Origin: Anaeromassilibacillus sp. An172
Lineage (GTDB): Bacteria; Bacillota; Clostridia; Oscillospirales; Acutalibacteraceae
DNA: 64,000 bases
Direction of reading: 5' to 3'
NCBI RefSeq assembly: GCF_002160515.1
Contig: NZ_NFKS01000005.1
Coordinates: 1-64,000 of the forward strand
The position numbers and the translations under genes are program-made. The notes below the pieces were generated by a model. The model saw only the letters and a program-made list of their open reading frames with translations. It made no database searches and was not told the DNA's origin. Positions 1-64,000 of this stretch are shown here, piece by piece (position 1 is the first letter of the stretch; the number at the start of each line of letters is the position of its first letter).

Positions 1-16
1 AGGCTAAACCCCAATT

Positions 17-22
17 CCTCCT
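17..22 (-). promoter_or_regulatory. Shine-Dalgarno sequence for a gene beyond the left edge
   Basis: Read on the minus strand the site is AGGAGG, a perfect ribosome binding site. It sits just inside the window, so the start codon of a leftward gene probably lies within a few bases of the edge. Upstream, an inverted repeat TTATCAA/TTGATAA (29-35 and 48-54) separates it from the kinase terminator. The gene itself cannot be seen. Confidence 0.4.
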
Positions 23-58
23 TCTTTTTTATCAAAGTGTTGGTTGCTTGATAAACGC

Positions 59-95
59 AAAAACCCTGAATTTCAGATAGAAATTCAGGGTTTTT
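59..95 (-). terminator. Rho-independent terminator after the histidine kinase
   Basis: A perfect 15-base-pair stem (59-73 with 81-95) has a 7-base loop and ends in five Ts on either strand, so it can work in both directions. It closes the two-component operon. A second hairpin without a T-run (106-114 with 120-128) lies between it and the kinase stop codon. Confidence 0.85.
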
Positions 96-146
96 GGACA
101 AGCTGACCGGAAGATTTTCTCTTCCGGTGATAATATATTAAGTTTA

Positions 147-1370
147 CTATGCATTAAACACAGCAGTTATAACAAAAGTCTTTCCGTCTGGACTTTTTGC
201 TGATATTTTTCCTTTGTGTGAATCAACAATCGCTTTAGCAACCGATAATCCTATGCCATACCCTTTAACTGAGGAATTTCTTGATTTATCCTCACGGTAA
301 AATCTATCAAAAATATACGGCATGTCACCTATTTTAAGATTTTCCGCATCATTCTTTACCGATAGAATTATATTTTTGTCCTGCTTTTTTAATGACACAA
401 AAATACTTCCATTTTCCGGTGTGTACTTAATTGCATTGTCAAGCAGAATATTTATAAGTCTTCGTATAGCTTTTTCATCGCCGCACAACTCAATATTTGC
501 GTCAACATCATAATCTAAATTTTTCTTGTGTGTTACAGCTGGAATAATAAATGGGTCTATAGCTTCACAAACTATATTAGACAAAGAAAACTTTTCCATA
601 ATAATTTTATCGTTTTCTTCCATTTTTGACAGAGTAATTAGGTCAGAAGTAAGTGATGTAAGTCTTTGAATTTGGTTTCTGATACTTCCTGTCCACTCTG
701 ACTCTCCGTTTTCCATTTCAATCAATTCCAAGTTTGCATCAATTATTGCAAGAGGTGTTTTGATTTCATGGCCCGCATCGGTGATAAACTGTTTTTGTTT
801 TTTATAGCTGTCGTATACAGGCTTTAAATAGAATTTAGAAGATATTATAACAAGAATTAAAACAGAAAAAATTCCTATTAAACTTAAAATAACACTGAAA
901 ATAATTGAGGAATATAGATTTGATAATTCTTTACTACAATCAAGAAAAATAATCAGTGTCATATCCTCTTCCTCGTTGTAGAATTTTCCGTATCTATACA
1001 CGTCATAGAAACCGTTATTTGTTCCAGACTCATATACTTTAATCGCATATTCCTGGGCAGATTCCGTATCTATGGCGACTACCTTTCCTGTATCGATAAA
1101 TCCTACTGAACCGTCTGAATTAAAGGACACAGTAAAATATCTTGACTGATAGGGAGTTTCCGGAGAAAGAGGATTTCTGAATTTTCGTTCAGGTGAATTA
1201 TATTTTGGAAATTTACCTCCATACTGATTAAGTACTGTTAAAATATTATCTGCATCAGAAGTTATTTTATTATAATTCATGATATGTATACCAGACAAAA
1301 TTACAAACAGGACCAAAACCAGTGAAAGCATAGCCGACAAAATAAATTTTTGCCGAAGCTTTTTAATCAT
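147..1370 (-). CDS. Membrane sensor histidine kinase
   Basis: A 407-residue two-component kinase that would autophosphorylate on His and pass the phosphate to the regulator encoded just upstream. Membrane segments lie at about residues 10-31 and 154-178 and enclose an extracytoplasmic sensor of about 120 residues with no recognisable fold. The HisKA domain carries the H-box histidine at 201 (GHEIKTP). The HATPase domain shows the N-box (LLDNAIKYTPENG, near 309-321), an F-box (FDRFYRE) and the glycine-rich GYGIGLSVAKA box near 370. Its start overlaps the regulator's stop by 8 bases, so the two are probably translationally coupled. The signal sensed is unknown. The nearby VanY peptidase hints at envelope stress, which is only inference. 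Confidence 0.9.
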   Translation of the reverse strand: MIKKLRQKFILSAMLSLVLVLFVILSGIHIMNYNKITSDADNILTVLNQYGGKFPKYNSPERKFRNPLSPETPYQSRYFTVSFNSDGSVGFIDTGKVVAIDTESAQEYAIKVYESGTNNGFYDVYRYGKFYNEEEDMTLIIFLDCSKELSNLYSSIIFSVILSLIGIFSVLILVIISSKFYLKPVYDSYKKQKQFITDAGHEIKTPLAIIDANLELIEMENGESEWTGSIRNQIQRLTSLTSDLITLSKMEENDKIIMEKFSLSNIVCEAIDPFIIPAVTHKKNLDYDVDANIELCGDEKAIRRLINILLDNAIKYTPENGSIFVSLKKQDKNIILSVKNDAENLKIGDMPYIFDRFYREDKSRNSSVKGYGIGLSVAKAIVDSHKGKISAKSPDGKTFVITAVFNA

Positions 1371-2043
1371 TTACTTTCTCCTCAAGGGAATAACCGAGGT
1401 TTCTCGTAGCTTTAATATAAATATTGGAATTTATTGAAGCTAATTTTTTCCTTATGTAAGAAATGTAAACCCATACAACACTTACTTCTGTTTCTGTATC
1501 ATATCCCCAAATCTTTTCCAGTATTCTTTCTGTGGATATGAGGTTTTTAGGATTGCTCATAAACATTTCCATAATCTGGAACTCTTTATTTGCCAGTCTG
1601 TAAGAACCATAAGCAGTTGAAAGCTCAAAAGTAACTCTGTTAAGAGTAACATTTCCGAACTTTAAAAGTGAGTCAACAGCTTCTGTTTTAATCCTTGTCA
1701 TAGCTCTGATTCTAGCCAAAAGTTCTTTAATAGAGAATGGTTTTGTGAGATAATCATTTGCGCCACAATCAAGACCAAGCACCTTGTCATCAACTTCGGA
1801 CTTTGCGGTGAGTATGAGAACAGGCACATTTATTCCTTTGCTTCTTATGATTTTAAGAACAGAAATACCGTCAATCTTCGGCATCATTATGTCAAGTATA
1901 ACACCGTCATAATTACCGTTTTCAATATAAGCGAGAGCTTCCTCACCATCAAAAACAGTATCTACAGTATAAAGGTTATGTTTCAAAATAGTTGACAGAG
2001 CTTTTGAAAGCTCTCTTTCGTCTTCAGCCAGTAATAATCGCAT
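1363..2043 (-). CDS. OmpR/PhoB-family response regulator
   Basis: A DNA-binding response regulator of 226 residues. The receiver domain has the acidic pair near residue 8 (LLLAEDE), the phosphoacceptor Asp51 (LDIMMP) and the conserved Lys in LTAKSE. A winged-helix trans_reg_C domain fills roughly residues 125-222 (IWGYDTETEVSVVWVYISYIRKK split across its recognition region). The frame is open further upstream, but the ATG at 2043 has a strong AGGAGGG seven bases ahead (2051-2057) and begins with the usual MRLLLAEDE. It is the first gene of the pair with the kinase. No -35/-10 pair could be assigned in the AT-rich upstream region. Confidence 0.92.
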   Translation of the reverse strand: MRLLLAEDERELSKALSTILKHNLYTVDTVFDGEEALAYIENGNYDGVILDIMMPKIDGISVLKIIRSKGINVPVLILTAKSEVDDKVLGLDCGANDYLTKPFSIKELLARIRAMTRIKTEAVDSLLKFGNVTLNRVTFELSTAYGSYRLANKEFQIMEMFMSNPKNLISTERILEKIWGYDTETEVSVVWVYISYIRKKLASINSNIYIKATRNLGYSLEEKVND

Positions 2044-2130
2044 GATTATTCCCTCCTTTCTTATAATTTTATATATCAACCTAAAATTTACTTTAAATTG
2101 ATTATTTAGTTTTAGTTTTACCTAAATATG

Positions 2131-2172
2131 AAAAAATCAAACAGATTAAAGATCAAACCTGTCTGATTTTTT
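2131..2172 (-). terminator. Terminator downstream of vanY
   Basis: Arms 2131-2144 and 2159-2172 pair over 14 bases with one mismatch and are flanked by A/T tracts. The hairpin separates the mscL-vanY unit from the two-component genes, so the latter probably have their own promoter. Confidence 0.75.
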
Positions 2173-2194
2173 ACTTTAATTAAGCTAAAATTGG

Positions 2195-3187
2195 TCAATT
2201 CTTTTTAAAGTATGTAACAATAACACCGCCGCAGTTATCAGAGGATATATTATACTGATAACCATCGGGAATAAAAGCCGTATATGGTATTTCATCTTCA
2301 TTAAACCAAAATACGCCGTAGCTTGTTGAGTCATATTCAAATGTAAGTGGATTTTGATATGTATGATTTTTCAACAGCTCTATGTATTCTTCAAGACAAA
2401 GATTATTTTCCAAAATATACGAAGCATGTCCTTTTCCCACATACCTGAAATGCCACGGCTCATAATCAATACCTGTTATTTCGGTTTTATCCTCAGGATA
2501 TCTCACAATAAAACCATATTCATCGCAGGTTTCCAAAAGATTTTTATAAATTCCCTCGCCGTCAAATTCCTCAGATATTTTATTATCGGTATTATAAATA
2601 GACATATCCACTGCAAGACCTGTATGATGTTCACTTGTTCCCGGAACGGCAATCCATTTGTCGGTTACTTCCTGGCCTCTTTTTGAAACATCATCTTCGT
2701 ATATGCTTTCCTGAGTATCAACGCTCCTATAACCGCTGGCAACAAGCAAATCTGTTTCACCGTATTCACGGTAAAATTCTCCCAGCCAAGAATTTAAAGC
2801 TTCACATACCCTTGAATTGAGCTTAACGTTATAATCGGACACTGTATAAGTTTTATTTGAGTGTTCCAAAACAGAAACAAGGTTTTCCGGAGTATCTTCA
2901 TAAGGATTATCCTTATTGACAAGGATTAAATCTCCGCTTTTACAGTCATCAGCTGTGATAACAAGCCGCAACATATCTTTATTATCAACTGAATAACCAC
3001 TTGCATTGTCCTGCTGAGAAATCTCATCATTAAATTCTTCATTGCTATCTTTACAAGAAGAAGCGTTCCACACAACTCCGAGCATAAGACACATGATAAT
3101 TATCACAGCCAAAATCCTGAAAGAATTTTGCTTGAAAAGGTTCCCATTTCCTACCCCATTCTTTTTCCCTGTGATATTTCTTTTCAT
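2195..3187 (-). CDS. vanY: VanY-like D-alanyl-D-alanine carboxypeptidase (M15B)
   Basis: A membrane-anchored peptidase of 330 residues that would trim the terminal D-Ala of peptidoglycan stem peptides outside the membrane. One hydrophobic anchor lies at about residues 23-42. The following Cys (ASSC) lacks a proper lipobox. The M15 zinc site is complete: SGYRSVDTQ substrate loop, SEHHTGLAVD with the zinc His and Asp, and EPWHFRYVG with the third ligand. The gene starts 12 bases after the mscL stop with TCCTCCT complementing 16S rRNA, so the two are cotranscribed. It lies upstream of a two-component system, as in vancomycin clusters, but no vanH/A/X genes are present. A housekeeping cell-wall role is more likely than resistance. 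Confidence 0.88.
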   Translation of the reverse strand: MKRNITGKKNGVGNGNLFKQNSFRILAVIIIMCLMLGVVWNASSCKDSNEEFNDEISQQDNASGYSVDNKDMLRLVITADDCKSGDLILVNKDNPYEDTPENLVSVLEHSNKTYTVSDYNVKLNSRVCEALNSWLGEFYREYGETDLLVASGYRSVDTQESIYEDDVSKRGQEVTDKWIAVPGTSEHHTGLAVDMSIYNTDNKISEEFDGEGIYKNLLETCDEYGFIVRYPEDKTEITGIDYEPWHFRYVGKGHASYILENNLCLEEYIELLKNHTYQNPLTFEYDSTSYGVFWFNEDEIPYTAFIPDGYQYNISSDNCGGVIVTYFKKN

Positions 3188-3199
3188 TGTGTCCTCCTG

Positions 3200-3622
3200 T
3201 TATGCTTTGACTAATTCTTCATCAAGAACAGATGTGCAGTGAGGACATCTTGTAGCTTTAATATCTATATCTGTACAGCAGTACGGACACTTCTTTGTTT
3301 TTGGAGCTTCCGGCTCTTTTTTTATTGCCAAGTCCTTTACCTTGTTTATCGCCTTAACAATAAAGAACACAACCAAAGCCATAATCAAAAACTGGATAAC
3401 GGCTGTTATAAAAGCACCGTATCTGATATTAACATCATTTATTGTTAATACCCAGTCACTGAAATCTGTTTTAGCCACCAAACCGATAATAGGTGACAAA
3501 ACATCATCTGTAAGGGATTTAACTATTGCCTGAAACGCAGCGCCTATAATAACGCCGACTGCAAGGTCAATAACATTTCCCTTTGAAATAAACTTTCTGA
3601 ATTCTCCGAAAAATTTCTTCAT
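3200..3622 (-). CDS. mscL: Large-conductance mechanosensitive channel with zinc-ribbon tail
   Basis: A 140-residue MscL, which opens under membrane tension and releases solutes during hypo-osmotic shock. The N-terminal FRKFISKGNVIDLAVGVIIG stretch and TM1 (about 16-40) are typical, as is TM2 (about 72-95, ITAVIQFLIMALVVFF). The C-terminal part differs from the classical E. coli protein. After the amphipathic linker come two CPxC-like knuckles, CPYC and CPHC, spaced as in a zinc ribbon (about residues 112-130). Zinc-ribbon MscL variants are known in Clostridia, and what the ribbon does is not established here. The start has a good GGAGAAAAT leader, and vanY follows after 12 bases. Confidence 0.93.
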   Translation of the reverse strand: MKKFFGEFRKFISKGNVIDLAVGVIIGAAFQAIVKSLTDDVLSPIIGLVAKTDFSDWVLTINDVNIRYGAFITAVIQFLIMALVVFFIVKAINKVKDLAIKKEPEAPKTKKCPYCCTDIDIKATRCPHCTSVLDEELVKA

Positions 3623-3706
3623 AATTTTCTCCTTCCTTATTTTTACTATTCTTTTTCATCACGTCGATAAATAAAAAAATTTGGCAAAAAGCCCCTAATA
3701 TGTATT

Positions 3707-3740
3707 CAGAGATTTGCTGTATGTTTACAGCAAATCTCTG
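3707..3740 (-). terminator. Perfect hairpin downstream of tyrS
   Basis: Fifteen perfectly paired bases (3707-3721 with 3726-3740) close a 4-base TGTT loop, 27 bases after the tyrS stop. The following bases on the minus strand are not a pure T-run, so termination may be imperfect or the hairpin may stabilise the 3' end. It also lies in the leader of mscL, which has no other obvious upstream signal. Confidence 0.65.
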
Positions 3741-3766
3741 GTACTAAACATGTTTAATTAAATTTA

Positions 3767-5032
3767 TCAAAGTGTAGCTTTGTGGAAAACTTTCTTTCCT
3801 TTTTTGATTACTACATAGCCCTTTTCAAACTCTGATGCATTGATCTTAGCAAACGGGTCTGTAACTTTTTTATCGTCAACAGCCACACCGCCCTGCTGGA
3901 TGAGTCTTTTTCCTTCGCCCTTTGAAGCGATAAGACCGCACTTTGTCATAAGGTCGAGAACAGCGATTTTACCGTCTGTAAAGTCCTCTGCGCTCAATGC
4001 AGTGCTTGGCATATTGTCTGTATTTGCTTTAGAGCCGAACAAAGCACGTGCAGCTTCCTGAGCCTTATCTGCCTCTTCTTTGCCGTGTATGAGCTTTGTT
4101 ACCTCATATGCCAAAATCTCTTTAGCCTTGTTTATCTCGCTGCCCTCAAGCTTTGCAAGCTCTTCAATCTCAGGAACAGGAACAAATGTGAGAATTTTAA
4201 GACATCTGATAACGTCAGCGTCAGCAACGTTTCTCCAGTACTGATAAAACTCGTAAGGACTTGTCTTTTCTGGGTCAAGCCATACTGCGCCGTTCTCTGT
4301 TTTACCCATCTTCTTACCCTCAGAGGTTGTAAGAAGAGTAAATGTCATACCGTAGCACTCTGAATTGCTGTCAGGAGCAATACCGGTTTCTTCTGCTTTC
4401 TTAGCAGCCATTCTTCTTGTAAGCTCAACACCGCCAATGATATTACTCCACTGGTCGTCGCCGCCAAGCTCAAGACGGCATCCGTATCTCTGGTTGAGTA
4501 CATAAAAGTCGTAGCTCTGCATAAGCATATAGTTAAGTTCAAAGAAAGTAAGGCCGCCTCTTTCCATTCTCTGCTTGTAGCACTCTGCGGCAAGCATCTT
4601 GGCAACTGTGAAGTGAACGCCTATCTCTCTGATAAACTGGATATAGTTAAGGTTTTTAAGCCACTCGGCGTTGTTAACCATAATAGCCTTTCCCTCGGAA
4701 AAGTCTATAAGTCTTGACATCTGCTTTTTAAAGCAGTTTATGTTATGGTCAATATCTTCCTCTGTGAGCATCTTTCTCATGTCGGATTTTCCTGATGGGT
4801 CACCAACCATGCCTGTACCGCCGCCAAAAAGTGCAATCGGCACATGACCTGCTCTCTGCATATGAGCCATAACCATAATCTGTACGAAATGTCCAACGTG
4901 AAGGCTGTCAGCTGTCGGATCAAAGCCAATGTAAAAATGTGTTTTTTGATTGTTAAGCAAGTCACGAACCTGCTCTTCATTTGTCATTTGGGCAATCAGC
5001 CCTCTTGATTTCAATTCTTCAAAAACACCCAT
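3767..5032 (-). CDS. tyrS: Tyrosyl-tRNA synthetase
   Basis: A class I aminoacyl-tRNA synthetase of 421 residues that charges tRNA-Tyr. It has the family's [16 protein letters not shown] segment with the HIGH-type motif HVGH, the [14 protein letters not shown] loop (KMSKS type) and a C-terminal S4 RNA-binding domain at about 355-415 ([20 protein letters not shown]). The frame is open upstream to 5116, but the extra residues overlap the promoter. The ATG at 5032 follows an AGGGA ribosome site and gives the standard [11 protein letters not shown] start. A single promoter lies 60 bases upstream. No T-box motif is visible in the short leader, which is unusual for a Firmicute tyrS but not rare. Confidence 0.96.
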
Positions 5033-5087
5033 CGATCTACTCCCTTTCAAAATCCACGGATAATAAATCCGTTTTTTATACCAGTCA

Positions 5088-5116
5088 ATTATAACCCATA
5101 ATGTATAAAAGGTCAA
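5088..5116 (-). promoter_or_regulatory. Sigma-A promoter of tyrS
   Basis: On the minus strand TTGACC (5111-5116) and TATAAT (5088-5093) are separated by exactly 17 bases, placing the transcript start near 5081. This supports the ATG at 5032 as the tyrS start. Confidence 0.8.
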
Positions 5117-5174
5117 GGAAAAGATTGTTGAAATTTACTTTGGCTGCCTCTTTTTATCTTTCAGAAAAAATGAA

Positions 5175-5594
5175 TTATTCCTCTGCTTCTCTGTTTGTAT
5201 CATCATTATCGCCGTTGTCCTGCTGTAATTTTTTAAGCGCATCCGTAATCTTTTTAGGTACAGGCACAATCTTATCAACATATCTTAAAAGCTCAAGGCT
5301 CTGATTTATAATCAAAAACATCAAAGTAAGCTCTCTAAACGCCATTTCCACGGAAATAATCTGCTGTAAAATCACAGCAAGACAGACAAGTATAAGGGAA
5401 AGCAATTTTCTTCCTAAATATCTTAAAACACCTTTTCCGGTAAATGTCTTTAGATAAATACTTTTAACAGTATAAACAATAAACCCTATAAAAATCAATG
5501 CCAAATAAGAAAAAAACAAAAGATCAGGTTTACCAAAGAAAAATATAAAAAGAGACTTTAAAAAACCGTGAATACCATTTATGAAACCAAGCAA
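5175..5594 (-). CDS. Holin-like membrane protein (phage_holin_4 / TcdE-Cph1 type)
   Basis: A 139-residue protein resembling the phage_holin_4 family, which includes TcdE and Cph1 holins. There are about three hydrophobic segments (roughly residues 10-24, 25-45 and 60-85). The family-typical C-terminal segment follows: a helix with NQSLELLRYVDK, then VPVPKKITDALKKLQQ, and finally an acidic tail. The start is TTG at 5594, preceded by GGGGTGA, and an in-frame stop lies five codons upstream with no other start between. Both the ribosome site and the TTG sit inside the terminator of uvrA (see finding). No phage genes surround it, so it is probably a domesticated or chromosomal holin homologue of unknown role. 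The family call is by sequence pattern only. Confidence 0.7.
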   Translation of the reverse strand: MLGFINGIHGFLKSLFIFFFGKPDLLFFSYLALIFIGFIVYTVKSIYLKTFTGKGVLRYLGRKLLSLILVCLAVILQQIISVEMAFRELTLMFLIINQSLELLRYVDKIVPVPKKITDALKKLQQDNGDNDDTNREAEE

Positions 5595-5596
5595 AA

Positions 5597-5630
5597 AATC
5601 ACCCCTGAACTATATTATTCAGAGGTGATT
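5597..5630 (-). terminator. Terminator of uvrA overlapping the next gene's start
   Basis: Arms 5597-5609 and 5618-5630 pair over 13 bases with one mismatch. On the minus strand the stem is followed by six Ts, whose last base joins the TTG start of the holin-like gene. The 3' arm carries that gene's GGGGTGA ribosome site. Confidence 0.8.
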
Positions 5631-5637
5631 TCTCATG

Positions 5638-8472
5638 CTATTTATTATCTTTTTCAAGCATTGCTTTAAGGTACTGACCTGTATAGGAATTTTCGCATTT
5701 AGCTATTTCTTCAGGTGTACCCTCCGCTATTATAAGTCCGCCGTCGCTTCCGCCCTCAGGGCCTAAGTCGATAATATGGTCAGCGGTTTTTATTAAATCA
5801 AGATTGTGCTCAATAACAACAACTGTATTTCCGTTATCTACAAGCTTCTGCAAAACATCTATAAGTCTGTGAACATCAGCTATGTGAAGTCCGGTTGTAG
5901 GCTCGTCCAAAATATACATTGTGCGGCCTGTGCTTCTCTTTGAAAGCTCTGTGGCAAGCTTTACACGCTGGGCTTCACCGCCGGAAAGAGTTGTGGCAGG
6001 CTGTCCGATTTTAATATATCCAAGTCCTACATCCTTTAAGGTTTGCAGTTTTCTGCTGATTTTAGGAATATTTCCGAAAAACTCGCAGCCCTCTTCCACG
6101 GTCATTTCAAGAACATCATAAATGGATTTTCCCTTGTATTTTACTTCAAGAGTTTCTCTGTTGTATCTTTTTCCCTTGCACACATCACACGGGACATAAA
6201 TATCAGGGAGAAAATGCATTTCAATTTTTAAAATTCCGTCGCCCTCGCAGGCTTCACATCTACCGCCCTTTATATTAAATGAAAATCTTCCTGCGGTAAA
6301 ACCACGCATTTTGGCTTCCTGAGTTGAAGCAAAAAGCTCTCTTATATCGGTAAACACTCCTGTATAGGTTGCCGGATTGGAACGTGGTGTTCTTCCGATA
6401 GGGCTTTGGTTTATATCTATAACCTTATCTAAGTTTTCAATGCCTTTAAAAGCTTTATGCTTTCCAGCACGAGTTTTAGCTCCATTTAAATCTGCGGCAA
6501 GCTTTTTATAAAGGATTTCATTTATCAAAGAGGACTTGCCCGAACCTGAAACGCCTGTAACACACACAAATTTGCCCAAAGGTATTTTTGCGTTTACCTT
6601 TTTAAGGTTGTTTTGTTCAGCACCGATTATTTCAAGGAATTTTCCGTTTCCCTCACGTCTTTTTTCAGGTACTAAAACTTTTCTCTTTCCGCTCAAATAT
6701 TGACCGGTTATTGAATTTTCACATTTCATTATCTCGTTGGCATCGCCGCAGCAGACAACCTCGCCGCCGTGAATTCCGGCTCCGGGGCCTATATCCACAA
6801 TATAATCTGCTGACATCATAGTTTCCTCATCATGCTCAACTACAATAACCGTATTACCTAAATCTCTAAGCCTTTTAAGAGTATTTAAAAGCTTTGTATT
6901 GTCACGCTGATGAAGTCCTATGCTCGGTTCGTCAAGAATATATAAAACTCCTGTCAAAGAACTTCCTATCTGAGTGGCAAGTCTGATTCTCTGGCTCTCA
7001 CCGCCGGAAAGTGTACCTGAACTTCTGGACAAGGTGAGATATCCCAGTCCAACACTATTTAAGAAGGTCAGTCTTTCCCTGATTTCTCTCAAAACAAGCT
7101 TTGCTATCATCTGTTCACGTTCGGTAAGCTCAAGATTATTTATAAACTCTAAAGCTTTGACAACTGACATTTCACAGAAATCGCTTATATTTAATCCGCC
7201 AACAGTAACCGCAAGGCTTTCCGGTGACAATCTTTTTCCATGGCACTCCTCACATGGGCTGGCAGTCATATATGCTTCAATTTCCTCTTTAATCCAGTTG
7301 CTTGATGTTTCTCTAAAACGTCTTTCAAGGTTGTTTATTATTCCCTCAAATACTGCCTGATAGGTTCCTGTAAAGGTATTGCTGACTCTCTCTAAATTCA
7401 GCTTTTCCCCTTTTGTTCCGTAAAGAACCACATCCTTTACCTCATCAGAAAGATCTTTAAAGGGCGTATCCAAAGAAAAATTATATTTTTTTGACAAAGC
7501 AGTAAAATACATATTTGCAATGGTATTTCCCTCCATTGCCCAACCGCCTGCTTTAATTGCTCCCTGATTTATGGATAACTCCTTGTTTGGAACAACAAGC
7601 TCAGGGTCAACCCTCATAAATACTCCAAGGCCTGTGCACTTTTTGCAGGCTCCGAAAGGATTGTTAAAGGAAAACATTCTCGGTGAAAGCTCGTCGATGC
7701 TCACCCCGTGGTCAGGACAGGCAAAGTTTTGAGAAAAGAGAAAATCCTCACCGCCGATAACATTTACAACCGACAATCCTCCTGTAAGCTTTGAAGCCGT
7801 TTCAATGCTGTCTGCAAGACGTGAACGTATTCCGTCTTTTATAACAAGTCGATCAATAACTATTTCAACAATATGTTTTTTATTTTTCTCAAGGCTTATT
7901 TCCTCTGAAAGATCGTAAATTATTCCGTCGATTCTCACACGGACAAATCCGCTTTTTTTCGCCGCTTCAAGCTCTTTTTTGTGGGTTCCTTTGCGTCCTC
8001 TTATAATCGGTGCAAGTATCTGGATTTTACTTCCCTCTTCAAGGGACAAAACCTTATCAACAATCTGGTCAACTGTCTGCTTTGTTATCTCTCTGCCGCA
8101 CACAGGACAGTGCGGTATACCTATTCTGGCATACAGCAGTCTGAGATAATCATATATTTCTGTTACTGTTCCCACCGTAGAACGTGGATTTTTTGATGTG
8201 GTTTTCTGGTCAATAGAGATAGCCGGAGAAAGTCCATCTATACTGTCCACATCCGGTTTTTCCATTTGACCTAAAAACTGACGTGCATATGAAGAAAGAC
8301 TCTCCACATATCTTCTCTGACCCTCTGCGTATATTGTATCAAAAGCAAGGGATGATTTACCCGAACCGGACAAACCTGTTATTACAACAAGCTTGTCCCT
8401 TGGGATTTCTACATTTATATTTTTAAGATTATGTTCTCTTGCGCCTTTTACAACAATTTTTTCTATAGGCAT
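5638..8472 (-). CDS. uvrA: Excinuclease ABC subunit A
   Basis: The 944-residue damage-recognition ATPase of nucleotide excision repair, full length for the family. It contains two ABC modules. The first Walker A is GLSGSGKSS near residue 32 and the second is GVSGSGKSS near 640. Two LSGGE signatures are present ([13 protein letters not shown] and [13 protein letters not shown]). Zinc-binding CxxC clusters include CPVCG, CEECHG and CEACEGDG paired with CDVCKG. It has its own consensus promoter and terminator, so it is a single-gene unit. The uvrB and uvrC partners are not in the window. No LexA/DinR box was recognised near the promoter. Confidence 0.98.
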
Positions 8473-8513
8473 TATTCTTACCTCACACTTCGAAAATTTG
8501 TTTGTGCACTTTT

Positions 8514-8542
8514 ATCATACACCATAACCGAAAAAAATACAA
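8514..8542 (-). promoter_or_regulatory. Promoter of uvrA
   Basis: TTGTAT (8537-8542) and TATGAT (8514-8519) on the minus strand are 17 bases apart. Transcription would start near 8507, leaving a leader of about 35 bases before the GTGAGGT ribosome site. Confidence 0.7.
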
Positions 8543-8560
8543 GACCTTTTATTATTTATT

Positions 8561-9130
8561 TTAACCGCCCATAAGGTGTTCAATCAAAATTTTCACACCT
8601 ATTAAAATTAAAATAATGCCTCCTGCAAGTTCTGCCTTTGACTTAAATTTTGCTCCGAAACGGTTTCCTATCACCACTCCGCCGAAAGCTATAACAAATG
8701 TTACAACTCCGATTATAGTCATTGGCAAAGCAATGCCCGTGTTCAAAAAGGCAAATGTAATTCCAACCGCAAGAGCGTCTATACTTGTGGCAACAGCCTC
8801 GGCAGTAAGCTGTTTATAGCTAAATTTCTCTTTGCAAATTTCTTTCTGAGAATCCCTCTCTTTTATAACCTCAATCACCATTTTACCGCCTATGAATAAA
8901 AGCAAAATAAACGCAATCCAGTGGTCAACAGCTGTTATATATTTTTCAAACTGTGTTCCCAGCAGCCAGCCTATAAAGGGCATTAAAGCCTGAAAACCTC
9001 CAAAAAATACAGCTGTAATAAGTGCATGCTTATAGTTTATTTTTCTCATACCAAGCCCTTTACATACAGACACGGCAAATGCATCCATTGCAAGGCCCAC
9101 GCCTATGAGCACCATTTCCAATATTCCCAT
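8561..9130 (-). CDS. mntP: Manganese efflux pump MntP
   Basis: A 189-residue inner-membrane protein of the MntP (YebN) family that exports Mn2+. It has six predicted membrane segments arranged as two DUF204-like repeats. Each repeat holds the family's small-residue and acidic motif: GLAMDAFAVSVCKGL near residue 12 and AVATSIDALAVGITFA near 109, with the conserved Asp residues. A manganese (yybP-ykoY) riboswitch often precedes mntP, but only about 90 bases separate it from pfkA and much of that is the pfkA terminator, so none is called. It has an AGGTGAT ribosome site and no obvious promoter. Confidence 0.93.
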   Translation of the reverse strand: MGILEMVLIGVGLAMDAFAVSVCKGLGMRKINYKHALITAVFFGGFQALMPFIGWLLGTQFEKYITAVDHWIAFILLLFIGGKMVIEVIKERDSQKEICKEKFSYKQLTAEAVATSIDALAVGITFAFLNTGIALPMTIIGVVTFVIAFGGVVIGNRFGAKFKSKAELAGGIILILIGVKILIEHLMGG

Positions 9131-9166
9131 ATTATCACCTAAATTTAAAAATTCCAGAATACAGTC

Positions 9167-9201
9167 AAAAAACAGCGCATCTCATAAAGACACGCTGTTT
9201 T
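9167..9201 (-). terminator. Terminator of pfkA
   Basis: AAAACAGCG pairs with CGCTGTTTT (9169-9177 with 9193-9201) and a T-run follows on the minus strand. It ends the asd-dapA-dapB-ppk1-pfkA direction of reading before mntP. Confidence 0.8.
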
Positions 9202-9221
9202 ATTAAACTATAAAAGTTTTA

Positions 9222-10298
9222 TTATTCACCGAAGCTTATGCCCAGCATCTTTGCTTCCTTAACCATATCGCAATCAGGTGGTACGGATTTGAGCTTTCCT
9301 GCAATCTCCTTGAGTGGTACAGGAACAACTCTGTCGTTCTGCATAGCAACAAGATAGCCGTATTTTTCCTCTATGATGAGCTTTGCAGCATTAACGCCGA
9401 AACGTGTGGAAATAACTCTGTCATAAGGAACAGGGCTTCCGCCTCTCTGGAAATGACCCGGAACAGTAACTCTTGTCTCTTGTCCTGTAGCCTCTTCGAT
9501 TTCATGGGCAATTTTATAAGAGATAGAAGGATATGCAAGAGAAGCAATAGCTGCTTTTCTTTCCTTTTTCTTCATAGCAGCAACCTCTTTTGTTATTGCA
9601 CCCTCTGCAACAGCTATAATGGAGAAATTCTTTCCGCTCTTAGTTCTCTCTTTTACTGTATTGATAACAGAATTGATGTCATAAGGAATTTCAGGTATAA
9701 GGATAACATCTGCTCCGCCTGCAATACCTGCATGAAGTGTAAGCCATCCGGCTTTATGACCCATAAGCTCTACAATAAATACTCGGCCATGAGATGTAGC
9801 TGTAGTATGAATACAGTCGATAACATTTGTAGCAATGTCAACTGCGCTCTGGAAACCGAAAGTAATATCTGTGCCCCAAAGGTCGTTGTCGATTGTCTTT
9901 GGAAGTCCGATAACATTCATGCCCTCTTCGGAAAGCATGTTTGCAGATTTCTGTGTGCCGTTTCCTCCGAGAACAACAAGGCAATCCAGCTTCATTTCCT
10001 GATAATGACGTTTCATCTCTTTAACCTTGTCAACGGATGTTTCGTCGATTACTCTCATAAGCTTAAAGGGCTGTCTTGAAGTTCCGAGAATTGTTCCGCC
10101 TCTGGTGAGAATTCCGGAAAAATCCTCAGGTTTCATCTCTTTGTACTCGCCGTAAATCAAGCCTCTGTAACCGTCGATAATGCCATAAATCTTAACGTTG
10201 TCCCCATAATGGGCGTAAAGTGTTTTTGCAACGCCTCTTATAGTGGCGTTAAGACCCTGACAATCGCCGCCGCTGGTTAAAATACCGATTCGTTTCAT
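9222..10298 (-). CDS. pfkA: 6-phosphofructokinase, group III type
   Basis: Phosphorylates fructose 6-phosphate to the 1,6-bisphosphate in glycolysis. It is 358 residues, with the N-terminal GILTSGGDCQGLNATIRG loop, the catalytic PKTIDND motif, FQSAVDIATNV, and the substrate motif MGHKAGWLTLHAGIAGGAD. The phosphoryl-donor site reads GGNGTQ followed by PKTIDND. This gives the Gly104/Lys124 combination (E. coli numbering), which in the actinobacterial group III enzymes goes with ATP rather than PPi use. The Asp of the usual GGDG is Asn here. It starts 14 bases after ppk1, and polyphosphate and glycolysis genes are thus cotranscribed. Donor specificity remains an inference. Confidence 0.95.
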   Translation of the reverse strand: MKRIGILTSGGDCQGLNATIRGVAKTLYAHYGDNVKIYGIIDGYRGLIYGEYKEMKPEDFSGILTRGGTILGTSRQPFKLMRVIDETSVDKVKEMKRHYQEMKLDCLVVLGGNGTQKSANMLSEEGMNVIGLPKTIDNDLWGTDITFGFQSAVDIATNVIDCIHTTATSHGRVFIVELMGHKAGWLTLHAGIAGGADVILIPEIPYDINSVINTVKERTKSGKNFSIIAVAEGAITKEVAAMKKKERKAAIASLAYPSISYKIAHEIEEATGQETRVTVPGHFQRGGSPVPYDRVISTRFGVNAAKLIIEEKYGYLVAMQNDRVVPVPLKEIAGKLKSVPPDCDMVKEAKMLGISFGE

Positions 10299-10312
10299 GT
10301 TTCAACATCCTT

Positions 10313-12460
10313 TCATTTCGGTAATTGAGGAGTTCCGATTGGTTTTCCTACTTCCTCACTATTGATATTATTTTTAATAGCAGCTTTTTGTTGTTTCTGG
10401 GCTCTCTTTGAGAACTCAAGCTGACTGTTTACAACTTTTTTGCCTCTTCTGTCAACCATATGATATGTTGTATCTGGCTTCTGTATTCTCATATTTACAG
10501 TATCGCTGAGCATAATTTCAAGAATTTTAAATGCTCTCTTCTTGATATCAGGGTCTTCAATCGGGAACACAAGTTCAACACGTCTGTCCAGATTTCTCGG
10601 CATCCAGTCCGCAGAACCCATGAAAATAATAGGATCACCGGCGTTTTCAAATTTGAAAATTCTGCTGTGCTCAAGAAGCTGGCCAACAATACTGTATATT
10701 GTAATATTATCGCTTATACCCTTTAATCCCGGAACAAGACAGCATATACCACGCACTATCATTGTAACCTTAACTCCTGCCTGAGAAGCTTTATAAAGCA
10801 AGTTAATAATACTTGGATCTACAAGGGAATTTACCTTTACTGTAATTCCGGACGGAAGTCCGTTTTTAGCGTTTTCAGTTTCTTTAATTATTGCCTGTTC
10901 AAAGAACGTTCTCATACCCTTTGGAGCAACAATAAATTTGTTGTACTCTGGCGGCAGTGAATAGCCTGTGAGAACATTAAACAAGGAAGAAGCATCCTCG
11001 CCGTATTCTTCCTTACAGGTAAACAAGCCGATATCTGTGTAGAATCTTGCAGTAATATCGTTATAGTTACCTGTACCCATATGGAGATAACGTCTTATTG
11101 TATCCTCTTCTTTTCTAACAACAAGGCAAATTTTACAGTGAGTTTTAAGACCTGTAAGGCCGTAAATTACGTGACAGCCGGCTTTTTCCAGCTTTTTAGC
11201 CCACTGGATGTTGTTTTCTTCGTCAAATCTGGCTTTAAGCTCAACCAATACAGTAACCTGCTTGCCGTTTTCCGCAGCTTTTATAAGTGCTGCAATAATA
11301 GGTGAATTACCGCTTACACGGTAAAGGGTCTGCTTAATTGCCAAAACATTGCTGTCTGAAGCCGCCTGTTTTACAAAGTTCAATACTGCGTCAAAGCTTT
11401 CATAAGGATGATGTACAAGTCTGTCTTTCTCTCTGATAGCTTTGAAGCAGTCGTCGTAACCGTAAAAATCAGCAGGAGGGTTAACCGGAACAATAGGAGC
11501 AAATCTCAATTTGTCACAGCCGTCCAAACCTCCGAATTTTGAGAAGAATGTAAGGTCAAGAGGACCTGTAGACTCGTAAATTTCGTCCTCCTCAACATCA
11601 AATGACTCAACAAGGAAATGCTTAAGCTCCTCGTCACAGTGTTTTATAAGTTCAAGACGAACCGGCTTTCCTCTTTTTCTCTTCTTAATTGAACGCTGAA
11701 TTTCAACCAAAAGGTTGTCAACGTCCTCATCTATTTCCAAATCACTGTCTCTGATAACTCTGAAAGGACAGAATTTTTCAATTTTATAAAGTTCAAAAAG
11801 AACATCAAGCTTGTCCATAATAATATCTTCAAGCATGATAAACTTTCTTGTTTTATCTTTTTCATCGCTCTGAGGTACTTCAATAAATCTTGGAAGCAAG
11901 GACGGTACCTGAACCACGGCAAATACCGATTCATCTTCACTTCTAAGTCTTACTGCGATGTTAAGGCTTTTGTTTGCCAAAAGCGGAAAAGGTCTGCTTG
12001 TATCAACCGCGAGAGGTGTAAGTACAGGAAAAACCATTTTATGAAAATAATCGTCGATAAAAGCCTTCTGTTTTTCGTCTAAATCATCTATAGAAATAAA
12101 CATAAGACCGTTTTTATTAAGTACAGGCATTATGCTTCTGTTGAGACAGGAATACTGTTTTTTCCAGAAATCGTGTACTTTCACTGAAAGCTTTTTAAAA
12201 AGCTGCTTTGGAGTAAGACCTGAAACATCCGGATTTTTTCTTCCGTCGTGCATTTCGTCCATAACTCCGGCAACACGTACCATAAAAAATTCATCAAGAT
12301 TAGAAGCGGTTATTGCAAGGAATTTCAAACGCTCAAGAACAGGGTTTTCTTTTTCAAATGCCTCTTCCAAAACCCTGTAGTTAAAATCCATCCAGCTTAA
12401 TTCTCTGTTGTTATATGGTATATCCATCGATGCTAACTTACCCGTATTCTTATCTGACAC
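10313..12460 (-). CDS. ppk1: Polyphosphate kinase 1
   Basis: Reversibly makes long-chain polyphosphate from ATP. The protein has 715 residues. The N-terminal domain begins YNNRELSWMDFNYRVLEEA, followed by the DEFFMVRVAG segment. The two phospholipase-D-like halves show the autophosphorylation region (KAGCHVIYGLTGLKTHCKICLVVR, with the catalytic His in KTHCK) and the second motif near LEHSRIFKFENAGDP with its His. The start is GTG at 12460 with CGGAGG nine bases upstream. It lies between dapB and pfkA with short gaps. No exopolyphosphatase gene is nearby. Confidence 0.97.
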   Translation of the reverse strand: MSDKNTGKLASMDIPYNNRELSWMDFNYRVLEEAFEKENPVLERLKFLAITASNLDEFFMVRVAGVMDEMHDGRKNPDVSGLTPKQLFKKLSVKVHDFWKKQYSCLNRSIMPVLNKNGLMFISIDDLDEKQKAFIDDYFHKMVFPVLTPLAVDTSRPFPLLANKSLNIAVRLRSEDESVFAVVQVPSLLPRFIEVPQSDEKDKTRKFIMLEDIIMDKLDVLFELYKIEKFCPFRVIRDSDLEIDEDVDNLLVEIQRSIKKRKRGKPVRLELIKHCDEELKHFLVESFDVEEDEIYESTGPLDLTFFSKFGGLDGCDKLRFAPIVPVNPPADFYGYDDCFKAIREKDRLVHHPYESFDAVLNFVKQAASDSNVLAIKQTLYRVSGNSPIIAALIKAAENGKQVTVLVELKARFDEENNIQWAKKLEKAGCHVIYGLTGLKTHCKICLVVRKEEDTIRRYLHMGTGNYNDITARFYTDIGLFTCKEEYGEDASSLFNVLTGYSLPPEYNKFIVAPKGMRTFFEQAIIKETENAKNGLPSGITVKVNSLVDPSIINLLYKASQAGVKVTMIVRGICCLVPGLKGISDNITIYSIVGQLLEHSRIFKFENAGDPIIFMGSADWMPRNLDRRVELVFPIEDPDIKKRAFKILEIMLSDTVNMRIQKPDTTYHMVDRRGKKVVNSQLEFSKRAQKQQKAAIKNNINSEEVGKPIGTPQLPK

Positions 12461-12504
12461 CTTAAACTACCTCCGAGTTTACATTTTTGTATTTTTATAA
12501 ATAA

Positions 12505-13263
12505 TTATTCTTCGGCGAGCATATCACCCATATCATACATTCCCGGTTCTTTTCCGCAGATAAATGCTGCCGCATTTACAGCGCCCACTGCAAAAACTTC
12601 CTTTGAATGAGCCTCGTGCTTTATTGTGAGAACCTCATCGTGGCCGGCAAAAATAATCTCGTGTTCACCGACGATTGTACCGCCTCTAACCGCATGAATA
12701 CCGATTTCGTTTTTACTGCGTTTTCTGCGGTAGCTGTGTCTGTCATACACATACTGAGGTTCCTGCTCCATAACCTTTGAAACTCCGTCAGCTATCATAA
12801 GAGCTGTACCGCTTGGAGCGTCAATTTTCTGGTTGTGGTGCTTTTCAATTATTTCAACATCAAAAGAGCTTCCGAATACCTTTGCTGCTTTCTGTGCAAG
12901 CTCTATCAAAAGATTTATACCCAGTGACATATTTCCTGAAGAAAAGATTGGAATAACTTTAGAAGCCTCCAAGATTTCTGCTTTTTGTTCTTCGCTGTAT
13001 CCGGTTGCGCACAATACGCATGGCAAAGATTTTTCCTTAGCATATGTAAGCAAGTCTGTCAAAAGAGACGGATTTGAAAAATCAACTATTACATCAGCTT
13101 CTTCTGTAACCTGTGAAAAATTTTCATGTACAGGATATTTCAAACTGCCGTTATTGAAAATATCAACACCGCAGACAATCTCAGTTTTTGGGTTTTCTTC
13201 TGCTGAGGCTGTTACTGCTCGTCCCATTTTTCCGCTGCAGCCTCCAAGAATTATTTTAACCAT
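12505..13263 (-). CDS. dapB: 4-hydroxy-tetrahydrodipicolinate reductase
   Basis: Reduces the DapA product to tetrahydrodipicolinate in lysine and meso-diaminopimelate synthesis. The chosen ATG at 13263 follows AAGGAG and gives 252 residues beginning MVKIILGGCSGKMGRAV, the nucleotide-binding glycine motif. The catalytic region EIIEKHHNQKIDAPSGTA carries the conserved His-His and Lys. C-terminal motifs (IGIHAVRGGTIVGEHEI) are complete. It lies directly downstream of dapA, separated by a hairpin that may set the ratio of the two products. Confidence 0.97.
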   Translation of the reverse strand: MVKIILGGCSGKMGRAVTASAEENPKTEIVCGVDIFNNGSLKYPVHENFSQVTEEADVIVDFSNPSLLTDLLTYAKEKSLPCVLCATGYSEEQKAEILEASKVIPIFSSGNMSLGINLLIELAQKAAKVFGSSFDVEIIEKHHNQKIDAPSGTALMIADGVSKVMEQEPQYVYDRHSYRRKRSKNEIGIHAVRGGTIVGEHEIIFAGHDEVLTIKHEAHSKEVFAVGAVNAAAFICGKEPGMYDMGDMLAEE

Positions 13264-13352
13264 TTTAAATCTCCTTATTTTTACTTTATACAAAATTCCA
13301 TGTTAAATTTCTGTAAAATTTTTATGTGAAAATATTAACATAGAAAAGACAA

Positions 13353-13374
13353 AAGGGCGTAATAATACGCCCTT
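13353..13374 (-). terminator. Hairpin between dapA and dapB
   Basis: A 9-base stem (AAGGGCGTA with TACGCCCTT) with a 4-base loop lies just after the dapA stop. The following minus-strand bases are moderately T-rich (CTTTTGTCTTTTC). It may be a partial terminator, because dapB has no clear promoter of its own. Confidence 0.65.
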
Positions 13375-13382
13375 ATCAAAAA

Positions 13383-14288
13383 TCACTTTTTATTATACTT
13401 TCCTATAAGGTCGTACTTTGCAAGACAATCCTTCAAATCATGATAGCCGGCATAGCTCATAGGAACAAGCGGCAGACGGCACTCACCAACATCAAATCCG
13501 AGCAAGTTCATAGCTGTTTTTACCGGAATTGGGTTGACATCAGAGAACATAATATCCATAAGCTCCACATAGTGGAAATTAAGCTTTGCAGCCTCTACGA
13601 AATTATTCTCAAGGCAAAGCTGGCATATCTGATGCATTTCACTTGGACAGAAGTTTGCAAATACGGAAATTACACCAAGACCACCCAATGACATAAATGG
13701 AACTGTCTGATCGTCATTTCCTGAATAAATGTCAAGATTGTTTCCGCACAAAGATCTTGTCTGAGAAACGGAAGAAATATCGCCGTTTGCTTCTTTTGTA
13801 GCAACAATATTTTTGTGCTTGCAAAGCTCGGCATATGTTTTTGGCTTAATGTTGCAGCCGGTTCTTGACGGAACATTATAAAGGATCATTGGAATATCAA
13901 CAGCATCTGCAATTGTTGTAAAATGCTTGATAAGACCTGTCTGTGATGTTTTATTATAATAAGGTGTAACGCAGAGAATTGCGTCGGCTCCGTACTGATG
14001 TGCTGATTTTGAAAGCATTACAGCTGTAGCTGTATCGTTGCTTCCTGTACCTGCAATAACAGGGATACGTCCGTTAACCTTTTCAGCAACAAATGAAAGC
14101 ACCTCGCAGTGTTCTTTTTCTGAAAGAGTTGCGGCTTCACCTGTTGTTCCACAAGCCACAATGGCATCTGTGCCGTTTGCTATCTGGAACTCAATAAGCT
14201 CGCCCAAAACTTCATAGTTAACAGAACCGTCGCTGTGCATTGGTGTTACCAGCGCAACAGCAGAACCTTTGAAAATTGGATTGCCCAT
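13383..14288 (-). CDS. dapA: 4-hydroxy-tetrahydrodipicolinate synthase
   Basis: Condenses pyruvate with aspartate semialdehyde, the branch point to lysine and diaminopimelate. The 301-residue TIM barrel has GTTGEAATLSEKEH near residue 45, YYNKTSQTGLIKHF with the catalytic Tyr near 135, YNVPSRTG, and VATKEANGD with the Schiff-base Lys near 163. It begins with a strong CGGAGGG site. Together with asd upstream and dapB downstream it forms a pathway-ordered operon. Confidence 0.97.
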   Translation of the reverse strand: MGNPIFKGSAVALVTPMHSDGSVNYEVLGELIEFQIANGTDAIVACGTTGEAATLSEKEHCEVLSFVAEKVNGRIPVIAGTGSNDTATAVMLSKSAHQYGADAILCVTPYYNKTSQTGLIKHFTTIADAVDIPMILYNVPSRTGCNIKPKTYAELCKHKNIVATKEANGDISSVSQTRSLCGNNLDIYSGNDDQTVPFMSLGGLGVISVFANFCPSEMHQICQLCLENNFVEAAKLNFHYVELMDIMFSDVNPIPVKTAMNLLGFDVGECRLPLVPMSYAGYHDLKDCLAKYDLIGKYNKK

Positions 14289-14367
14289 AAGTTTCCCTCC
14301 GTGATTATTATCTACTATCTATAATAAAGTATGTTACTTTATATTATTTGGATTCATAAAATTTGAA

Positions 14368-15456
14368 TCAGTCATCAAGGTAACCCTCTGCGCAGAGAAG
14401 CTCTGCCATAAGAACAGCACCGCCTGCTGCACCTCTGAGGGTGTTGTGTGACATGCAAACAAATTTATAATCGTACTGTAAATCTGGTCTGAGTCTGCCG
14501 ATAGAAATTGCCATACCGTTTTCAAGATTTCTCTCACTCTTAATCTGAGGACGGTCAGGCTCTGTGAAATAGTGCAGGAACTGCTTTGGTGCGCTTGGAA
14601 GCTCAAGCTCCTGAGCTCTTCCCTTATAGCTTTCCCAAATCTTTATAATCTCATCAATTGATGGCTTCTCGACACCGTCTTTAAATGACATAAATACGGC
14701 TGCTGTATGACCATCGGATACAGGAACACGCAAGCACTGTGATGTAATAGCGATATCGTCGCAGTTTACAATCTTGTCGCCCTCAATATGTCCCCAAATC
14801 TTCAAAGGCTCCTGCTCTGATTTTTCCTCTTCACCGCCGATGTAAGGAATAAGGTTATCTACCATTTCAGGCCAGCGCTCAAATGTTTTTCCTGCGCCGG
14901 AAATTGCCTGATATGTACATGCAAGCACCTTATCTACACCAAGAGCCTTGAGAGGATGAATAGCCGGAACATAGCTCTGAAGTGAGCAGTTTGACTTAAC
15001 TGCAACAAAGCCTTTCTTTGTTCCCAAACGCTTTCTCTGTGACTCTATAATTTTTGCATGATCTGCATTTATCTCTGGGATAATCATTGGAACGTCAGGT
15101 GTTCCTCTGTGTGCTGAGTTATTTGACATAACAGGGCATTCTGCCTTTGCATATGCCTCTTCCAAAGCTCTGATTTCGTCTTTTTTCATGTCAACTGCGC
15201 AGAATACGAAATCTACAAGAGCAGCAACTTTTTCAACCTCAGAAGCATCCATGACTACCATATCAGCCATAGAAGCAGGGAGAGGAGTTTTCATTGCCCA
15301 TCTTCCTTCTACACACTCTTTATATGTTTTTCCTGCGCTTCTGCTGCTGGCAGCCAAAGCTGTAACCTCAAACCAAGGATGATTTTCAAGAAGAGTAGCA
15401 AATCTCTGACCTACCATGCCTGTTGCGCCGATAATTCCTACTTTGTATTTTTTCAT
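14368..15456 (-). CDS. asd: Aspartate-semialdehyde dehydrogenase, archaeal/fungal type
   Basis: Makes L-aspartate 4-semialdehyde from aspartyl phosphate using NADPH. It has 362 residues. The N-terminal IIGATGMVGQRF binds the cofactor, VKSNCSLQSY holds the catalytic Cys and HTAAVFMSF lies near the C-terminal half. The pattern (FEVTALAASSRSAGKTY) follows the archaeal/yeast branch rather than the usual bacterial one. It is the first gene of the block, with CGGAGG six bases ahead of the ATG, and is preceded by a promoter and a structured leader. Products feed dapA here and threonine/methionine elsewhere (thrC is at 47.5 kb). Confidence 0.95.
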   Translation of the reverse strand: MKKYKVGIIGATGMVGQRFATLLENHPWFEVTALAASSRSAGKTYKECVEGRWAMKTPLPASMADMVVMDASEVEKVAALVDFVFCAVDMKKDEIRALEEAYAKAECPVMSNNSAHRGTPDVPMIIPEINADHAKIIESQRKRLGTKKGFVAVKSNCSLQSYVPAIHPLKALGVDKVLACTYQAISGAGKTFERWPEMVDNLIPYIGGEEEKSEQEPLKIWGHIEGDKIVNCDDIAITSQCLRVPVSDGHTAAVFMSFKDGVEKPSIDEIIKIWESYKGRAQELELPSAPKQFLHYFTEPDRPQIKSERNLENGMAISIGRLRPDLQYDYKFVCMSHNTLRGAAGGAVLMAELLCAEGYLDD

Positions 15457-15489
15457 AATTGCCTCCGAAAAATAAAAAAATTGAAAAAG

Positions 15490-15560
15490 CGGTTGTCATT
15501 TTCTCTATAATATTATATTATATGAATTGCAGCCTAAAGCTAAAAGCCTATTCAACCGTT
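15490..15560 (-). other. Structured leader of asd, possible attenuator
   Basis: Between the promoter and the asd start, CGGTTG and CAACCG arms (15490-15495 with 15553-15558) enclose about 57 bases that contain smaller AGCTTT/AGGCT pairings. On the minus strand the last arm is followed by a long T-rich tract (CTTTTTCAATTTTTTT) and then the ribosome site. This is the shape of an intrinsic terminator in the leader. It is much shorter than a lysine riboswitch. Confidence 0.4.
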
Positions 15561-15572
15561 TATACTTAGTAT

Positions 15573-15602
15573 AATATACCACAGGTAAAGGAACATTGTC
15601 AA
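15573..15602 (-). promoter_or_regulatory. Promoter of the asd-dap operon
   Basis: TTGACA (15597-15602) and TATATT (15573-15578) on the minus strand have an 18-base spacer. The transcript would start near 15566 and carry a leader of about 110 bases. The divergent queA gene begins 116 bases away. Confidence 0.65.
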
Positions 15603-15717
15603 TTGATTATTTACAGAAAAGTATATTTTAAGCGGGTGAACAAAGCAAATTTTAGCTAAAAACTCATATAGAATTACATTTTATATACATAAACATATTT
15701 TAGGAAAGGGATTGTAT

Positions 15718-16758
15718 ATGACCTTAAAGAATAAAACAAGCGATTATTTTTATGAGCTTCCTGAAGAGCTTATTGCTCAAACTCCTGTGGAGCCTCGTGA
15801 CCATTCGTCAATGCTGGTGCTTGACAGAGAAACAGGAAAAACTCAGCACAAGCATTTTTATGATGTTTCGGATTATCTTAAACCAGGCGACTGCCTTATT
15901 TTAAATGATTCAAGGGTTTTGCCTGCGAGAATTTTCGGAACAAAAAAAGACACCGGTGCTCATGTGGAATTTTTGCTTTTAAAGTGCGTGGGAAATAACA
16001 GGTGGGAAACCCTTGTAAAGCCCGGAAGAAAAGCTAAAGTCGGCGCAGAATTTGTATTTTCCCCAGGAGTTTTGGAAGGTAAAATTACCGATGTACTTGA
16101 GGATGGAAACAGAATTATAGATTTCTCCTGTGAGGGAAATTTCTATACAATTTTGGAGGAGCTTGGAAAAATGCCTCTTCCTCCCTACATCACAGCAGAG
16201 CTTAAAGACCAGGAAAGATACCAGACAGTTTACAGCCATGAGTTAGGTTCTGCCGCCGCTCCCACAGCCGGACTTCATTTCACAAAAGAGCTTTTGAAAA
16301 AAATAGAGGAAAAAGGCGTAAAAATCGGCTATGTGACACTTCATGTGGGACTTGGTACATTCAGACCTGTAAAGGCTGAAAACATCACCGAACACAAAAT
16401 GCACAGCGAGCACTACCACCTGCCCAAAGAAACAGCAGACCTTATTAACGAAACAAAGAAAAACGGCGGCAGGGTTATCGCTGTAGGAACAACCTCATGC
16501 AGAACTTTGGAAAGTGTCGCAACCTTTAACGACGGAAAAATCCTTGAAAGTGACGGCTGGACAAGCATTTTCATCTATCCTGGATACGAATTCAAAGTTT
16601 TGGACGGACTTATAACAAACTTCCATCTTCCGGAAAGCACACTCATTATGCTGGTTTCCGCTTTTGCCGGATATGAACACGTTATGGCGGCATACAAAGA
16701 AGCCGTTGAGAAAAGATACAGATTTTTCTCCTTTGGTGACGCTATGCTTATTATATAA
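15718..16758 (+). CDS. queA: S-adenosylmethionine:tRNA ribosyltransferase-isomerase
   Basis: Transfers and isomerises the ribosyl part of SAM onto 7-aminomethyl-deazaguanine in tRNA to give epoxyqueuosine. It has 346 residues from the ATG at 15718, which follows AGGAAAGGG by seven bases (a TTG two codons earlier is less likely). Family motifs include [24 protein letters not shown] at the start (split here by convention), LPARIFG, and the long [13 protein letters not shown] and [12 protein letters not shown] segments. It pairs with tgt 30 bases downstream, and the two form a queuosine unit. Confidence 0.97.
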
Positions 16759-16788
16759 AAACTATTGTATGAAAGGTAAAATTGAAAT

Positions 16789-17919
16789 ATGTACAAACTT
16801 ATAAAAACCGAAGGCAGCGCAAGGCGAGCCGAATTTATAACTCCTCACGGCACTGTACAGACTCCGGCGTTTATGAACGTGGCAACCTGCGGAGCAATAA
16901 AGGGTGCGGTTTCTGCTCTTGATTTAAAGGATTTAAAATGTCAGGTACAGCTTTGCAACACATATCACCTGCATTTAAGACCCGGAGATAAGGTTATAAA
17001 ACAGCTCGGAGGTCTTCACAAATTCACACGCTGGGACGGCCCTATTCTTACAGACAGCGGCGGATTTCAGGTATTCTCCTTGGCAAAGCTTAGAAACATC
17101 AAAGAGGAAGGCGTTTATTTTTCTTCTCACATTGACGGAAGAAAAATATTTATGGGGCCTGAAGAAAGTATGCAAATTCAGTCAAACTTAGGTTCAACCA
17201 TTGCCATGGCTTTTGACGAGTGCATTGAAAACCCTGCTCCGTACGATTACACAAAAAAATCAATAGAAAGAACCGTGCGTTGGCTTGAGAGATGCAAAAA
17301 GGAAATGACAAGACTCAACAGTCTTGAGGATACAATAAACAAAGAGCAGATGCTTTTCGGAATAAACCAGGGAAGCACATACAAAGACCTTAGAATTGAA
17401 CACATGAAAACCATTGCAGATCTCGATCTTGACGGTTATGCAATCGGAGGTCTTGCAGTTGGAGAACCTGCGGAGGTTATGTACGAGATAATCGAAGCTG
17501 TTGAACCCTATGCTCCAAAAGACAAAATAAGATATCTCATGGGTGTCGGAACTCCTGTAAATATTTTGGAAGCTGTTTACAGAGGAGTTGACCTTTTCGA
17601 CTGCGTTATGCCTTCAAGAAATGCCCGTCACGGACATCTTTTCACAAAGTCGGGAATAATAAATATTTCAAACGCAAAATACGAATTGGACGACACACCA
17701 ATCGACAGCCAGTGTCAGTGTCCAGTATGTAAGAATTTCAGCAGAGCTTATATAAGACATTTGCTTAAAAGCGGTGAGATGCTGGGCATGAGACTTGCAG
17801 TTATGCACAATCTGTATTTCTACAACAATCTTATGGAAGAAATCAGAAATGCTCTTGACAACGGTGAATTTGAAAGTTACTACAGACACTACAGAGAAAT
17901 ACTTGGAAAGAGAATATAA
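16789..17919 (+). CDS. tgt: tRNA-guanine transglycosylase
   Basis: Swaps guanine-34 of GUN-anticodon tRNAs for the queuosine precursor preQ1. It is 376 residues, the bacterial length. It shows LTDSGGFQVFSLAKLR with the catalytic-site Asp, GGLAVGEP, the nucleophile Asp in VDLFDCVMPSRNARHG, and the zinc site CQCPVC plus a later His in the C-terminal part. The ribosome site GAAAGGT is somewhat distant from the ATG. It is cotranscribed with queA. The next gene, yajC, has its own promoter. Confidence 0.97.
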   Translation: MYKLIKTEGSARRAEFITPHGTVQTPAFMNVATCGAIKGAVSALDLKDLKCQVQLCNTYHLHLRPGDKVIKQLGGLHKFTRWDGPILTDSGGFQVFSLAKLRNIKEEGVYFSSHIDGRKIFMGPEESMQIQSNLGSTIAMAFDECIENPAPYDYTKKSIERTVRWLERCKKEMTRLNSLEDTINKEQMLFGINQGSTYKDLRIEHMKTIADLDLDGYAIGGLAVGEPAEVMYEIIEAVEPYAPKDKIRYLMGVGTPVNILEAVYRGVDLFDCVMPSRNARHGHLFTKSGIINISNAKYELDDTPIDSQCQCPVCKNFSRAYIRHLLKSGEMLGMRLAVMHNLYFYNNLMEEIRNALDNGEFESYYRHYREILGKRI

Positions 17920-17971
17920 AGAAGAATTTTCCAGTTTTCCGCATAAATTTATATAATTTTCTTTAATAGTA

Positions 17972-18000
17972 TTGCACATAAAGAAAATGTCTGCTATAAT
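17972..18000 (+). promoter_or_regulatory. Promoter of yajC
   Basis: TTGCAC (17972-17977) and TATAAT (17995-18000) are 17 bases apart. A transcript start near 18007 leaves a short leader before the AAAGGGTGG ribosome site. Confidence 0.75.
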
Positions 18001-18035
18001 TGTATGGCATATCATGAAAGGGTGGATTTGAAATT

Positions 18036-18428
18036 ATGAACTTAAACTTTTTTGACACCGCAGCCGGCACTGACGGTACTTCATTTTTGATGATTATTGT
18101 TATCTACGCCGCAATTTTCGGTTTGCTCTATCTCTTCCTCATCAGACCAAAGTCAAAAAGACAGAAACAGGATCAGAAGATGAGAGAAAGCCTTGAAATC
18201 GGCGACGAGATTACAACAATCGGCGGAATTATGGGACGTGTTATCGCTATCAGAGACGACGAAGACGCAATCATTATCGAAACAGGTTCCGACCGTGTTA
18301 AAATGAAATTAAAGCGCTGGTCAATCTCAACTGTTGACACAGAAAAAGAGCTTCCTGCTGAAGAGAAAAAGAGCAAGGGCTGGTTCAAAAAGAATAAGTC
18401 TGAGGATAAAAACGAAGAAACAAAATAA
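18036..18428 (+). CDS. yajC: Preprotein translocase accessory subunit YajC
   Basis: A small membrane protein of 130 residues associated with SecDF-YajC at the Sec translocon. It has one membrane helix at about 19-39 (MIIVIYAAIFGLLYLFLIRP), then the cytoplasmic YajC domain with RPKSKRQKQDQK and the GDEITTIGGIMGRV motif. A charged Lys/Glu-rich tail follows. yajC commonly follows tgt in bacteria, as here. secD and secF are not in the window; a TIGR04086 gene follows instead, a common arrangement in Clostridia. Confidence 0.95.
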   Translation: MNLNFFDTAAGTDGTSFLMIIVIYAAIFGLLYLFLIRPKSKRQKQDQKMRESLEIGDEITTIGGIMGRVIAIRDDEDAIIIETGSDRVKMKLKRWSISTVDTEKELPAEEKKSKGWFKKNKSEDKNEETK

Positions 18429-18468
18429 AATTTCTTCTTCTCGGCTTTACCGGAAACATATAAAACAT

Positions 18469-18513
18469 ACACCTCTGAATATATATCTACTAAAGATATA
18501 TTTTCGGAGGTGT
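18469..18513 (+). terminator. Terminator of yajC overlapping the next gene's start
   Basis: Arms 18469-18487 and 18495-18513 pair over about 19 bases with one or two mismatches and a 7-base loop. Seven Ts follow (18513-18519). The GGAGG ribosome site of the next gene (18506-18510) is in the 3' arm, and its TTG start (18518-18520) is the end of the T-run. Confidence 0.82.
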
Positions 18514-18517
18514 TTTT

Positions 18518-18931
18518 TTGCATAGCTATACAATATCATTGAAAAGTATTTTTTCTACTTTACGCCCTTATATTTTAGGCGTATTTACGGCGGCACTTAT
18601 AAACATCGCTATTGTCGCCCTCTGCTCTTTCATGTTCTCCGTATCAAAAACATTTTCCTCGGAAGCTGTTTTAGGTGTAGTAATAGGAGCCGATGTTATC
18701 TGCGCTTTTGTGGGAGGATACGTAGCCGCAAGAATCAAAAAAGAAAAAGGAATTGTCTGCGGAGCCATTGTAGGCGGCATTTTATTCATTCTGGTTTTAA
18801 CAGGCGGAATGATAAGCGGATTTGAAGAAGTTACATACAGAACTGTTCTTTCATTCGGTATACTTCTAATTTTCGGAGCGCTGGGAGGAATTAAAGGCGT
18901 AAACCGCAAAACACGAATTAAAATCAAATAA
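18518..18931 (+). CDS. TIGR04086 family membrane protein
   Basis: A 137-residue protein with four predicted membrane helices (about 17-40, 50-70, 80-98 and 106-123). The small-residue-rich FVGGYVAARIKKEKGIVCGAIVGG segment is typical of TIGR04086, a family found in Firmicutes often beside yajC. Its function is not known. The start is TTG at 18518; in frame there is a stop nine codons upstream and no other start. The ribosome site and start lie within the yajC terminator, so expression may depend on read-through or on melting of the hairpin. A convergent terminator follows. Confidence 0.8.
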   Translation: MHSYTISLKSIFSTLRPYILGVFTAALINIAIVALCSFMFSVSKTFSSEAVLGVVIGADVICAFVGGYVAARIKKEKGIVCGAIVGGILFILVLTGGMISGFEEVTYRTVLSFGILLIFGALGGIKGVNRKTRIKIK

Positions 18932-18941
18932 ACCTATCAAA

Positions 18942-18973
18942 AACGCCCTTTCCTAAGTATAAGGAAAGGGCGT
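18942..18973. terminator. Bidirectional terminator between convergent genes
   Basis: ACGCCCTTTCCT (18942-18953) pairs perfectly with AGGAAAGGGCGT (18962-18973) around an 8-base loop. It lies between the ends of the TIGR04086 gene (plus strand) and the lipoprotein gene (minus strand) and can serve both. Confidence 0.85.
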
Positions 18974-18985
18974 AAATATTTTGTT

Positions 18986-19501
18986 TTATGCTGCTTCTGT
19001 AGCATCTGTTTCTGTTGCGTTTGAATTATCATCGAGTGAAGCAGTTTCAGAGGTTTCGCTCTCTGTACTCATCGCCATAATATACTTATCATCGTCGATT
19101 ATACTCCAGTACATTGAAAGATAATAGTTTCTAACCTCATCATATTTTGAATATTTCCAAACAGCGGTATCTTCGTTATAAGTAACTCTCTTTCCGTCAA
19201 TTTTCAGACTGTCACTGTAAGTTTCCTTAAGTGAATCGTATGCCGCCTGAGCATCTTCTTCAGTTGCGCAATCATACTGCATGAGAATACTGTCAACATA
19301 TCCGCCTACCCAAGAATAGGTTATTGTCAAACGCTCAATATTAAATTCATTATCGTCTTCAGGAACATCCCTGTACACAATCAAATCCAAATCCATGTCA
19401 TCTGCAATGCCTGATTCTGTTGCAGTGGTCTGCTGTGCTGCACAGCCGGCAAGCGAAAGACAAAACACCAACAAAGCGGCGAAAGTAAATATCTTTTTCA
19501 T
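18986..19501 (-). CDS. Hypothetical lipoprotein
   Basis: A 171-residue secreted lipoprotein with no family recognised. The N-terminus is a clear type II signal: MKKIFTFAALLVFCLSLAGC, with the lipobox LAGC and lipidated Cys20. The mature part is acidic (D/E/T/S-rich). It contains a central segment with YDCATEEDAQAAYDSL and a later KRVTYNEDTAVWKYSKYD, suggesting a small alpha/beta fold, and it ends in a Thr/Ser/Glu-rich low-complexity tail. It has its own strong promoter and a GGAGG site. Surface anchoring outside the membrane is well supported; the role is not. Confidence 0.85.
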   Translation of the reverse strand: MKKIFTFAALLVFCLSLAGCAAQQTTATESGIADDMDLDLIVYRDVPEDDNEFNIERLTITYSWVGGYVDSILMQYDCATEEDAQAAYDSLKETYSDSLKIDGKRVTYNEDTAVWKYSKYDEVRNYYLSMYWSIIDDDKYIMAMSTESETSETASLDDNSNATETDATEAA

Positions 19502-19541
19502 CCAAAAACCTCCGAAAAGCCAATTCGTTTAACTGCATATT

Positions 19542-19570
19542 ATTATATCATTATATAGAAAGCTTTTCAA
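19542..19570 (-). promoter_or_regulatory. Promoter of the lipoprotein gene
   Basis: TTGAAA (19565-19570) and TATAAT (19542-19547) on the minus strand have a 17-base spacer, close to consensus. The leader of about 35 bases ends in GGAGG. Confidence 0.78.
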
Positions 19571-19607
19571 TAATTTTGAGGCTATTTCATATAATAAACA
19601 CAAAATT

Positions 19608-21107
19608 TCACGCAGGGACCACCGCTACAATCTGCTTGCCCATCTGTTCATATCTTAATTCTACCAAACTCTTATCGTATTTAACAAGTGAACCATAAAG
19701 CGGGTCGTTGAAATAGTAATAATAGTCATCATATCCCACAAGAAGCAGACAATGCTCATTGTAAGGGAAAGTAAACACATCACCTATTTCATATTCGGCG
19801 TTCTCATCCACATAATCAACTATCCAAGAATCAGTCGGATATGATGCAACCATATATGTTGTAGCCCAAAGCAAAACCGGCTGTTCCTTTGATAAGTATT
19901 TCTTTATAATATCTGATAACTCTATGTCCTTTTCATATATAGCCTTGTACTCTGTTTCACCGATATCGCTGAAATACTTATTTATTGATTTTGCAATTAC
20001 CGGACTGAAACAACCGTATCCGGAAGAATCATACGGATTGTTTATAAAAGCGGAATTCATATCCGCCGCAGCTATACCTTCATCTGTAAAAGTCATATAT
20101 CTTATTGTCAAATAGTCGTCAATAAATGTATTAGGGGTGATATCATATCCCATACCCTGTAATAGCATTACTGCGCTGACGCTTTCACAGGCGTAATAAT
20201 AATCCGGCTTTTGACAAATCTGCGGCATATCGACAAGAACCGACGATGGCATTTCTATTACTTCCACAGTACAACTGTCTGATTCATTGTATCTTGTAAC
20301 ATTTATTGTGGTTTCACCAACCGCTTCAGCAGTTATTGTACCGTCCTCAGCAACTGACACAACAGAAGTATCAGAAGAGGCAAAAGAAAGATGCTGTGAA
20401 TTTTCCTCAGTGGTTGCCAGCACAGATGTTTCCCCTACAACCAAAACTATAGAATCGTTTCCGTCCTCAATTCTAAAATCAACCGGTGTAACATCGACAT
20501 ACACAGTAATAATTTCCTCAACGCCGTTATATAAAGTACCTTTTATTTCAGCTTTTCCGGAGGATATTCCCGTAACCTCTCCGGTTTGAGCATCAACAGA
20601 GGCAATATCAGGGTTAAGTGACTCGTACGTAACGCTGTGTTCTATTTCTTCAACTCCATCATCAAAGGATATCTGCATTTTTTCTCCCGAAGCAATGGAC
20701 TCTTTATCGGAAACAAGAGTAAGAGAATCAGGCTGAGCAACAACTACAACCTTTGCACTGTCGCTTTTATTGTATTTATTACTGATAGTTATTTCTGTAG
20801 TTCCTACACTTAGTCCTTCCAAAGTACCGTCCGACGAGATTGAAGCTATATCTTGATTTTCAGAGGAAAAGGAACTTCCTCTTGTTCCCTCCGCCTCTAT
20901 TTTCAGAGTTTCACCTTCTCTGATATAATACACATCTTTCGACAATCCTGGCAAACTAAAAAATCCGGTTAAAAAAAGATATACCAAAGCAGCTCCAACA
21001 ATCACAACCAGAGCCGATACATATTTTACCCACCTAAAGCGTTTTGGGGAAGCTGCATTTTTCCTATAATTTCTGTTTTTCTTTTCATTATTCACTATTT
21101 CTTCCAT
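19608..21107 (-). CDS. Membrane-anchored Big2-domain protein with C39-like peptidase
   Basis: A 499-residue surface protein. A lysine/arginine-rich cytoplasmic start is followed by a membrane helix at about 31-48. Three bacterial Ig-like (Big_2) repeats follow at about 58-125, 128-208 and 210-285, with the LSVGTTEITI, ISSGKAEI and EAVGETTINV signatures. A papain-like C39_2 domain covers 295-499. Its predicted catalytic Cys is in YYYACESVSAVML (about 307), His in NEHCLLLVGYDD (about 452) and Asn/Asp in FNDPLYG (about 467). The ATG at 21107 is better spaced from AAGGTG than the GTG at 21113. The C39 fold often cleaves double-glycine leaders when fused to ABC transporters, but this stand-alone extracellular form has unknown substrates. 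Confidence 0.85.
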   Translation of the reverse strand: MEEIVNNEKKNRNYRKNAASPKRFRWVKYVSALVVIVGAALVYLFLTGFFSLPGLSKDVYYIREGETLKIEAEGTRGSSFSSENQDIASISSDGTLEGLSVGTTEITISNKYNKSDSAKVVVVAQPDSLTLVSDKESIASGEKMQISFDDGVEEIEHSVTYESLNPDIASVDAQTGEVTGISSGKAEIKGTLYNGVEEIITVYVDVTPVDFRIEDGNDSIVLVVGETSVLATTEENSQHLSFASSDTSVVSVAEDGTITAEAVGETTINVTRYNESDSCTVEVIEMPSSVLVDMPQICQKPDYYYACESVSAVMLLQGMGYDITPNTFIDDYLTIRYMTFTDEGIAAADMNSAFINNPYDSSGYGCFSPVIAKSINKYFSDIGETEYKAIYEKDIELSDIIKKYLSKEQPVLLWATTYMVASYPTDSWIVDYVDENAEYEIGDVFTFPYNEHCLLLVGYDDYYYYFNDPLYGSLVKYDKSLVELRYEQMGKQIVAVVPA

Positions 21108-21131
21108 AACCACACCTTAACAAACAAAAAA

Positions 21132-21166
21132 GGCGACCGAACCACAAAACACATGATCCGGCCGCC
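21132..21166 (-). terminator. Terminator of ilvE
   Basis: GGCGGCCG pairs with CGGTCGCC on the minus strand (21159-21166 with 21132-21139, one G-T pair), extended by two A/T pairs and followed by TTTTTTGTTTG. It lies 40 bases after the ilvE stop. Confidence 0.82.
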
Positions 21167-21206
21167 ACAGATCTCTTATACGATTGAGTGAGTTGCCAAA
21201 ATAATA

Positions 21207-22277
21207 TTATTCAACTTCTACTACCCATCCGAACTTATCTTCAATCTTACCCCACTGAATACCTGTAAGATTGTCGTAAAGCTTCTGAGAAATCTCTCCG
21301 ATTTCTCCGTTGTTGATAGTCATAATCTTGTCGCCCCATTTGAGTTCACCGATAGGTGAAATAACTGCGGCTGTACCTGTTCCGAAGCTTTCAACAAGCT
21401 TTCCTTCGTCATATGCCTTTGCAACCTCATCGATTGAAATCTGACGCTCGGAAACCTTATAGCCCCAGCTGCGGAGAAGTTCGATTGTGCTGAGTCTTGT
21501 AATACCGCCGAGAATTGAACCCTGAAGAGCAGGTGTAACAACTTCGTCGCCGATAACAAAGAATACGTTCATTGTTCCAACTTCTTCGATGTATTTTCTT
21601 TCAACACCGTCAAGCCAGAGAACCTGAGTGTAGTTCTGCTTCTCAGCCTCGTCCTGAGCCTTCAAGGAAGCTGCATAGTTACCAGCTGTCTTTGTAAAGC
21701 CCATACCGCCTCTAACGGCACGAACATATTTCTGTTCAACATAAATTTTTACAGGATTAAGACCCTCTGGATAATATGCTCCAACAGGAGAGCAGATTAC
21801 ACAGAAAATAAGGTGATGAGCAGGATGCACACCAACATGTGGGTCAATACCGAAAATAAACGGTCTTATGTAAAGTGATGTTCCCTCTGACTTTGGAATC
21901 CAGTCCTCGTCAACCTTAACAAGAGCCTTGATAGCCTCAACACAGAACTCCTCATCAATAAGAGGAATACAGAGTCTTTCGTTTGAAAGATTAAGTCTTG
22001 CCATATTCTTTTCTGGGCGGAAAAGCAATGGCTTGCCGTTAGCGCCTCTGTAAGCTTTCATGCCCTCGAAAACTTCCTGGCCATAGTGAAGACACATAGC
22101 AGCCGGGCTGAGTTCAATAGGTCCAAAAGGAACAATTCTTGGATTGTGCCAGCCTTCGCCCTCGTCATAGTTCATAAGGAACATATGATCTGTAAATATC
22201 TGACCAAAGCCAAGCTTTGACTCGTCTTGTGGCTTAGCCTTAGGATTTTTAGTAAGTTCAATTTTAATTTCCTGCAT
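21207..22277 (-). CDS. ilvE: Branched-chain amino acid aminotransferase
   Basis: A PLP fold-type IV transaminase interconverting Leu/Ile/Val and their 2-oxo acids. It is 356 residues, the longer BCAT form (IlvE of Bacillus/eukaryotic type). Motifs include PFGPIELSPAAMCLHYGQEVFEGMKAYRG (the active-site floor), the PLP Lys in GMGFTKTAGNYAAS, and the EVGTMNVFFV and GSILGGITRLS signatures. It has its own promoter and terminator. No other branched-chain genes are nearby. Confidence 0.96.
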   Translation of the reverse strand: MQEIKIELTKNPKAKPQDESKLGFGQIFTDHMFLMNYDEGEGWHNPRIVPFGPIELSPAAMCLHYGQEVFEGMKAYRGANGKPLLFRPEKNMARLNLSNERLCIPLIDEEFCVEAIKALVKVDEDWIPKSEGTSLYIRPFIFGIDPHVGVHPAHHLIFCVICSPVGAYYPEGLNPVKIYVEQKYVRAVRGGMGFTKTAGNYAASLKAQDEAEKQNYTQVLWLDGVERKYIEEVGTMNVFFVIGDEVVTPALQGSILGGITRLSTIELLRSWGYKVSERQISIDEVAKAYDEGKLVESFGTGTAAVISPIGELKWGDKIMTINNGEIGEISQKLYDNLTGIQWGKIEDKFGWVVEVE

Positions 22278-22328
22278 TAGAATAACCTTCTCTCAAGATT
22301 AAATAGTGTTAAATATTAACTGTTTATT

Positions 22329-22357
22329 ATCATATCACAAAAATGTCATTTATTCAA
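22329..22357 (-). promoter_or_regulatory. Promoter of ilvE
   Basis: TTGAAT (22352-22357) and TATGAT (22329-22334) on the minus strand are 17 bases apart. The -35 element lies in the last codons of the upstream pseudouridine synthase gene. Confidence 0.7.
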
Positions 22358-23306
22358 TATTTATTTCATACAAATTCATTGTATTGATTATTTTTTTCAT
22401 ATCCTCCGGTATGTCGCAGCAAAGCTCCATAACTTTCCCGTCAATAGGATGAAAAAATTTCATTTTAGCGCAATGTAACGCTTGTCTTTCTATTTTTTCA
22501 AGGCTTCCGCCATAAAGGTCGTCACCTTCAAGAGGATGACCTATACTGCTCATGTGACACCTAATCTGGTGTGTTCTGCCTGTTTCAAGCCAAAGTTTAA
22601 CAAGGGATGAATTGTCAAAACAGTCCATTCTTTCAAAATGGGTAACCGCCTTATCTCCGTCGTCAGAAATAATTCTCAGCATGGTGCTGTTTTCTGATTT
22701 TTTGATAGGCTTATCTATTGTCCCTTTTTCAGGAGTAATGCCGGTACACACTGCAATGTATTCCTTGTAAATATCCTGTTTCTGTAAAATACCGGCTGAG
22801 TGTCTGTCTTTGGCAATCAGTACAAGACCTGATGTATCCTTATCAAGTCTGTTTACAGCTCTGAATGTGTAGTCCTCTCCCTTTTCAAGACTATAGTATC
22901 TTAAAAAATTTGCAAGTGTATTTTCCTGATGTATTTTTGTTGGATGAACTGGAGTAGACGCAGGCTTATTTATGATAATAATATGACTGTCCTCATAAAC
23001 TATATCAAGACTGCCTTTTACAGGAATAATATTGTTATCTTCTGAGACCTGTTTTAAAACTATCTCATCACCTGCAAAAACCTTTTCATCGGCTTTTATG
23101 AGCTGCCCTTTTCTTGTTATTCCCAAAGGTATTTTTTTCAGTTTTGTAAAGGTTCTGGTTGATACACCGCAGGTGATTTTTAAAAATACTTTTAAAAGCT
23201 TTCCGTCATCATTTTCCCCTACAGTAAAGCTGATAGCTCCGTTATCACAGCTATTAGCAGATAAAAAATCTTTTGTATAATTACCTTCCATTTTACTTCC
23301 TGCCAT
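22350..23306 (-). CDS. RluA-family pseudouridine synthase
   Basis: Isomerises uridine to pseudouridine in RNA; the exact target (23S rRNA or tRNA) cannot be told. It has up to 318 residues. An S4-like N-terminal segment (VSTRTFTKLKKIPLG) is followed by the catalytic domain with INKPASTPVHP, the Asp motif RAVNRLDKDTSGLVL, and the C-terminal GRTHQIRCHMSSIGHPLEGDDLYG. Two starts are possible: ATG at 23306 overlaps the DUF1294 stop as TAATG (coupling), and ATG at 23291 has a better-spaced AGGAAG site. A second family member is at 53.9 kb. Confidence 0.92.
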   Translation of the reverse strand: MAGSKMEGNYTKDFLSANSCDNGAISFTVGENDDGKLLKVFLKITCGVSTRTFTKLKKIPLGITRKGQLIKADEKVFAGDEIVLKQVSEDNNIIPVKGSLDIVYEDSHIIIINKPASTPVHPTKIHQENTLANFLRYYSLEKGEDYTFRAVNRLDKDTSGLVLIAKDRHSAGILQKQDIYKEYIAVCTGITPEKGTIDKPIKKSENSTMLRIISDDGDKAVTHFERMDCFDNSSLVKLWLETGRTHQIRCHMSSIGHPLEGDDLYGGSLEKIERQALHCAKMKFFHPIDGKVMELCCDIPEDMKKIINTMNLYEINIE

Positions 23307-23578
23307 TAAAACACATATTTACAGAGCAAAAATACAATTACACACTGTATCACGAATATAACCGGAATACCAACCATAAATTTAGCATGCAGAGTTTTAT
23401 GTCTGATTCCCCTCATAGTAAGATACATGCCTACGCTTCCCCCTATTGCCGACAAAAGAAGCAAGGTTTTTTCCGGAACTCTTCTCCAGCCGTTTATAGC
23501 AGCTTTCTTATCAAATACTGTCACAATAACAGCTATGATATTTATTACTATTAAATACACAATGAAAATTTTATCCAT
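23306..23578 (-). CDS. DUF1294 membrane protein
   Basis: About 90 residues with three or four short membrane segments. The conserved DKKAAINGWRRVPEKTLLLLSAIGGSVGMYLTM region (split: DKKAAINGWRRVPE then GGSVG) is diagnostic of DUF1294, whose function is unknown. The ATG at 23578 has GGAG nine bases upstream. An ATG at 23593 is also in frame but has no ribosome site. Its stop overlaps the next gene's possible ATG. The divergent GHL10 gene starts only about 30 bases away on the other strand, so promoters must overlap the coding ends. Confidence 0.85.
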   Translation of the reverse strand: MDKIFIVYLIVINIIAVIVTVFDKKAAINGWRRVPEKTLLLLSAIGGSVGMYLTMRGIRHKTLHAKFMVGIPVIFVIQCVIVFLLCKYVF

Positions 23579-23608
23579 AAAAATCATCTCCATAGGAAGT
23601 GTTGTTCA

Positions 23609-24865
23609 ATGAAAATCACAAATAGGTTAAAGTTTATTTCTATCATTATTTTAGCTGCCGCTATACTCATAGCCGGTGCAGGCACAAAGCTGACAGATTT
23701 TTTCGGTGAGAATTTCAAAATTCCTCATTCGGAAAACAACAGCACTCAAAACAATCAATCTTCAAGCAGTTCCGAAGAAATCTCAAGGCTTCCAGATGAG
23801 GAAGTCCGTGGACTTTGGGTAAGTTATATAGACTTAAATATGAGCGGCACCGACTATTCACAGGAATCTTTTGAAAGTAAATTTGATACAATAGTCGATG
23901 ACGCTTTAAAAAACGGATTTAATACACTTATTGTTCAGGTTAGGCCATTTGCCGACGCTCTTTATGATTCAGACTACTTCCCCACATCCCATGTCACTTT
24001 TCAAACACAGGGTGCAGAACTTACATATGACCCTCTTGAATACATGTGCAAAGCCGCACACGACAACAATCTGAGAATAGAAGCTTGGATAAATCCATAC
24101 AGAATTAAAACTACAGATTTTCCTGACCCACTCAGCGATGACAACCCCTATATAAAAAATAAAAATCTTGGAGTAGTAACGGACACAGGTATCTATTTTA
24201 ATCCAGCTTTTCCTGAGGTCACAGAGCTTATCTGCAATGGCGTAAGGGAAATATTAGAAAAATATCCCGTAGACGGAATTCAATTTGACGATTATTTCTA
24301 CCCCACACAGGATAAAAGCTTCGATTCGGAGGCATATAATGAATATTATTCCTCACAGCTCAATAAAGGAGAAGAAGCCATGTCACTGGATGACTGGAGA
24401 GTGGAAAACGTCAACAGCATGCTGAGAGAAGTCTATAAAACAGTACATGAAACAAGCGACACCGCAGTTTTCGGAATATCTCCTCAGGGAAATCTCAGCA
24501 ACAATGCAAAGCTTTACGCCGACGTAGTTACCTGGTGTACTACTGAAGGATATGCCGACTATATCTGCCCGCAGATATATTTTAGCCTTGACAACCCAGC
24601 ACTCACTTTTGAGGACGCATTGCAGGATTGGATTGATATTGACTTTGCTCCGGGTGTAGAATTGTATGTCGGTCTTGCAGGCTATAAAGCCGGCAGTGAC
24701 GCCGATTCCGGAACATGGCTTGACCGTGATGATATTATCAAAACACAAATTGAAATCATACGTGAAGCAGATATAAACGGATTTATACTTTACAGCTACA
24801 ACTCTCTTGTAAGTGAAGAAGCTTCAAAAGAAATTGAAAATATGAGAAATCTTTTAACCTCATAA
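23609..24865 (+). CDS. GHL10 (DUF187/YddW-type) glycosyl-hydrolase-like protein
   Basis: A 418-residue exported protein with an N-terminal membrane helix (about 9-28, probably a signal anchor). A Ser/Asn/Gln-rich linker follows, then a TIM-barrel of the glycosyl-hydrolase-like family 10. Motifs include EVRGLWVSYIDLN at the start, FNTLIVQVRPFADALY, RIEAWINPYRI, and VDGIQFDDYFYP with candidate catalytic acidic residues. FGISPQGN and the C-terminal INGFILYSYNSL follow. Family members are linked to cell-wall or glycan degradation but biochemistry is limited. Its end is five bases from the convergent mtaB end, with no terminator between. Confidence 0.88.
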   Translation: MKITNRLKFISIIILAAAILIAGAGTKLTDFFGENFKIPHSENNSTQNNQSSSSSEEISRLPDEEVRGLWVSYIDLNMSGTDYSQESFESKFDTIVDDALKNGFNTLIVQVRPFADALYDSDYFPTSHVTFQTQGAELTYDPLEYMCKAAHDNNLRIEAWINPYRIKTTDFPDPLSDDNPYIKNKNLGVVTDTGIYFNPAFPEVTELICNGVREILEKYPVDGIQFDDYFYPTQDKSFDSEAYNEYYSSQLNKGEEAMSLDDWRVENVNSMLREVYKTVHETSDTAVFGISPQGNLSNNAKLYADVVTWCTTEGYADYICPQIYFSLDNPALTFEDALQDWIDIDFAPGVELYVGLAGYKAGSDADSGTWLDRDDIIKTQIEIIREADINGFILYSYNSLVSEEASKEIENMRNLLTS

Positions 24866-24870
24866 AAGCC

Positions 24871-26187
24871 TTATCGTACTAAACTGCCTATACAACAATC
24901 CTTTTCACAGCTTTCAATATAAACATCTGCAAATGTTCCGCAAAGCTTTTTGAAACTTTCTTCATCTTCTTTGTTTATTTTTATCTTTACATGGGTATAA
25001 TTCTTTGTGTACCCCTCAAGAAAGCCGTCACGGCGAATGGTTTCTATTAAAACGGGTTCAGTTCTGCCCTTTTGAGAAGCCAAAAAGCCGAGACGGCTTT
25101 TATCTGTTTCTTCAATCATAATTTTGCTTCTTCTGTCTTTTTCCTCAGGGCTTACCTGATTAGGCATTTTATCGGCAACTGTTCCCTTTCTTCTTGAATA
25201 AGAAAAAACATGAACTTTTGCAAAACCAACGGACTTTACAAAGTCCAAAGATTTTTGAAATTCTTCCTCTGTCTCCCCTGCAAATCCAACCATAACATCT
25301 GTGGTAAAAGCCGGATTTTCAAAGGCTTCTGAAAGATTTTTAACGATATCCATATATTCAGCAGATGTATAATGTCTGTTCATTCTCTTTAATGTTTCAT
25401 CACATCCGCTTTGAAGAGAAAGATGGAACTGCGGACAGAACTTTTTCTGAACAGACAATCGTTTAATAGTTTCCTTGTCCATCTTTTCAGGCTCTATAGA
25501 ACCAAGTCTCACACGCTCTATTCCATCAACTGCACAGGCTACATCTACAGCGTCGCAGAGATTGCTTCCTGTGTCCTGGCCAAAGGCGCAGAGATTTATT
25601 CCTACAAGGACAACCTCTTTGTATCCCTTTTGTGCAAGAGCCTCTATTTCCTCTTTAAGCTGTGAAAGTTTCTTTGACCTAACTCTTCCTCTTGCGTAAG
25701 GTATAATGCAGTAGGAACAAAATCTGTTGCAGCCGTCCTCGATTTTAACAAAAGCTCTTGTACGCTCGTCAAAATCAGAAATCGCCATAGACTCAAATTC
25801 TTCCCCTGAGTTTTGATGTTCGGTTATATCTATAATCTGTTGTTTGCCGGAAAGATATCTTTCTATTGACGGGACAAGCATTTTTCTTGAGGCGTTCCCC
25901 AAAACTATATCGCAGCCCTCAAAAAGAGATGTATCATCAGGGAATGCCTGTGGCATACATCCGGTCAGCACAATTATTCCATGAGGATTTTCTCTTCTTA
26001 TTCTTCTTATAAGCTTTCGGTTTTTGCTGTCACTGACAGAGGTAACCGTACATGTATTTATAACTGTGATATCAGCTATTTCTTTGTTATCGGATGGCAT
26101 ATATCCGGATTTTATCAAATTCTCTCTCATCACCTGTGATTCATACTGGTTCACTTTACATCCGAGAGTTATCACATTAAAATTCAA
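24871..26187 (-). CDS. mtaB: tRNA (t6A37) methylthiotransferase MtaB
   Basis: A radical-SAM enzyme adding a methylthio group to t6A at position 37 of ANN-decoding tRNAs. The 438-residue protein has the UPF0004 domain with three Cys (LGCKVNQYES, INTCTVTSVSD, LTGCMPQ). The radical-SAM cluster motif is CNRFCSYCIIPYARG, and a C-terminal TRAM-like domain follows. It starts at TTG (26187) after AAGGTGAT, and no ATG start matches the conserved N-terminus. Its promoter is back to back with that of the HPr-like gene. miaA at 62.4 kb modifies the same tRNA position in other tRNAs. Confidence 0.94.
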   Translation of the reverse strand: MNFNVITLGCKVNQYESQVMRENLIKSGYMPSDNKEIADITVINTCTVTSVSDSKNRKLIRRIRRENPHGIIVLTGCMPQAFPDDTSLFEGCDIVLGNASRKMLVPSIERYLSGKQQIIDITEHQNSGEEFESMAISDFDERTRAFVKIEDGCNRFCSYCIIPYARGRVRSKKLSQLKEEIEALAQKGYKEVVLVGINLCAFGQDTGSNLCDAVDVACAVDGIERVRLGSIEPEKMDKETIKRLSVQKKFCPQFHLSLQSGCDETLKRMNRHYTSAEYMDIVKNLSEAFENPAFTTDVMVGFAGETEEEFQKSLDFVKSVGFAKVHVFSYSRRKGTVADKMPNQVSPEEKDRRSKIMIEETDKSRLGFLASQKGRTEPVLIETIRRDGFLEGYTKNYTHVKIKINKEDEESFKKLCGTFADVYIESCEKDCCIGSLVR

Positions 26188-26268
26188 ATTATCACCTTTT
26201 TCAATATTTTTAATACCATATGAAATGGTAGAGTATTTCTGTGAAAAATAAAACTGTCCACAGCGGAT

Positions 26269-26297
26269 AGTATATCAGATAATTTTCAGAAAATCAA
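26269..26297 (-). promoter_or_regulatory. Promoter of mtaB
   Basis: TTGATT (26292-26297) and TATACT (26269-26274) on the minus strand are 17 bases apart. Its -35 is only about 20 bases from the -35 of the opposite promoter. Confidence 0.72.
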
Positions 26298-26316
26298 AAG
26301 AAATTTTTCAAAATAC

Positions 26317-26345
26317 TTGATTATTCGTCAAATAAATGGTATCAT
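26317..26345 (+). promoter_or_regulatory. Promoter of the HPr-like gene
   Basis: TTGATT (26317-26322) and TATCAT (26340-26345) are separated by 17 bases. The start would be near 26352, giving a leader of about 26 bases with GGAGG. Confidence 0.72.
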
Positions 26346-26377
26346 GTACTTGATTTCGATTTTTGGAGGTATTTAAA

Positions 26378-26635
26378 TTGTATACGAGAAATATCATAAT
26401 TAAAAATCTTGATGATGCAAAGTCCATTGTTAACATCGCCAACAAGTACAAAAACTTGAGTATCAAGATTTCTAAAGACGATTATTCAATCGACGCTCAT
26501 TCAATAATGGGGGTTATTTCTATGGGTGTACTGAACAGCGAATTTTCCGGCGCAATTTCTCTTAATGTTGACGGAGATGTTCCTGAGGACTTCAAAAAAG
26601 ATATTGAAAATTACGTCGTAAACGAGTCACTCTGA
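26378..26635 (+). CDS. HPr-like protein lacking the phosphorylatable His
   Basis: An 85-residue single-domain protein with the HPr fold pattern: ANKYKNLSIKISKDDYSIDAHSIMGVISMG matches the HPr region around Ser46 (here Ser42, HSIMG). The N-terminal active loop of HPr, normally HARP, reads NLDDAK, so the His15 and Arg17 that carry phosphate from enzyme I are absent. It resembles Crh in this respect, though Crh has Gln at that position. The start is TTG at 26378, seven to eight bases after GGAGGT; a TTG at 26363 would swallow the ribosome site. It is monocistronic with its own promoter. A regulatory rather than sugar-transport role is likely by inference. Confidence 0.82.
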   Translation: MYTRNIIIKNLDDAKSIVNIANKYKNLSIKISKDDYSIDAHSIMGVISMGVLNSEFSGAISLNVDGDVPEDFKKDIENYVVNESL

Positions 26636-26721
26636 TAAGTATATTTCTACTTTGACAAAATGTCAATATTTATCCTTTCGACTCACTATTAAAACTACAA
26701 AATTTTATTTCGTGTTTTTAT

Positions 26722-26741
26722 AAGCCGTCTTTCGACGGTTT
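26722..26741 (+). terminator. Terminator of the HPr-like gene
   Basis: AAGCCGTC pairs with GACGGTTT around a TTTC loop and is followed by ATTTTTTTG on the plus strand. Confidence 0.8.
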
Positions 26742-26767
26742 ATTTTTTTGCTTTTCATAAAAGACAA

Positions 26768-26796
26768 CGTGAGACTATCTTTCGTTAAATCTCACG
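26768..26796. terminator. Terminator downstream of the CoA-disulfide-reductase-like gene
   Basis: CGTGAGA (26768-26774) pairs with TCTCACG (26790-26796) around a 15-base loop. T-rich bases follow on both strands, so it may act as a bidirectional terminator between convergent genes. Confidence 0.65.
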
Positions 26797-26827
26797 CTGT
26801 TTTTTATGTTAGTATATAAATTTAAAA

Positions 26828-28507
26828 TTAGTTATTAGCATTTTTATCAGCTTCGAGTATCTTATAGAATCTATAACCACCGCTGAAGTTTTTGCACTTA
26901 TATCCAAGCTGTGAAAGAATTCTCGCTGCAATATAACCTCTAAGTCCAATCTGACAGGTGATATATATTGTCTTGGATTTATCAAGTTCGGAAATTCTTG
27001 CTCTAAGATTATCTACAGGAATATTTATAAAACCATCAATGATTCCTGCATTTGCAACCTCTGCTTCTGTTCTTACATCAAGCAATATACCGTTTTCGTC
27101 AGCTTTTGCAGCTTCCAAATCCTCCCAGCAAATATGCTCAACTTTACCTGTAAGTGTATTTTCTATAACATAACCTGCCATATTTACTGGGTCTTTTGCA
27201 GAACCGTAAGGAGGAGCATAACAAAGCTCAAGGTTAGTCAAATCATAAGCTGTCATATTTGCTCTGATAGCAACTGCATATACATCGCATCTCTTGTCAA
27301 CACCGTCTCTGCCAACAATCTGTGCACCCAAAATCTTTCCTGTTTTCTTTTCATATATGGTCTTTATAGCCATCATGGAAGCACCTGGATAGTAGGTAGC
27401 GTGGTTTGCGGAATATGTATAAACTTTTCCGTAATCAAGAACCTGTCTTTTTGCTTCTTTCTCGTTAAGTCCTGTAGATGCAACAGTTATATCGAATACC
27501 TTCATAACAGAAGAACCCTGAGTTCCGGTATAGACTGTTCCAAGGCCGCATATATTATCTGCAACAATTCTTCCCTGTTTGTTTGCAGGACCTGCAAGAG
27601 GAACATAGCTTTTTTCTTTAGTTATAAAGTTTGTAATCTCTATAACGTCGCCGATAGCGTAAATATTCTTTATATTTGTTCTCATATGGCTGTCAACTTT
27701 AATAGCTCCTCTTGAGTTTACCTCAATACCTGCTTCAATAGCCATTTTACTTTCAGGTTTAACACCTATAGCCATAACAACCATATCAGTTTCAACTTTT
27801 CTACCGCTTATAGTTACCTCAAGAGCATTGTCTTTCTCTTCGATTTCCTCTAAAGCACTGTTAAGCATAAGCTTAACCCCTTTAGATCTCAAGTGACAAT
27901 GTACCTCTGCTGCCATATCATAGTCGATTGGAGCAATTACCTGATTGCTCATCTCAACGATTGTTACATCAACTCCGACAGCTTTAATGTTTTCTGCAAT
28001 TTCAAGACCGATGAAACCGCCGCCAACAACAACCGCTCTCTGAGGCTTTTTATAATCAACATATTCCTTCAATCTCAAGGTATCAGGAATATTTCTGATT
28101 GTGAAAACTTTATTTGACTCTATACCCTTAATATTGGGTCTAATAGGGTCAGCACCCATAGAAAGCACAAGCTCGTCATAGCTTTCTTCGTATGTAGTTC
28201 CGTCTACAACTTTTTTAACTGTTACTTTCTTTACATCAGGATTTATTGCAATAACCTCGCTGAGTATTCTTACATCAACATTAAATCTAGCATTAAAGCT
28301 CTTTGGTGTTTGAAGTGTAAGGGCAGACTGCTCCTTAATTTCTCCGCTCACATAATAAGGAAGTCCGCAGTTTGCAAAAGAGATAAATTCACCTTTTTCA
28401 AACATTACAATTTCTGCGTTTTCATCAAGACGTCTGAGTCTTGCAGCGGCAGAAGCTCCGCCGGCAACACCGCCGACAATAACAACTTTCTTTTTGCTGT
28501 CGTTCAT
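26828..28507 (-). CDS. FAD-dependent CoA-disulfide reductase-like enzyme with C-terminal rhodanese domain
   Basis: A 559-residue fusion. The FAD/NAD(P)-binding part (about 1-330) has GGVAGGASAAARLRR, the single redox Cys in FANCGLPYYVSGEI (about 47), the second GxGxxG motif VVGGGFIGLEIAE and the FAD motif NIYAIGDV. A pyridine-redox dimerisation domain follows (about 335-445). A rhodanese domain (about 460-555) ends it, with the catalytic Cys in YITCQIGLRGY. This architecture is known for CoA-disulfide/persulfide reductases, which handle thiol or sulfane-sulfur redox. It is monocistronic with a promoter and an unusual palindromic upstream region. Substrate is inferred from the family. Confidence 0.92.
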   Translation of the reverse strand: MNDSKKKVVIVGGVAGGASAAARLRRLDENAEIVMFEKGEFISFANCGLPYYVSGEIKEQSALTLQTPKSFNARFNVDVRILSEVIAINPDVKKVTVKKVVDGTTYEESYDELVLSMGADPIRPNIKGIESNKVFTIRNIPDTLRLKEYVDYKKPQRAVVVGGGFIGLEIAENIKAVGVDVTIVEMSNQVIAPIDYDMAAEVHCHLRSKGVKLMLNSALEEIEEKDNALEVTISGRKVETDMVVMAIGVKPESKMAIEAGIEVNSRGAIKVDSHMRTNIKNIYAIGDVIEITNFITKEKSYVPLAGPANKQGRIVADNICGLGTVYTGTQGSSVMKVFDITVASTGLNEKEAKRQVLDYGKVYTYSANHATYYPGASMMAIKTIYEKKTGKILGAQIVGRDGVDKRCDVYAVAIRANMTAYDLTNLELCYAPPYGSAKDPVNMAGYVIENTLTGKVEHICWEDLEAAKADENGILLDVRTEAEVANAGIIDGFINIPVDNLRARISELDKSKTIYITCQIGLRGYIAARILSQLGYKCKNFSGGYRFYKILEADKNANN

Positions 28508-28573
28508 AAATATTCCTCCGTTTTCACATATTAAAAGATATTACAAGCAAAGCTTATTTTCTGATTCATATAT

Positions 28574-28602
28574 ATTATATAACTAATATTATACTTTATC
28601 AA
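28574..28602 (-). promoter_or_regulatory. Promoter of the CoA-disulfide-reductase-like gene
   Basis: TTGATA (28597-28602) and TATAAT (28574-28579) on the minus strand have a 17-base spacer, very near consensus. A 60-base leader follows. Confidence 0.78.
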
Positions 28603-28620
28603 CAACAAACACTAGATTTT

Positions 28621-28669
28621 TATACAATATATTTTGTTTTGTTAACAAATAATCATTCAATTTTGTATA
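28621..28669. repeat. Nested inverted repeats upstream of the oxidoreductase promoter
   Basis: The 12-base palindrome TTTGTTAACAAA (28638-28649) is nearly centred inside a wider pair TATACAA (28621-28627) and TTGTATA (28663-28669). It lies 20-70 bases upstream of the -35 element in an AT-rich stretch. It may bind a regulator. It contains TTGTTAACAA, reminiscent of a compressed Rex half-site pair, but lacks the Rex spacing. Confidence 0.4.
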
Positions 28670-28769
28670 ACTCTCTTAAAATATACTTATAATAAATATA
28701 TAACGGCTTTATTATACTAATTTTGACATAACATTTCAGTGACCATATCACAAAAATAAAAACTCTTTA

Positions 28770-29468
28770 TTAAAAAAGATTATCTCCTTTATCAAATCGT
28801 TTTCTAAGAAGAGATATTGCCTTTTTTTCAATTCGTGAAACATATGACCGTGATATGTCAAGCTTTTGTGCAACCTCACGCTGAGTTAACGGTTTACATC
28901 CGTTAAGTCCATAACGAAGAATTATTATCTTTTTTTCACGGCTATCCAACACTTCATCTATATATCTCGAAATTTTTTCACTTTTGATTTTTAAATCCAG
29001 TGTTTCAACTATATCATCATCCACAGACATTACATCCATTAAGGTCAGTGGGTTTCCATCTTTATCTGTATCAATAGACTCATTCAATGAAACATCCTGA
29101 GCCGATTTTCGGCAGTTTCTAAAATGCATTAAAATTTCATTTTCAATACACTTTGACGCATAGCTTGAAAGCTTTATATTCTTATCAGGGTCATAAGTGT
29201 TAATTGCTTTTATAAGACCAATAGTTCCTATAGAAACCAAATCATCCTGATCACTTTGGACGGAATAATATTTTTTGATTATATGTGCGACCAATCTTAA
29301 ATTATGTTCTACCAATTTATTTTTTGCCTTTTTATCCTCTGTTTTTAGTCTGTCTATCCAATATTTTTCTTCTTCCGCAGAAAGCTTTTTTGGAAAAGCT
29401 CCTGTTGAACAAACATGTAGTATTAAGAAATAGAGATAATTGCCAATAGACGCAAGAAAATCCAGCAT
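28770..29468 (-). CDS. sigK: Sporulation sigma factor SigK
   Basis: A 232-residue sigma-70 family protein matching mother-cell sigma-K. It has the hydrophobic pro-sequence at residues 1-25 (removed by SpoIVFB in the family), the GAFPKKLSAEEEKYW segment, and region 2 with LVEHNLRLVAHIIKKYY and IGLIKAINTYDPDKN. Region 4 carries the helix-turn-helix LTQREVAQKLDISRSYVSRIEKKA. The reading frame is continuous, with no skin-type insertion. It implies the organism forms endospores or descends from spore formers. No clear SigE promoter was identified upstream. Confidence 0.93.
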   Translation of the reverse strand: MLDFLASIGNYLYFLILHVCSTGAFPKKLSAEEEKYWIDRLKTEDKKAKNKLVEHNLRLVAHIIKKYYSVQSDQDDLVSIGTIGLIKAINTYDPDKNIKLSSYASKCIENEILMHFRNCRKSAQDVSLNESIDTDKDGNPLTLMDVMSVDDDIVETLDLKIKSEKISRYIDEVLDSREKKIIILRYGLNGCKPLTQREVAQKLDISRSYVSRIEKKAISLLRKRFDKGDNLF

Positions 29469-29585
29469 TTCATCACTCTTTTCATTTTAGTACTACATTC
29501 TATTCTCAACACATAAAATAATTGCAAGTCCATAATATATAAACTCAAAACACAATTTATTGGCAGCAAATTTTCATTTAATGTA

Positions 29586-29620
29586 AAACCTCGGATTTCA
29601 GTAATTGAAATCCGAGGTTT
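29586..29620 (-). terminator. Terminator of the first GH20 gene
   Basis: A perfect 15-base stem (29586-29600 with 29606-29620) with a 5-base loop lies 55 bases after the GH20 stop. Its arms begin and end in AAA/TTT, so it can work on either strand. Confidence 0.82.
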
Positions 29621-29674
29621 GTTTAAGTTTTAATTATTTTAAGAAAGTATTTTCTCAAAAAATCATGCACGTTA

Positions 29675-32600
29675 TTACTTTTTAACAAGCATAATTTGGA
29701 TCAATGTTGCATCCAAAACAGTTATAGAATTGCTGCTATCGATATCTGCTTCAGAAACAAAGAAATCAACATCAAGTTCCATTCTTGTAAGATATTTCTG
29801 AATCAATGTGACATCATTTACATCTACAGTTCCATTGTGATCAACGTCGCCCAACTTATACTCAGGTACTGAAGAAGCATCTTCAATTGCGCTTTCCAAA
29901 GCTGTTAATGCTTCATTTACGTTATTAGCTTCAGCCATTGGATTTTCTTCCATTGCTTTTGCGTAAATATAGCTGTTTACAAGCTCTTGGTAATTGCCCT
30001 TATCAACAATGGATACGCCAAGTTTATTCATAAGAGCTTCTGCCTCTGCAGTTTTCTCTGCAAGACTTGTTTTATCAACATTTTCAAATACCATAAATTC
30101 TCTCAGCTTAAATGTTGTCCCGTTAAGCAATGATACGCCCTGCATTTTTACATATCTGGCAGTTACAGGAGTATCAAGAGTAATTACCTCTTGTTTCTTA
30201 TTGGTATCTGTATATGTAACAGTTTTAACGTCTGTCCATGCCTTACCATCTGTTGAAACCTGAATCTTATAAGTCTGAGGTGATCTATCCCACTGTAAAA
30301 CTACTTCGCTGATTTCATGATTTTCAAAAAGATCTACTGTAAGGAAAGCACCGTTATAGTTACCCTCGAAGAAAGAGTCAATCTCTGTTACGCTTACATT
30401 ATTTGAACCGTCAAGTGCAAAGCCGTCTCCGTCTGTTGCTTTCCAGCCTACTCTTATTTTCTTCCAGTCAACGTCATAATTGCCCATTCCAACAGTCTGT
30501 CCGTCTCCGGCAACGCCCTTATCCTGTGCAACATTGACCTTGTTATATGCTGTTCCTTTTGCAATGGCATTGATAAGCTCTGGTGAAAATGCTTTATTAT
30601 AAACTTCAAAGTTACCAAGCTTTCCAACAAATCCTCCGCCTATATTTGTAACAGGAAGTACAAATGTTGTTGCAAGGTTCTCGTAATCGGTTTCAGAAGC
30701 AGAAGCTCTTCCCAAATGCTTAACCAAAACGCCGTCCACATAAAGTTTTGTTGCCTGCTGTGTACCGACAATTGTTACATTATGTTTTTCGTTAAGATTA
30801 AGTTTGTAATTTCCAAATGTCTGTTCAAAATAGCTTCTGTTTATTCTGAGAGTACCGTCTTCTTTTACTGAAAGTCTGCCGTCATATCCTTCCAGAATAG
30901 CGGAATTATCGCCGTTGCCTTCTCCAACTTCTATGTCGAAAGTTACGGTATATGGATAGCTTATGGTTTTAAGCGGAGTTGTAATCTTTGTATCTGCTGT
31001 AAATGTCATCATTCCATCCTCAACAGCTCCTCCGTTTACTATTGAAGCATCATAACCGTTTCCGCTCATATCATAAACAACATCGCCGGAAACATTTTCA
31101 AAGTCATACTTCATTACAAGATTTGACTGAGAGGCGACATTCATAGCTATATCTGTATTCTGAGTCTTATCTCTGAGCTTGCTAAATGTGAGTTCATATT
31201 CTTCATATGTGTCATCAGCTCTTACGCCGCCCCATGTTTTTTCTGAAGTAACGGCAGCTGCTCTGATTATTCTTTCATCGCAATCCTTCTCTGTAATACC
31301 AATAAGGTTAACATCAGCCCAGCAGGCGGTTTTTGCACCAAGAAGACCTGGCTCACCCTTAGTAATTTTTCCAACTGCAAATACAGTAGGATCCCAGTTT
31401 TCGTACATCCACTCAACATTAACTATATCACGGTTGTTTCTTCCTGGGTTGTTGTACATTATAGGTTGATCAACATTGATAATTTTGAATCCATCAGAAA
31501 GACGCTGGAATGGGTTATCCCATGATGTTGCCCAGCAATCCATCTCTACATCAGTATAATTGGAGATATTAGAACCTGTATAAGAGCCAAGACCTGCCCA
31601 TACACGGACTGTCTTTCCTTTTGACTCCAAAAGTGCCTTTAACTCGTCAATAAGCTTTACCATGTTAGCACTTTCGTTAGACTTAATATTCCAGTATTCA
31701 TCTATACCTATATGAACTGTGTCTGAAAGGAATGTTGGATCATCTTCATCAAGATACTCTTCAAACAAAAGTTTAACCATCTTAAGGGAATTTTCAAATC
31801 TGCCATCTTCCAATGACAAGAGTTCCCAGTTTCTGGTGCTGTTTACCGGACCTGTGATTCCCGCTTCTGCAGCCTCATCAGCATTTTCATAAACATATTT
31901 TGTAAGTGCCAAAGAATGTCCCGGAATATCAATTTCAGTTATTGTATCAACTCCGAAATCCATTCCATAGGTCTGAAGGTCTTTCCACTCTTCTTTTGTA
32001 TAGGAAGGTGTTCCGCCCATACTCTCATTATAATACTCGTTTGATTTAGCTGTAGATGTAAGACTTGGGAATGTTTCGCTTTCAAGTCTGAAATATCCCT
32101 CTGTATCCTTCCAATGCTCATAACTTGTAACATCGCCGTTAGGATTATGAATGTTATCATTTATATGCAGATGCACTTCGTTTATCTTATACCATGAAAG
32201 CATTTTCTCATAATCTTTAAGCATCTGAATTCTATACGGAGCACGAGCGATATCTATCATAACTCCTCTGATTTCATAGTTTGGATAGTCTCTTATAACA
32301 CCCATTGGAACATCAAGAGTATTATCCTGGAACAAAATCTGCTCAAGAGTTACTGTTCCATAATAAGCACCTGTATAGCCTGGAGCGTAAATTTTAAGAC
32401 CCAGATGATTTGTTATCATAAAATAACCTTCGTCACCGACATCATATGTATCATCTGTCATTGCTTCAATGTAAATATCATTTTGATTTCCATCTGTGCC
32501 GGCAACAACCTGAAGGTCAAGTCCATAAGCATCCAAAAGATCCTCTTTTAAGTTCTCTGCAACTTTAGCAATGCCCAAATTGGCTTCATCGTTATAAACA

Positions 32601-34111
32601 ATTCTTGTATCAGAAGTGATTGTAAAATTACCTGTATAGCCATACCATTCCTGAATATTGGGTATTACTGCAGGCTCCTCGTTAGGATTTTCAACCGGAG
32701 GATAGATGTTTGGAAATTCAGCTGTTTTATCCGGAACAGTAACAACAAAGCTTTTCTCCGCATAATCTTCAGCGTTTTCTTTGTTTTCAACTCTAACAAT
32801 AACAGAAACATCTCTGTCTCCGATATTATAAGGTGTTACTTCGTTATCAAGGCTGATAACATTTTTAACCTCGCTGCCCTTGATAAATATCTTATAATCA
32901 CTGTGAACCTGAGGAAGTTCAATAGAAGTTGAGTCTACAGTAAGTTCAGGTAGTGATGTTATCTTATTCATTATCTCTGCTGCTGAAGCAGGTGCATTTG
33001 GGTCGATAAGCTGAGTTCCGTAAATTTCAATTTCTTTTACGGAAATAGAATCCCATACTGCCTTTGAGTTAATTTCTGTAAAATAGAAACGAACATATCT
33101 GTCAAGTTCAGTTATATCAGTAAAGGTATCTATTTTGTTTGTTTCGTCGCTTGCAGCAACAGAAATATCTTTTACTGTTCTCCACTCATCATTAACAGAA
33201 GCTCTTGTCTGAATCTGATATTTTGTTGCCCAAACCTTAGCGTTGAAGTATACTTTTACTTCTGTAATATCTGTTACATTTGTTTTCAAATCAAGTTCAA
33301 GCCACTGAGGTTCTACCGGATCATTCCACATAGTTCTTCCGGATGACCAGCGTGAATCGGCGGTTTCTTTATCGCCATCAACTGTTTTGTCAGGAGTCCA
33401 TGTTGAACTTTCAGAAGCGGAAGCAGTAGCATTTTTTCCCTGTGCCACATTTCCTGTCACTTCTACAAGCTCTGAGTCATCTCCGCCTGACTGAGTTCCG
33501 TTAATTTCAATTTCTTTAATAGAGATTGTTCCCCATGCAGCTGAAGAATTCAACTCGTTAAAATAGAAACGAACATATCTGTCAAGCTCAGTAACGTCAT
33601 TTATTGTAAATACTTTATTTTGCTCTGTGCCGGAATCTGAAGTCACATTTTTTACAGTAACCCACTCGTCATCCTCTGAAGCTCTTGTCTGAATATCAAA
33701 ATTTGTAGACCATGCAAGCTTATCAAATGTCAATGTAATATCGGTTATATTTGTTACTTCTTTCTCAAGATCCAAAGCAATCCATTGAGGTACTATTGGA
33801 GTAACATTATACACTCTTGCTGATGCCCAGCGTGAATCAGCAGAAGTTTTATCACCATCAACCGCTTTATCAGGAGTCCAAACATCGCTCTCGGAACCGG
33901 AGGCGGTTGCCGTCTTACCTAAGGCAACATTTCCCGTAAAGTCATCTTGTGTATTTAAGGCTATATCATTGTATACACTTTCAACTGTATTAAGGTCATT
34001 AACTGTTCCTGTATATGTATTAACTTTTTCCGTAGCAGATACAAAGCCAACAGACAATACTGATGAAATCAATAAAGCCGTACACAAAATAACTGATAAT
34101 ATCTTTTTCAT
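29675..34111 (-). CDS. Secreted GH20 hexosaminidase with CBM32, LamG and dockerin modules
   Basis: A 1478-residue extracellular glycosidase. Modules in order are: signal peptide (1-27), two F5/8-type CBM32 copies (about 61-207 and 221-367), a short Ig-like linker (375-460) and a GH20b-type domain (485-605). The GH20 barrel (610-970) has the catalytic Asp-Glu pair at 804-805 (HIGIDEYW). Then come a LamG domain (about 998-1175), a third CBM32 (1180-1325), a helical linker and a C-terminal type I dockerin (1418-1478). The dockerin's two calcium repeats begin DVDHNGTVDVND and DIDSSNSITVLD. SWYKINEVHLHINDN replaces the usual LTDDQ segment, recalling lacto-N-biosidases. It would cut terminal GlcNAc/GalNAc or lacto-N-biose from host or chitin-type glycans. 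Confidence 0.92.
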   Translation of the reverse strand: MKKILSVILCTALLISSVLSVGFVSATEKVNTYTGTVNDLNTVESVYNDIALNTQDDFTGNVALGKTATASGSESDVWTPDKAVDGDKTSADSRWASARVYNVTPIVPQWIALDLEKEVTNITDITLTFDKLAWSTNFDIQTRASEDDEWVTVKNVTSDSGTEQNKVFTINDVTELDRYVRFYFNELNSSAAWGTISIKEIEINGTQSGGDDSELVEVTGNVAQGKNATASASESSTWTPDKTVDGDKETADSRWSSGRTMWNDPVEPQWLELDLKTNVTDITEVKVYFNAKVWATKYQIQTRASVNDEWRTVKDISVAASDETNKIDTFTDITELDRYVRFYFTEINSKAVWDSISVKEIEIYGTQLIDPNAPASAAEIMNKITSLPELTVDSTSIELPQVHSDYKIFIKGSEVKNVISLDNEVTPYNIGDRDVSVIVRVENKENAEDYAEKSFVVTVPDKTAEFPNIYPPVENPNEEPAVIPNIQEWYGYTGNFTITSDTRIVYNDEANLGIAKVAENLKEDLLDAYGLDLQVVAGTDGNQNDIYIEAMTDDTYDVGDEGYFMITNHLGLKIYAPGYTGAYYGTVTLEQILFQDNTLDVPMGVIRDYPNYEIRGVMIDIARAPYRIQMLKDYEKMLSWYKINEVHLHINDNIHNPNGDVTSYEHWKDTEGYFRLESETFPSLTSTAKSNEYYNESMGGTPSYTKEEWKDLQTYGMDFGVDTITEIDIPGHSLALTKYVYENADEAAEAGITGPVNSTRNWELLSLEDGRFENSLKMVKLLFEEYLDEDDPTFLSDTVHIGIDEYWNIKSNESANMVKLIDELKALLESKGKTVRVWAGLGSYTGSNISNYTDVEMDCWATSWDNPFQRLSDGFKIINVDQPIMYNNPGRNNRDIVNVEWMYENWDPTVFAVGKITKGEPGLLGAKTACWADVNLIGITEKDCDERIIRAAAVTSEKTWGGVRADDTYEEYELTFSKLRDKTQNTDIAMNVASQSNLVMKYDFENVSGDVVYDMSGNGYDASIVNGGAVEDGMMTFTADTKITTPLKTISYPYTVTFDIEVGEGNGDNSAILEGYDGRLSVKEDGTLRINRSYFEQTFGNYKLNLNEKHNVTIVGTQQATKLYVDGVLVKHLGRASASETDYENLATTFVLPVTNIGGGFVGKLGNFEVYNKAFSPELINAIAKGTAYNKVNVAQDKGVAGDGQTVGMGNYDVDWKKIRVGWKATDGDGFALDGSNNVSVTEIDSFFEGNYNGAFLTVDLFENHEISEVVLQWDRSPQTYKIQVSTDGKAWTDVKTVTYTDTNKKQEVITLDTPVTARYVKMQGVSLLNGTTFKLREFMVFENVDKTSLAEKTAEAEALMNKLGVSIVDKGNYQELVNSYIYAKAMEENPMAEANNVNEALTALESAIEDASSVPEYKLGDVDHNGTVDVNDVTLIQKYLTRMELDVDFFVSEADIDSSNSITVLDATLIQIMLVKK
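33011..33451 (-). repeat. Second copy of tandem CBM32 module
   Basis: Encodes residues 221-367 and matches the first copy (33491-33931, residues 61-207) at an exact offset of 160 residues. Shared segments include PDK-VDGDK, ADSRW, QTRAS, ELDRYVRFYF and the closing EIxGTQ. This is an internal duplication within the GH20 gene. Confidence 0.88.
33491..33931 (-). repeat. First copy of tandem CBM32 module
   Basis: Encodes residues 61-207, paired with the copy at 33011-33451. The two have no length change between them, which suggests a fairly recent duplication kept under selection for the protein sequence. Confidence 0.88.
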
Positions 34112-34141
34112 TGTTCTCCTCCTTTTGTTCTAATTAGCAAA

Positions 34142-34171
34142 GTCGCCGGACATTTAATTATGCCCGACGAC
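34142..34171 (-). terminator. Intercistronic hairpin between the GH20 genes
   Basis: GTCGCCGGACAT (34142-34153) pairs with ATGCCCGACGAC (34160-34171) over 12 positions, two of them G-T pairs in RNA, with a 6-base loop. No good T-run follows. Together with the neighbouring hairpin it may end part of the transcription or set the ratio of the two enzymes. Confidence 0.6.
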
Positions 34172-34181
34172 ATACGCAATA

Positions 34182-34207
34182 ATTATTTAACCTTCTAGTT
34201 AAATAAT
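34182..34207 (-). terminator. Second hairpin between the GH20 genes
   Basis: ATTATTTAAC (34182-34191) and GTTAAATAAT (34198-34207) form a perfect 10-base, AT-only stem just after the second GH20 stop. Its arms also overlap a weak promoter-like pair TTGATT-N17-AATAAT on the minus strand. Confidence 0.45.
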
Positions 34208-34228
34208 CAAATTAAATGTTAATTAATA

Positions 34229-37200
34229 TTAAACTGTCTTTCCAAAAATGTCAGATGCACCTGTGAGATATGTCTGAATTATAGTTGCGTCTTCAATATC
34301 AACACTACCATCCAAATCTATATCTGAGTACTTACTATATGTATCTGCATTATCTATAGTTTTTCCGGATACGATAAGCTGAATAATTGTTGCATCAGAA
34401 ACTGTAACATTACCGCTTCCGTCAATATCTCCGCCACGAATAACAACTGCGTTCATTGCAGCAAGTGCAGATGCAGCTGCGTCATACTCTTCCTGTGTTC
34501 CGCCGTTTTCAAGAAGCTCTGCTGCCTTATTATAAGCCTCTGCAAACTTCTCGTTATTCATGATATCAGCATATTCTGCAATTACTTCATCAGCGTTTGC
34601 CTTTGCATTGTTAAGACCTTCAGCATTACTTGCATCCATCTGGTTGTGGAGATAGAATTCAGCAGCAGAACCGTAGTTATTCTTACCAGCTTTAACTGTG
34701 ATCTTAATATCAGTAGCAGAAATAATAGAATCAAAGTTAACCTTCTTTGTTGAAGAATCAGCAGCCCAATTTACAGAAGTGATTTCAGTCCATTCATTTA
34801 CACCTGCTTCTGTGTTCTTGTAATAGAATGTTGCAGATGTAATGTAACCGTTATCGCCTGACTGTCTTGGAACATATGTTATAGCTCCAACATCCAGTGT
34901 TGTTCCTTCGTTAGCGTGAATTTCGATGTTAGCAGGAAGTGCCTGCATTGGTGTGTAATTTGAATGCCAGAATGTATTGAGATTGTTATCAAATGCATAG
35001 GAAATTGGTCCTTCAGATCCTGCAGCAGGGTTCTGGTTATCACACTCAACTGTGAAACTGTCATTTGAAATAATTGTCTCGTCTGGTGCATTGAGATTAT
35101 CAGCCTTTACATAATCAACAAGACCGATAAATGCATTTGTCTTGCTTCCTATTCTATTGAATGGTGATGAAAGTGTAGCTCTCATCGCAAGACCTGCTGT
35201 TGATCCAAGTGAATCAACCAGTTCACCATTTACATAAAGACTTGCAAAGTTCTGCTCTCCCTTAAATGTAAGTGTTACCCACTCACCTACAGGAAGTTCA
35301 TAGTCAAATGTATAAGTACGTGCGCCTCTTACAAAGCCAACCTTTCCTGTATCAGCCTGAACAGCCTGAATTGCATATTTACCTGCACCGTTAGCAGGCT
35401 GATAATCACTTTCAAAGAGTATCTGCTCTTCGTTAGAATAGCTGGTTCTCTTAACTCTTATTGTAAGATTTGTATCAACTGGGAGATACTCGATTGGTGT
35501 TTCTACATAGCTTGTATCACCGTTGAGAACCAGAGCCTGATTACCTTCAGCAATGTCTGTATATGTTACATTCTCAGAGTTATCTGTAAGATTATAGCCG
35601 TTTCCGGTTACATCTGTGCCTGTGCCATCATCAAAAGTATACTCAGCAAATGTCTTGTCATTAGCTGTTGTCTCTACTTCATTGTAAGGATTTGTGCCAG
35701 GAGCTGTTGAAGTTTCCTCAAATGTTTCTGCCAACTCAGTAGCTGTTTTCTCAGTTCCTTCACCCCAGAGCTTCTCACTGAAAGCTGCTACTGGCTTATA
35801 GAATCTGTCAAAGTCATCATACTCATAGATACCATTATCTCTTGTGTCGATGCAGTCGTTCCAAATAGCATAAGCGCCACCGAGCATCTGATCTTCAGTT
35901 TCAGCAATTGTTGTTCCGCCGATTACGTTTGGCTTCCAATTGTTGTATATGCTTGTTGGGTTGAGATAATCGTAGTAGTAGTTTGCACCAGGAACAATAT
36001 AAACACTTCCGTCGTTGATGTTGATAAGGTCGTAACCCTGTTCAAGCATAGCCTTAGGATTAGCCCAACCTGTGTTCCAGATATACATCTGAACATCATC
36101 AGAGTATACAGGTGTTGTACCTGTGATAGTTGAAAGGCTTCCCCAAATTCTTACAGTTCTGCCCTTTTCCTGCTGGATGTACTTAAGGATAGTATCTGCA
36201 AACTTTCTGTAATCTTCATTATTGTGTGTGTACTCGTCAGCACCAACATTTACAGTTGTCAGTTCGTCAAATACAGGATTTTCTCCGTCCAAATACTCAT
36301 CCCAGATATCCTTAATAAGTTCTGTAGATTCAGGATTTGAAAGATCAAAATGGTCTGCATATGAGCGGCCGCTTCCGTTTATATAATCAACCGCAAGTTC
36401 ATCAAATACAGATGTGATTGCAAGAGAGTGTGCAGGGAAGTCAAACTCAGGAACAATATTTACACCGATTGCTCTTGAATCTGTAATCAACTGTCTGAAT
36501 TCATCCTTAGTATAGTAAAGGTCCTCAGCTGTGATACCTTCGCCCTCGTCGTTTGTTATATCACTTTCCATACGGAATGCAGAATATGCATCAAGAGGAT
36601 CAAGACCTGCGTTTACATAGTCCTCAAGGAATATAAGGTTATCGTTAAGGTGAAGCTCAAAGTCATTAAGCTTGTACCAAGACATTGTCTTAGCGATATC
36701 GTAGATTGTTTCCATTTCGATTGGAATTCTGCCGACGTCAAGCATAAATCCTCTGATTTCATACTTAGGATAGTCTCTCATCTCACCCTGTGGAATTGTT
36801 GTTCCGTTCTGCTTGAGAATCTGGAGGAATGTCACTGTTGCCCAGCGAGCACCTGTAGCTGTATTAGCAGTTACATAAGCTGCACCGTCAGCTATATTCA
36901 CATAGTAACCTTCGTCACGAAGATTCATTGTGTCTTCTGCATCAAGAGCAAGATAGAAGTCACCAGCGGCAACATCTTCTTTTGTGCCTGCTGTAACAGC
37001 AAGTTCCATGCCTGTAACTTCAAGATAATCAGCAGCAAACAAATCAGCTGTTGCTTTAAGATCCTCAGAAGCATATACAACCTTACTGCTCTCAGTAATT
37101 GTCATATCGCCTGTTGAGCCAATCCATTCTGCGATTTCTGGAATTACAACCGGCTTAGCATTATTCTCTTCAGCTGAAGCAGCAACCTTTCCAGGAACTG

Positions 37201-37999
37201 TAACTGTCAAATCAGCTGTTCTCTTTGTTTCTTGTCCGTCAGTTACCTCATAAGCAACTTTCACCTGCTTGTCTACGAGAGGAGTTGCAATGTTACCTTC
37301 AGGTGTAATAACATTATCATAGTTACTGCCTGCAAATGTAACTTTAAAGCCCTCTGGAACTTCAGGAAGTGGAACAGTTGTGTCGTCAGCTGTGATTTCA
37401 GGAGCAGTTATAGAATTTACTAATTCTGCAAGTGTATGGTCTGAAATTACAAGTGGTTCTGCAAAAAGTCCAATTTCAAAAATTGAAATTGTATTCCAAG
37501 TTACCTCTTTGCCTGATTCGTCCTGTCCTCTATCGGCGAAATCTTTAATGTAAATTCTAAAATATCTACCTGTTGCAGGAGTATCAAAATTTACCTTTGT
37601 ATTCCAGCCATCATAAAGTTCAGTACTTGAATAGCTGTAAGCTACTTTCCAAGAATCTGCAGCAGCTGTGTCTGAATACTGAATCTCGAAACTTTTTACA
37701 GTATTTCTCTCCCAGTGTATAGTTGCAGCAGCAATCTCTGTTGGCTCGCCCATGTCGATCTGAACCCAGTGAGGTGCGTTAGCAACAGCACTTGCCCAAC
37801 GGGTTGAATCGCTTCCGTCAACGGTTTTCGGTGCAGCAAAATCATTTGTTTCACTGCTGTCAGCAGTAGCTGTTTTGCCTGTTGCCAAATTTGTGTTCTC
37901 TGCTGCCGATGAACTAAAGGAAATCATTGAAAACATTCCCATTATCATCGTCAAAGCCAGCAAAACAGATAATGCTTTTTTTGTGATATTTTTTTGCAT
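34229..37999 (-). CDS. Second secreted GH20 hexosaminidase with dockerin
   Basis: A 1256-residue paralogue of the neighbouring enzyme. The ATG at 37999 follows AAGGAG and starts a proper signal peptide (1-33, ending near SSSAAE); the longer frame to 38050 adds an untypical leader. Modules are one CBM32 (about 36-180), an Ig-like linker (190-270), GH20b (285-405), the GH20 barrel (about 410-770) with Asp588-Glu589 (VNVGADEY), a LamG domain (about 790-965), an F5/8-like domain (980-1120), a helical FIVAR-like linker and a C-terminal dockerin. The dockerin repeats begin DIDGSGNVTVSD and DIDLDGSVDIED. SWYKLNDFELHLNDN resembles lacto-N-biosidase-type GH20. Likely acts with its neighbour on mucin or milk-type glycans (inference). 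Confidence 0.92.
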   Translation of the reverse strand: MQKNITKKALSVLLALTMIMGMFSMISFSSSAAENTNLATGKTATADSSETNDFAAPKTVDGSDSTRWASAVANAPHWVQIDMGEPTEIAAATIHWERNTVKSFEIQYSDTAAADSWKVAYSYSSTELYDGWNTKVNFDTPATGRYFRIYIKDFADRGQDESGKEVTWNTISIFEIGLFAEPLVISDHTLAELVNSITAPEITADDTTVPLPEVPEGFKVTFAGSNYDNVITPEGNIATPLVDKQVKVAYEVTDGQETKRTADLTVTVPGKVAASAEENNAKPVVIPEIAEWIGSTGDMTITESSKVVYASEDLKATADLFAADYLEVTGMELAVTAGTKEDVAAGDFYLALDAEDTMNLRDEGYYVNIADGAAYVTANTATGARWATVTFLQILKQNGTTIPQGEMRDYPKYEIRGFMLDVGRIPIEMETIYDIAKTMSWYKLNDFELHLNDNLIFLEDYVNAGLDPLDAYSAFRMESDITNDEGEGITAEDLYYTKDEFRQLITDSRAIGVNIVPEFDFPAHSLAITSVFDELAVDYINGSGRSYADHFDLSNPESTELIKDIWDEYLDGENPVFDELTTVNVGADEYTHNNEDYRKFADTILKYIQQEKGRTVRIWGSLSTITGTTPVYSDDVQMYIWNTGWANPKAMLEQGYDLININDGSVYIVPGANYYYDYLNPTSIYNNWKPNVIGGTTIAETEDQMLGGAYAIWNDCIDTRDNGIYEYDDFDRFYKPVAAFSEKLWGEGTEKTATELAETFEETSTAPGTNPYNEVETTANDKTFAEYTFDDGTGTDVTGNGYNLTDNSENVTYTDIAEGNQALVLNGDTSYVETPIEYLPVDTNLTIRVKRTSYSNEEQILFESDYQPANGAGKYAIQAVQADTGKVGFVRGARTYTFDYELPVGEWVTLTFKGEQNFASLYVNGELVDSLGSTAGLAMRATLSSPFNRIGSKTNAFIGLVDYVKADNLNAPDETIISNDSFTVECDNQNPAAGSEGPISYAFDNNLNTFWHSNYTPMQALPANIEIHANEGTTLDVGAITYVPRQSGDNGYITSATFYYKNTEAGVNEWTEITSVNWAADSSTKKVNFDSIISATDIKITVKAGKNNYGSAAEFYLHNQMDASNAEGLNNAKANADEVIAEYADIMNNEKFAEAYNKAAELLENGGTQEEYDAAASALAAMNAVVIRGGDIDGSGNVTVSDATIIQLIVSGKTIDNADTYSKYSDIDLDGSVDIEDATIIQTYLTGASDIFGKTV

Positions 38000-38035
38000 T
38001 TTGTTTTTCTCCTTTCTCATAATAAATGCTAAAAT

Positions 38036-38049
38036 TGGCACGTATGCCA
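38036..38049. promoter_or_regulatory. Inverted repeat just after the GH20 promoter start point
   Basis: TGGCA (38036-38040) and TGCCA (38045-38049) flank four bases directly downstream of the predicted transcript start near 38055. The position suits an operator for a repressor, or a small hairpin at the mRNA 5' end. No matching site was found before the other GH20 gene. Confidence 0.35.
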
Positions 38050-38061
38050 CTTACAATATAT

Positions 38062-38090
38062 AGTATATCACAACAAAAAAAAGACAACAA
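38062..38090 (-). promoter_or_regulatory. Promoter of the GH20 pair
   Basis: TTGTTG (38085-38090) and TATACT (38062-38067) on the minus strand are 17 bases apart. It reads into the second GH20 gene and possibly through both. Confidence 0.65.
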
Positions 38091-38161
38091 TAGTTAAAAT
38101 GTATATTTTTTATATATTTTTTTGTGCACTTATTACAATCACAAAAATAATATGTGTAAAA

Positions 38162-38195
38162 AGCCGGATACCACTGAATTCAGTAATATCCGGCT
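38162..38195 (-). terminator. Terminator after the Crp/Fnr regulator
   Basis: AGCCGGATA (38162-38170) pairs with TATCCGGCT (38187-38195), with an inner ACTGAATTCAGT palindrome in the loop, and a T5 run follows on the minus strand. It closes the long tig-to-crp gene series. Confidence 0.85.
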
Positions 38196-38212
38196 CTTAA
38201 ATAAACTTATTT

Positions 38213-38878
38213 TTATTGGTTTCTTACCAGGTTTTGCAGATATTTTTTGTTAATTATCTCAACAGCACCTCGGTTTATACTTACAACACCATCTTCCGCA
38301 AAACTCTTAAGCATCCTGCTTACGACTTCTCTGGCGCTTCCTATTTCTTTGGCTATGTCACCATGAGTTGTTTTAATTACATTGGTATTTTTCCTGTTCA
38401 TTTCATCCAGTAAATAAATAGCAAGACGTTTATCAAATCCCATAAATAGAATTTGCTGCATTGCCCACATAGTATCAGAAAATCTTTCAGCTGTAATCCT
38501 CAGCATAAAATTTTCTGCATATACATTTGTTTTCATTACAGAAGAAAATGCCGCAGGAGATATAAGTAAAAGACTGCAATCCTCCCTGGCGTCTACAAAA
38601 ACATCAAAAGTTATCTGAGAAAGGACACAGGAAGCTGAAAGAACACAAACATCATTTTCATAAAGATTATAAAGAGTAACTTCTCTGCCTTCATCTGACA
38701 ATATATAAGTACGCAGACTCCCTTTTAAAATAACAAGGACTCCAAGACATTCTTCAGAAGCACTGTAAACATGACTGCCTTTTTTATAATTAACAGTTTT
38801 GCAGTTATCCTTAAGCAATGTCTGTTCCTCTTTATTCAATTTTTCCCAAAAAGGCAAATAATCTTCAAGTTTATGCAT
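38213..38878 (-). CDS. Crp/Fnr-family transcriptional regulator
   Basis: A 221-residue regulator with an N-terminal cyclic-nucleotide-binding-type beta-barrel (about 15-120) and a C-terminal Crp winged helix (about 150-215). Its recognition helix lies in HGDIAKEIGSAREVVSRMLKSF. Seven Cys are scattered (C26, then C44 and others), but they do not form the N-terminal CxxCxxxC cluster of E. coli Fnr, so an iron-sulfur oxygen sensor is not supported. The ligand is unknown. It lies 28 bases after lysA, without a separate promoter, so it is probably transcribed with the lon-ysxC-lysA genes. Confidence 0.9.
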   Translation of the reverse strand: MHKLEDYLPFWEKLNKEEQTLLKDNCKTVNYKKGSHVYSASEECLGVLVILKGSLRTYILSDEGREVTLYNLYENDVCVLSASCVLSQITFDVFVDAREDCSLLLISPAAFSSVMKTNVYAENFMLRITAERFSDTMWAMQQILFMGFDKRLAIYLLDEMNRKNTNVIKTTHGDIAKEIGSAREVVSRMLKSFAEDGVVSINRGAVEIINKKYLQNLVRNQ

Positions 38879-38906
38879 AAAAATCAGCCACCTATCAAAT
38901 TCAATA

Positions 38907-40211
38907 TCAGATATCGTTTCTTATAATATCTTCATAGGATTCTCTTTTAACAATAACTCTGCTTTCTCCATCCTTAACCATTACAATGGCAGGTCTCGGA
39001 TTTCTATTATAATTAGAAGCCATGGAATAGTTATATGCTCCTGTTGAGAGAACCGCTATAACATCTCCGTCATCAGGCTTTGCAATCATGCAGTTTTCCT
39101 GAACCAGGTCACCGCTCTCACAGCACTTACCTGCAATAGTAGCTTTATAGTCAGCGTCTTTATCTGCCTTTGATGCATTTATTACAGTATATGCAGAACC
39201 GTAAAGAGCGTATCTGATATTGTCAGTCATACCGCCGTCAATAGCTACATAACTGCGGACATTTGGTATTTCCTTTACTGAACCAACTGTGTAAAGAGTT
39301 ACACCGGCTTCACCTACAATTGATCTGCCCGGCTCAATGTATATATAAGGAACAGGAATATTGTGCTCTTCAGCCTTTGCCTTTATAGCCTTAGAAACAG
39401 CTTCCATATATTTCTCATATGCAACAGGCTTATCGCTGTCCACATATTTTATACCGAAACCGCCGCCCAGGTTTAACTCTGTTATCTGATGTCCAAGCTC
39501 ATTTTTGATTTTTGCAATAAAGTCCATCATAATTTCAGCAGCTGCAACAAAAGGAGCAATATCAAAAATCTGTGAACCTATATGGCAGTGAAGTTCGGTA
39601 AAATTAAGGTTTTTAGCTTTCAAAACCTCTTTTACACCTTCAAAAGCTTCTCCTGTTTCAAGGGCAAATCCAAACTTGGAGTCGATTTGACCTGTTCTGA
39701 TAAAGTCGTGTGTATGAGCGTCAACACCGGGCTTAATTCTCATGGAAACATTTACTGTTTTACCGAATTTCTCAGCTGCATTATTAACTCTCTGGATTTC
39801 GCTGAGGTTGTCCATAACGATTTTGCCAACACCGGCCTCAACAGCCATTTCTATCTCGTCTACAGTCTTGTTATTTCCGTGGAAATGTATTTTTTCAGCT
39901 GGATAACCTGCCTTCAAAGCTGTGTAAATTTCACCGCCTGAAACAACATCAAGACCTATATTTTCCTGTTTTGCTATTCTGCACATTTCCATACAGCAAA
40001 GAGCCTTTGAAGCATAAAGAGGAAGACCGTTTCCGTCATAATATTTTTTGAAAGACTGCAAATATTCTCTGCAAATATTTCTAATCATAGTTTCGTCGAG
40101 AACATATAAAGGTGTTCCGTATTTTTCGGCAAGCTCCAAGCAGTCACATCCGCCAACTTCTAAATGACCTTTGGAATTAACTTTTACACTGTTGTTAAAA
40201 TTATTCTTCAT
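38907..40211 (-). CDS. lysA: Diaminopimelate decarboxylase
   Basis: Decarboxylates meso-diaminopimelate to lysine. The 434-residue PLP fold-type III enzyme has LYASKALCC with the PLP Lys, HGNNKTVDEI, HCHIGSQIFD, the glycine-rich LNLGGGFGIKY loop, EPGRSIVGEAG, and the intersubunit CCESGDLV with the catalytic Cys. The frame is open to 40247, but the ATG at 40211 follows AAAGGAC and overlaps the ysxC end by 11 bases. It is separated from the asd-dapA-dapB block by 23 kb. Confidence 0.95.
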   Translation of the reverse strand: MKNNFNNSVKVNSKGHLEVGGCDCLELAEKYGTPLYVLDETMIRNICREYLQSFKKYYDGNGLPLYASKALCCMEMCRIAKQENIGLDVVSGGEIYTALKAGYPAEKIHFHGNNKTVDEIEMAVEAGVGKIVMDNLSEIQRVNNAAEKFGKTVNVSMRIKPGVDAHTHDFIRTGQIDSKFGFALETGEAFEGVKEVLKAKNLNFTELHCHIGSQIFDIAPFVAAAEIMMDFIAKIKNELGHQITELNLGGGFGIKYVDSDKPVAYEKYMEAVSKAIKAKAEEHNIPVPYIYIEPGRSIVGEAGVTLYTVGSVKEIPNVRSYVAIDGGMTDNIRYALYGSAYTVINASKADKDADYKATIAGKCCESGDLVQENCMIAKPDDGDVIAVLSTGAYNYSMASNYNRNPRPAIVMVKDGESRVIVKRESYEDIIRNDI

Positions 40212-40824
40212 CAAATTCTTCTGTCCTTTCAGTGGAATAAAAATCATCTACACATTCATCTATAACATTTCTTATTTCCTCTGCGCCCTCTCCGTTAAGA
40301 GCAGAAAAAGGAAAAAGTGAAATTCCCTCATACTCTCCCAATTCTGTTTTGAGTTCTTCCATTCTCTTTATAAACTGGGACTTTTTAAGCTTGTCCTTTT
40401 TAGTGAGAACAATAATAAAAGGAAAACCATTTTCAACAAGGAAATTTATCATATGCATATCATCTGCAGATGGTTTATGTCTTATGTCAACTATCTGAAC
40501 CACAAGACAAAAGTTTCTGTCCTGGGCAAAATAGCCCTCCATAAGCTCTGACCAGCGTTCTTTTTCTGAACGTGAAACTTTAGCATATCCGTAACCGGGC
40601 AAGTCCACAAGATGAAATCTGTCAACGCTGAAAAAGTTTATTGTTGCGGTCTTTCCCGGAGTTGCGCTTACACGAGCCAAGGCCTTTCTGTTTACAAGCT
40701 TGTTAATGAGGGAGGATTTTCCAACATTGGAACGTCCTGAAAATACAATCTCCGGCTTTTCAGAAGGCGGAAGCTGTGAGGAAGTTCCCGCAGCAAACTC
40801 AAATTTCACATTATTTATGTTCAA
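40201..40824 (-). CDS. ysxC: Ribosome biogenesis GTPase YsxC (EngB)
   Basis: A 207-residue GTPase needed for 50S ribosome assembly. Nucleotide motifs are FSGRSNVGKSSLINKL (G1), ATPGKTATINFF (G2), VDLPGYGYAKV (G3), LTKKDKL (G4) and the SAL segment (G5). The start is TTG at 40824, overlapping the lon TGA stop as TTGA, with AAGGAGGT in the last lon codons. This is a clear coupling signal. lon-ysxC adjacency is common in Firmicutes. Confidence 0.95.
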   Translation of the reverse strand: MNINNVKFEFAAGTSSQLPPSEKPEIVFSGRSNVGKSSLINKLVNRKALARVSATPGKTATINFFSVDRFHLVDLPGYGYAKVSRSEKERWSELMEGYFAQDRNFCLVVQIVDIRHKPSADDMHMINFLVENGFPFIIVLTKKDKLKKSQFIKRMEELKTELGEYEGISLFPFSALNGEGAEEIRNVIDECVDDFYSTERTEEFDEE

Positions 40825-43232
40825 AGGGTAACCTCCTTCATACTTTCGTCAATACCACTTGCATTAAGTGATTTTTTTGTCTTTTTTCTGCCCGATGGGG
40901 TTTTTTCTGTTTTATCTAAAACAGCGATTTTCAACACTTCTTTTATATCGGAAACCGGTATAAAAGTCACATTGTTTTTAACATCTTCGTCAATTTCAGC
41001 TAAATCTCGGCTGTTTTCTTTCGGGATAATTACGGTTTTAATCCCGTTTTTATAGGCTGCCATACTCTTCTCGTTAAGTCCGCCGATAGGTAGAACCTTT
41101 CCTCTAAGTGTTATCTCACCTGTCATAGCGACGTCGTGTCTAACCTTTTTGTTTGACAAGGCTGAATACAGAGCAGTAGCCATTGTGATACCGGCAGAAG
41201 GTCCGTCCTTTGGAACAGCACCCTCAGGCGCATGAATGTGGATATCCTTTGTTGAATAAAACATAGGATCTATGTTCAATTCATCCGCATGACTTCTGAT
41301 ACATGTAACGGCAGTTTTTGCAGACTCCTTCATAACATCGCCCAAAGATCCTGTAAGTTCGATTTTACCTGTTCCCTGCATCACTGCAATTTCAATAGGC
41401 AAAAGCTCTCCGCCAACGGAAGTCCATGCAAGGCCGTTTACATATCCAACTTCATCTTTATTTGATTTTTCAGAATCGCTGTACTTTGCAGGTCCCAGCA
41501 GTTCTTCCAAATCTTTATTTGAAATAGTAATCTTCTCAATATCCTCTGTGAGCTTCTTATAAACAGACTTTCTCATAACGGAAGCTATTGTTCTTTCAAG
41601 ATTTCTAACGCCGGCTTCTTTTGTATAGTTGTTTATAATAATCTCAACAGCTTTAGGTGTAAACTTAAAATCTTTAGCATTTAATCCGCAGTTTTTAAGC
41701 TGTTTTGGAATCAGATGCTTTTTCGCAATATTGATTTTCTCAACAAGGGTATAGCTTGGAAGTTCTATAACCTCCATTCTGTCCCTCAAAGGTGCAGGGA
41801 TTGTTGAGTAATCGTTTGCCGTTGTCACGAACATAACGTCAGACAAATCAAAAGGCAAGTCTATGTAGTGGTCAGTGAATGTGTTGTTCTGCTCGCTGTC
41901 CAAAACCTCCAGAAGAGCCGATGTTGGGTCGCCTTTATAGTCGGAAGCAAGCTTATCAATCTCATCAAGAACAATAAGCGGATTCATAGTTCCTGCCTGC
42001 TTCATTGCATTTATTATGCGTCCCGGCATTGAACCCACATATGTGCGTCTGTGACCTCTGATTTCTGCTTCATCTCTCACGCCGCCCAAAGCAACTCTCG
42101 CATATTTTTTACCTATCGCCTCAGCAACTGATTTTGCAATAGAAGTTTTTCCAACGCCTGGAGGGCCTAAAAGGCAGATTATCTGGCCTTTCATATCCGG
42201 AGCATTTTTCTTAACTGCCAAATACTCCAAAAATCTCTCTTTTACTTTTTTCAAACCGTAATGGTTTTTATCAAGGGACTCAGCTACTCTTTTCAAATCT
42301 ATATCGTCTTCTGAGTACACATTCCATGGAAGTTCAAGGCATGTGTCAAGATAAGTTCTTATAACCGCAGCTTCCTGACTCATAAACGGAGTTTTATCAA
42401 GTTTAGCGCACTCTTTCAAAAGAGTTGTTTCAACCTCTTCGGGAAGCTTCAGCTCTCTTATCTTCTCTTCGTACTCACGTATTTCATCGTCAGGTTCGTC
42501 CTCGCCCAGCTCGCTTTTGATTATCTGGAGCTGTTCACGGAGCATGTATTCCTTTTGACTTTCGTCAATTTTCGCCCTCGCTTTATCGGTAAGCTCTCTT
42601 TCTATTTTTAAAAGATATACTTCATTTGTGAGAAAATCAAGTATAAACTCAAGTCTTTCTGTAACATCTTTAGTAGCAAGTATTCTCTGCTTGCTTTCAA
42701 ATCCCGCCTGAATATTTGCTGCGATAAAATCTGAAAAATCATCGGCATTCTTGGCATTTTGAGATTTGTATAATATATCTGACGGCATTTTAGGCATATA
42801 TTTCAGATATTCCTCGAAAACATTTCTAACTGATCTGACCAATGCCAAATTCATTACCGTTGTCTTGTTTTTAATATATTTTACCGGCTCAACTATGGCA
42901 GAAATAAACTCGCCGTCTGCATTATATTCCTTAATTTCAGCACGATACTGGCCTTCAATTACAACTCTCACCATATTTTCAGGCTGCTTAACAAGCTGTA
43001 CTATTTTTGCCACTACACCTGTTTCAAAAACGTCATCTTTCAGAGGAGCATCTATTGCAGGGTCTTTCTGTGCAACCACAAAAATATGCTGGTCTGAACC
43101 CATTGCGCTGTATAATGCGTTTACGGATTTTTCCCTTGCCACATCGAAATGTATAAGCATACCAGGGAAAATAACAAGTCCTCTGAGAGGCAAAACCGGC
43201 ATGATAGAAGTCATACCTTCCTGTACATTCAT
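40821..43232 (-). CDS. lon: ATP-dependent protease Lon (La)
   Basis: An 803-residue AAA+ protease that degrades misfolded and regulatory proteins in the cytoplasm. The N-terminal LAN domain starts at [12 protein letters not shown]. The Walker A is [12 protein letters not shown] and Walker B is [11 protein letters not shown]. The catalytic Ser is in [14 protein letters not shown], with its Lys partner in [14 protein letters not shown]. The chosen ATG at 43232 has AGGAGG seven bases upstream; an in-frame upstream extension to 43319 lacks this and encodes atypical residues. It lies between clpX and ysxC in the protease cluster. No CIRCE or CtsR operator was seen. Confidence 0.97.
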
Positions 43233-43325
43233 ATCATTGCCTCCTAACTTTAAAATTTCTAAAATAAATAAAATCCACAAAAGCTGTATGTTGAAAAAAG
43301 TACAACACACAGCTTCCATACTTAA

Positions 43326-44651
43326 TTAAGATGCGGAATTGCCGGAGATATCGTCATCGTTTTTACCATCTTCAAGGCTTTTGACAGTTTTCACCGCAAT
43401 TTTACGCTTTGATTTCTTTTTAATAACCGGATTATCGGTATGATTAACCACTCCGGCTGTTATTGTAATTCTCTCAATATCAGGGTCGGAAGGAGTTTCA
43501 AACATCAATTTCATCAATGTATCTTCCATTATTCCTCTAAGACCTCTGGCTCCGGTGTGCTGTTCGCAGGCTTTCTTTGCAATAGCAAGAAGAGCACCCT
43601 TTTCAAAATCAAGTTCAACACCGTCAAGCTCAAAAATCTTCTTATACTGTTTAACAATGGAATTTTTAGGCTCTGTCAAAATTCTTACAAGAGCATTTTC
43701 ATCCAGACCGCTTAAAGAAGTGATAACCGGAAGTCTGCCCACAAGCTCAGGAATAATTCCGAACTTTACAAGGTCGTGAGCAATAACATCCTTCATCCAG
43801 TCTGTGGAATCAAGCTCAACCTTAGACTTGATATCTGCTCCAAATCCCATTGCAGAAGAACCAAGACGTCTTTCAACTATCTTTTCAAGACCTTCAAAAG
43901 CTCCGCCGCAAATAAAGAGAATATTTTTTGTGTTTATCTGCAAGAATTCCTGCTGTGGATGCTTTCTGCCTCCCTGTGGAGGAACATTGGCAACTGTGCC
44001 TTCCAAAATTTTCAGCAGCGCCTGCTGAACTCCTTCACCGCTTACATCTCTTGTTATAGATGGGTTTTCGGATTTTCTTGCAATTTTATCAATTTCATCA
44101 ATATAGATTATACCGTTTTCAGCCGCCTGAATATCATAATCAGCCGCCTGAATCAGCTTGAGAAGAATGTTTTCAACATCTTCGCCCACATAACCTGCTT
44201 CGGTAAGTGTTGTGGCGTCCGCAATAGCAAAGGGAACGTCAAGAGCTTTTGCCAAAGTCTGTGCAAGCAATGTTTTACCAACACCGGTAGGTCCCAGCAA
44301 AAGCACATTACTCTTAGCAAAGTCCACATCCTCGTCGTGGTTTAAAATACGCTTATAGTGATTATAAACCGCAACACTCAATGTGATTTTGGCACTGTCC
44401 TGACCAATAACATAATCGTCAAGGATAGCTTTCAGTTCCTTTGGCTTTAAAAGATGTGAATTATCAAATACAACCTCGTTATCTTCGTGGTTATGAGCTG
44501 CCATTTCTCCGTCTTCAATTATAGACATACACAGCTCAACACACTGGTCGCAGATATATACCCCGTTGCCTGCGATCATTCTTCCGGCAAGCTCCTGTGG
44601 TTTGCCGCAAAAAGAACATCTCACCTGCTGATCATTTTTTTTACTGGGCAT
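43326..44651 (-). CDS. clpX: ATP-dependent Clp protease ATP-binding subunit ClpX
   Basis: A 441-residue unfoldase that feeds substrates to ClpP. The N-terminal zinc domain has [15 protein letters not shown] and CDQCVELC. The AAA+ core shows [19 protein letters not shown] (Walker A), [13 protein letters not shown] (Walker B) and the sensor 2 Arg in [16 protein letters not shown]. It starts at ATG 44651, and a TTG codon just before is in frame. It follows clpP by 14 bases, and lon follows 93 bases downstream. Confidence 0.97.
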
Positions 44652-44665
44652 CAATTAAACCTCTC

Positions 44666-45247
44666 TTATCTTTTCTCAATAACTTTGTCAATAAGTCCAT
44701 ACTCCAAAGCCTGCTGAGCGGTCATAAAGTTGTCACGCTCTGTGTCACGAGCAATCACATCAAAAGGCTGTCCTGTATTCTTTGCAAGAATTTCATTAAG
44801 ACGCTTTTTAGTGTGAAGAATGTGCTTTGTATGGATTTCAATGTCAGTTGCCTGACCCTGTGCGCCGCCGCTTGGCTGGTGAATCATAATATCACTGTTT
44901 GGAAGAGCCATTCTTTTGCCCTTTGTACCGGCAGCAAGAAGGAAAGCGCCCATGCTTGCAGCCATGCCCATGCAGATTGTAGAAACATCGCACTTGATGT
45001 ACTGCATTGTGTCATAGATTGCAAGTCCGTCGGTAACAGAACCGCCCGGGCTGTTGATGTAAAAGCTTATATCCTTAGAAGGATCCTGACCCTCAAGGTA
45101 AAGAAGCTGAGCAACTATAAGACTTGCTGATGTGCTGTTAACTTCCTCATTCAGCATAATAATTCTATCATTGAGCAAGCGGGAGAAAATATCATATGAA
45201 CGCTCTCCACGGCTGGTCTGCTCTACTACATAAGGTACTAAGCTCAT
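44666..45247 (-). CDS. clpP: ATP-dependent Clp protease proteolytic subunit ClpP
   Basis: A 193-residue serine protease that forms the 14-mer chamber used with ClpX. The catalytic Ser is in [15 protein letters not shown], the His in [16 protein letters not shown] and the Asp in the following ERDNFM region. The N-terminal axial-loop segment [21 protein letters not shown] is conserved. It lies between tig and clpX, the standard Gram-positive order. The preceding gap holds the tig terminator and a possible structured leader. Confidence 0.97.
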
Positions 45248-45278
45248 AAATATACCATCCTTTCAGGAAAGAATTATC

Positions 45279-45352
45279 GGCAGCCAAACATATTTTATTC
45301 ACCATTATCAGGAATAATGAACATTTTTTGTTAAACATCCATGCCGGCTGCC
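45279..45352 (-). other. Possible structured leader of clpP
   Basis: GGCAGCC (45279-45285) and GGCTGCC (45346-45352) can close a 74-base element containing a smaller hairpin, CATTAT with ATAATG (45303-45308 and 45314-45319). It lies between the tig terminator and the clpP ribosome site. It may be a regulatory leader or a processing site, with no Rfam family recognised. Confidence 0.3.
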
Positions 45353-45380
45353 AAAAAATAAAAAACCATTTTATAGGCTT

Positions 45381-45409
45381 TTCGCAGACGCCAAAAAAGC
45401 GTCTGCGAA
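45381..45409 (-). terminator. Terminator of tig
   Basis: TTCGCAGACGC (45381-45391) pairs perfectly with GCGTCTGCGAA (45399-45409) around seven bases, just after the tig stop codon. clpP therefore probably has a separate promoter or receives read-through. Confidence 0.8.
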
Positions 45410-45428
45410 ATATAATAATATTGCTAAA

Positions 45429-46706
45429 TTATTTCTCGATTGCGTTCTCTCTTACGAGATCCATTGCCTTTTCTACTTTGATATCCTCAACAAGGCCATC
45501 CTTGCCGATGATTTCCTTAACCTTTTCTACATCCATTTTGTAGTTCTCTGCAAGCTTGTTGTACTCAGCCTCAATAGCCTCGTCATTAACTTCGATGTTC
45601 TCAAGCTCTGCAATCTTCTCAAGAGCAAGTCTGATCTTAACTCTCTTCTCAGCCTCTGGCTTGTACATATCCTCAAGACCCTTCATGTCCATGCCAACAT
45701 ATCTGAGGTATGTTTCCATATCCATGCCCTGTGAACGCAGACGCATGTCAAACTCTCTGATCATATCTCTTACCATGTTGTTGTACATAGCCTCAGGAAT
45801 TTCGCCCTGAACAAGCTCGATAAGCTTTTCAACAAGCTGATTTTCCTTGTGCTTGTCAGCCTCTTCAAGAAGGCGCTTGCCGATTGTTTCCTTAAGCTCT
45901 TCCTTGTACTCTTCAAGTGTTTCCTTCTCGCTTACATCCTTAACGAAATCATCGTTAACTTCCGGAAGCTCTTTTGTCTTTATCTCGTGGAGCTTAATCT
46001 TGAACTCTGCATCCTTGCCTGCGAGATCCTCTGCCTGATAGTCCTCTGGGAACTTAACGTTGATTGAGAACTCCTCATCAGTGTTGTGTCCGCAAATCTG
46101 CTCTTCAAAGCCTGGGATAAACTGGCCTGCGCCGAGCTTGAGGTTATAGTTTTCAGCCTTGCCGCCGTCGAAAGCTTCGCCGTCAACAAATCCCTCAAAG
46201 TCAATAACAACAACGTCGCCGTTCTCTGCAGCTCTGTTATCAACAGTTACCATTCTGCTGTTTCTGTCTCTAACCTTCTCAATCTCATCGTTGATGTGGT
46301 CCTCTGTAACCTCAGTTGACTTCTTCTTAAACTCGATTCCCTTGTAGCCTTCGATTGTGATTTCTGGCTCAACAATGATTGTAGCCTTGAATGTGAAGCC
46401 CTCGTCTCCTGCTTCAACAGCCTCCAAAGCGTCTACAGCAACAAGCTTAAGGTCTGCTTCTCTAACAGCTGCTTCGAGAGCCTCTGGATAGCACTCCTGC
46501 ATTGCATCATCATAGAAAACTTCTTTTCCGTACATTTTCTCGATAACAGCCTTAGGAGCCTTACCCTTACGGAATCCGTGTATGTTAATGTTTTTAACCT
46601 GCTTACGGTAAACCTTGTCGATTGCCTTTTTAAAAGCATCGCCGTCTACAGTAATCTCAAGTACATATGTGTTTGTATCAGTTTTATTGGTATTTTTTAA
46701 AGCCAT
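45429..46706 (-). CDS. tig: Trigger factor
   Basis: A ribosome-bound chaperone and peptidyl-prolyl isomerase of 425 residues that meets nascent chains at the exit tunnel. The ribosome-docking signature is GFRKGKAPKAVIEKMYG. The FKBP-type domain sits near residues 150-240, with a helical C-terminal cradle (about 250-425) rich in Glu and Lys. The ATG at 46706 has the correct eight-base spacing from AGGAGG; the one at 46712 is too close. A TATACT -10 box lies about 50 bases upstream, but its -35 is weak. It leads the tig-clpP-clpX-lon cluster. Confidence 0.96.
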   Translation of the reverse strand: MALKNTNKTDTNTYVLEITVDGDAFKKAIDKVYRKQVKNINIHGFRKGKAPKAVIEKMYGKEVFYDDAMQECYPEALEAAVREADLKLVAVDALEAVEAGDEGFTFKATIIVEPEITIEGYKGIEFKKKSTEVTEDHINDEIEKVRDRNSRMVTVDNRAAENGDVVVIDFEGFVDGEAFDGGKAENYNLKLGAGQFIPGFEEQICGHNTDEEFSINVKFPEDYQAEDLAGKDAEFKIKLHEIKTKELPEVNDDFVKDVSEKETLEEYKEELKETIGKRLLEEADKHKENQLVEKLIELVQGEIPEAMYNNMVRDMIREFDMRLRSQGMDMETYLRYVGMDMKGLEDMYKPEAEKRVKIRLALEKIAELENIEVNDEAIEAEYNKLAENYKMDVEKVKEIIGKDGLVEDIKVEKAMDLVRENAIEK

Positions 46707-46808
46707 TTTCATTTCCTCCTGTTTAACAACGCAATAACTATGTTAGTATAGCATATAAATAAGATTTTTGCTATAGTTTTTTTAATATTTTCAAGATTTT
46801 TTCACCGA

Positions 46809-47501
46809 TTATCTAACCAAAAACGGTGTAAAATTTATATTATCACAGGAAATCAGTCTAAATTCTATATCCCTGTAAATTCCGTTAACCGCATATCTCT
46901 TTGCCATGGAACCGTGCAGGTGTCCATAATAGCACTTTTTTATGCCGTTTTCAATGAGCAAATCTATAATGGGTGTACATTCCTTATCCCCGAAAACCGG
47001 CGGATAGTGGAAAAAAGCAACCATTTCCTTGCAGTCAAGCTTTTTAGCGCAGTCTATGGAAGTTTTCAATCTTCCAAGCTCTCTGTTTAAAACCTTTGTG
47101 TCCTCTTCGCTTTCAGGCTCAAGACACCAGCCTCTTGTTCCGCACAAAGCAAAATCACCGCAGGAATAACTGTTGTTGAAAAGTATATTGAGGGTTTTAA
47201 ATCCCATTTTTTCAATATACTCGTCCATTTTCTTTTTGGTTGCCCACCAGTAATCATGATTACCCTTTAGGATGATTTTTTTACCAGGAAGATTTTCAAG
47301 GAAGGTAAAATCCTTTTCACACTCTTCAAGCTTCATAGCCCAGGAAATATCTCCGGCAATCACCACAGTGTCATCCTCTTTTACCAGAAGACGCCAGTTT
47401 TTTTCAAGTCTTTCCACATAATCTGACCAGCCCTTAAAAATATCCATTGGCTTGTCAGTACCAATGGAAAGATGTGTGTCCGCAATAGCAAACAGTGACA
47501 T
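46809..47501 (-). CDS. Metallophosphoesterase
   Basis: A 230-residue calcineurin-like phosphoesterase. Metal-binding motifs are IADTHLS (D-x-H near residue 7), VVIAGDISWAM (GD), ILKGNHDYWW (GNH[DE]) and the later YGHLHGS (GH.H). All ligands are present. The substrate (nucleotide, phosphoprotein or sugar phosphate) cannot be told. The ATG at 47501 overlaps the thrC stop as TGATG, so it is translated with thrC. It is the last gene of that small unit before tig. Confidence 0.88.
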   Translation of the reverse strand: MSLFAIADTHLSIGTDKPMDIFKGWSDYVERLEKNWRLLVKEDDTVVIAGDISWAMKLEECEKDFTFLENLPGKKIILKGNHDYWWATKKKMDEYIEKMGFKTLNILFNNSYSCGDFALCGTRGWCLEPESEEDTKVLNRELGRLKTSIDCAKKLDCKEMVAFFHYPPVFGDKECTPIIDLLIENGIKKCYYGHLHGSMAKRYAVNGIYRDIEFRLISCDNINFTPFLVR

Positions 47502-49009
47502 CACTCTACACCAAGTACATTCAAAACGTAGCCTGCCATGTTTTCGGACTTAACCACGTCTTCAAAACGAACCTTCTTGTCCTTAATAGCCATAAGAGGC
47601 TTTGGAACCTGAGTGTTTGTAAGCTCTTTGAGCATGTCCACAATAGCGAAATCATCCTCAGGAAGATCCTTATTACCGGAAACTGCCTCCATAACAGCTC
47701 TTGAGAACTTGTATGGGCTTGCTGTTGATGCAAGAACGCAAGGAGTTTTATCGCCTGTCTCGTCAACAAACTTGCCGTAAACATTTACTGCAACCGCAGT
47801 ATGTGTGTCACAGAGGTAGTTGTTCTCCTTGTACATCTTACCGATTGTTTCCTTTGTTGCAGTATCGTCGCAGTAGCCGCCATAGAAAAGCTTTTGAATC
47901 TGAGATTTAACCTCATCGTCAACAGTGTACTTACCTGTTGTTTTAAGCTCTTTAATCCACTGAGCGGTCTTTACATCGTCGTTTCCGGAAAGCTTATAGA
48001 GAAGTCTTTCAAGGTTGCTGGAAACAAGAATATCCATAGACGGTGAAACTGTAGTGTAAAAATCACGGTTTTTGTCATAAACTCCGGTGTTGATAAAATC
48101 AGTAAGAACATTGTTGGAGTTTGAAGCACAGATAAACTTGTTTACAGGCATACCCATGCAGTAGCCGTAGTAAGCTGCAAGAATATTACCGAAATTACCT
48201 GTAGGAACAACAATATTTATCTTGTCACCCATAGCTATCTTACCACTGTTAACCATATCGCAGTAAGCTGAAATATAATAAACAATCTGAGGAAGCAGTC
48301 TGCCCCAGTTAATGGAGTTTGCGCTGCTGAAAAGCATATTGTTTTTATCAAGCTTTTCAATGATTTCCTCTGTTGTAAAAATCTTCTTAACGCCTGTCTG
48401 AGCATCGTCGAAGTTGCCCTCGATTGCGCAAACATTTACATTTGAACCCTCCTGGGTGTTCATCTGTTTTTTCTGCATAGGGCTTACGCCGTCAACAGGA
48501 TAGAAAACAATAATCTTTGTGTGGTCAACATCCTTAAAGCCTTCCAAAGCGGCTTTACCTGTGTCACCGGAAGTCGCAACGAGGATAACTGCGTCCTTAC
48601 CGTCGCCTGTTTTCTGCAAAGATTTTGTAAGGAGATGAGGAAGAATCTGCAAAGCCATATCCTTAAAAGCGGATGTAGGGCCATGCCAAAGCTCCAAAAT
48701 ATTCATCTCTTTGCCGTCAAAGGTTTCTGCCTTGAGAGGAGCAGGATTGTCGCTCTCAAATTTTTCTGCTGTATAGGCGCTGTCAACACACTGAGCAATT
48801 TCTTCAGCAGTAAAATCGCTGAGGAAATCTCCTAAAATCTTTTTTGCTCTTTCGTTGTAGCTCATTTTGCAGAGATTTTCAAACACACTTTTGTCATATG
48901 CAGGAAAATCACAAGGTACAAAAAGTCCGCCCTCGCTTGAGATGCCCTGTGCAATGGCACGAGCTGCAGAAACGACTTCTTTTTTATTTTCTGTGCTGTT
49001 ATATAACAT
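47501..49009 (-). CDS. thrC: Threonine synthase
   Basis: Converts O-phosphohomoserine to threonine with PLP. The enzyme has 502 residues from the ATG at 49009, which has AGGATGG in its leader; the frame extends to 49066 without support. It belongs to the longer type: LWHGPTSAFKDMALQ holds the PLP Lys, ATSGDTGKAALEGF binds phosphate, and VPTGNFGNILAAYYG follows. It has a strong promoter. With asd at 15 kb this supplies aspartate-family amino acids; homoserine genes are not in the window. Confidence 0.95.
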   Translation of the reverse strand: MLYNSTENKKEVVSAARAIAQGISSEGGLFVPCDFPAYDKSVFENLCKMSYNERAKKILGDFLSDFTAEEIAQCVDSAYTAEKFESDNPAPLKAETFDGKEMNILELWHGPTSAFKDMALQILPHLLTKSLQKTGDGKDAVILVATSGDTGKAALEGFKDVDHTKIIVFYPVDGVSPMQKKQMNTQEGSNVNVCAIEGNFDDAQTGVKKIFTTEEIIEKLDKNNMLFSSANSINWGRLLPQIVYYISAYCDMVNSGKIAMGDKINIVVPTGNFGNILAAYYGYCMGMPVNKFICASNSNNVLTDFINTGVYDKNRDFYTTVSPSMDILVSSNLERLLYKLSGNDDVKTAQWIKELKTTGKYTVDDEVKSQIQKLFYGGYCDDTATKETIGKMYKENNYLCDTHTAVAVNVYGKFVDETGDKTPCVLASTASPYKFSRAVMEAVSGNKDLPEDDFAIVDMLKELTNTQVPKPLMAIKDKKVRFEDVVKSENMAGYVLNVLGVE

Positions 49010-49054
49010 AAAACCATCCTTTCGGGTTCTTTTACAGTTTCTATACAAGATAAC

Positions 49055-49083
49055 ATTGTACACCATAGAGCGCTAAATGTCAA
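49055..49083 (-). promoter_or_regulatory. Promoter of thrC
   Basis: TTGACA (49078-49083) and TACAAT (49055-49060) on the minus strand have a 17-base spacer, near consensus. The -35 lies inside the 3' end of the dipeptidase gene upstream. Confidence 0.78.
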
Positions 49084-50062
49084 AGTTTTCAAAAAAATTA
49101 TAGGCATTTTCAAAGAAAAGTTTTGAAACCAGCCTTTCGCTGTAGTTATGTTTCAGGAAAAGCTCGTAAAGATTTTCCATACTTTCAATCCCGGTAATGC
49201 CCTTTGGCATATCTGTTCCGTCAAAATCAGAGCCAATGCACAGGTGATTTTCTCCCCCTAAAGAGAGGAAATGTTCTGTGTGTCTTAGAATGTCTTCGAT
49301 TACCGATTTCTCAGGATTGTAGTTTAAAAAGCTTCGGCAAAAATTAAGACCAACAACTCCGTCCTTTTGACATATTATTTTAAATTGTTCGTCGGTAATA
49401 TTTCTGGGATTATCGGTTATTTTTCTCGAATTACTGTGACTTGCGGCAATAGGAGCCGTTGAAATCTGAGCAGCCTCATAAAATAACTTATCGGAGCTGT
49501 GGGACACATCCACCACTATCCCCAATCGGTTCATTTCCCTTATAACATCTTTTCCAAGGGGTGTAAGTCCTGAATCCCTCTCCGCCTTTACGCCGCTTCC
49601 CAAAGAATTCTCACCATTCCATGTGAGAGTTATCATATTCACGCCGCAGTTTTTAAGAGCAGTTAAGTCATCAATATTTTTTATAAGTCTGCCGTTTTCC
49701 AAAGTAAAAATAACACCATGCTTCTTGTTTTCAGCTACAGACTTTAAATCGGAAAAATCACGGCAAACTGTCATATGATTTTCTTCACACTCTTTTTTAA
49801 GCTTCAGATATGCTTTATCAAACAGCTTTTTACCGTAGTCGTCAGTTACATCATCTGGAATCCAAACAGCCATACACTGAATCCACGGACAATACTTTTT
49901 ACCTCTGTCAAAGGAAAGCTGAAAAGGCGGAAGCTCATCCCCCTCAAACAAAACCCCCTGAGAAAAACTGTTTTTCTGAGGTTTATAAAAGTTTTCGTTC
50001 AGTGTTTTATTTTCTGTAACAGCCCTGTACAGGGTGTCGCAGTGTAAATCAAAAAATCGCAT
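49073..50062 (-). CDS. Membrane dipeptidase-like metalloenzyme (M19)
   Basis: A 329-residue binuclear zinc dipeptidase of the renal dipeptidase family that hydrolyses dipeptides, often those with D-residues. Motifs include FDLHCDTLYR (the HxD zinc ligands), TLTWNGEN, VVDVSHSSDKLFYEA and IAASHSNSRKI. The GSDFDGTDMPKGI motif lies near the C-terminus. The ATG at 50062 follows GCAGGT and overlaps the yraN end by 14 bases. There is no signal peptide, so despite the name it should be cytoplasmic. Confidence 0.93.
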   Translation of the reverse strand: MRFFDLHCDTLYRAVTENKTLNENFYKPQKNSFSQGVLFEGDELPPFQLSFDRGKKYCPWIQCMAVWIPDDVTDDYGKKLFDKAYLKLKKECEENHMTVCRDFSDLKSVAENKKHGVIFTLENGRLIKNIDDLTALKNCGVNMITLTWNGENSLGSGVKAERDSGLTPLGKDVIREMNRLGIVVDVSHSSDKLFYEAAQISTAPIAASHSNSRKITDNPRNITDEQFKIICQKDGVVGLNFCRSFLNYNPEKSVIEDILRHTEHFLSLGGENHLCIGSDFDGTDMPKGITGIESMENLYELFLKHNYSERLVSKLFFENAYNFFENFDI

Positions 50063-50465
50063 AGTCAGACCTGCTTCCAAAAGCGTTCTTTATATGGTTT
50101 ATCTCATAATTTTTTAGTTTTTCGTCGGTGTACACCTCTATGATATCATATCTCATTGGAGGCTTTATATTTTTACCTGCTAAATAACAGCAGGAAGCTT
50201 TCATTATTTTCTGTTGTTTTTTGAAGTTAACCGATACACAGGCAGGAATAACAGACCCCAGCTTTCGTGTTTTAACCTCTACAAAAACATAGGTTTTTTC
50301 ATCCCTGGCTATTATATCTATTTCGGCAAATTTCAGGCGATAATTTCTTTCAACAATCTTGTAGCCTTTCTTTTTAAGGTATTTGCAGGCCTTATCTTCC
50401 CCGAATTTTCCCTTATCAAGATGATTTATTTCCTTACTGCCAAATATATTCAAAAAGCTTCCCAC
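50049..50465 (-). CDS. yraN: YraN family (UPF0102) endonuclease-like protein
   Basis: A 138-residue member of UPF0102, which has a restriction-endonuclease-like fold of uncertain role. It shows GKFGEDKACKYLKKKGYKIVERNYR, the core FAEIDIIARDEKTYVFVEVKTRK (with the E-x-D and E-x-K acidic/Lys residues of a PD-(D/E)XK site) and NPxxR-like later positions. The start is GTG at 50465, with only a weak GGTGAA site. It follows rnhB by 12 bases, a common rnhB-yraN pairing. Confidence 0.9.
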   Translation of the reverse strand: MGSFLNIFGSKEINHLDKGKFGEDKACKYLKKKGYKIVERNYRLKFAEIDIIARDEKTYVFVEVKTRKLGSVIPACVSVNFKKQQKIMKASCCYLAGKNIKPPMRYDIIEVYTDEKLKNYEINHIKNAFGSRSDYAIF

Positions 50466-50477
50466 TATTTCACCACA

Positions 50478-51077
50478 TCATTTCAGTATTTTCTTCAAAA
50501 AGCTGGGTCTGTGAACTTCACAAGGGCCGTATTTTTTTAATGCTTCAACATGAACTTTTGTGCCGTAGCCCTTGTGCTTTTCAAATCCGTACTGAGGATA
50601 ATCAACTGCATACTGACGCAAAATTCTGTCCCTTGAAACCTTTGCAAGTATTGAAGCTGCGGCAACCGACATAGACTTTGCGTCGCCTTTCACCACTGCT
50701 TCGCAGTCTATTTCCAATGGCGGTTTTCTGTTTCCGTCTATGATGGCAAAATCCACGGGATTTTTAAGTTCTTCAACCGCTCTTTTCATGGCGAGCATTG
50801 CGGCATTTAAAATGTTTATTTCTTCAATCTCTTCAACCGTTGCAAAAGCTATAGACCAGTCAAGAGCCTGCTCTGTTATAACGTCGAAAAGAGCTTCCCT
50901 TTTCTTTTCGGTAAGCTTTTTGGAGTCGTTTACACCCTCAAGAATAAGTCCTTTAGGCAAAACAACAGCGGCGGCACATACAGGTCCCGCTAAAGGGCCT
51001 CTTCCCGCTTCATCCACTCCGCACACAAGGTTATATCCCTTTTCGTACGCTGTATTTTCATAATAAAGCCAATCCAT
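50478..51077 (-). CDS. rnhB: Ribonuclease HII
   Basis: Cuts RNA in RNA-DNA hybrids and removes single ribonucleotides. The 199-residue enzyme has VCGVDEAGRGPLAGPV with the first Asp-Glu, AIIDGNRKPP, and the later SILAKVSRDRIL and GYGTKVHVEAL motifs. The ATG at 51077 gives the usual length; the upstream frame overlaps the rbgA end. It starts 7 bases after rbgA, matching the conserved rbgA-rnhB order in Firmicutes. Confidence 0.95.
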   Translation of the reverse strand: MDWLYYENTAYEKGYNLVCGVDEAGRGPLAGPVCAAAVVLPKGLILEGVNDSKKLTEKKREALFDVITEQALDWSIAFATVEEIEEINILNAAMLAMKRAVEELKNPVDFAIIDGNRKPPLEIDCEAVVKGDAKSMSVAAASILAKVSRDRILRQYAVDYPQYGFEKHKGYGTKVHVEALKKYGPCEVHRPSFLKKILK

Positions 51078-51084
51078 TTTAACC

Positions 51085-51957
51085 TCACATATTCTCAGAA
51101 AGCTCAAGTGTTATTCTGCCAAGCTTTGCCCCTCTGAACTCATCCAAAACCATTGATGCGGCACGCTCTGTGTCTGCTTCTCCTCCGGATATAAGCATTC
51201 CTCTTTTTCTTGCCACAACCTCCAGCAGCTCATAGCCCTGCATATTTTTGTAATCAACCTCTGCAAGCTTCAGTCTTTCAACAAACTGAGGTGTGCTTTT
51301 CACTGAAAGAAACTCCAAAAGACGGGAAGCAAGCTGCTCTGTATCCACAATTTCATCCTTAACAGAGCCCATAAACGCAAGGTGTTCTCCAACTACCTTA
51401 TCGTCAAATTTTGGCCACAAAACTCCCGGGGTGTCGAGAAGTTCAAAGCCCTTTGCTACTGTAAACCACTGATTACCTCTTGTAACGCCCGGTCTGTCTT
51501 CTACCTTAGCTCTGTTTTGCTTTGCAATTCTGTTTATAAATGAAGATTTTCCAACATTCGGAACTCCAACAACCATAACTCTTATGCTTCTGTTTACCAT
51601 TCCTTTATTTTTCCATGCGGCAATTCTTTCTGCAAGAACCTCTTTAACTGCCGGTATAAACTTGTTAAGTCCCTTTCCGCTTTTACAGTCAACAGGAATA
51701 GCCACTATTTTATTGGCTTTAAAATATTCAATCCATCTTGCAGTTGCATTGGGGTCAGCCATATCACACTTATTTAAAAGCACAACACGTGGTTTTGAGC
51801 CGACGATTTCAGCCAAATCCGGATTTCTGCTGCTTACAGGTATTCTTGCGTCGATAATCTCTGCAACTGCGTCAACCAGCTTCAGAGATGACTGTATTTT
51901 TCTTTTGGTTTTGGTCATATGACCCGGAAACCATTGTATATTTTGAATTTCGCTCAT
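51085..51957 (-). CDS. rbgA: Ribosome biogenesis GTPase YlqF/RbgA
   Basis: A 290-residue circularly permuted GTPase required for a late step of 50S assembly. In order, LNKCDMAD (G4, about residue 57) precedes VVGVPNVGKSSFIN (G1, about 133), RPGVTRGNQWF and LLDTPGVLWPK (G3). The N-terminus (IQWFPGHMTKTKRKI) is diagnostic. A C-terminal helical ANTAR-like domain follows. It heads the rbgA-rnhB-yraN unit and is separated from lepB by a terminator. Confidence 0.96.
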   Translation of the reverse strand: MSEIQNIQWFPGHMTKTKRKIQSSLKLVDAVAEIIDARIPVSSRNPDLAEIVGSKPRVVLLNKCDMADPNATARWIEYFKANKIVAIPVDCKSGKGLNKFIPAVKEVLAERIAAWKNKGMVNRSIRVMVVGVPNVGKSSFINRIAKQNRAKVEDRPGVTRGNQWFTVAKGFELLDTPGVLWPKFDDKVVGEHLAFMGSVKDEIVDTEQLASRLLEFLSVKSTPQFVERLKLAEVDYKNMQGYELLEVVARKRGMLISGGEADTERAASMVLDEFRGAKLGRITLELSENM

Positions 51958-51988
51958 AACTTTCCTTTCAAATCTACATATAAAATTT

Positions 51989-52017
51989 GAAACGGCTTTA
52001 ATAAATAAAACCGTTTC
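51989..52017 (-). terminator. Terminator of the first lepB gene
   Basis: GAAACGGCTTTA (51989-52000) and TAAAACCGTTTC (52006-52017) pair over 12 bases with one G-T pair around a 5-base loop. It lies 20 bases after the stop and before rbgA. Confidence 0.75.
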
Positions 52018-52037
52018 ATCCTAATCAATTTTAAATT

Positions 52038-52670
52038 TTAACCTATAACTGAAATTCTGTCAAATGGATAAACTAAAAACTGAGCTTTACCGATGATGTC
52101 GCTTTCATGTACAAGGCCGACAGCCTGGTGTCTACTGTCAACAGAAGTTTCTCTGTTGTCGCCCATAACAAAAACGTAACCGTCCGGAATTGTGGAAGGC
52201 ACGTCCCACTCAATTCCTGTTGTTGTTTCGCCCTTTACATAAGGCTCGTCTATTATTTTACCATCTACCAAAACTCTGTTTTTATCTTCCTCGATAGAAA
52301 TACTCTGACCGCCCACGGCAATTACCCTGGCAATCAAAGCTGTACTTTCTCCGGATTCGTTGTCGGCATTTATAACAACAACATCTCCCTGCTGTGGCGT
52401 ATACAAGAAATTTGTGAGGATAATGGTGTCATTTTCAGCCAAAGTATCCTCCATAGAATCGCCCACTACAGTGACCGGACGGAAAAAGAATACAAGCAGA
52501 ACCACGATTAAAATAACACAGATAACCAAACAGCGTATCCATCCAAACAAACCGCTTACGAAACCTCTTTTGTGAAGCACAACGGTTTCCATAGCATCAT
52601 CGTTGTTTGCAGTACCCATATAGCTATGTTGTGTATAATCAAAATTATCATCGTATTTGTATCTGCCCAT
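52038..52670 (-). CDS. lepB: Signal peptidase I homologue lacking the catalytic lysine
   Basis: A 210-residue S26 family protein with a single membrane helix (about 46-64). The catalytic Ser is present (VVGDSMEDTL, Ser72), as are the conserved QGDVVVI box and the C-terminal GYVFVMGDNRETSVDSR box. At the position of the general-base Lys (KRVIG in other enzymes) the codon GCC encodes Ala114 (LIARVIAVGG). Sequence on both sides aligns without gaps. The N-terminal 45-residue cytoplasmic extension is Asp/Tyr-rich. It has its own promoter. A full-residue copy lies just upstream, so this one may be inactive or work differently. Its activity is an open question. Confidence 0.9.
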   Translation of the reverse strand: MGRYKYDDNFDYTQHSYMGTANNDDAMETVVLHKRGFVSGLFGWIRCLVICVILIVVLLVFFFRPVTVVGDSMEDTLAENDTIILTNFLYTPQQGDVVVINADNESGESTALIARVIAVGGQSISIEEDKNRVLVDGKIIDEPYVKGETTTGIEWDVPSTIPDGYVFVMGDNRETSVDSRHQAVGLVHESDIIGKAQFLVYPFDRISVIG

Positions 52671-52697
52671 CTGATCTCCTCCTTTTTAATATAAAGG

Positions 52698-52725
52698 CTC
52701 TTATCTATTATAAAACAGATAAGAG
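52698..52725 (-). promoter_or_regulatory. Inverted repeat over the lepB promoter
   Basis: CTCTTATCT (52698-52706) and AGATAAGAG (52717-52725) form a perfect 9-base pair flanking the -10 box. It can act as an operator on DNA or, in transcripts arriving from the upstream lepB, as a hairpin; the latter would have a weak T-run. Confidence 0.5.
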
Positions 52726-52735
52726 TCTGTTACAA
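52707..52735 (-). promoter_or_regulatory. Promoter of the first lepB gene
   Basis: TTGTAA (52730-52735) and TATAAT (52707-52712) on the minus strand have a 17-base spacer. The transcript would start near 52700 and its leader includes AGGAGG. Confidence 0.72.
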
Positions 52736-52750
52736 TAGCTTTTAGATTTT

Positions 52751-53329
52751 TTACTCAATAAATCCAAATCTGTCAAAAGGAAATACCACAAAAACGGCTT
52801 TTCCAACGATATCATCAACATTTACAAGACCTATATCCTTATATCTGCTGTCCATGGATATATATCTGTTATCACCCATAACAAAAACATATCCTTCCGG
52901 AATTACCTCAGGGATTTCTGCTGTTCCCTCAATAGTTTCACTGGAAATATAAGGTTCATCAAGAACCTTTCCGTCAACAATAACCTGCTGATTTTCAAAA
53001 TCAATTTCCAAGGTTTGACCTTCAGTAGCAATAACTCTCTTAACTATGGGCTTTGAATAACCATCTTCGGATTTACCCACAACAATAACATCGCCGTCTT
53101 TTGGCTGATATCCCATCTTGGTTACAATGATTTTATCTCCGCTTTCCAAGGTGTGCTGCATAGAGCGTCCGTCAACAATAACCATTGTAAAAACAAATGT
53201 AATTATCAGTATCAAAATAGACGCAGAAATTAAAACAGAACGCAAAATATCGTACACTCCGGCAACTCCGGAATTATCTAATGGTTCTATTGTTGAGTAA
53301 ATCTCGTCATTTTTTTTACTTTTTTTCAT
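52751..53329 (-). CDS. lepB: Signal peptidase I
   Basis: Cleaves signal peptides from exported proteins at the outer face of the membrane. The 192-residue enzyme has one membrane helix (about 31-50), the catalytic Ser56 in VDGRSMQHTL, the general-base Lys97 in PIVKRVIATEGQ, and the GYVFVMGDNRYISMDSR box. ATG at 53329 has a closer ribosome site than one three codons earlier. It lies between rplS and the second lepB; paired lepB genes after rplS are common in Clostridia. Confidence 0.94.
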   Translation of the reverse strand: MKKSKKNDEIYSTIEPLDNSGVAGVYDILRSVLISASILILIITFVFTMVIVDGRSMQHTLESGDKIIVTKMGYQPKDGDVIVVGKSEDGYSKPIVKRVIATEGQTLEIDFENQQVIVDGKVLDEPYISSETIEGTAEIPEVIPEGYVFVMGDNRYISMDSRYKDIGLVNVDDIVGKAVFVVFPFDRFGFIE

Positions 53330-53368
53330 GAGTACCACTTCTTTAAAAAAATTAAGCTAAAAAAGCAA

Positions 53369-53395
53369 AAAGGGACGGGTAAGACCGCCCCTTCC
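53369..53395 (-). terminator. Terminator of rplS
   Basis: AAGGGGCGG pairs with CCGTCCCTT on the minus strand (near 53386-53394 with 53370-53378, one G-T pair), followed by TTTTT. It lies just after the rplS stop. Confidence 0.8.
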
Positions 53396-53403
53396 AGTAG
53401 GTT

Positions 53404-53751
53404 TTACTTACGGATTTCTTCCTTAACCTTAGCAGCCTTACCAACTCTGTCACGAAGATAGTACAGCTTGCTTCTTCTAACTTTACCGTGTCTAACAACC
53501 TGAATGTCCTTTACGTTTGGTGAATGTACAGGGAATACTCTCTCTACACCAACACCGTAAGAAACACGACGAACAGTAAATGTTTCAGCAACACCGCTGC
53601 CCTTTCTTGCAATAACAGTGCCTTCAAACATCTGAATTCTTTCTCTTTCGCCTTCACGGATATTAACTGAAATCTTTACAGTATCACCGATTGAAAACTC
53701 AGGGATTTCACTTTTTACAGAACTAGCTGCAATTGTCTTTAATGCGTCCAT
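53404..53751 (-). CDS. rplS: 50S ribosomal protein L19
   Basis: A 115-residue protein at the 30S-50S interface. It has the family motifs [28 protein letters not shown], the [18 protein letters not shown] region and the C-terminal [21 protein letters not shown]. The start ATG at 53751 is six bases after AGGAGG and gives the standard length; two earlier in-frame ATGs (53757 and 53778) lie on or before that site. It has a strong promoter and a structured leader. Confidence 0.97.
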
Positions 53752-53870
53752 AAACATCCTCCTAATATTTTCAGACATTCGTACCCCTTTGGGCAGAGGA
53801 CTGTCCGCTTCAAAATGACGGCTTTCGCCGTTATTTGAACCCCATCACAAAACGTGACGGTTTCAAACGC
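53752..53870 (-). ncRNA. Structured 5' leader of rplS
   Basis: About 118 bases between the promoter and the L19 start can fold. A tight hairpin ACGGC-GAAA-GCCGT with a GNRA-type loop lies inside a TTCAAAT/ATTTTGAA pairing. A second imperfect stem (GAAACCGTCAC with GTGATGGGGTTC) precedes it, and a GGAC/GTCC element follows. Such leaders can mediate autoregulation by ribosomal proteins, and an L19 leader family is known in Firmicutes. Whether this matches it could not be tested. Confidence 0.45.
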
Positions 53871-53876
53871 TCTAAA

Positions 53877-53905
53877 ATAATACCATATAATCAGACTTTT
53901 TTCAA
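53877..53905 (-). promoter_or_regulatory. Promoter of rplS
   Basis: TTGAAA (53900-53905) and TATTAT (53877-53882) on the minus strand are 17 bases apart. Transcription would start near 53870. Confidence 0.78.
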
Positions 53906-53937
53906 GTCTTTCAGGGCATTTTTTTAATATATTTCTG

Positions 53938-54858
53938 TCAATATCCGATTTTCTTCAATTTTTCTAAAAAATTTGAAAAATACTCCGGCAAATTTGAATC
54001 AAATTCCAAATACTCGCCGGTCACAGGATGGATAAATCCTATTTTCTTAGCATGAAGACATTGTCCTGTAAAATCATTTAAAGGCTTTCCGTAAACATCG
54101 TCACCGGCTACAGGATGTCCCATATACGCCATATGTACCCTTATCTGATGAGTTCTGCCTGTTTCAAGCTTGCAGGCTATATGAGAATAGTTTCTAAACT
54201 CCTCTAAAACCCTGTAATGTGTAACCGCATTTTTGCTGTTTTTTTCAGTAACACACATTTTCTTTCTGTCCACATGGTGCCTGCCTATTGGCGCATTTAC
54301 AGTGCCCTCAGGCTCTTTAAATCTTCCGCAGACAACAGCTTCATATTCCCTGGTAAAGCTGTGCTCTTTTATCTGCTCAGCAAGTCCCTTATGAGCAAAA
54401 TCTGTTTTAGCTACAATGAGCAATCCGCTGGTATTTTTATCAATTCTGTGAACTATTCCGGGACGCAAAACCCCGTTTATACCTGACAGACTGTCTTTGC
54501 AGTGATAAAGCAGCGCATTTACCAACGTTCCCTCGTAGTTTCCTGCGGCAGGATGAACCACCATTCCTTTCGGCTTATTGACAACCAAAAGGCTGTCATC
54601 TTCATAAACAATATCCAAAGGTATATTTTCCGCCTTAGCTTCGTATTCAACAGGTTCGGGGATTAAAATTTCCACTTCGTCCCCTGTTTTTATCTTATAG
54701 TTTTTAGCTGCGCTTTTTTTGTTTACAGTAACTTTTCCGTCTTCAAGAAGCAGTACCGCCGCAGACCTTGTCAAATCTTCAACCATATCTGCAAGGTATT
54801 TATCAAGTCTTGTGCCTGCTTCTGTTTCGCCGGCAGTAAAATTCAAAACTCTGTCCAT
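53938..54858 (-). CDS. RluD-like pseudouridine synthase
   Basis: A 306-residue RluA-family enzyme with an N-terminal S4 domain (about 12-75, RLDKYLADMVEDLTRSAAVLLLEDGKV). The catalytic domain has VVNKPKGMVVHPA, the Asp motif VHRIDKNTSGLLIVAKTD, and GRTHQIRVHMAYMGHPVAGDDVYG. The order lspA-rluD-like matches B. subtilis lspA-ylyB, whose product probably modifies 23S rRNA. It starts 9 bases after lspA, so the two are cotranscribed. Confidence 0.93.
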   Translation of the reverse strand: MDRVLNFTAGETEAGTRLDKYLADMVEDLTRSAAVLLLEDGKVTVNKKSAAKNYKIKTGDEVEILIPEPVEYEAKAENIPLDIVYEDDSLLVVNKPKGMVVHPAAGNYEGTLVNALLYHCKDSLSGINGVLRPGIVHRIDKNTSGLLIVAKTDFAHKGLAEQIKEHSFTREYEAVVCGRFKEPEGTVNAPIGRHHVDRKKMCVTEKNSKNAVTHYRVLEEFRNYSHIACKLETGRTHQIRVHMAYMGHPVAGDDVYGKPLNDFTGQCLHAKKIGFIHPVTGEYLEFDSNLPEYFSNFLEKLKKIGY

Positions 54859-54867
54859 TTTATAACC

Positions 54868-55359
54868 TTACTTTTCAATTTTTTCTCTGTTTTCCAGTTT
54901 CTTTTCCGATTTAAAAAAGTCTGAGAAAAACAATACGTAAACTGCAAACAAAACCGCTCCGAAAACAACACAGTAGTCGGCAAAATTACAGATAGGCGGG
55001 AAAAATGAGAGTCTGAAATAATCTATAACATATCCGTAAAGAATACGGTCTATCATGTTTCCTATTCCTCCGCCGATAATCAGCGCAATGGAAATATAGT
55101 AGAGCTTTTTCTCGTTCTTATTTCTGAACAAAAGATACACCATAACCACCATTGCTATTGCGGTAAAGATAACAAATATCCATCTTGCGCCCTCAAACAT
55201 ACCGAAGGACATTCCTGTGTTTTCATAATATACAAGGTCTATAAGATTATCTATAACACTGACTGCACCTACAGGCTGTAAGTAAGCCACAACAAAATAC
55301 TTTATAAGTTGGTCTGCCGCCACAAGCAAAGCCGCCAAACCAAGGGCTATAATTGCCAA
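54868..55359 (-). CDS. lspA: Lipoprotein signal peptidase (signal peptidase II)
   Basis: Removes signal peptides from prolipoproteins, such as the one encoded at 19.0 kb. The 163-residue protein has four membrane helices. Catalytic Asp residues are in IGGGIGNMIDRILYG and FADYCVVFG, with the conserved DQLIKYF and ENTGMSFGMF segments. The start is TTG at 55359 with AGAGGT, and the preceding codon is an in-frame TGA, so no earlier start is possible. A long C-terminal tail follows the last helix. Confidence 0.96.
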   Translation of the reverse strand: MAIIALGLAALLVAADQLIKYFVVAYLQPVGAVSVIDNLIDLVYYENTGMSFGMFEGARWIFVIFTAIAMVVMVYLLFRNKNEKKLYYISIALIIGGGIGNMIDRILYGYVIDYFRLSFFPPICNFADYCVVFGAVLFAVYVLFFSDFFKSEKKLENREKIEK

Positions 55360-55391
55360 TCACAACACCTCTTTTAGCTTTTATATTATAA

Positions 55392-55422
55392 GAAAAGCGG
55401 TGTGTTATCCACGCCGCTTTTC
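55392..55422 (-). terminator. Terminator of ileS
   Basis: GAAAAGCGG (55392-55400) pairs with CCGCTTTTC (55414-55422) around a loop that can pair further. It lies 8 bases after the ileS stop and before lspA. Confidence 0.78.
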
Positions 55423-55429
55423 ACAATTA

Positions 55430-58198
55430 TTATTTCAAAATTTCAGCACAACGTGCGCAAAGTGTAGGATGCTCACTGTTCTGACCTACAGTATCACTGT
55501 AAACCCAGCAGCGTTCGCACTTCTCACCCTCTGCCTTTTCAACAACTACATTGATTTCGTCGCTGTCGCCCTTAACAAGTTCTACCTTTGAAACAATGAA
55601 TACAGCAGTAAGTTCACCGAGAACGGAATTAACAAACTCATAGTTATCACCGCCGCAGGTAAGAACGATTTTTGATTCAAGAGAGCTTTTGATAAGCTTG
55701 TTCTTAACTGCAACCTCGATTGACTTCTTAACAAGGTCACGGAGTTCGTGAATTCTGTCCCAACGAGCCATAAACTCAGCGTCAATATCAACGTCAACCT
55801 TAGCAGGCATCTCGTTAAAGAGGACACATTCCTTATCGCAGTTGCTGCCGTGTGGCATATATCTCCAGATTTCATCTGATGTATATGCAAGGATTGGGCT
55901 GATCATTCTTGTCATAGCGTCAAGGATCATATAAATTGTTGTCTGAGCAGCTCTTCTGCTTGCGCTGTCTGCTTTTTCTGTGTAAAGTCTGTCCTTCAAA
56001 ACATCAAGATAGAAGTTAGACATATCAACAACGCAGAAGTTGTGAATGCTATGATATACCTGATGGAACTCATAAGCATCATAACCTGCTCTTACCTTGT
56101 CGTTAAGCTCGTTGAGCTTTGCAATAGCCCATTTATCAATCGGGTACAAGTCCTCAACATCAACCATATCTGTATCAGGGTTAAAGTCGTTAAGGTTACC
56201 CAGAATATATCTTGCAGTATTTCTAATCTTTCTGTAAGCTTCAGAAAGCTGTTTGAGGATATCCTTTGAAATACGGATATCTGCATGGTAGTCGGAAGAA
56301 GCAACCCAAAGTCTGAGTACATCTGCGCCGTACTGCTCAACAATCTCCTGTGGGTCGATACCGTTTCCGAGAGACTTACTCATCTTTCTTCCTTCACCGT
56401 CAACAACCCATCCGTGTGTAAGAACTGCCTTATAAGGAGCTGTTCCCTTTGTTGCAACGGAAGTGAGAAGTGATGACTGGAACCAGCCTCTGTACTGGTC
56501 TGCGCCCTCAAGGTACAAATCAGCAGGCCACTTGAGATAATCTCTCTGCTCCAAAACAGCAGCATGTGAAGAGCCACTGTCAAACCATACGTCCATGATA
56601 TCCTGTTCTTTGTTAAAGTGTGTGCCGCCACACTTAGGACACTTTGTACCCTCAGGCAAAATCTCAGAAGCGTCATATTTAAACCAAGCGTCTGAACCTT
56701 CTTTTCTGAAAAGGTCTGCTACTGCCATCATGGCATCTCTGTCAATATAAGGCTCGCCGCAGTCCTTGCAGAAGAAGATTGGAATAGGAACACCCCATTT
56801 ACGCTGACGGGAAATACACCAGTCTTTACGCTCCTTAACCATTGATGTAATTCTGTCTTTACCCCAACCAGGAATCCATTCAACCTCGTTGATAGCCTTT
56901 ACAGCTTCGTCCTTAAAGTCTTCAACAGAGCAGAACCATTGGTCTGTTGCTCTGAAGAGAACAGGATTCTTACATCTCCAGCAGTGAGGATACTGGTGGA
57001 TAATCTTTTTGAGAGCAAACAATGCGCCAATGCTGTCAAGATGCTGTGCAATAGGCTTATTTGCATCTCCTGTAAGCAAGCCTGCAAACTGACCTGCTTC
57101 CTCAGTGAGTCTGCCGTCAGCATCAACAGGAACTACGATCGGAATTTCAGGATAATTTTTGCATACATCATAGTCCTCAACACCATGGCCAGGAGCTGTA
57201 TGAACGCAGCCTGTACCGCTTTCCAAAGTAACGTGGTCGCCCACGATTACAAGGGATTCTCTGTCGAGGAAAGGATGCTGAGCCTTCATGTATTCAAACT
57301 CAATACCCTTCATTGTGCCTACAACTTCGTAATCCTCTTTGCCGGCTTCCTTCATTGCATCAGCAGCAAGTGCTTCTGCCATAATATAGTATTCATCACC
57401 GCATTTGATGATGGAATAATCAAAATCAGGTCCAAGGCAAATTGCAACGTTACCAGGAAGTGTCCATGTGGTTGTTGTCCAAATTACAAAATAGCACTTC
57501 TCAGGTTCAATTCCCAAAGCCTTGAGCTTGCCCTGGTCATCATTAACCTTAAATTTTACGTAGATAGAGTGACATGGGTCTTCTGCGTACTCGATTTCTG
57601 CTTCTGCAAGAGCTGTCTTACAGTCAGGGCACCAGTAAACAGGCTTCAAACCCTTGTAGATGTAACCCTTGCAAGCCATCTCTGCAAAAATTTCAATCTG
57701 TTTTGCCTCAAACTCAGGAAGAAGAGTGATATAAGGATTATCCCACTCGCCTATAACGCCAAGACGTTTAAACTGATTTCTCTGGTCATCAAGATATCCC
57801 AAAGCAAACTCACGGCAAATCTTTCTTATCTCCAGCTCGGAAATTGTTGTTGAATTTTCAACGCCTGCTTTTGCTCTTGCTTTAAGCTCTGTAGGAAGTC
57901 CGTGTGTATCCCAACCCGGCACATAAGGTGACTTAAAGCCTGACATATTCTTGTATCTTACAATAATATCCTTTAATACCTTGTTAAGTGATGTTCCAAG
58001 ATGGATATTGCCGTTTGCATAAGGAGGGCCGTCGTGCAAAACGAACAAAGGCTTACCCTCGTTTTTCTCCATCAGTTTTTCATAAATTTTTTCCTGCTCC
58101 CAACGCTTCAAAGTTTCCGGCTCGCTTTTTGGAAGTCCAGCTCGCATAGGAAACTCAGTCTTCGGAAGATTGAGCGTTGCATTATAATCCTGTGGCAT
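55430..58198 (-). CDS. ileS: Isoleucyl-tRNA synthetase
   Basis: A 922-residue class I synthetase that charges tRNA-Ile and edits valine. HIGH motif: PPYANGNIHLGTSLNK. KMSKS motif: GRKMSKSLGNGIDPQ. The editing domain spans about 190-400, with TTTWTLPGNVA and the EDYDVCKNYPEIP region. The bacterial type 1 C-terminal zinc finger is CERCWVYSDTVG and CARC at the end. It lies between divIVA and lspA, a common Gram-positive neighbourhood. No T-box elements are seen in the 115-base upstream gap. Confidence 0.97.
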   Translation of the reverse strand: MPQDYNATLNLPKTEFPMRAGLPKSEPETLKRWEQEKIYEKLMEKNEGKPLFVLHDGPPYANGNIHLGTSLNKVLKDIIVRYKNMSGFKSPYVPGWDTHGLPTELKARAKAGVENSTTISELEIRKICREFALGYLDDQRNQFKRLGVIGEWDNPYITLLPEFEAKQIEIFAEMACKGYIYKGLKPVYWCPDCKTALAEAEIEYAEDPCHSIYVKFKVNDDQGKLKALGIEPEKCYFVIWTTTTWTLPGNVAICLGPDFDYSIIKCGDEYYIMAEALAADAMKEAGKEDYEVVGTMKGIEFEYMKAQHPFLDRESLVIVGDHVTLESGTGCVHTAPGHGVEDYDVCKNYPEIPIVVPVDADGRLTEEAGQFAGLLTGDANKPIAQHLDSIGALFALKKIIHQYPHCWRCKNPVLFRATDQWFCSVEDFKDEAVKAINEVEWIPGWGKDRITSMVKERKDWCISRQRKWGVPIPIFFCKDCGEPYIDRDAMMAVADLFRKEGSDAWFKYDASEILPEGTKCPKCGGTHFNKEQDIMDVWFDSGSSHAAVLEQRDYLKWPADLYLEGADQYRGWFQSSLLTSVATKGTAPYKAVLTHGWVVDGEGRKMSKSLGNGIDPQEIVEQYGADVLRLWVASSDYHADIRISKDILKQLSEAYRKIRNTARYILGNLNDFNPDTDMVDVEDLYPIDKWAIAKLNELNDKVRAGYDAYEFHQVYHSIHNFCVVDMSNFYLDVLKDRLYTEKADSASRRAAQTTIYMILDAMTRMISPILAYTSDEIWRYMPHGSNCDKECVLFNEMPAKVDVDIDAEFMARWDRIHELRDLVKKSIEVAVKNKLIKSSLESKIVLTCGGDNYEFVNSVLGELTAVFIVSKVELVKGDSDEINVVVEKAEGEKCERCWVYSDTVGQNSEHPTLCARCAEILK

Positions 58199-58275
58199 AC
58201 CAATAATCTCTCCAAACCTATTTAAATCAATTCATCGCCAAAACTGCAAAACTGCAATCCGGCTCTGTAAAATTA

Positions 58276-58304
58276 TATATAAAATAAATATATACTAAAT
58301 TCAA
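58276..58304 (-). promoter_or_regulatory. Possible promoter of ileS
   Basis: TTGAAT (58299-58304) and TATATA (58276-58281) on the minus strand are 17 bases apart, in very AT-rich DNA. The -10 is weak and an alternative TATAAT lies two bases off the optimal spacing. Confidence 0.45.
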
Positions 58305-58313
58305 GTCAGAATA

Positions 58314-58958
58314 TTACTCCTGAACCTCGTTATTGCCTTCCATTTCATTTTCAGAAGCTTCTGTGATAACCTCTCCCTCAAACTCAACCTCTGAAGGCTG
58401 AACATCTGTCAAAAGTTCTTCTGATGCAGTTTCTGCCTCTTGTTCAACAGGTGCAGTTTCTTCCTCTTTGCTGTCGTAGAGTTTTTCGTTTAACTCCTCA
58501 ACGTCCTGCTGTGTAGGAAGTTCGCTTATTACCTCAATATGCTTTTTATACATAGCGAGCACTGCATCTCTCAAATCAGCAGCATCTTTCTCAAGCTTGA
58601 GCATCTCATCCTTCTTAGCAAGAACAGCTTTGTTTGCGTCCATAACCATAAGCTGAGCACGTGCCTCGGCGTCTTTAATAATTCCTTCTGCTTTTTCATT
58701 TGCGTCTTTAATTGTCTCATCAGAAATTCTCTGAGAAGATATAAGAGCATTTCTTACAATCTCTTCGTCAGCACGATATTTTTCAATTCTGTTTGCAAGA
58801 ATATCCATTTTTCTGATAAGGTCGGACTTTTCTCTTTTCATCTGTTCAAAAGTTGCAACTACATCGTCAATGAAGCTGTCAACATCATCGGGATGATAGC
58901 CGCCGCCTCTGTTTGCTTTTCTAAAGCTTATATTCTTGATTTCATCAATAGTAAGCAT
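58314..58958 (-). CDS. divIVA: Cell division protein DivIVA
   Basis: A 214-residue coiled-coil protein that binds negatively curved membrane at septa and poles. The N-terminal lipid-binding domain has FRKANRGGGYHPDDVDSFIDDV with the GYxxxxVDxF signature. Heptad-rich stretches follow to about residue 165, then an acidic low-complexity tail (EEETAPVEQEAETAS). It lies between ileS and ylmH, the standard Firmicute order. Its promoter is separated from the start by a terminator-like hairpin. Confidence 0.94.
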   Translation of the reverse strand: MLTIDEIKNISFRKANRGGGYHPDDVDSFIDDVVATFEQMKREKSDLIRKMDILANRIEKYRADEEIVRNALISSQRISDETIKDANEKAEGIIKDAEARAQLMVMDANKAVLAKKDEMLKLEKDAADLRDAVLAMYKKHIEVISELPTQQDVEELNEKLYDSKEEETAPVEQEAETASEELLTDVQPSEVEFEGEVITEASENEMEGNNEVQE

Positions 58959-59022
58959 CTAAACGCACTCCTGTCGTAATTTTATTTTATGTCACAACAA
59001 AGTCAACACTATTAGTAATCTG

Positions 59023-59049
59023 AAAAAGGCTGTGTGCTGTCACAACCTT
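59023..59049 (-). terminator. Terminator-like hairpin in the divIVA leader
   Basis: AAGGTTGTG pairs imperfectly with the CACACAGCCTT arm on the minus strand (59041-59049 with 59026-59034) and is followed by TTTTT. It lies downstream of the promoter at 59080-59108 and upstream of divIVA, so it could attenuate divIVA. Confidence 0.55.
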
Positions 59050-59079
59050 TATTGTAAATATATCTGATACTATTGTCTT

Positions 59080-59108
59080 ATAATATCATATTCCGAAAAG
59101 AAAATCAA
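59080..59108 (-). promoter_or_regulatory. Promoter upstream of divIVA
   Basis: TTGATT (59103-59108) and TATTAT (59080-59085) on the minus strand have a 17-base spacer. The leader to divIVA is about 115 bases. Confidence 0.68.
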
Positions 59109-59124
59109 ACATAAATAAGCAATT

Positions 59125-59904
59125 TTAAGAGTATTTTTTTACTGAAATCTTAATTCTTCCTTTTTTTGTATTGCCATTTAAGGAATCAATTATAAATTTA
59201 CCCTTTTTTCTTACAGTGATTGTATCTCCGCATTTAACCAAAACATCCTGCTTTGAAACTTCACTGCTGTTTATAAACACATTTTTTGAAAAAATAAGTG
59301 ACGAAGACTTGTCACGGCTTAAACCGGTCAAAGCAGAAACCATACAGTCAAGACGCATTGAGCTGACTGTTATGTCAATGTCGATAAATTTGTTCCCTGC
59401 CGATATAACCGGCGGAATAATTTTACTTATTTTAACACCGACTCTGCCCACCTTATCAATGTTCAGCGAGATATAATCGGCCATATCGTCCTTAACAAAA
59501 ACAACTGCTCTGCCTTCCGTGACAACTATGTCCCCTATACAATTTCTTTTTATTCCCTGAGCCATAAGCGCACCGAGAAAATCTCTGTGACTAAGCTCAA
59601 ATTCCTTTTTATATTCAAAAGTAAGGGGAATTATGGGAAAATCATCTGTACAATCTGAAGGTTCTATGTAATCAGGCAGCACCGCAAAAATTTTTCTTTC
59701 CGCCTGCTCATAGCCTCCAAAAAGCACAAAACGAGAAAAAGCATTGCTGTCTGCCGTTTTTACGGCAACATGAATCTCATGCAGATTCAGAAAATCCGAA
59801 AAACATGGACAACAACGCTTTTCCGATAATGATATTAAATCACATATTTTTGCTGATAGGATAGAATCCTCATCAGAAAAAGCATCACCTTTTAATTTTT
59901 TCAT
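59125..59904 (-). CDS. ylmH: YlmH-like S4-domain RNA-binding protein
   Basis: A 259-residue protein of the division-linked YlmH family. It has a YlmH-type N-terminal domain (LNLHEIHVAVK, FVLFGGYEQAERKIFAVLP) and a C-terminal S4 domain at about 180-245 (SMRLDCMVSALTGLSRDKSSSLIFSKNVFIN split here: SMRLD, LSRDKSSSLI). The ATG at 59904 overlaps the sepF stop as TGATG. YlmH has been tied to ribosome rescue and to division; the role here is inferred from family and position. Confidence 0.88.
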   Translation of the reverse strand: MKKLKGDAFSDEDSILSAKICDLISLSEKRCCPCFSDFLNLHEIHVAVKTADSNAFSRFVLFGGYEQAERKIFAVLPDYIEPSDCTDDFPIIPLTFEYKKEFELSHRDFLGALMAQGIKRNCIGDIVVTEGRAVVFVKDDMADYISLNIDKVGRVGVKISKIIPPVISAGNKFIDIDITVSSMRLDCMVSALTGLSRDKSSSLIFSKNVFINSSEVSKQDVLVKCGDTITVRKKGKFIIDSLNGNTKKGRIKISVKKYS

Positions 59905-60410
59905 CAAAGATACAAGCCGTTATTCTCAAGTTCGTCGAGGAGGTCATCACCTGTAAGCTCAACATTGTTAGGAATAATGATATATGTATTTGCGGCAACC
60001 TTCTTTATCTGTCCGCCCTTAGCATAAGCAACACCGCTGAGGAAGTCGATAATTCTTCTTGCCATATCCTTGTTTGTATTTTCAAGGTTAAGAACAACTG
60101 TGTGAAGCTTAATAAGCTCGTCCGCAATAGTTCTTGTCTCTTCACCAAATCTCTCAGGCTTAAAGAGAACAACCTGAAGCTTTGCTGTTGCGCTGAAATT
60201 AACCACTTTATTTCCTCCGTTCATAGAATTGTTAAAGTTTCTTCTCTGATAAGAGTCTCTCTGAGGCTGTCTTTCAACAGGCTCTTCTTCCTCATACTCA
60301 TCCTCTATGTCTTCTTCGTCCTCGTCGTATTCGTTCATATCATCTTCGTACTCGTAATCTTCTTCGTTATCTCCCCAAAGATTCTTTATCTTATTTACTA
60401 ACCCTGCCAT
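59904..60410 (-). CDS. sepF: Cell division protein SepF
   Basis: A 168-residue membrane-tethered protein that bundles FtsZ. The N-terminal amphipathic helix is MAGLVNKIKNLWG. A very acidic linker follows (DEDEEDIEDEYEEEEPVER), then the SepF domain (about 78-165) with VVLFKPERFGEETRTIADEL and a glycine-rich end with FLSGVAYAKGGQI. The ATG at 60410 has GGAGG; a second ATG 15 bases earlier is less likely. ylmE precedes it by 23 bases. Confidence 0.94.
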   Translation of the reverse strand: MAGLVNKIKNLWGDNEEDYEYEDDMNEYDEDEEDIEDEYEEEEPVERQPQRDSYQRRNFNNSMNGGNKVVNFSATAKLQVVLFKPERFGEETRTIADELIKLHTVVLNLENTNKDMARRIIDFLSGVAYAKGGQIKKVAANTYIIIPNNVELTGDDLLDELENNGLYL

Positions 60411-60433
60411 AGAAATTTCCTCCAATGAAATGT

Positions 60434-61150
60434 TTATTGTTTGTACAGGCGTGGACCAAAGAGAGCAGAACCGACTCTAATCATAGTCGCACCCTCCAAA
60501 ATAGCCTCACGGTAATCTGCCGACATACCCATCGACAAAATGTCCATACTTATATTATCTATTTTTTTCGACGATATGTCAATAAAAATATTGTGCATAT
60601 TCTCGAAATATTTTCTGATTTTCTGTGTATTATCACAAATTGGCGGAATTGTCATCAATCCTTTAACATTTATGCCCTCAAAATTAGAAATATTATTTAA
60701 TAATTCTTCCAGCATTTCAGGCATAACACCGGATTTATTTTCTTCCTTTCCAATATTTACCTCTACCAAAACATCACAAACCAAGCCGTGCTTAATTGCC
60801 TGATTGGATACTTCCTGTGCCAATTTTACAGAATCTACCGACTGAATAAGATCGACTTTATCAATTATCTGTCGCACCTTATTGGTCTGAAGATGTCCTA
60901 TAAACTGCAATGAACACTTCTCGAGATTGTAATAATCGTATTTTGACAAAAGCTCCTGAACTTTATTTTCACCTATGTGGTCAAGACCAAGTGAAATTGC
61001 GTGATTTATAACTTCAGGACTTACAGTTTTTGTGGCTGCAAGAAAGGTTATATCGTCGCCGCTTTTTCCAACAGATGCAGCTGTATTCCATATATTTTCC
61101 TGAATAGTTTTAAAATTATATTCCACATCAGTCAATAATTTTTCCGTCAT
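60434..61150 (-). CDS. ylmE: YggS/YlmE-family PLP-binding protein
   Basis: A 238-residue PLP homeostasis protein with a TIM-barrel of the alanine-racemase type. The PLP Lys is in FLAATKTVSPEVI and the phosphate region is in LSMGMSADYREAILEGATMIRVGSALFG. LQFIGHLQTNKVRQI and VLVEVNIGKEENKSG are diagnostic. Its ATG at 61150 is 23 bases inside the preceding HlyD-like gene and has a GGAGGT site. ylmE-sepF order is typical. Confidence 0.94.
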   Translation of the reverse strand: MTEKLLTDVEYNFKTIQENIWNTAASVGKSGDDITFLAATKTVSPEVINHAISLGLDHIGENKVQELLSKYDYYNLEKCSLQFIGHLQTNKVRQIIDKVDLIQSVDSVKLAQEVSNQAIKHGLVCDVLVEVNIGKEENKSGVMPEMLEELLNNISNFEGINVKGLMTIPPICDNTQKIRKYFENMHNIFIDISSKKIDNISMDILSMGMSADYREAILEGATMIRVGSALFGPRLYKQ

Positions 61151-62417
61151 ATAGATTACCTCCGCTCACAACAATTTGGTCGTACAGTTCTACTGTTTTA
61201 CCATTATATAAAACACCTTCTTCAGGTGATGGATCACAAATAACAAAATCGTTGCCTGCATACAAAATTGAAACCTGCTTAAATATAAGCTTGCTTCCGT
61301 ATTTTACGTAAACACCCTGAACGAGTTTCTGCTCTTCAACGGTGTTTCCGCTTTCATCCTCGTAGGTATAGGTTACATAGTCGTTGTGAAGAGCATCTTT
61401 GCTGACTCTGATACCCTCATATGTTTTCAAGCCGATTTGCACTGTTTCAGATCTTATTTTTGAAAGGTCTGAATCCATATAGGAGCACTGCAATATTACA
61501 ACTCCGTCAGAATCCTCTGTTTCCTGGTTTACCTTTATAACTTTTGCAGGTATATCTTCGGAAAAAGCATAAGGCATCTTGATTGTAACATTTGTTGAAC
61601 CGTTTGAAAGACTGAACGCCTGGTCAGCAGTAACAGGACATACAACATACCAGTTTAAGCTGTGTATTACCTTTCCGATTGCAGAATCAGGTACATTTGC
61701 AGCTGTTACAACATTATTATAGTCATCAAGCGTCACATTTTCAATGTCGTCATAGCTCAAAATATTTTCATATCCATCGCAGGTTGAAACAAAATAACCT
61801 GCATATTCGCTGGTAATAGTATAAAGACTGTCCGCCGTTTCAGCCTCAAGCCTTTCTTTTTCCTGCTTCAATTCCTCAATTTCAGAATCAAAGTTTTCAA
61901 CCTTGCCTGTGAGAATAAGCTTCTGATTTATAAGGTACATAAGTTCAGATACGTTTGTATCCATAGATTTAAAGCTGTTATTATTTAAATCCTCTTGAAA
62001 CTGTATCAATCGTGAGTCAAGCTGGTTATTTACAGAGTCAAGTCCTATCTGAACATTTACGTTTGTCTGATTCAATCTTTCAAAATTTTCTATTTGTGCG
62101 TCCAGTTCTCTGATTTTTTTATGGTTTAGCGCATCTTTTTCTGTTTGAAAGACACTTCCTACCACACCGTTATAACTTATTTTTTCACCGTCATCCACAT
62201 CGTATGCTACAATTCCCTCTCTATTTGAAAGAATATAGTTTTCATTTCTAACAACATAACCGGTGGTATCGATATAATCTGTCACTTCAATGGAAACTGC
62301 GTCCTCTGTCTGAATAGCACTGGCAGATTTTACAATATATGTAACTATAGCAACCGCCACAAGAAGAATAATTCCTCCTGTGACCAGCATACCTTTTTTC
62401 TTTTCAGTTCTTTTCAC
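61128..62417 (-). CDS. HlyD-family adaptor-like membrane protein
   Basis: A 429-residue protein with one N-terminal membrane helix (about 12-30) and an extracellular part resembling HlyD/membrane-fusion adaptors. There is a first biotinyl-lipoyl-like half with TGYVVRNENYILSNREGIVAYDVDDGEKI. A coiled-coil segment follows (about 95-210, with EIEELKQEKERLEAE), then a second half and a C-terminal beta domain (LVQGVYVKYGSKLIFKQV). No ABC or outer channel gene is adjacent, and Firmicutes have no outer membrane. The role here is unknown, though this gene recurs beside ylmE-sepF in Clostridia. The start is GTG at 62417 after AAAGGAG. Confidence 0.82.
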   Translation of the reverse strand: MKRTEKKKGMLVTGGIILLVAVAIVTYIVKSASAIQTEDAVSIEVTDYIDTTGYVVRNENYILSNREGIVAYDVDDGEKISYNGVVGSVFQTEKDALNHKKIRELDAQIENFERLNQTNVNVQIGLDSVNNQLDSRLIQFQEDLNNNSFKSMDTNVSELMYLINQKLILTGKVENFDSEIEELKQEKERLEAETADSLYTITSEYAGYFVSTCDGYENILSYDDIENVTLDDYNNVVTAANVPDSAIGKVIHSLNWYVVCPVTADQAFSLSNGSTNVTIKMPYAFSEDIPAKVIKVNQETEDSDGVVILQCSYMDSDLSKIRSETVQIGLKTYEGIRVSKDALHNDYVTYTYEDESGNTVEEQKLVQGVYVKYGSKLIFKQVSILYAGNDFVICDPSPEEGVLYNGKTVELYDQIVVSGGNLYDGKIID

Positions 62418-62430
62418 AGAAATTACTCCT

Positions 62431-63390
62431 TTACTTTTTTACAAGTCCCGCAGAACCGCAGATGTCTGCCGCTTTTTGGAAAACATCTTCAAAATTTCTG
62501 CACTCATCAGTAAGTATCCAATTTATATCCTTGTCCCTTCCAAACCAGGTGAGCTGTCTTTTAGCATAACGCCTTGTTTCCTGTTTAAGATGTTCAATAC
62601 ATTCCTCAAGGTTTTTCTCACCGTTGAAATACGGAGCCAATTCTTTATAGCCTATAGCCATAACCGCAGTTGCACCGAGAGGTTTTTTAAGCACCTCTCT
62701 GGCTTCTTCCAATAATCCCCGCTCCATCATCAGGTCTACTCTGAGATTTATTCTGTTGTAAAGATTTTGCCTGTCTGCACATTTAAGACCGATTTTAACG
62801 GTATCGTAAGGCAGTTCTTCAGGCAGAGAGTTTTTAATTTGTTCTGACATTGTAACTCCGGAGGTTTCGTATATCTCCAAAGCTCTTATAACTCTTTTGG
62901 GATTTCTCTCAACTTTAAGCTTTTCATAGCTTTCAAAATCAATTTCTTTCAGTCTTTCCAAAAGAGGCTCAATTCCAAATTCTTTGTATTCCTCGTTTAG
63001 TTTTTCCCTAAGCTTAGGGTCAAATTTTTCTTCGGTGAATTTTACACCTTTTAAAAGAGAATCTATGTAAAGGCCTGTTCCTCCGCAGATAATCGGAAGC
63101 TTACCTCTTTTATGAACATCCTCTATAATTTTTCCCGCCTGCTCCACATAATCGGCGACGGAAAAAATTTCAGACGGCGGCAAAAAATCCATAAGATGAT
63201 GAACAACGCCGTCTTTTTCCTCTTCATCCGGTTTTGCCGTAGCTATGCTCATTTCCTTGTAAATCTGCATTGAGTCAGCAGATATAACCTCTCCGTCCAA
63301 GGCTTTTGCCAAAGCCACGGCAAGAGCTGTTTTTCCGGAAGCGGTTGGGCCAACAACGGTCAAAACTTTGATTTTATCTTTATCAGACAT
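62431..63390 (-). CDS. miaA: tRNA dimethylallyltransferase
   Basis: Transfers a dimethylallyl group to A37 of tRNAs that read codons beginning with U. The 319-residue protein has the P-loop VVGPTASGKTALAVALA, ISADSMQIYKEMSIATAKP, the IICGGTGLYIDSLL motif and the RNA-contacting TRRYAKRQLTWFGRD. It follows mutL by six bases, the common mutL-miaA order. The later i6A steps (MiaB) are not in the window. Confidence 0.96.
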   Translation of the reverse strand: MSDKDKIKVLTVVGPTASGKTALAVALAKALDGEVISADSMQIYKEMSIATAKPDEEEKDGVVHHLMDFLPPSEIFSVADYVEQAGKIIEDVHKRGKLPIICGGTGLYIDSLLKGVKFTEEKFDPKLREKLNEEYKEFGIEPLLERLKEIDFESYEKLKVERNPKRVIRALEIYETSGVTMSEQIKNSLPEELPYDTVKIGLKCADRQNLYNRINLRVDLMMERGLLEEAREVLKKPLGATAVMAIGYKELAPYFNGEKNLEECIEHLKQETRRYAKRQLTWFGRDKDINWILTDECRNFEDVFQKAADICGSAGLVKK

Positions 63391-63396
63391 CGGTAA

Positions 63397-64000
63397 TCAC
63401 ACCCTGCCAAATTGTTTTTCTATCTCTCTTCTTGATATTGAAACCACAATAGGTCTGCCATGTGGGCAGTATCTGAGCTGTGGATTTTCGTGGAGAATTT
63501 TTACAATCTCCATAAGTTCTGCACTTGAATTAAGGTTTCCGCCTTTTACTGCGGCACGGCAAGCCACATTGTGATAAATCCAATCCATATGCTCTGTGGT
63601 AATATCTTTTTTATTTTTTGCGATGTATCCCGCCATTTCAATAACGGAATCGTGTATATCCTTTTCGTCAAGATACTGGGGAGCGCTTCGCACAATCAGT
63701 GTTCCGAAACCGAAATCCTCTACATCAAATCCCGCTTCCTTAAACACATCAAGATGAGCTATACTGCTGTCGTAATCCATTTTGTCAAGCAAAACCCTTA
63801 CAGGATCCAAAAGCATTTGAGAAAAACCTTTTCCCTTTTCTTTTTTAAGTTTTTCATAAAGAATTCTCTCATGAGCCGCATGTTTGTCAATAAGCAGCAT
63901 CTCTTTTTTCTCGTTTTCAAGGATAATATATGTATTAAAAAGTTCTCCTATAAAACGAGGCAATACTGTTTGCTCATCCTTTTCCAAAAGATTTTCACCT
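63397..64000 (-). CDS. mutL: DNA mismatch repair protein MutL (C-terminal part)
   Basis: Only the last 200 residues or so are in the window; the frame is open through position 64000, so it continues to the right. The segment is the dimerisation/endonuclease domain. DKHAAHERILYE fits the DQHA(x)2E(x)4E metal motif with Lys for Gln. ACRAAVKGG and CPHGRPIVVSISRREIEKQFGR complete the site. It therefore looks like a nicking-competent MutL, as in bacteria lacking MutH. The N-terminal ATPase is outside. Its stop is six bases from miaA. Confidence 0.95.
   Translation of the reverse strand, partial: GENLLEKDEQTVLPRFIGELFNTYIILENEKKEMLLIDKHAAHERILYEKLKKEKGKGFSQMLLDPVRVLLDKMDYDSSIAHLDVFKEAGFDVEDFGFGTLIVRSAPQYLDEKDIHDSVIEMAGYIAKNKKDITTEHMDWIYHNVACRAAVKGGNLNSSAELMEIVKILHENPQLRYCPHGRPIVVSISRREIEKQFGRV

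What the first reader, a model, noticed from the sequence alone, without database searches (positions are those of the whole stretch)
52038..52670. Signal peptidase I with alanine at the catalytic lysine
Signal peptidases I use a Ser-Lys dyad (SipW-type use His in place of Lys). This protein keeps Ser72 and the flanking boxes, but the codon at the Lys position is GCC (Ala114, LIARVIAVGG), while the adjacent paralogue has Lys97 (PIVKRVIATEGQ). It may be a pseudoenzyme, a partner of the active copy, or use another base. Intact reading frame, own promoter and conserved boxes argue against simple decay.
Basis: partly seen in the sequence, partly recalled or inferred. Interest (0 to 1): 0.65.

Follow-up and report, generated by a model that had tools for sequence, protein, structure and literature searches.

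The report
Lysine-less signal peptidase paralogue under selection
Next to a normal signal peptidase gene, this bacterial genome carries a second copy that has lost only its catalytic lysine (now alanine) yet is kept intact in two species, so it is most likely a non-cutting copy that still binds secretion signals, a variant of an already known kind of inactive protease relative.

Summary
The ORF at 52038-52670 (-) encodes a 210-aa type I signal peptidase homologue with Ser72 and, in place of the catalytic lysine, Ala114 (codon GCC); the neighbour at 52751-53329 keeps Ser56/Lys97. A sequencing error is excluded: the only other species held for the genus has the same tandem pair and also Ala (GCG). 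Of 319 distinct homologous ORFs read from 247 loci, 297 have Ser+Lys; Ser+Ala occurs only in this genus. The Ala copy keeps 25 of 26 positions near-invariant in 257 Lys-type rows, losing only the Lys, and evolves at least as slowly as the Lys copy (pN/pS 0.139 against 0.201). A Ser+Glu copy in another genus shows what decay looks like (14 of 26 kept, pN/pS 0.54). No new Lys was found. The model has the signal-peptidase fold, closest to S. pyogenes SipA and E. coli LepB. Best reading: a pseudoenzyme (or nearly inactive enzyme) retained for binding signal peptides or for partnering the active copy. This resembles known inactive homologues (SipA, SpsA) with a milder lesion. Function is inferred, not shown.

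The parts
52038..52670 (-). Ala-type signal peptidase I paralogue (P0001, 210 aa): tail of 37 residues, one predicted membrane helix (38-61), S26 domain
   Evidence: TIGR02227 134 bits; AlphaFold2, mean pLDDT 87.5; PF10502 126 bits
52455..52457 (-). codon TCT, Ser72 (nucleophile position, box B)
52329..52331 (-). codon GCC, Ala114, in the column of the catalytic lysine (box D)
52751..53329 (-). Lys-type signal peptidase I (P0002, 192 aa; Ser56, Lys97), the only other PF10502 match found in the genome
52698..52725 (-). hairpin between the two genes; of 12 stem pairs compared with the second species, 2 are changed on both sides and 1 on one side, all still paired
52707..52735 (-). promoter-like TTGTAA-17-TATAAT in front of the Ala copy, overlapping the hairpin; TTGCAA-17-TATAAT in the second species
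53404..53778 (-). rplS (L19), upstream neighbour; name by recognition of the sequence, not by a family search
   Evidence: 99% identical in second species
51085..51957 (-). YlqF/RbgA-type GTPase gene, downstream neighbour; name by recognition, not by a family search
   Evidence: 93% identical neighbour in L033

Best explanation
The gene encodes a membrane-anchored type I signal peptidase paralogue that has lost only the general base of the Ser-Lys dyad. It is most likely unable, or barely able, to cut, but still folds, sits at the outer membrane face and binds signal peptides or similar extended peptides in its groove. It is kept for that binding: as a partner, competitor or chaperone of preproteins next to the active Lys copy encoded upstream, in the way the inactive homologue SipA serves surface-protein assembly in S. 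pyogenes. Shown: sequence, conservation, selection, predicted fold. Inferred: loss of activity, peptide binding, biological role.
For: Ala conserved in both species of the genus although synonymous sites of the gene are near saturation (pS 0.73; GCC against GCG). Purifying selection: pN/pS 0.139 for the Ala copy, 0.201 for the Lys copy; catalytic domain pN 0.065 against 0.077. 25 of 26 near-invariant positions kept, including Ser72, G170, S176, D178, R180. Predicted fold: SipA Z 19.0 at 2.0 A over 134 residues, LepB Z 17.9, SpsB Z 17.0. The Lys copy is beside it in 2 of 2 genomes, and no further PF10502 or TIGR02228 gene was found in the own genome, so the Lys copy presumably does the cutting. 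SipA lacks Ser and Lys, keeps the peptide groove, has no detectable peptidase activity and is needed for pilus polymerisation (PMC4049620, passages and part 1 of 2 of the Discussion).
Against: S176 and G170, equivalents of LepB Ser278 and Gly272 whose role is to hold or make room for the lysine, are retained although SipA has lost both; a pure binding protein would not need them, which fits a still working or only recently disabled active site. Nothing ties the gene to a pilus or a substrate: its near neighbours look like housekeeping genes. Peptide binding was not tested here, and in the SipA paper direct binding was sought and not detected.
Confidence: 0.6

Rival explanations
1. Still an active protease: Ser72 is activated by something other than an in-place lysine, for example a water held by S176, H188 or a glutamate, a lysine given by the Lys copy in a heterodimer, or a small amine filling the empty pocket.
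For: The catalytic surround is kept, including the lysine-supporting S176 and G170, over a genus-level divergence. H188 is conserved in both Ala copies and rare (0.4%) in Lys-type rows; E127 and E128 are likewise peculiar.
Against: No Lys is peculiar to the Ala copies. By recalled literature, LepB and SipS lysine mutants are inactive. H188 aligns with the Asp of GLIDEDQIVGK in SpsB, a segment that I recall as away from the active site; I could not measure it because model coordinates are not readable here.
Confidence: 0.12
2. A young pseudogene in the making: the copy lost its lysine in the common ancestor and has simply not yet decayed.
For: Only two species are known to carry it; the stem branch of the Ala copies is long (0.9 changes per column). 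Tandem copies do decay elsewhere in the family: L130 has Glu at the Lys position and 12 of 26 key positions lost.
Against: pN/pS 0.139 across near-saturated synonymous sites, lower than for the Lys neighbour (0.201); the decaying Glu copy shows 0.542 against its orthologue.
Confidence: 0.12
3. The protein acts mainly as a structural or regulatory subunit of the active Lys copy (heterodimer), not through its own peptide groove.
For: Adjacent genes, together in 2 of 2 genomes.
Against: Groove and active-site residues would then be free to change, and they do not. A hairpin and a promoter-like site between the genes suggest separate control. I recall no established heterodimer of type I signal peptidases; this was not searched for.
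Confidence: 0.14
4. Sequencing or assembly error at codon 114.
For: None.
Against: Independent genome of a second species has Ala by a different codon.
Confidence: 0.01

Closest known systems
Streptococcus pyogenes SipA (PDB 4n31, 4k8w; PMC4049620)
   Same: Type I signal peptidase fold with an N-terminal anchor, lysine position lost, best fold match of the model; signal peptides are presumed to be cut by another, housekeeping peptidase.
   Different: SipA has Asp48 for Ser and Gly85 for Lys, and has also changed the Gly272 and Ser278 equivalents; the Ala copy keeps all of these except Lys. SipA lies in pilus clusters, this gene between a signal peptidase gene and a YlqF-type gene.
Staphylococcus aureus SpsA
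   Same: Inactive homologue in a cell with an active SpsB (PMC12445088, passages; that the genes are adjacent is recalled).
   Different: SpsA lacks two conserved catalytic residues; here only one is lost.
Active type I signal peptidases (LepB, SpsB, SipS; TIGR02227)
   Same: Sequence family, predicted fold, Ser nucleophile, GDNR-S-DSR box.
   Different: No lysine general base.
SipW / ER-type signal peptidases (TIGR02228; Ser-His)
   Same: Known precedent for a base other than Lys (recalled).
   Different: Position is Ala, not His; P0001 scores 21.1 bits against a cut-off of 51.85.

Membership tests
Type I signal peptidase family S26 by homology (TIGR02227, PF10502) | Score above the curated cut-off over the whole domain | tested here: met
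   TIGR02227 134.2 bits against 47; PF10502 125.9 against 22.9
Type I signal peptidase family S26 by homology (TIGR02227, PF10502) | Signal peptidase fold | tested here: met
   AlphaFold2 model, mean pLDDT 87.5; Z 16.5-19.0 to SipA 4n31, LepB, SpsB
Active Ser-Lys type I signal peptidase | Serine nucleophile in box B | tested here: met
   Ser72, both species
Active Ser-Lys type I signal peptidase | Lysine general base in box D | tested here: not met
   Ala114, both species
Active Ser-Lys type I signal peptidase | Box E G-D-N-R-x-x-S-x-D-S-R | tested here: met
   GDNRETSVDSR in both species
Active Ser-Lys type I signal peptidase | Cleaves preproteins | not testable with these tools
   needs an assay
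SipA-like pilus assembly factor | Both Ser and Lys replaced | tested here: not met
   Ser72 kept; SipA has Asp48/Gly85
SipA-like pilus assembly factor | Encoded in a pilus cluster with a class B sortase | tested here: not met
   Near neighbours are rplS-, ylqF- and rnhB-like genes (names by recognition); the genome's 6 sortase matches lie on contigs other than C45. Their class, and pilins anywhere, were not examined
Ser-His (SipW/ER-type) signal peptidase | Histidine in place of the lysine | tested here: not met
   Ala114; TIGR02228 21.1 bits, cut-off 51.85

The most novel reading that the evidence does not exclude
A naturally lysine-free signal peptidase that still works: the intact Ser72/S176/oxyanion site is switched on conditionally by a base supplied from outside the chain (a lysine of the neighbouring active copy, a substrate residue, or a small amine filling the empty lysine pocket), making it a conditional peptidase for a few substrates.
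Probability: 0.07. Interest if true: 0.75.

Novelty: new variant of a known kind. Interest (0 to 1): 0.36.

Why it matters
The known inactive signal peptidase homologues that I could check (SipA, SpsA) have lost two or more active-site residues, so they do not tell which part of the active site serves binding and which serves chemistry. A natural copy that lacks only the lysine and is otherwise held constant by selection separates the two, and gives a simple one-residue test of what a non-cutting signal peptidase is for. Against that, inactive paralogues of this family are already known, and this one is so far seen in two species only.

Tried and rejected
Sequencing error: rejected by the second species.

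A different lysine in register: rejected by alignment; no Lys between K34 and K130, and the four extracytoplasmic Lys are ordinary.

A wide Ala clade: not found. In the MAFFT alignment two degenerate homologues (L045, L072) also fell as Ser/Ala; in the profile alignment they read Ser/gap, and they lack the surrounding motifs, so I do not count them.

Recent duplication in the genus versus older paralogy: undecided. A tree in which the Ala and Lys copies of the genus are sisters is not rejected (p-AU 0.75; the free search had missed it), although the quick tree placed the Ala copies elsewhere. One change of state at the Lys column suffices on that tree.

Measuring the Ser72 surroundings in the models: not possible, no coordinate files are in the box. 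The Lys-copy model (mean pLDDT 91.3) therefore served only to show that it too folds well.

In one search the rluD and lspA rows are spurious short matches (no counterpart lies in L033) and were set aside.

Pilus link: no locus evidence.

Literature: searches for Lys-less or pseudo signal peptidases led to SipA and SpsA and to no Lys-only case in the listings seen; a search for S. epidermidis Sip1-Sip3, which I recalled as a possible Lys-less case, returned nothing, so that case stays a recollection and could reduce the novelty. Papers: PMC4049620 passages and Discussion part 1 of 2; PMC12445088, PMC13104630, PMC12984324 and PMC11266668 passages only; the rest listings only.

Full report
WHAT IS THERE. 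The minus strand carries rplS, a signal peptidase gene (52751-53329, P0002), a second signal peptidase gene (52038-52670, P0001), and a YlqF/RbgA-type gene, in that order (the names of the two outer genes are by recognition). P0001 has a 37-residue tail, one predicted membrane helix (38-61) and an S26 domain. It has Ser72 and, at the box D position, Ala114 coded GCC in ...STALIARVIAVGGQ..., where P0002 has ...KPIVKRVIATEGQ... with Lys97. These are the only two PF10502 matches in a genome of 98.9% estimated completeness, and no SipW/archaeal-type gene was found at E 0.001.

IS IT AN ERROR OR DECAY? The one other species held for the genus (L004 lies within L033) has the same pair in the same order, with Ser72 TCT and Ala114 GCG. 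Between the two species the Ala copy is 84% identical, pS 0.731, pN 0.102; the Lys copy 82%, pS 0.581, pN 0.115. In the catalytic domain pN is 0.065 for the Ala copy and 0.077 for the Lys copy. Counted over the open frames from stop to stop, pN/pS is 0.139 and 0.201. Synonymous sites of the Ala copy are close to saturation, so absolute ratios are rough; the nonsynonymous comparison between neighbours is the safer statement. The gene is under purifying selection about as strong as, or stronger than, that on its Lys neighbour; genes nearby such as ylqF and rnhB are more constrained than both in pN (0.043, 0.046).

HOW UNUSUAL IS IT? From 247 loci I read 319 distinct ORFs that match a profile of this family (E up to 1e-6, at least 100 aa): 297 have Ser and Lys, 2 Ser and Ala (this genus), 1 Ser and Glu (L130), 1 Thr and Lys (L226), and 18 are low-scoring (56 bits or less) degenerate homologues. 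The loci are mostly best matches within the same family plus 81 genomes drawn across the phylum, so this is not an even sample of bacteria. In an earlier alignment of 259 distinct ORFs (256 Lys, 2 Ala, 1 Glu) plus P0001 and P0002, 26 positions are at least 93% constant in the 257 Lys-type rows (P0002 counted twice); both Ala copies keep 25 of them and lose only the lysine. The Ser+Glu copy of L130 keeps 14 of 26, and against its Lys-type same-genus copy in L010 shows pN/pS 0.542, while the first copies of the same two genomes show 0.229; another pair of Lys-type second copies (L138, L140) shows 0.250. That is what a decaying tandem copy looks like, and the Ala copy does not look like it.

ANOTHER BASE? 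The extracytoplasmic lysines conserved in both Ala copies are K130, K138, K146 and K195; a Lys at the same place is found in 14, 23, 42 and 68 of the 70 other rows of alignment A1. None is peculiar to the Ala copies. Among positions shared by the two Ala copies but under 5% in Lys-type rows, the residues of the outer domain that could take a proton are H188, E127 and E128; T82 (usually Arg or Lys) and L199 are further oddities. H188 aligns with the Asp of GLIDEDQIVGK in SpsB, before the last strand, a place that I recall as far from the LepB active site; I could not measure it. So an alternative base is neither supported nor strictly excluded.

STRUCTURE. The AlphaFold2 model of P0001 (72-row alignment, mean pLDDT 87.5) aligns best with SipA (Z 19.0, 2.0 A, 134 residues), then LepB (17.9, 2.0 A, 143) and SpsB (17.0, 1.9 A, 129). 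The model has strands at 64-67, just before the Ser72 loop, and 109-118, which holds Ala114. In SpsB the substrate pairs with T31-K33 and D74-V76, the stretches just before the catalytic S36 and K77 (PMC11266668, passages), so the groove-forming parts are predicted to be present.

MECHANISM. In SpsB the lysine takes the proton from the serine and gives one to the leaving group, and also serves deacylation. Without it, and with no substitute in view, catalysis should be lost or very weak (inference; lysine mutants of LepB and SipS are inactive by recalled literature). What stays is the anchor, the groove and the serine site. The best-supported reading is a non-cutting paralogue that binds signal peptides or other extended segments at the membrane, as proposed for SipA, whose groove is conserved although its dyad is gone (PMC4049620, passages and Discussion part 1); that paper sought direct peptide binding and did not detect it. 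The retained S176 and G170 are the point that fits this least well, since their LepB counterparts serve the lysine and SipA has lost both.

CONTROL REGION. Between the two genes both species have a promoter-like pair of hexamers with 17-base spacing and, over the same bases, a hairpin (-17.1 and -20.8 kcal/mol; z -5.1 and -5.7), listed as terminator-like in the window. Of the 12 stem pairs compared, 2 differ on both sides and 1 on one side, all still paired. In the transcript of the upstream Lys copy this could be a weak terminator or 3' end, with the Ala copy started from its own promoter; two species are too few to be sure.

HISTORY. One change of state explains Lys to Ala. Whether the Ala copy comes from a duplication inside the genus or from an older second copy is open: the quick tree put it near second copies of some other genomes, but holding the two copies of the genus together is not rejected and even scored better.

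VERDICT. A real, conserved, apparently genus-restricted signal peptidase paralogue that lacks only its catalytic lysine; most likely a pseudoenzyme kept for binding. It is a variant of a known kind (SipA, SpsA), with an unusually mild lesion.

Noticed in passing
L042:2770-3336, L045:2509-3264, L055:2474-3202, L056:2622-3212, L060:2726-3328, L063:1243-1875, L064:2781-3407, L078:620-1282, L086:2703-3320, L087:2652-3233, L094:2702-3394; also L058, L072, L082, L088, L089, L090, L100: In 18 loci (11 of them titled uncultured Ruminococcus) a strongly degenerate signal-peptidase-like gene without the SM, Lys-Arg and GDNR signatures lies just before one to three ordinary signal peptidase genes (L100 too short to judge). 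Six were scanned in Pfam and six in NCBIfam, five of them in both: none reaches the S26 or signal peptidase cut-off, the best being 22.3 against 22.9 bits. It may be a conserved pseudo-peptidase family of its own and more interesting than the finding given.
   Followed up: partly
A decaying copy, used as a control.
   Followed up: yes
L226:50-580 (-): Signal peptidase homologue with Thr at the serine position (DGSTMRPT) and Lys kept: a possible threonine nucleophile.
   Followed up: no
window 52698-52725 (-): Hairpin with TATAAT in its loop and inner stem, conserved with compensating changes in the second species, between the two signal peptidase genes.
   Followed up: partly
G000 C10, C16, C12, C1, C61 (L248-L253): Six sortase-family matches in the same genome, none on the window's contig.
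   Followed up: no
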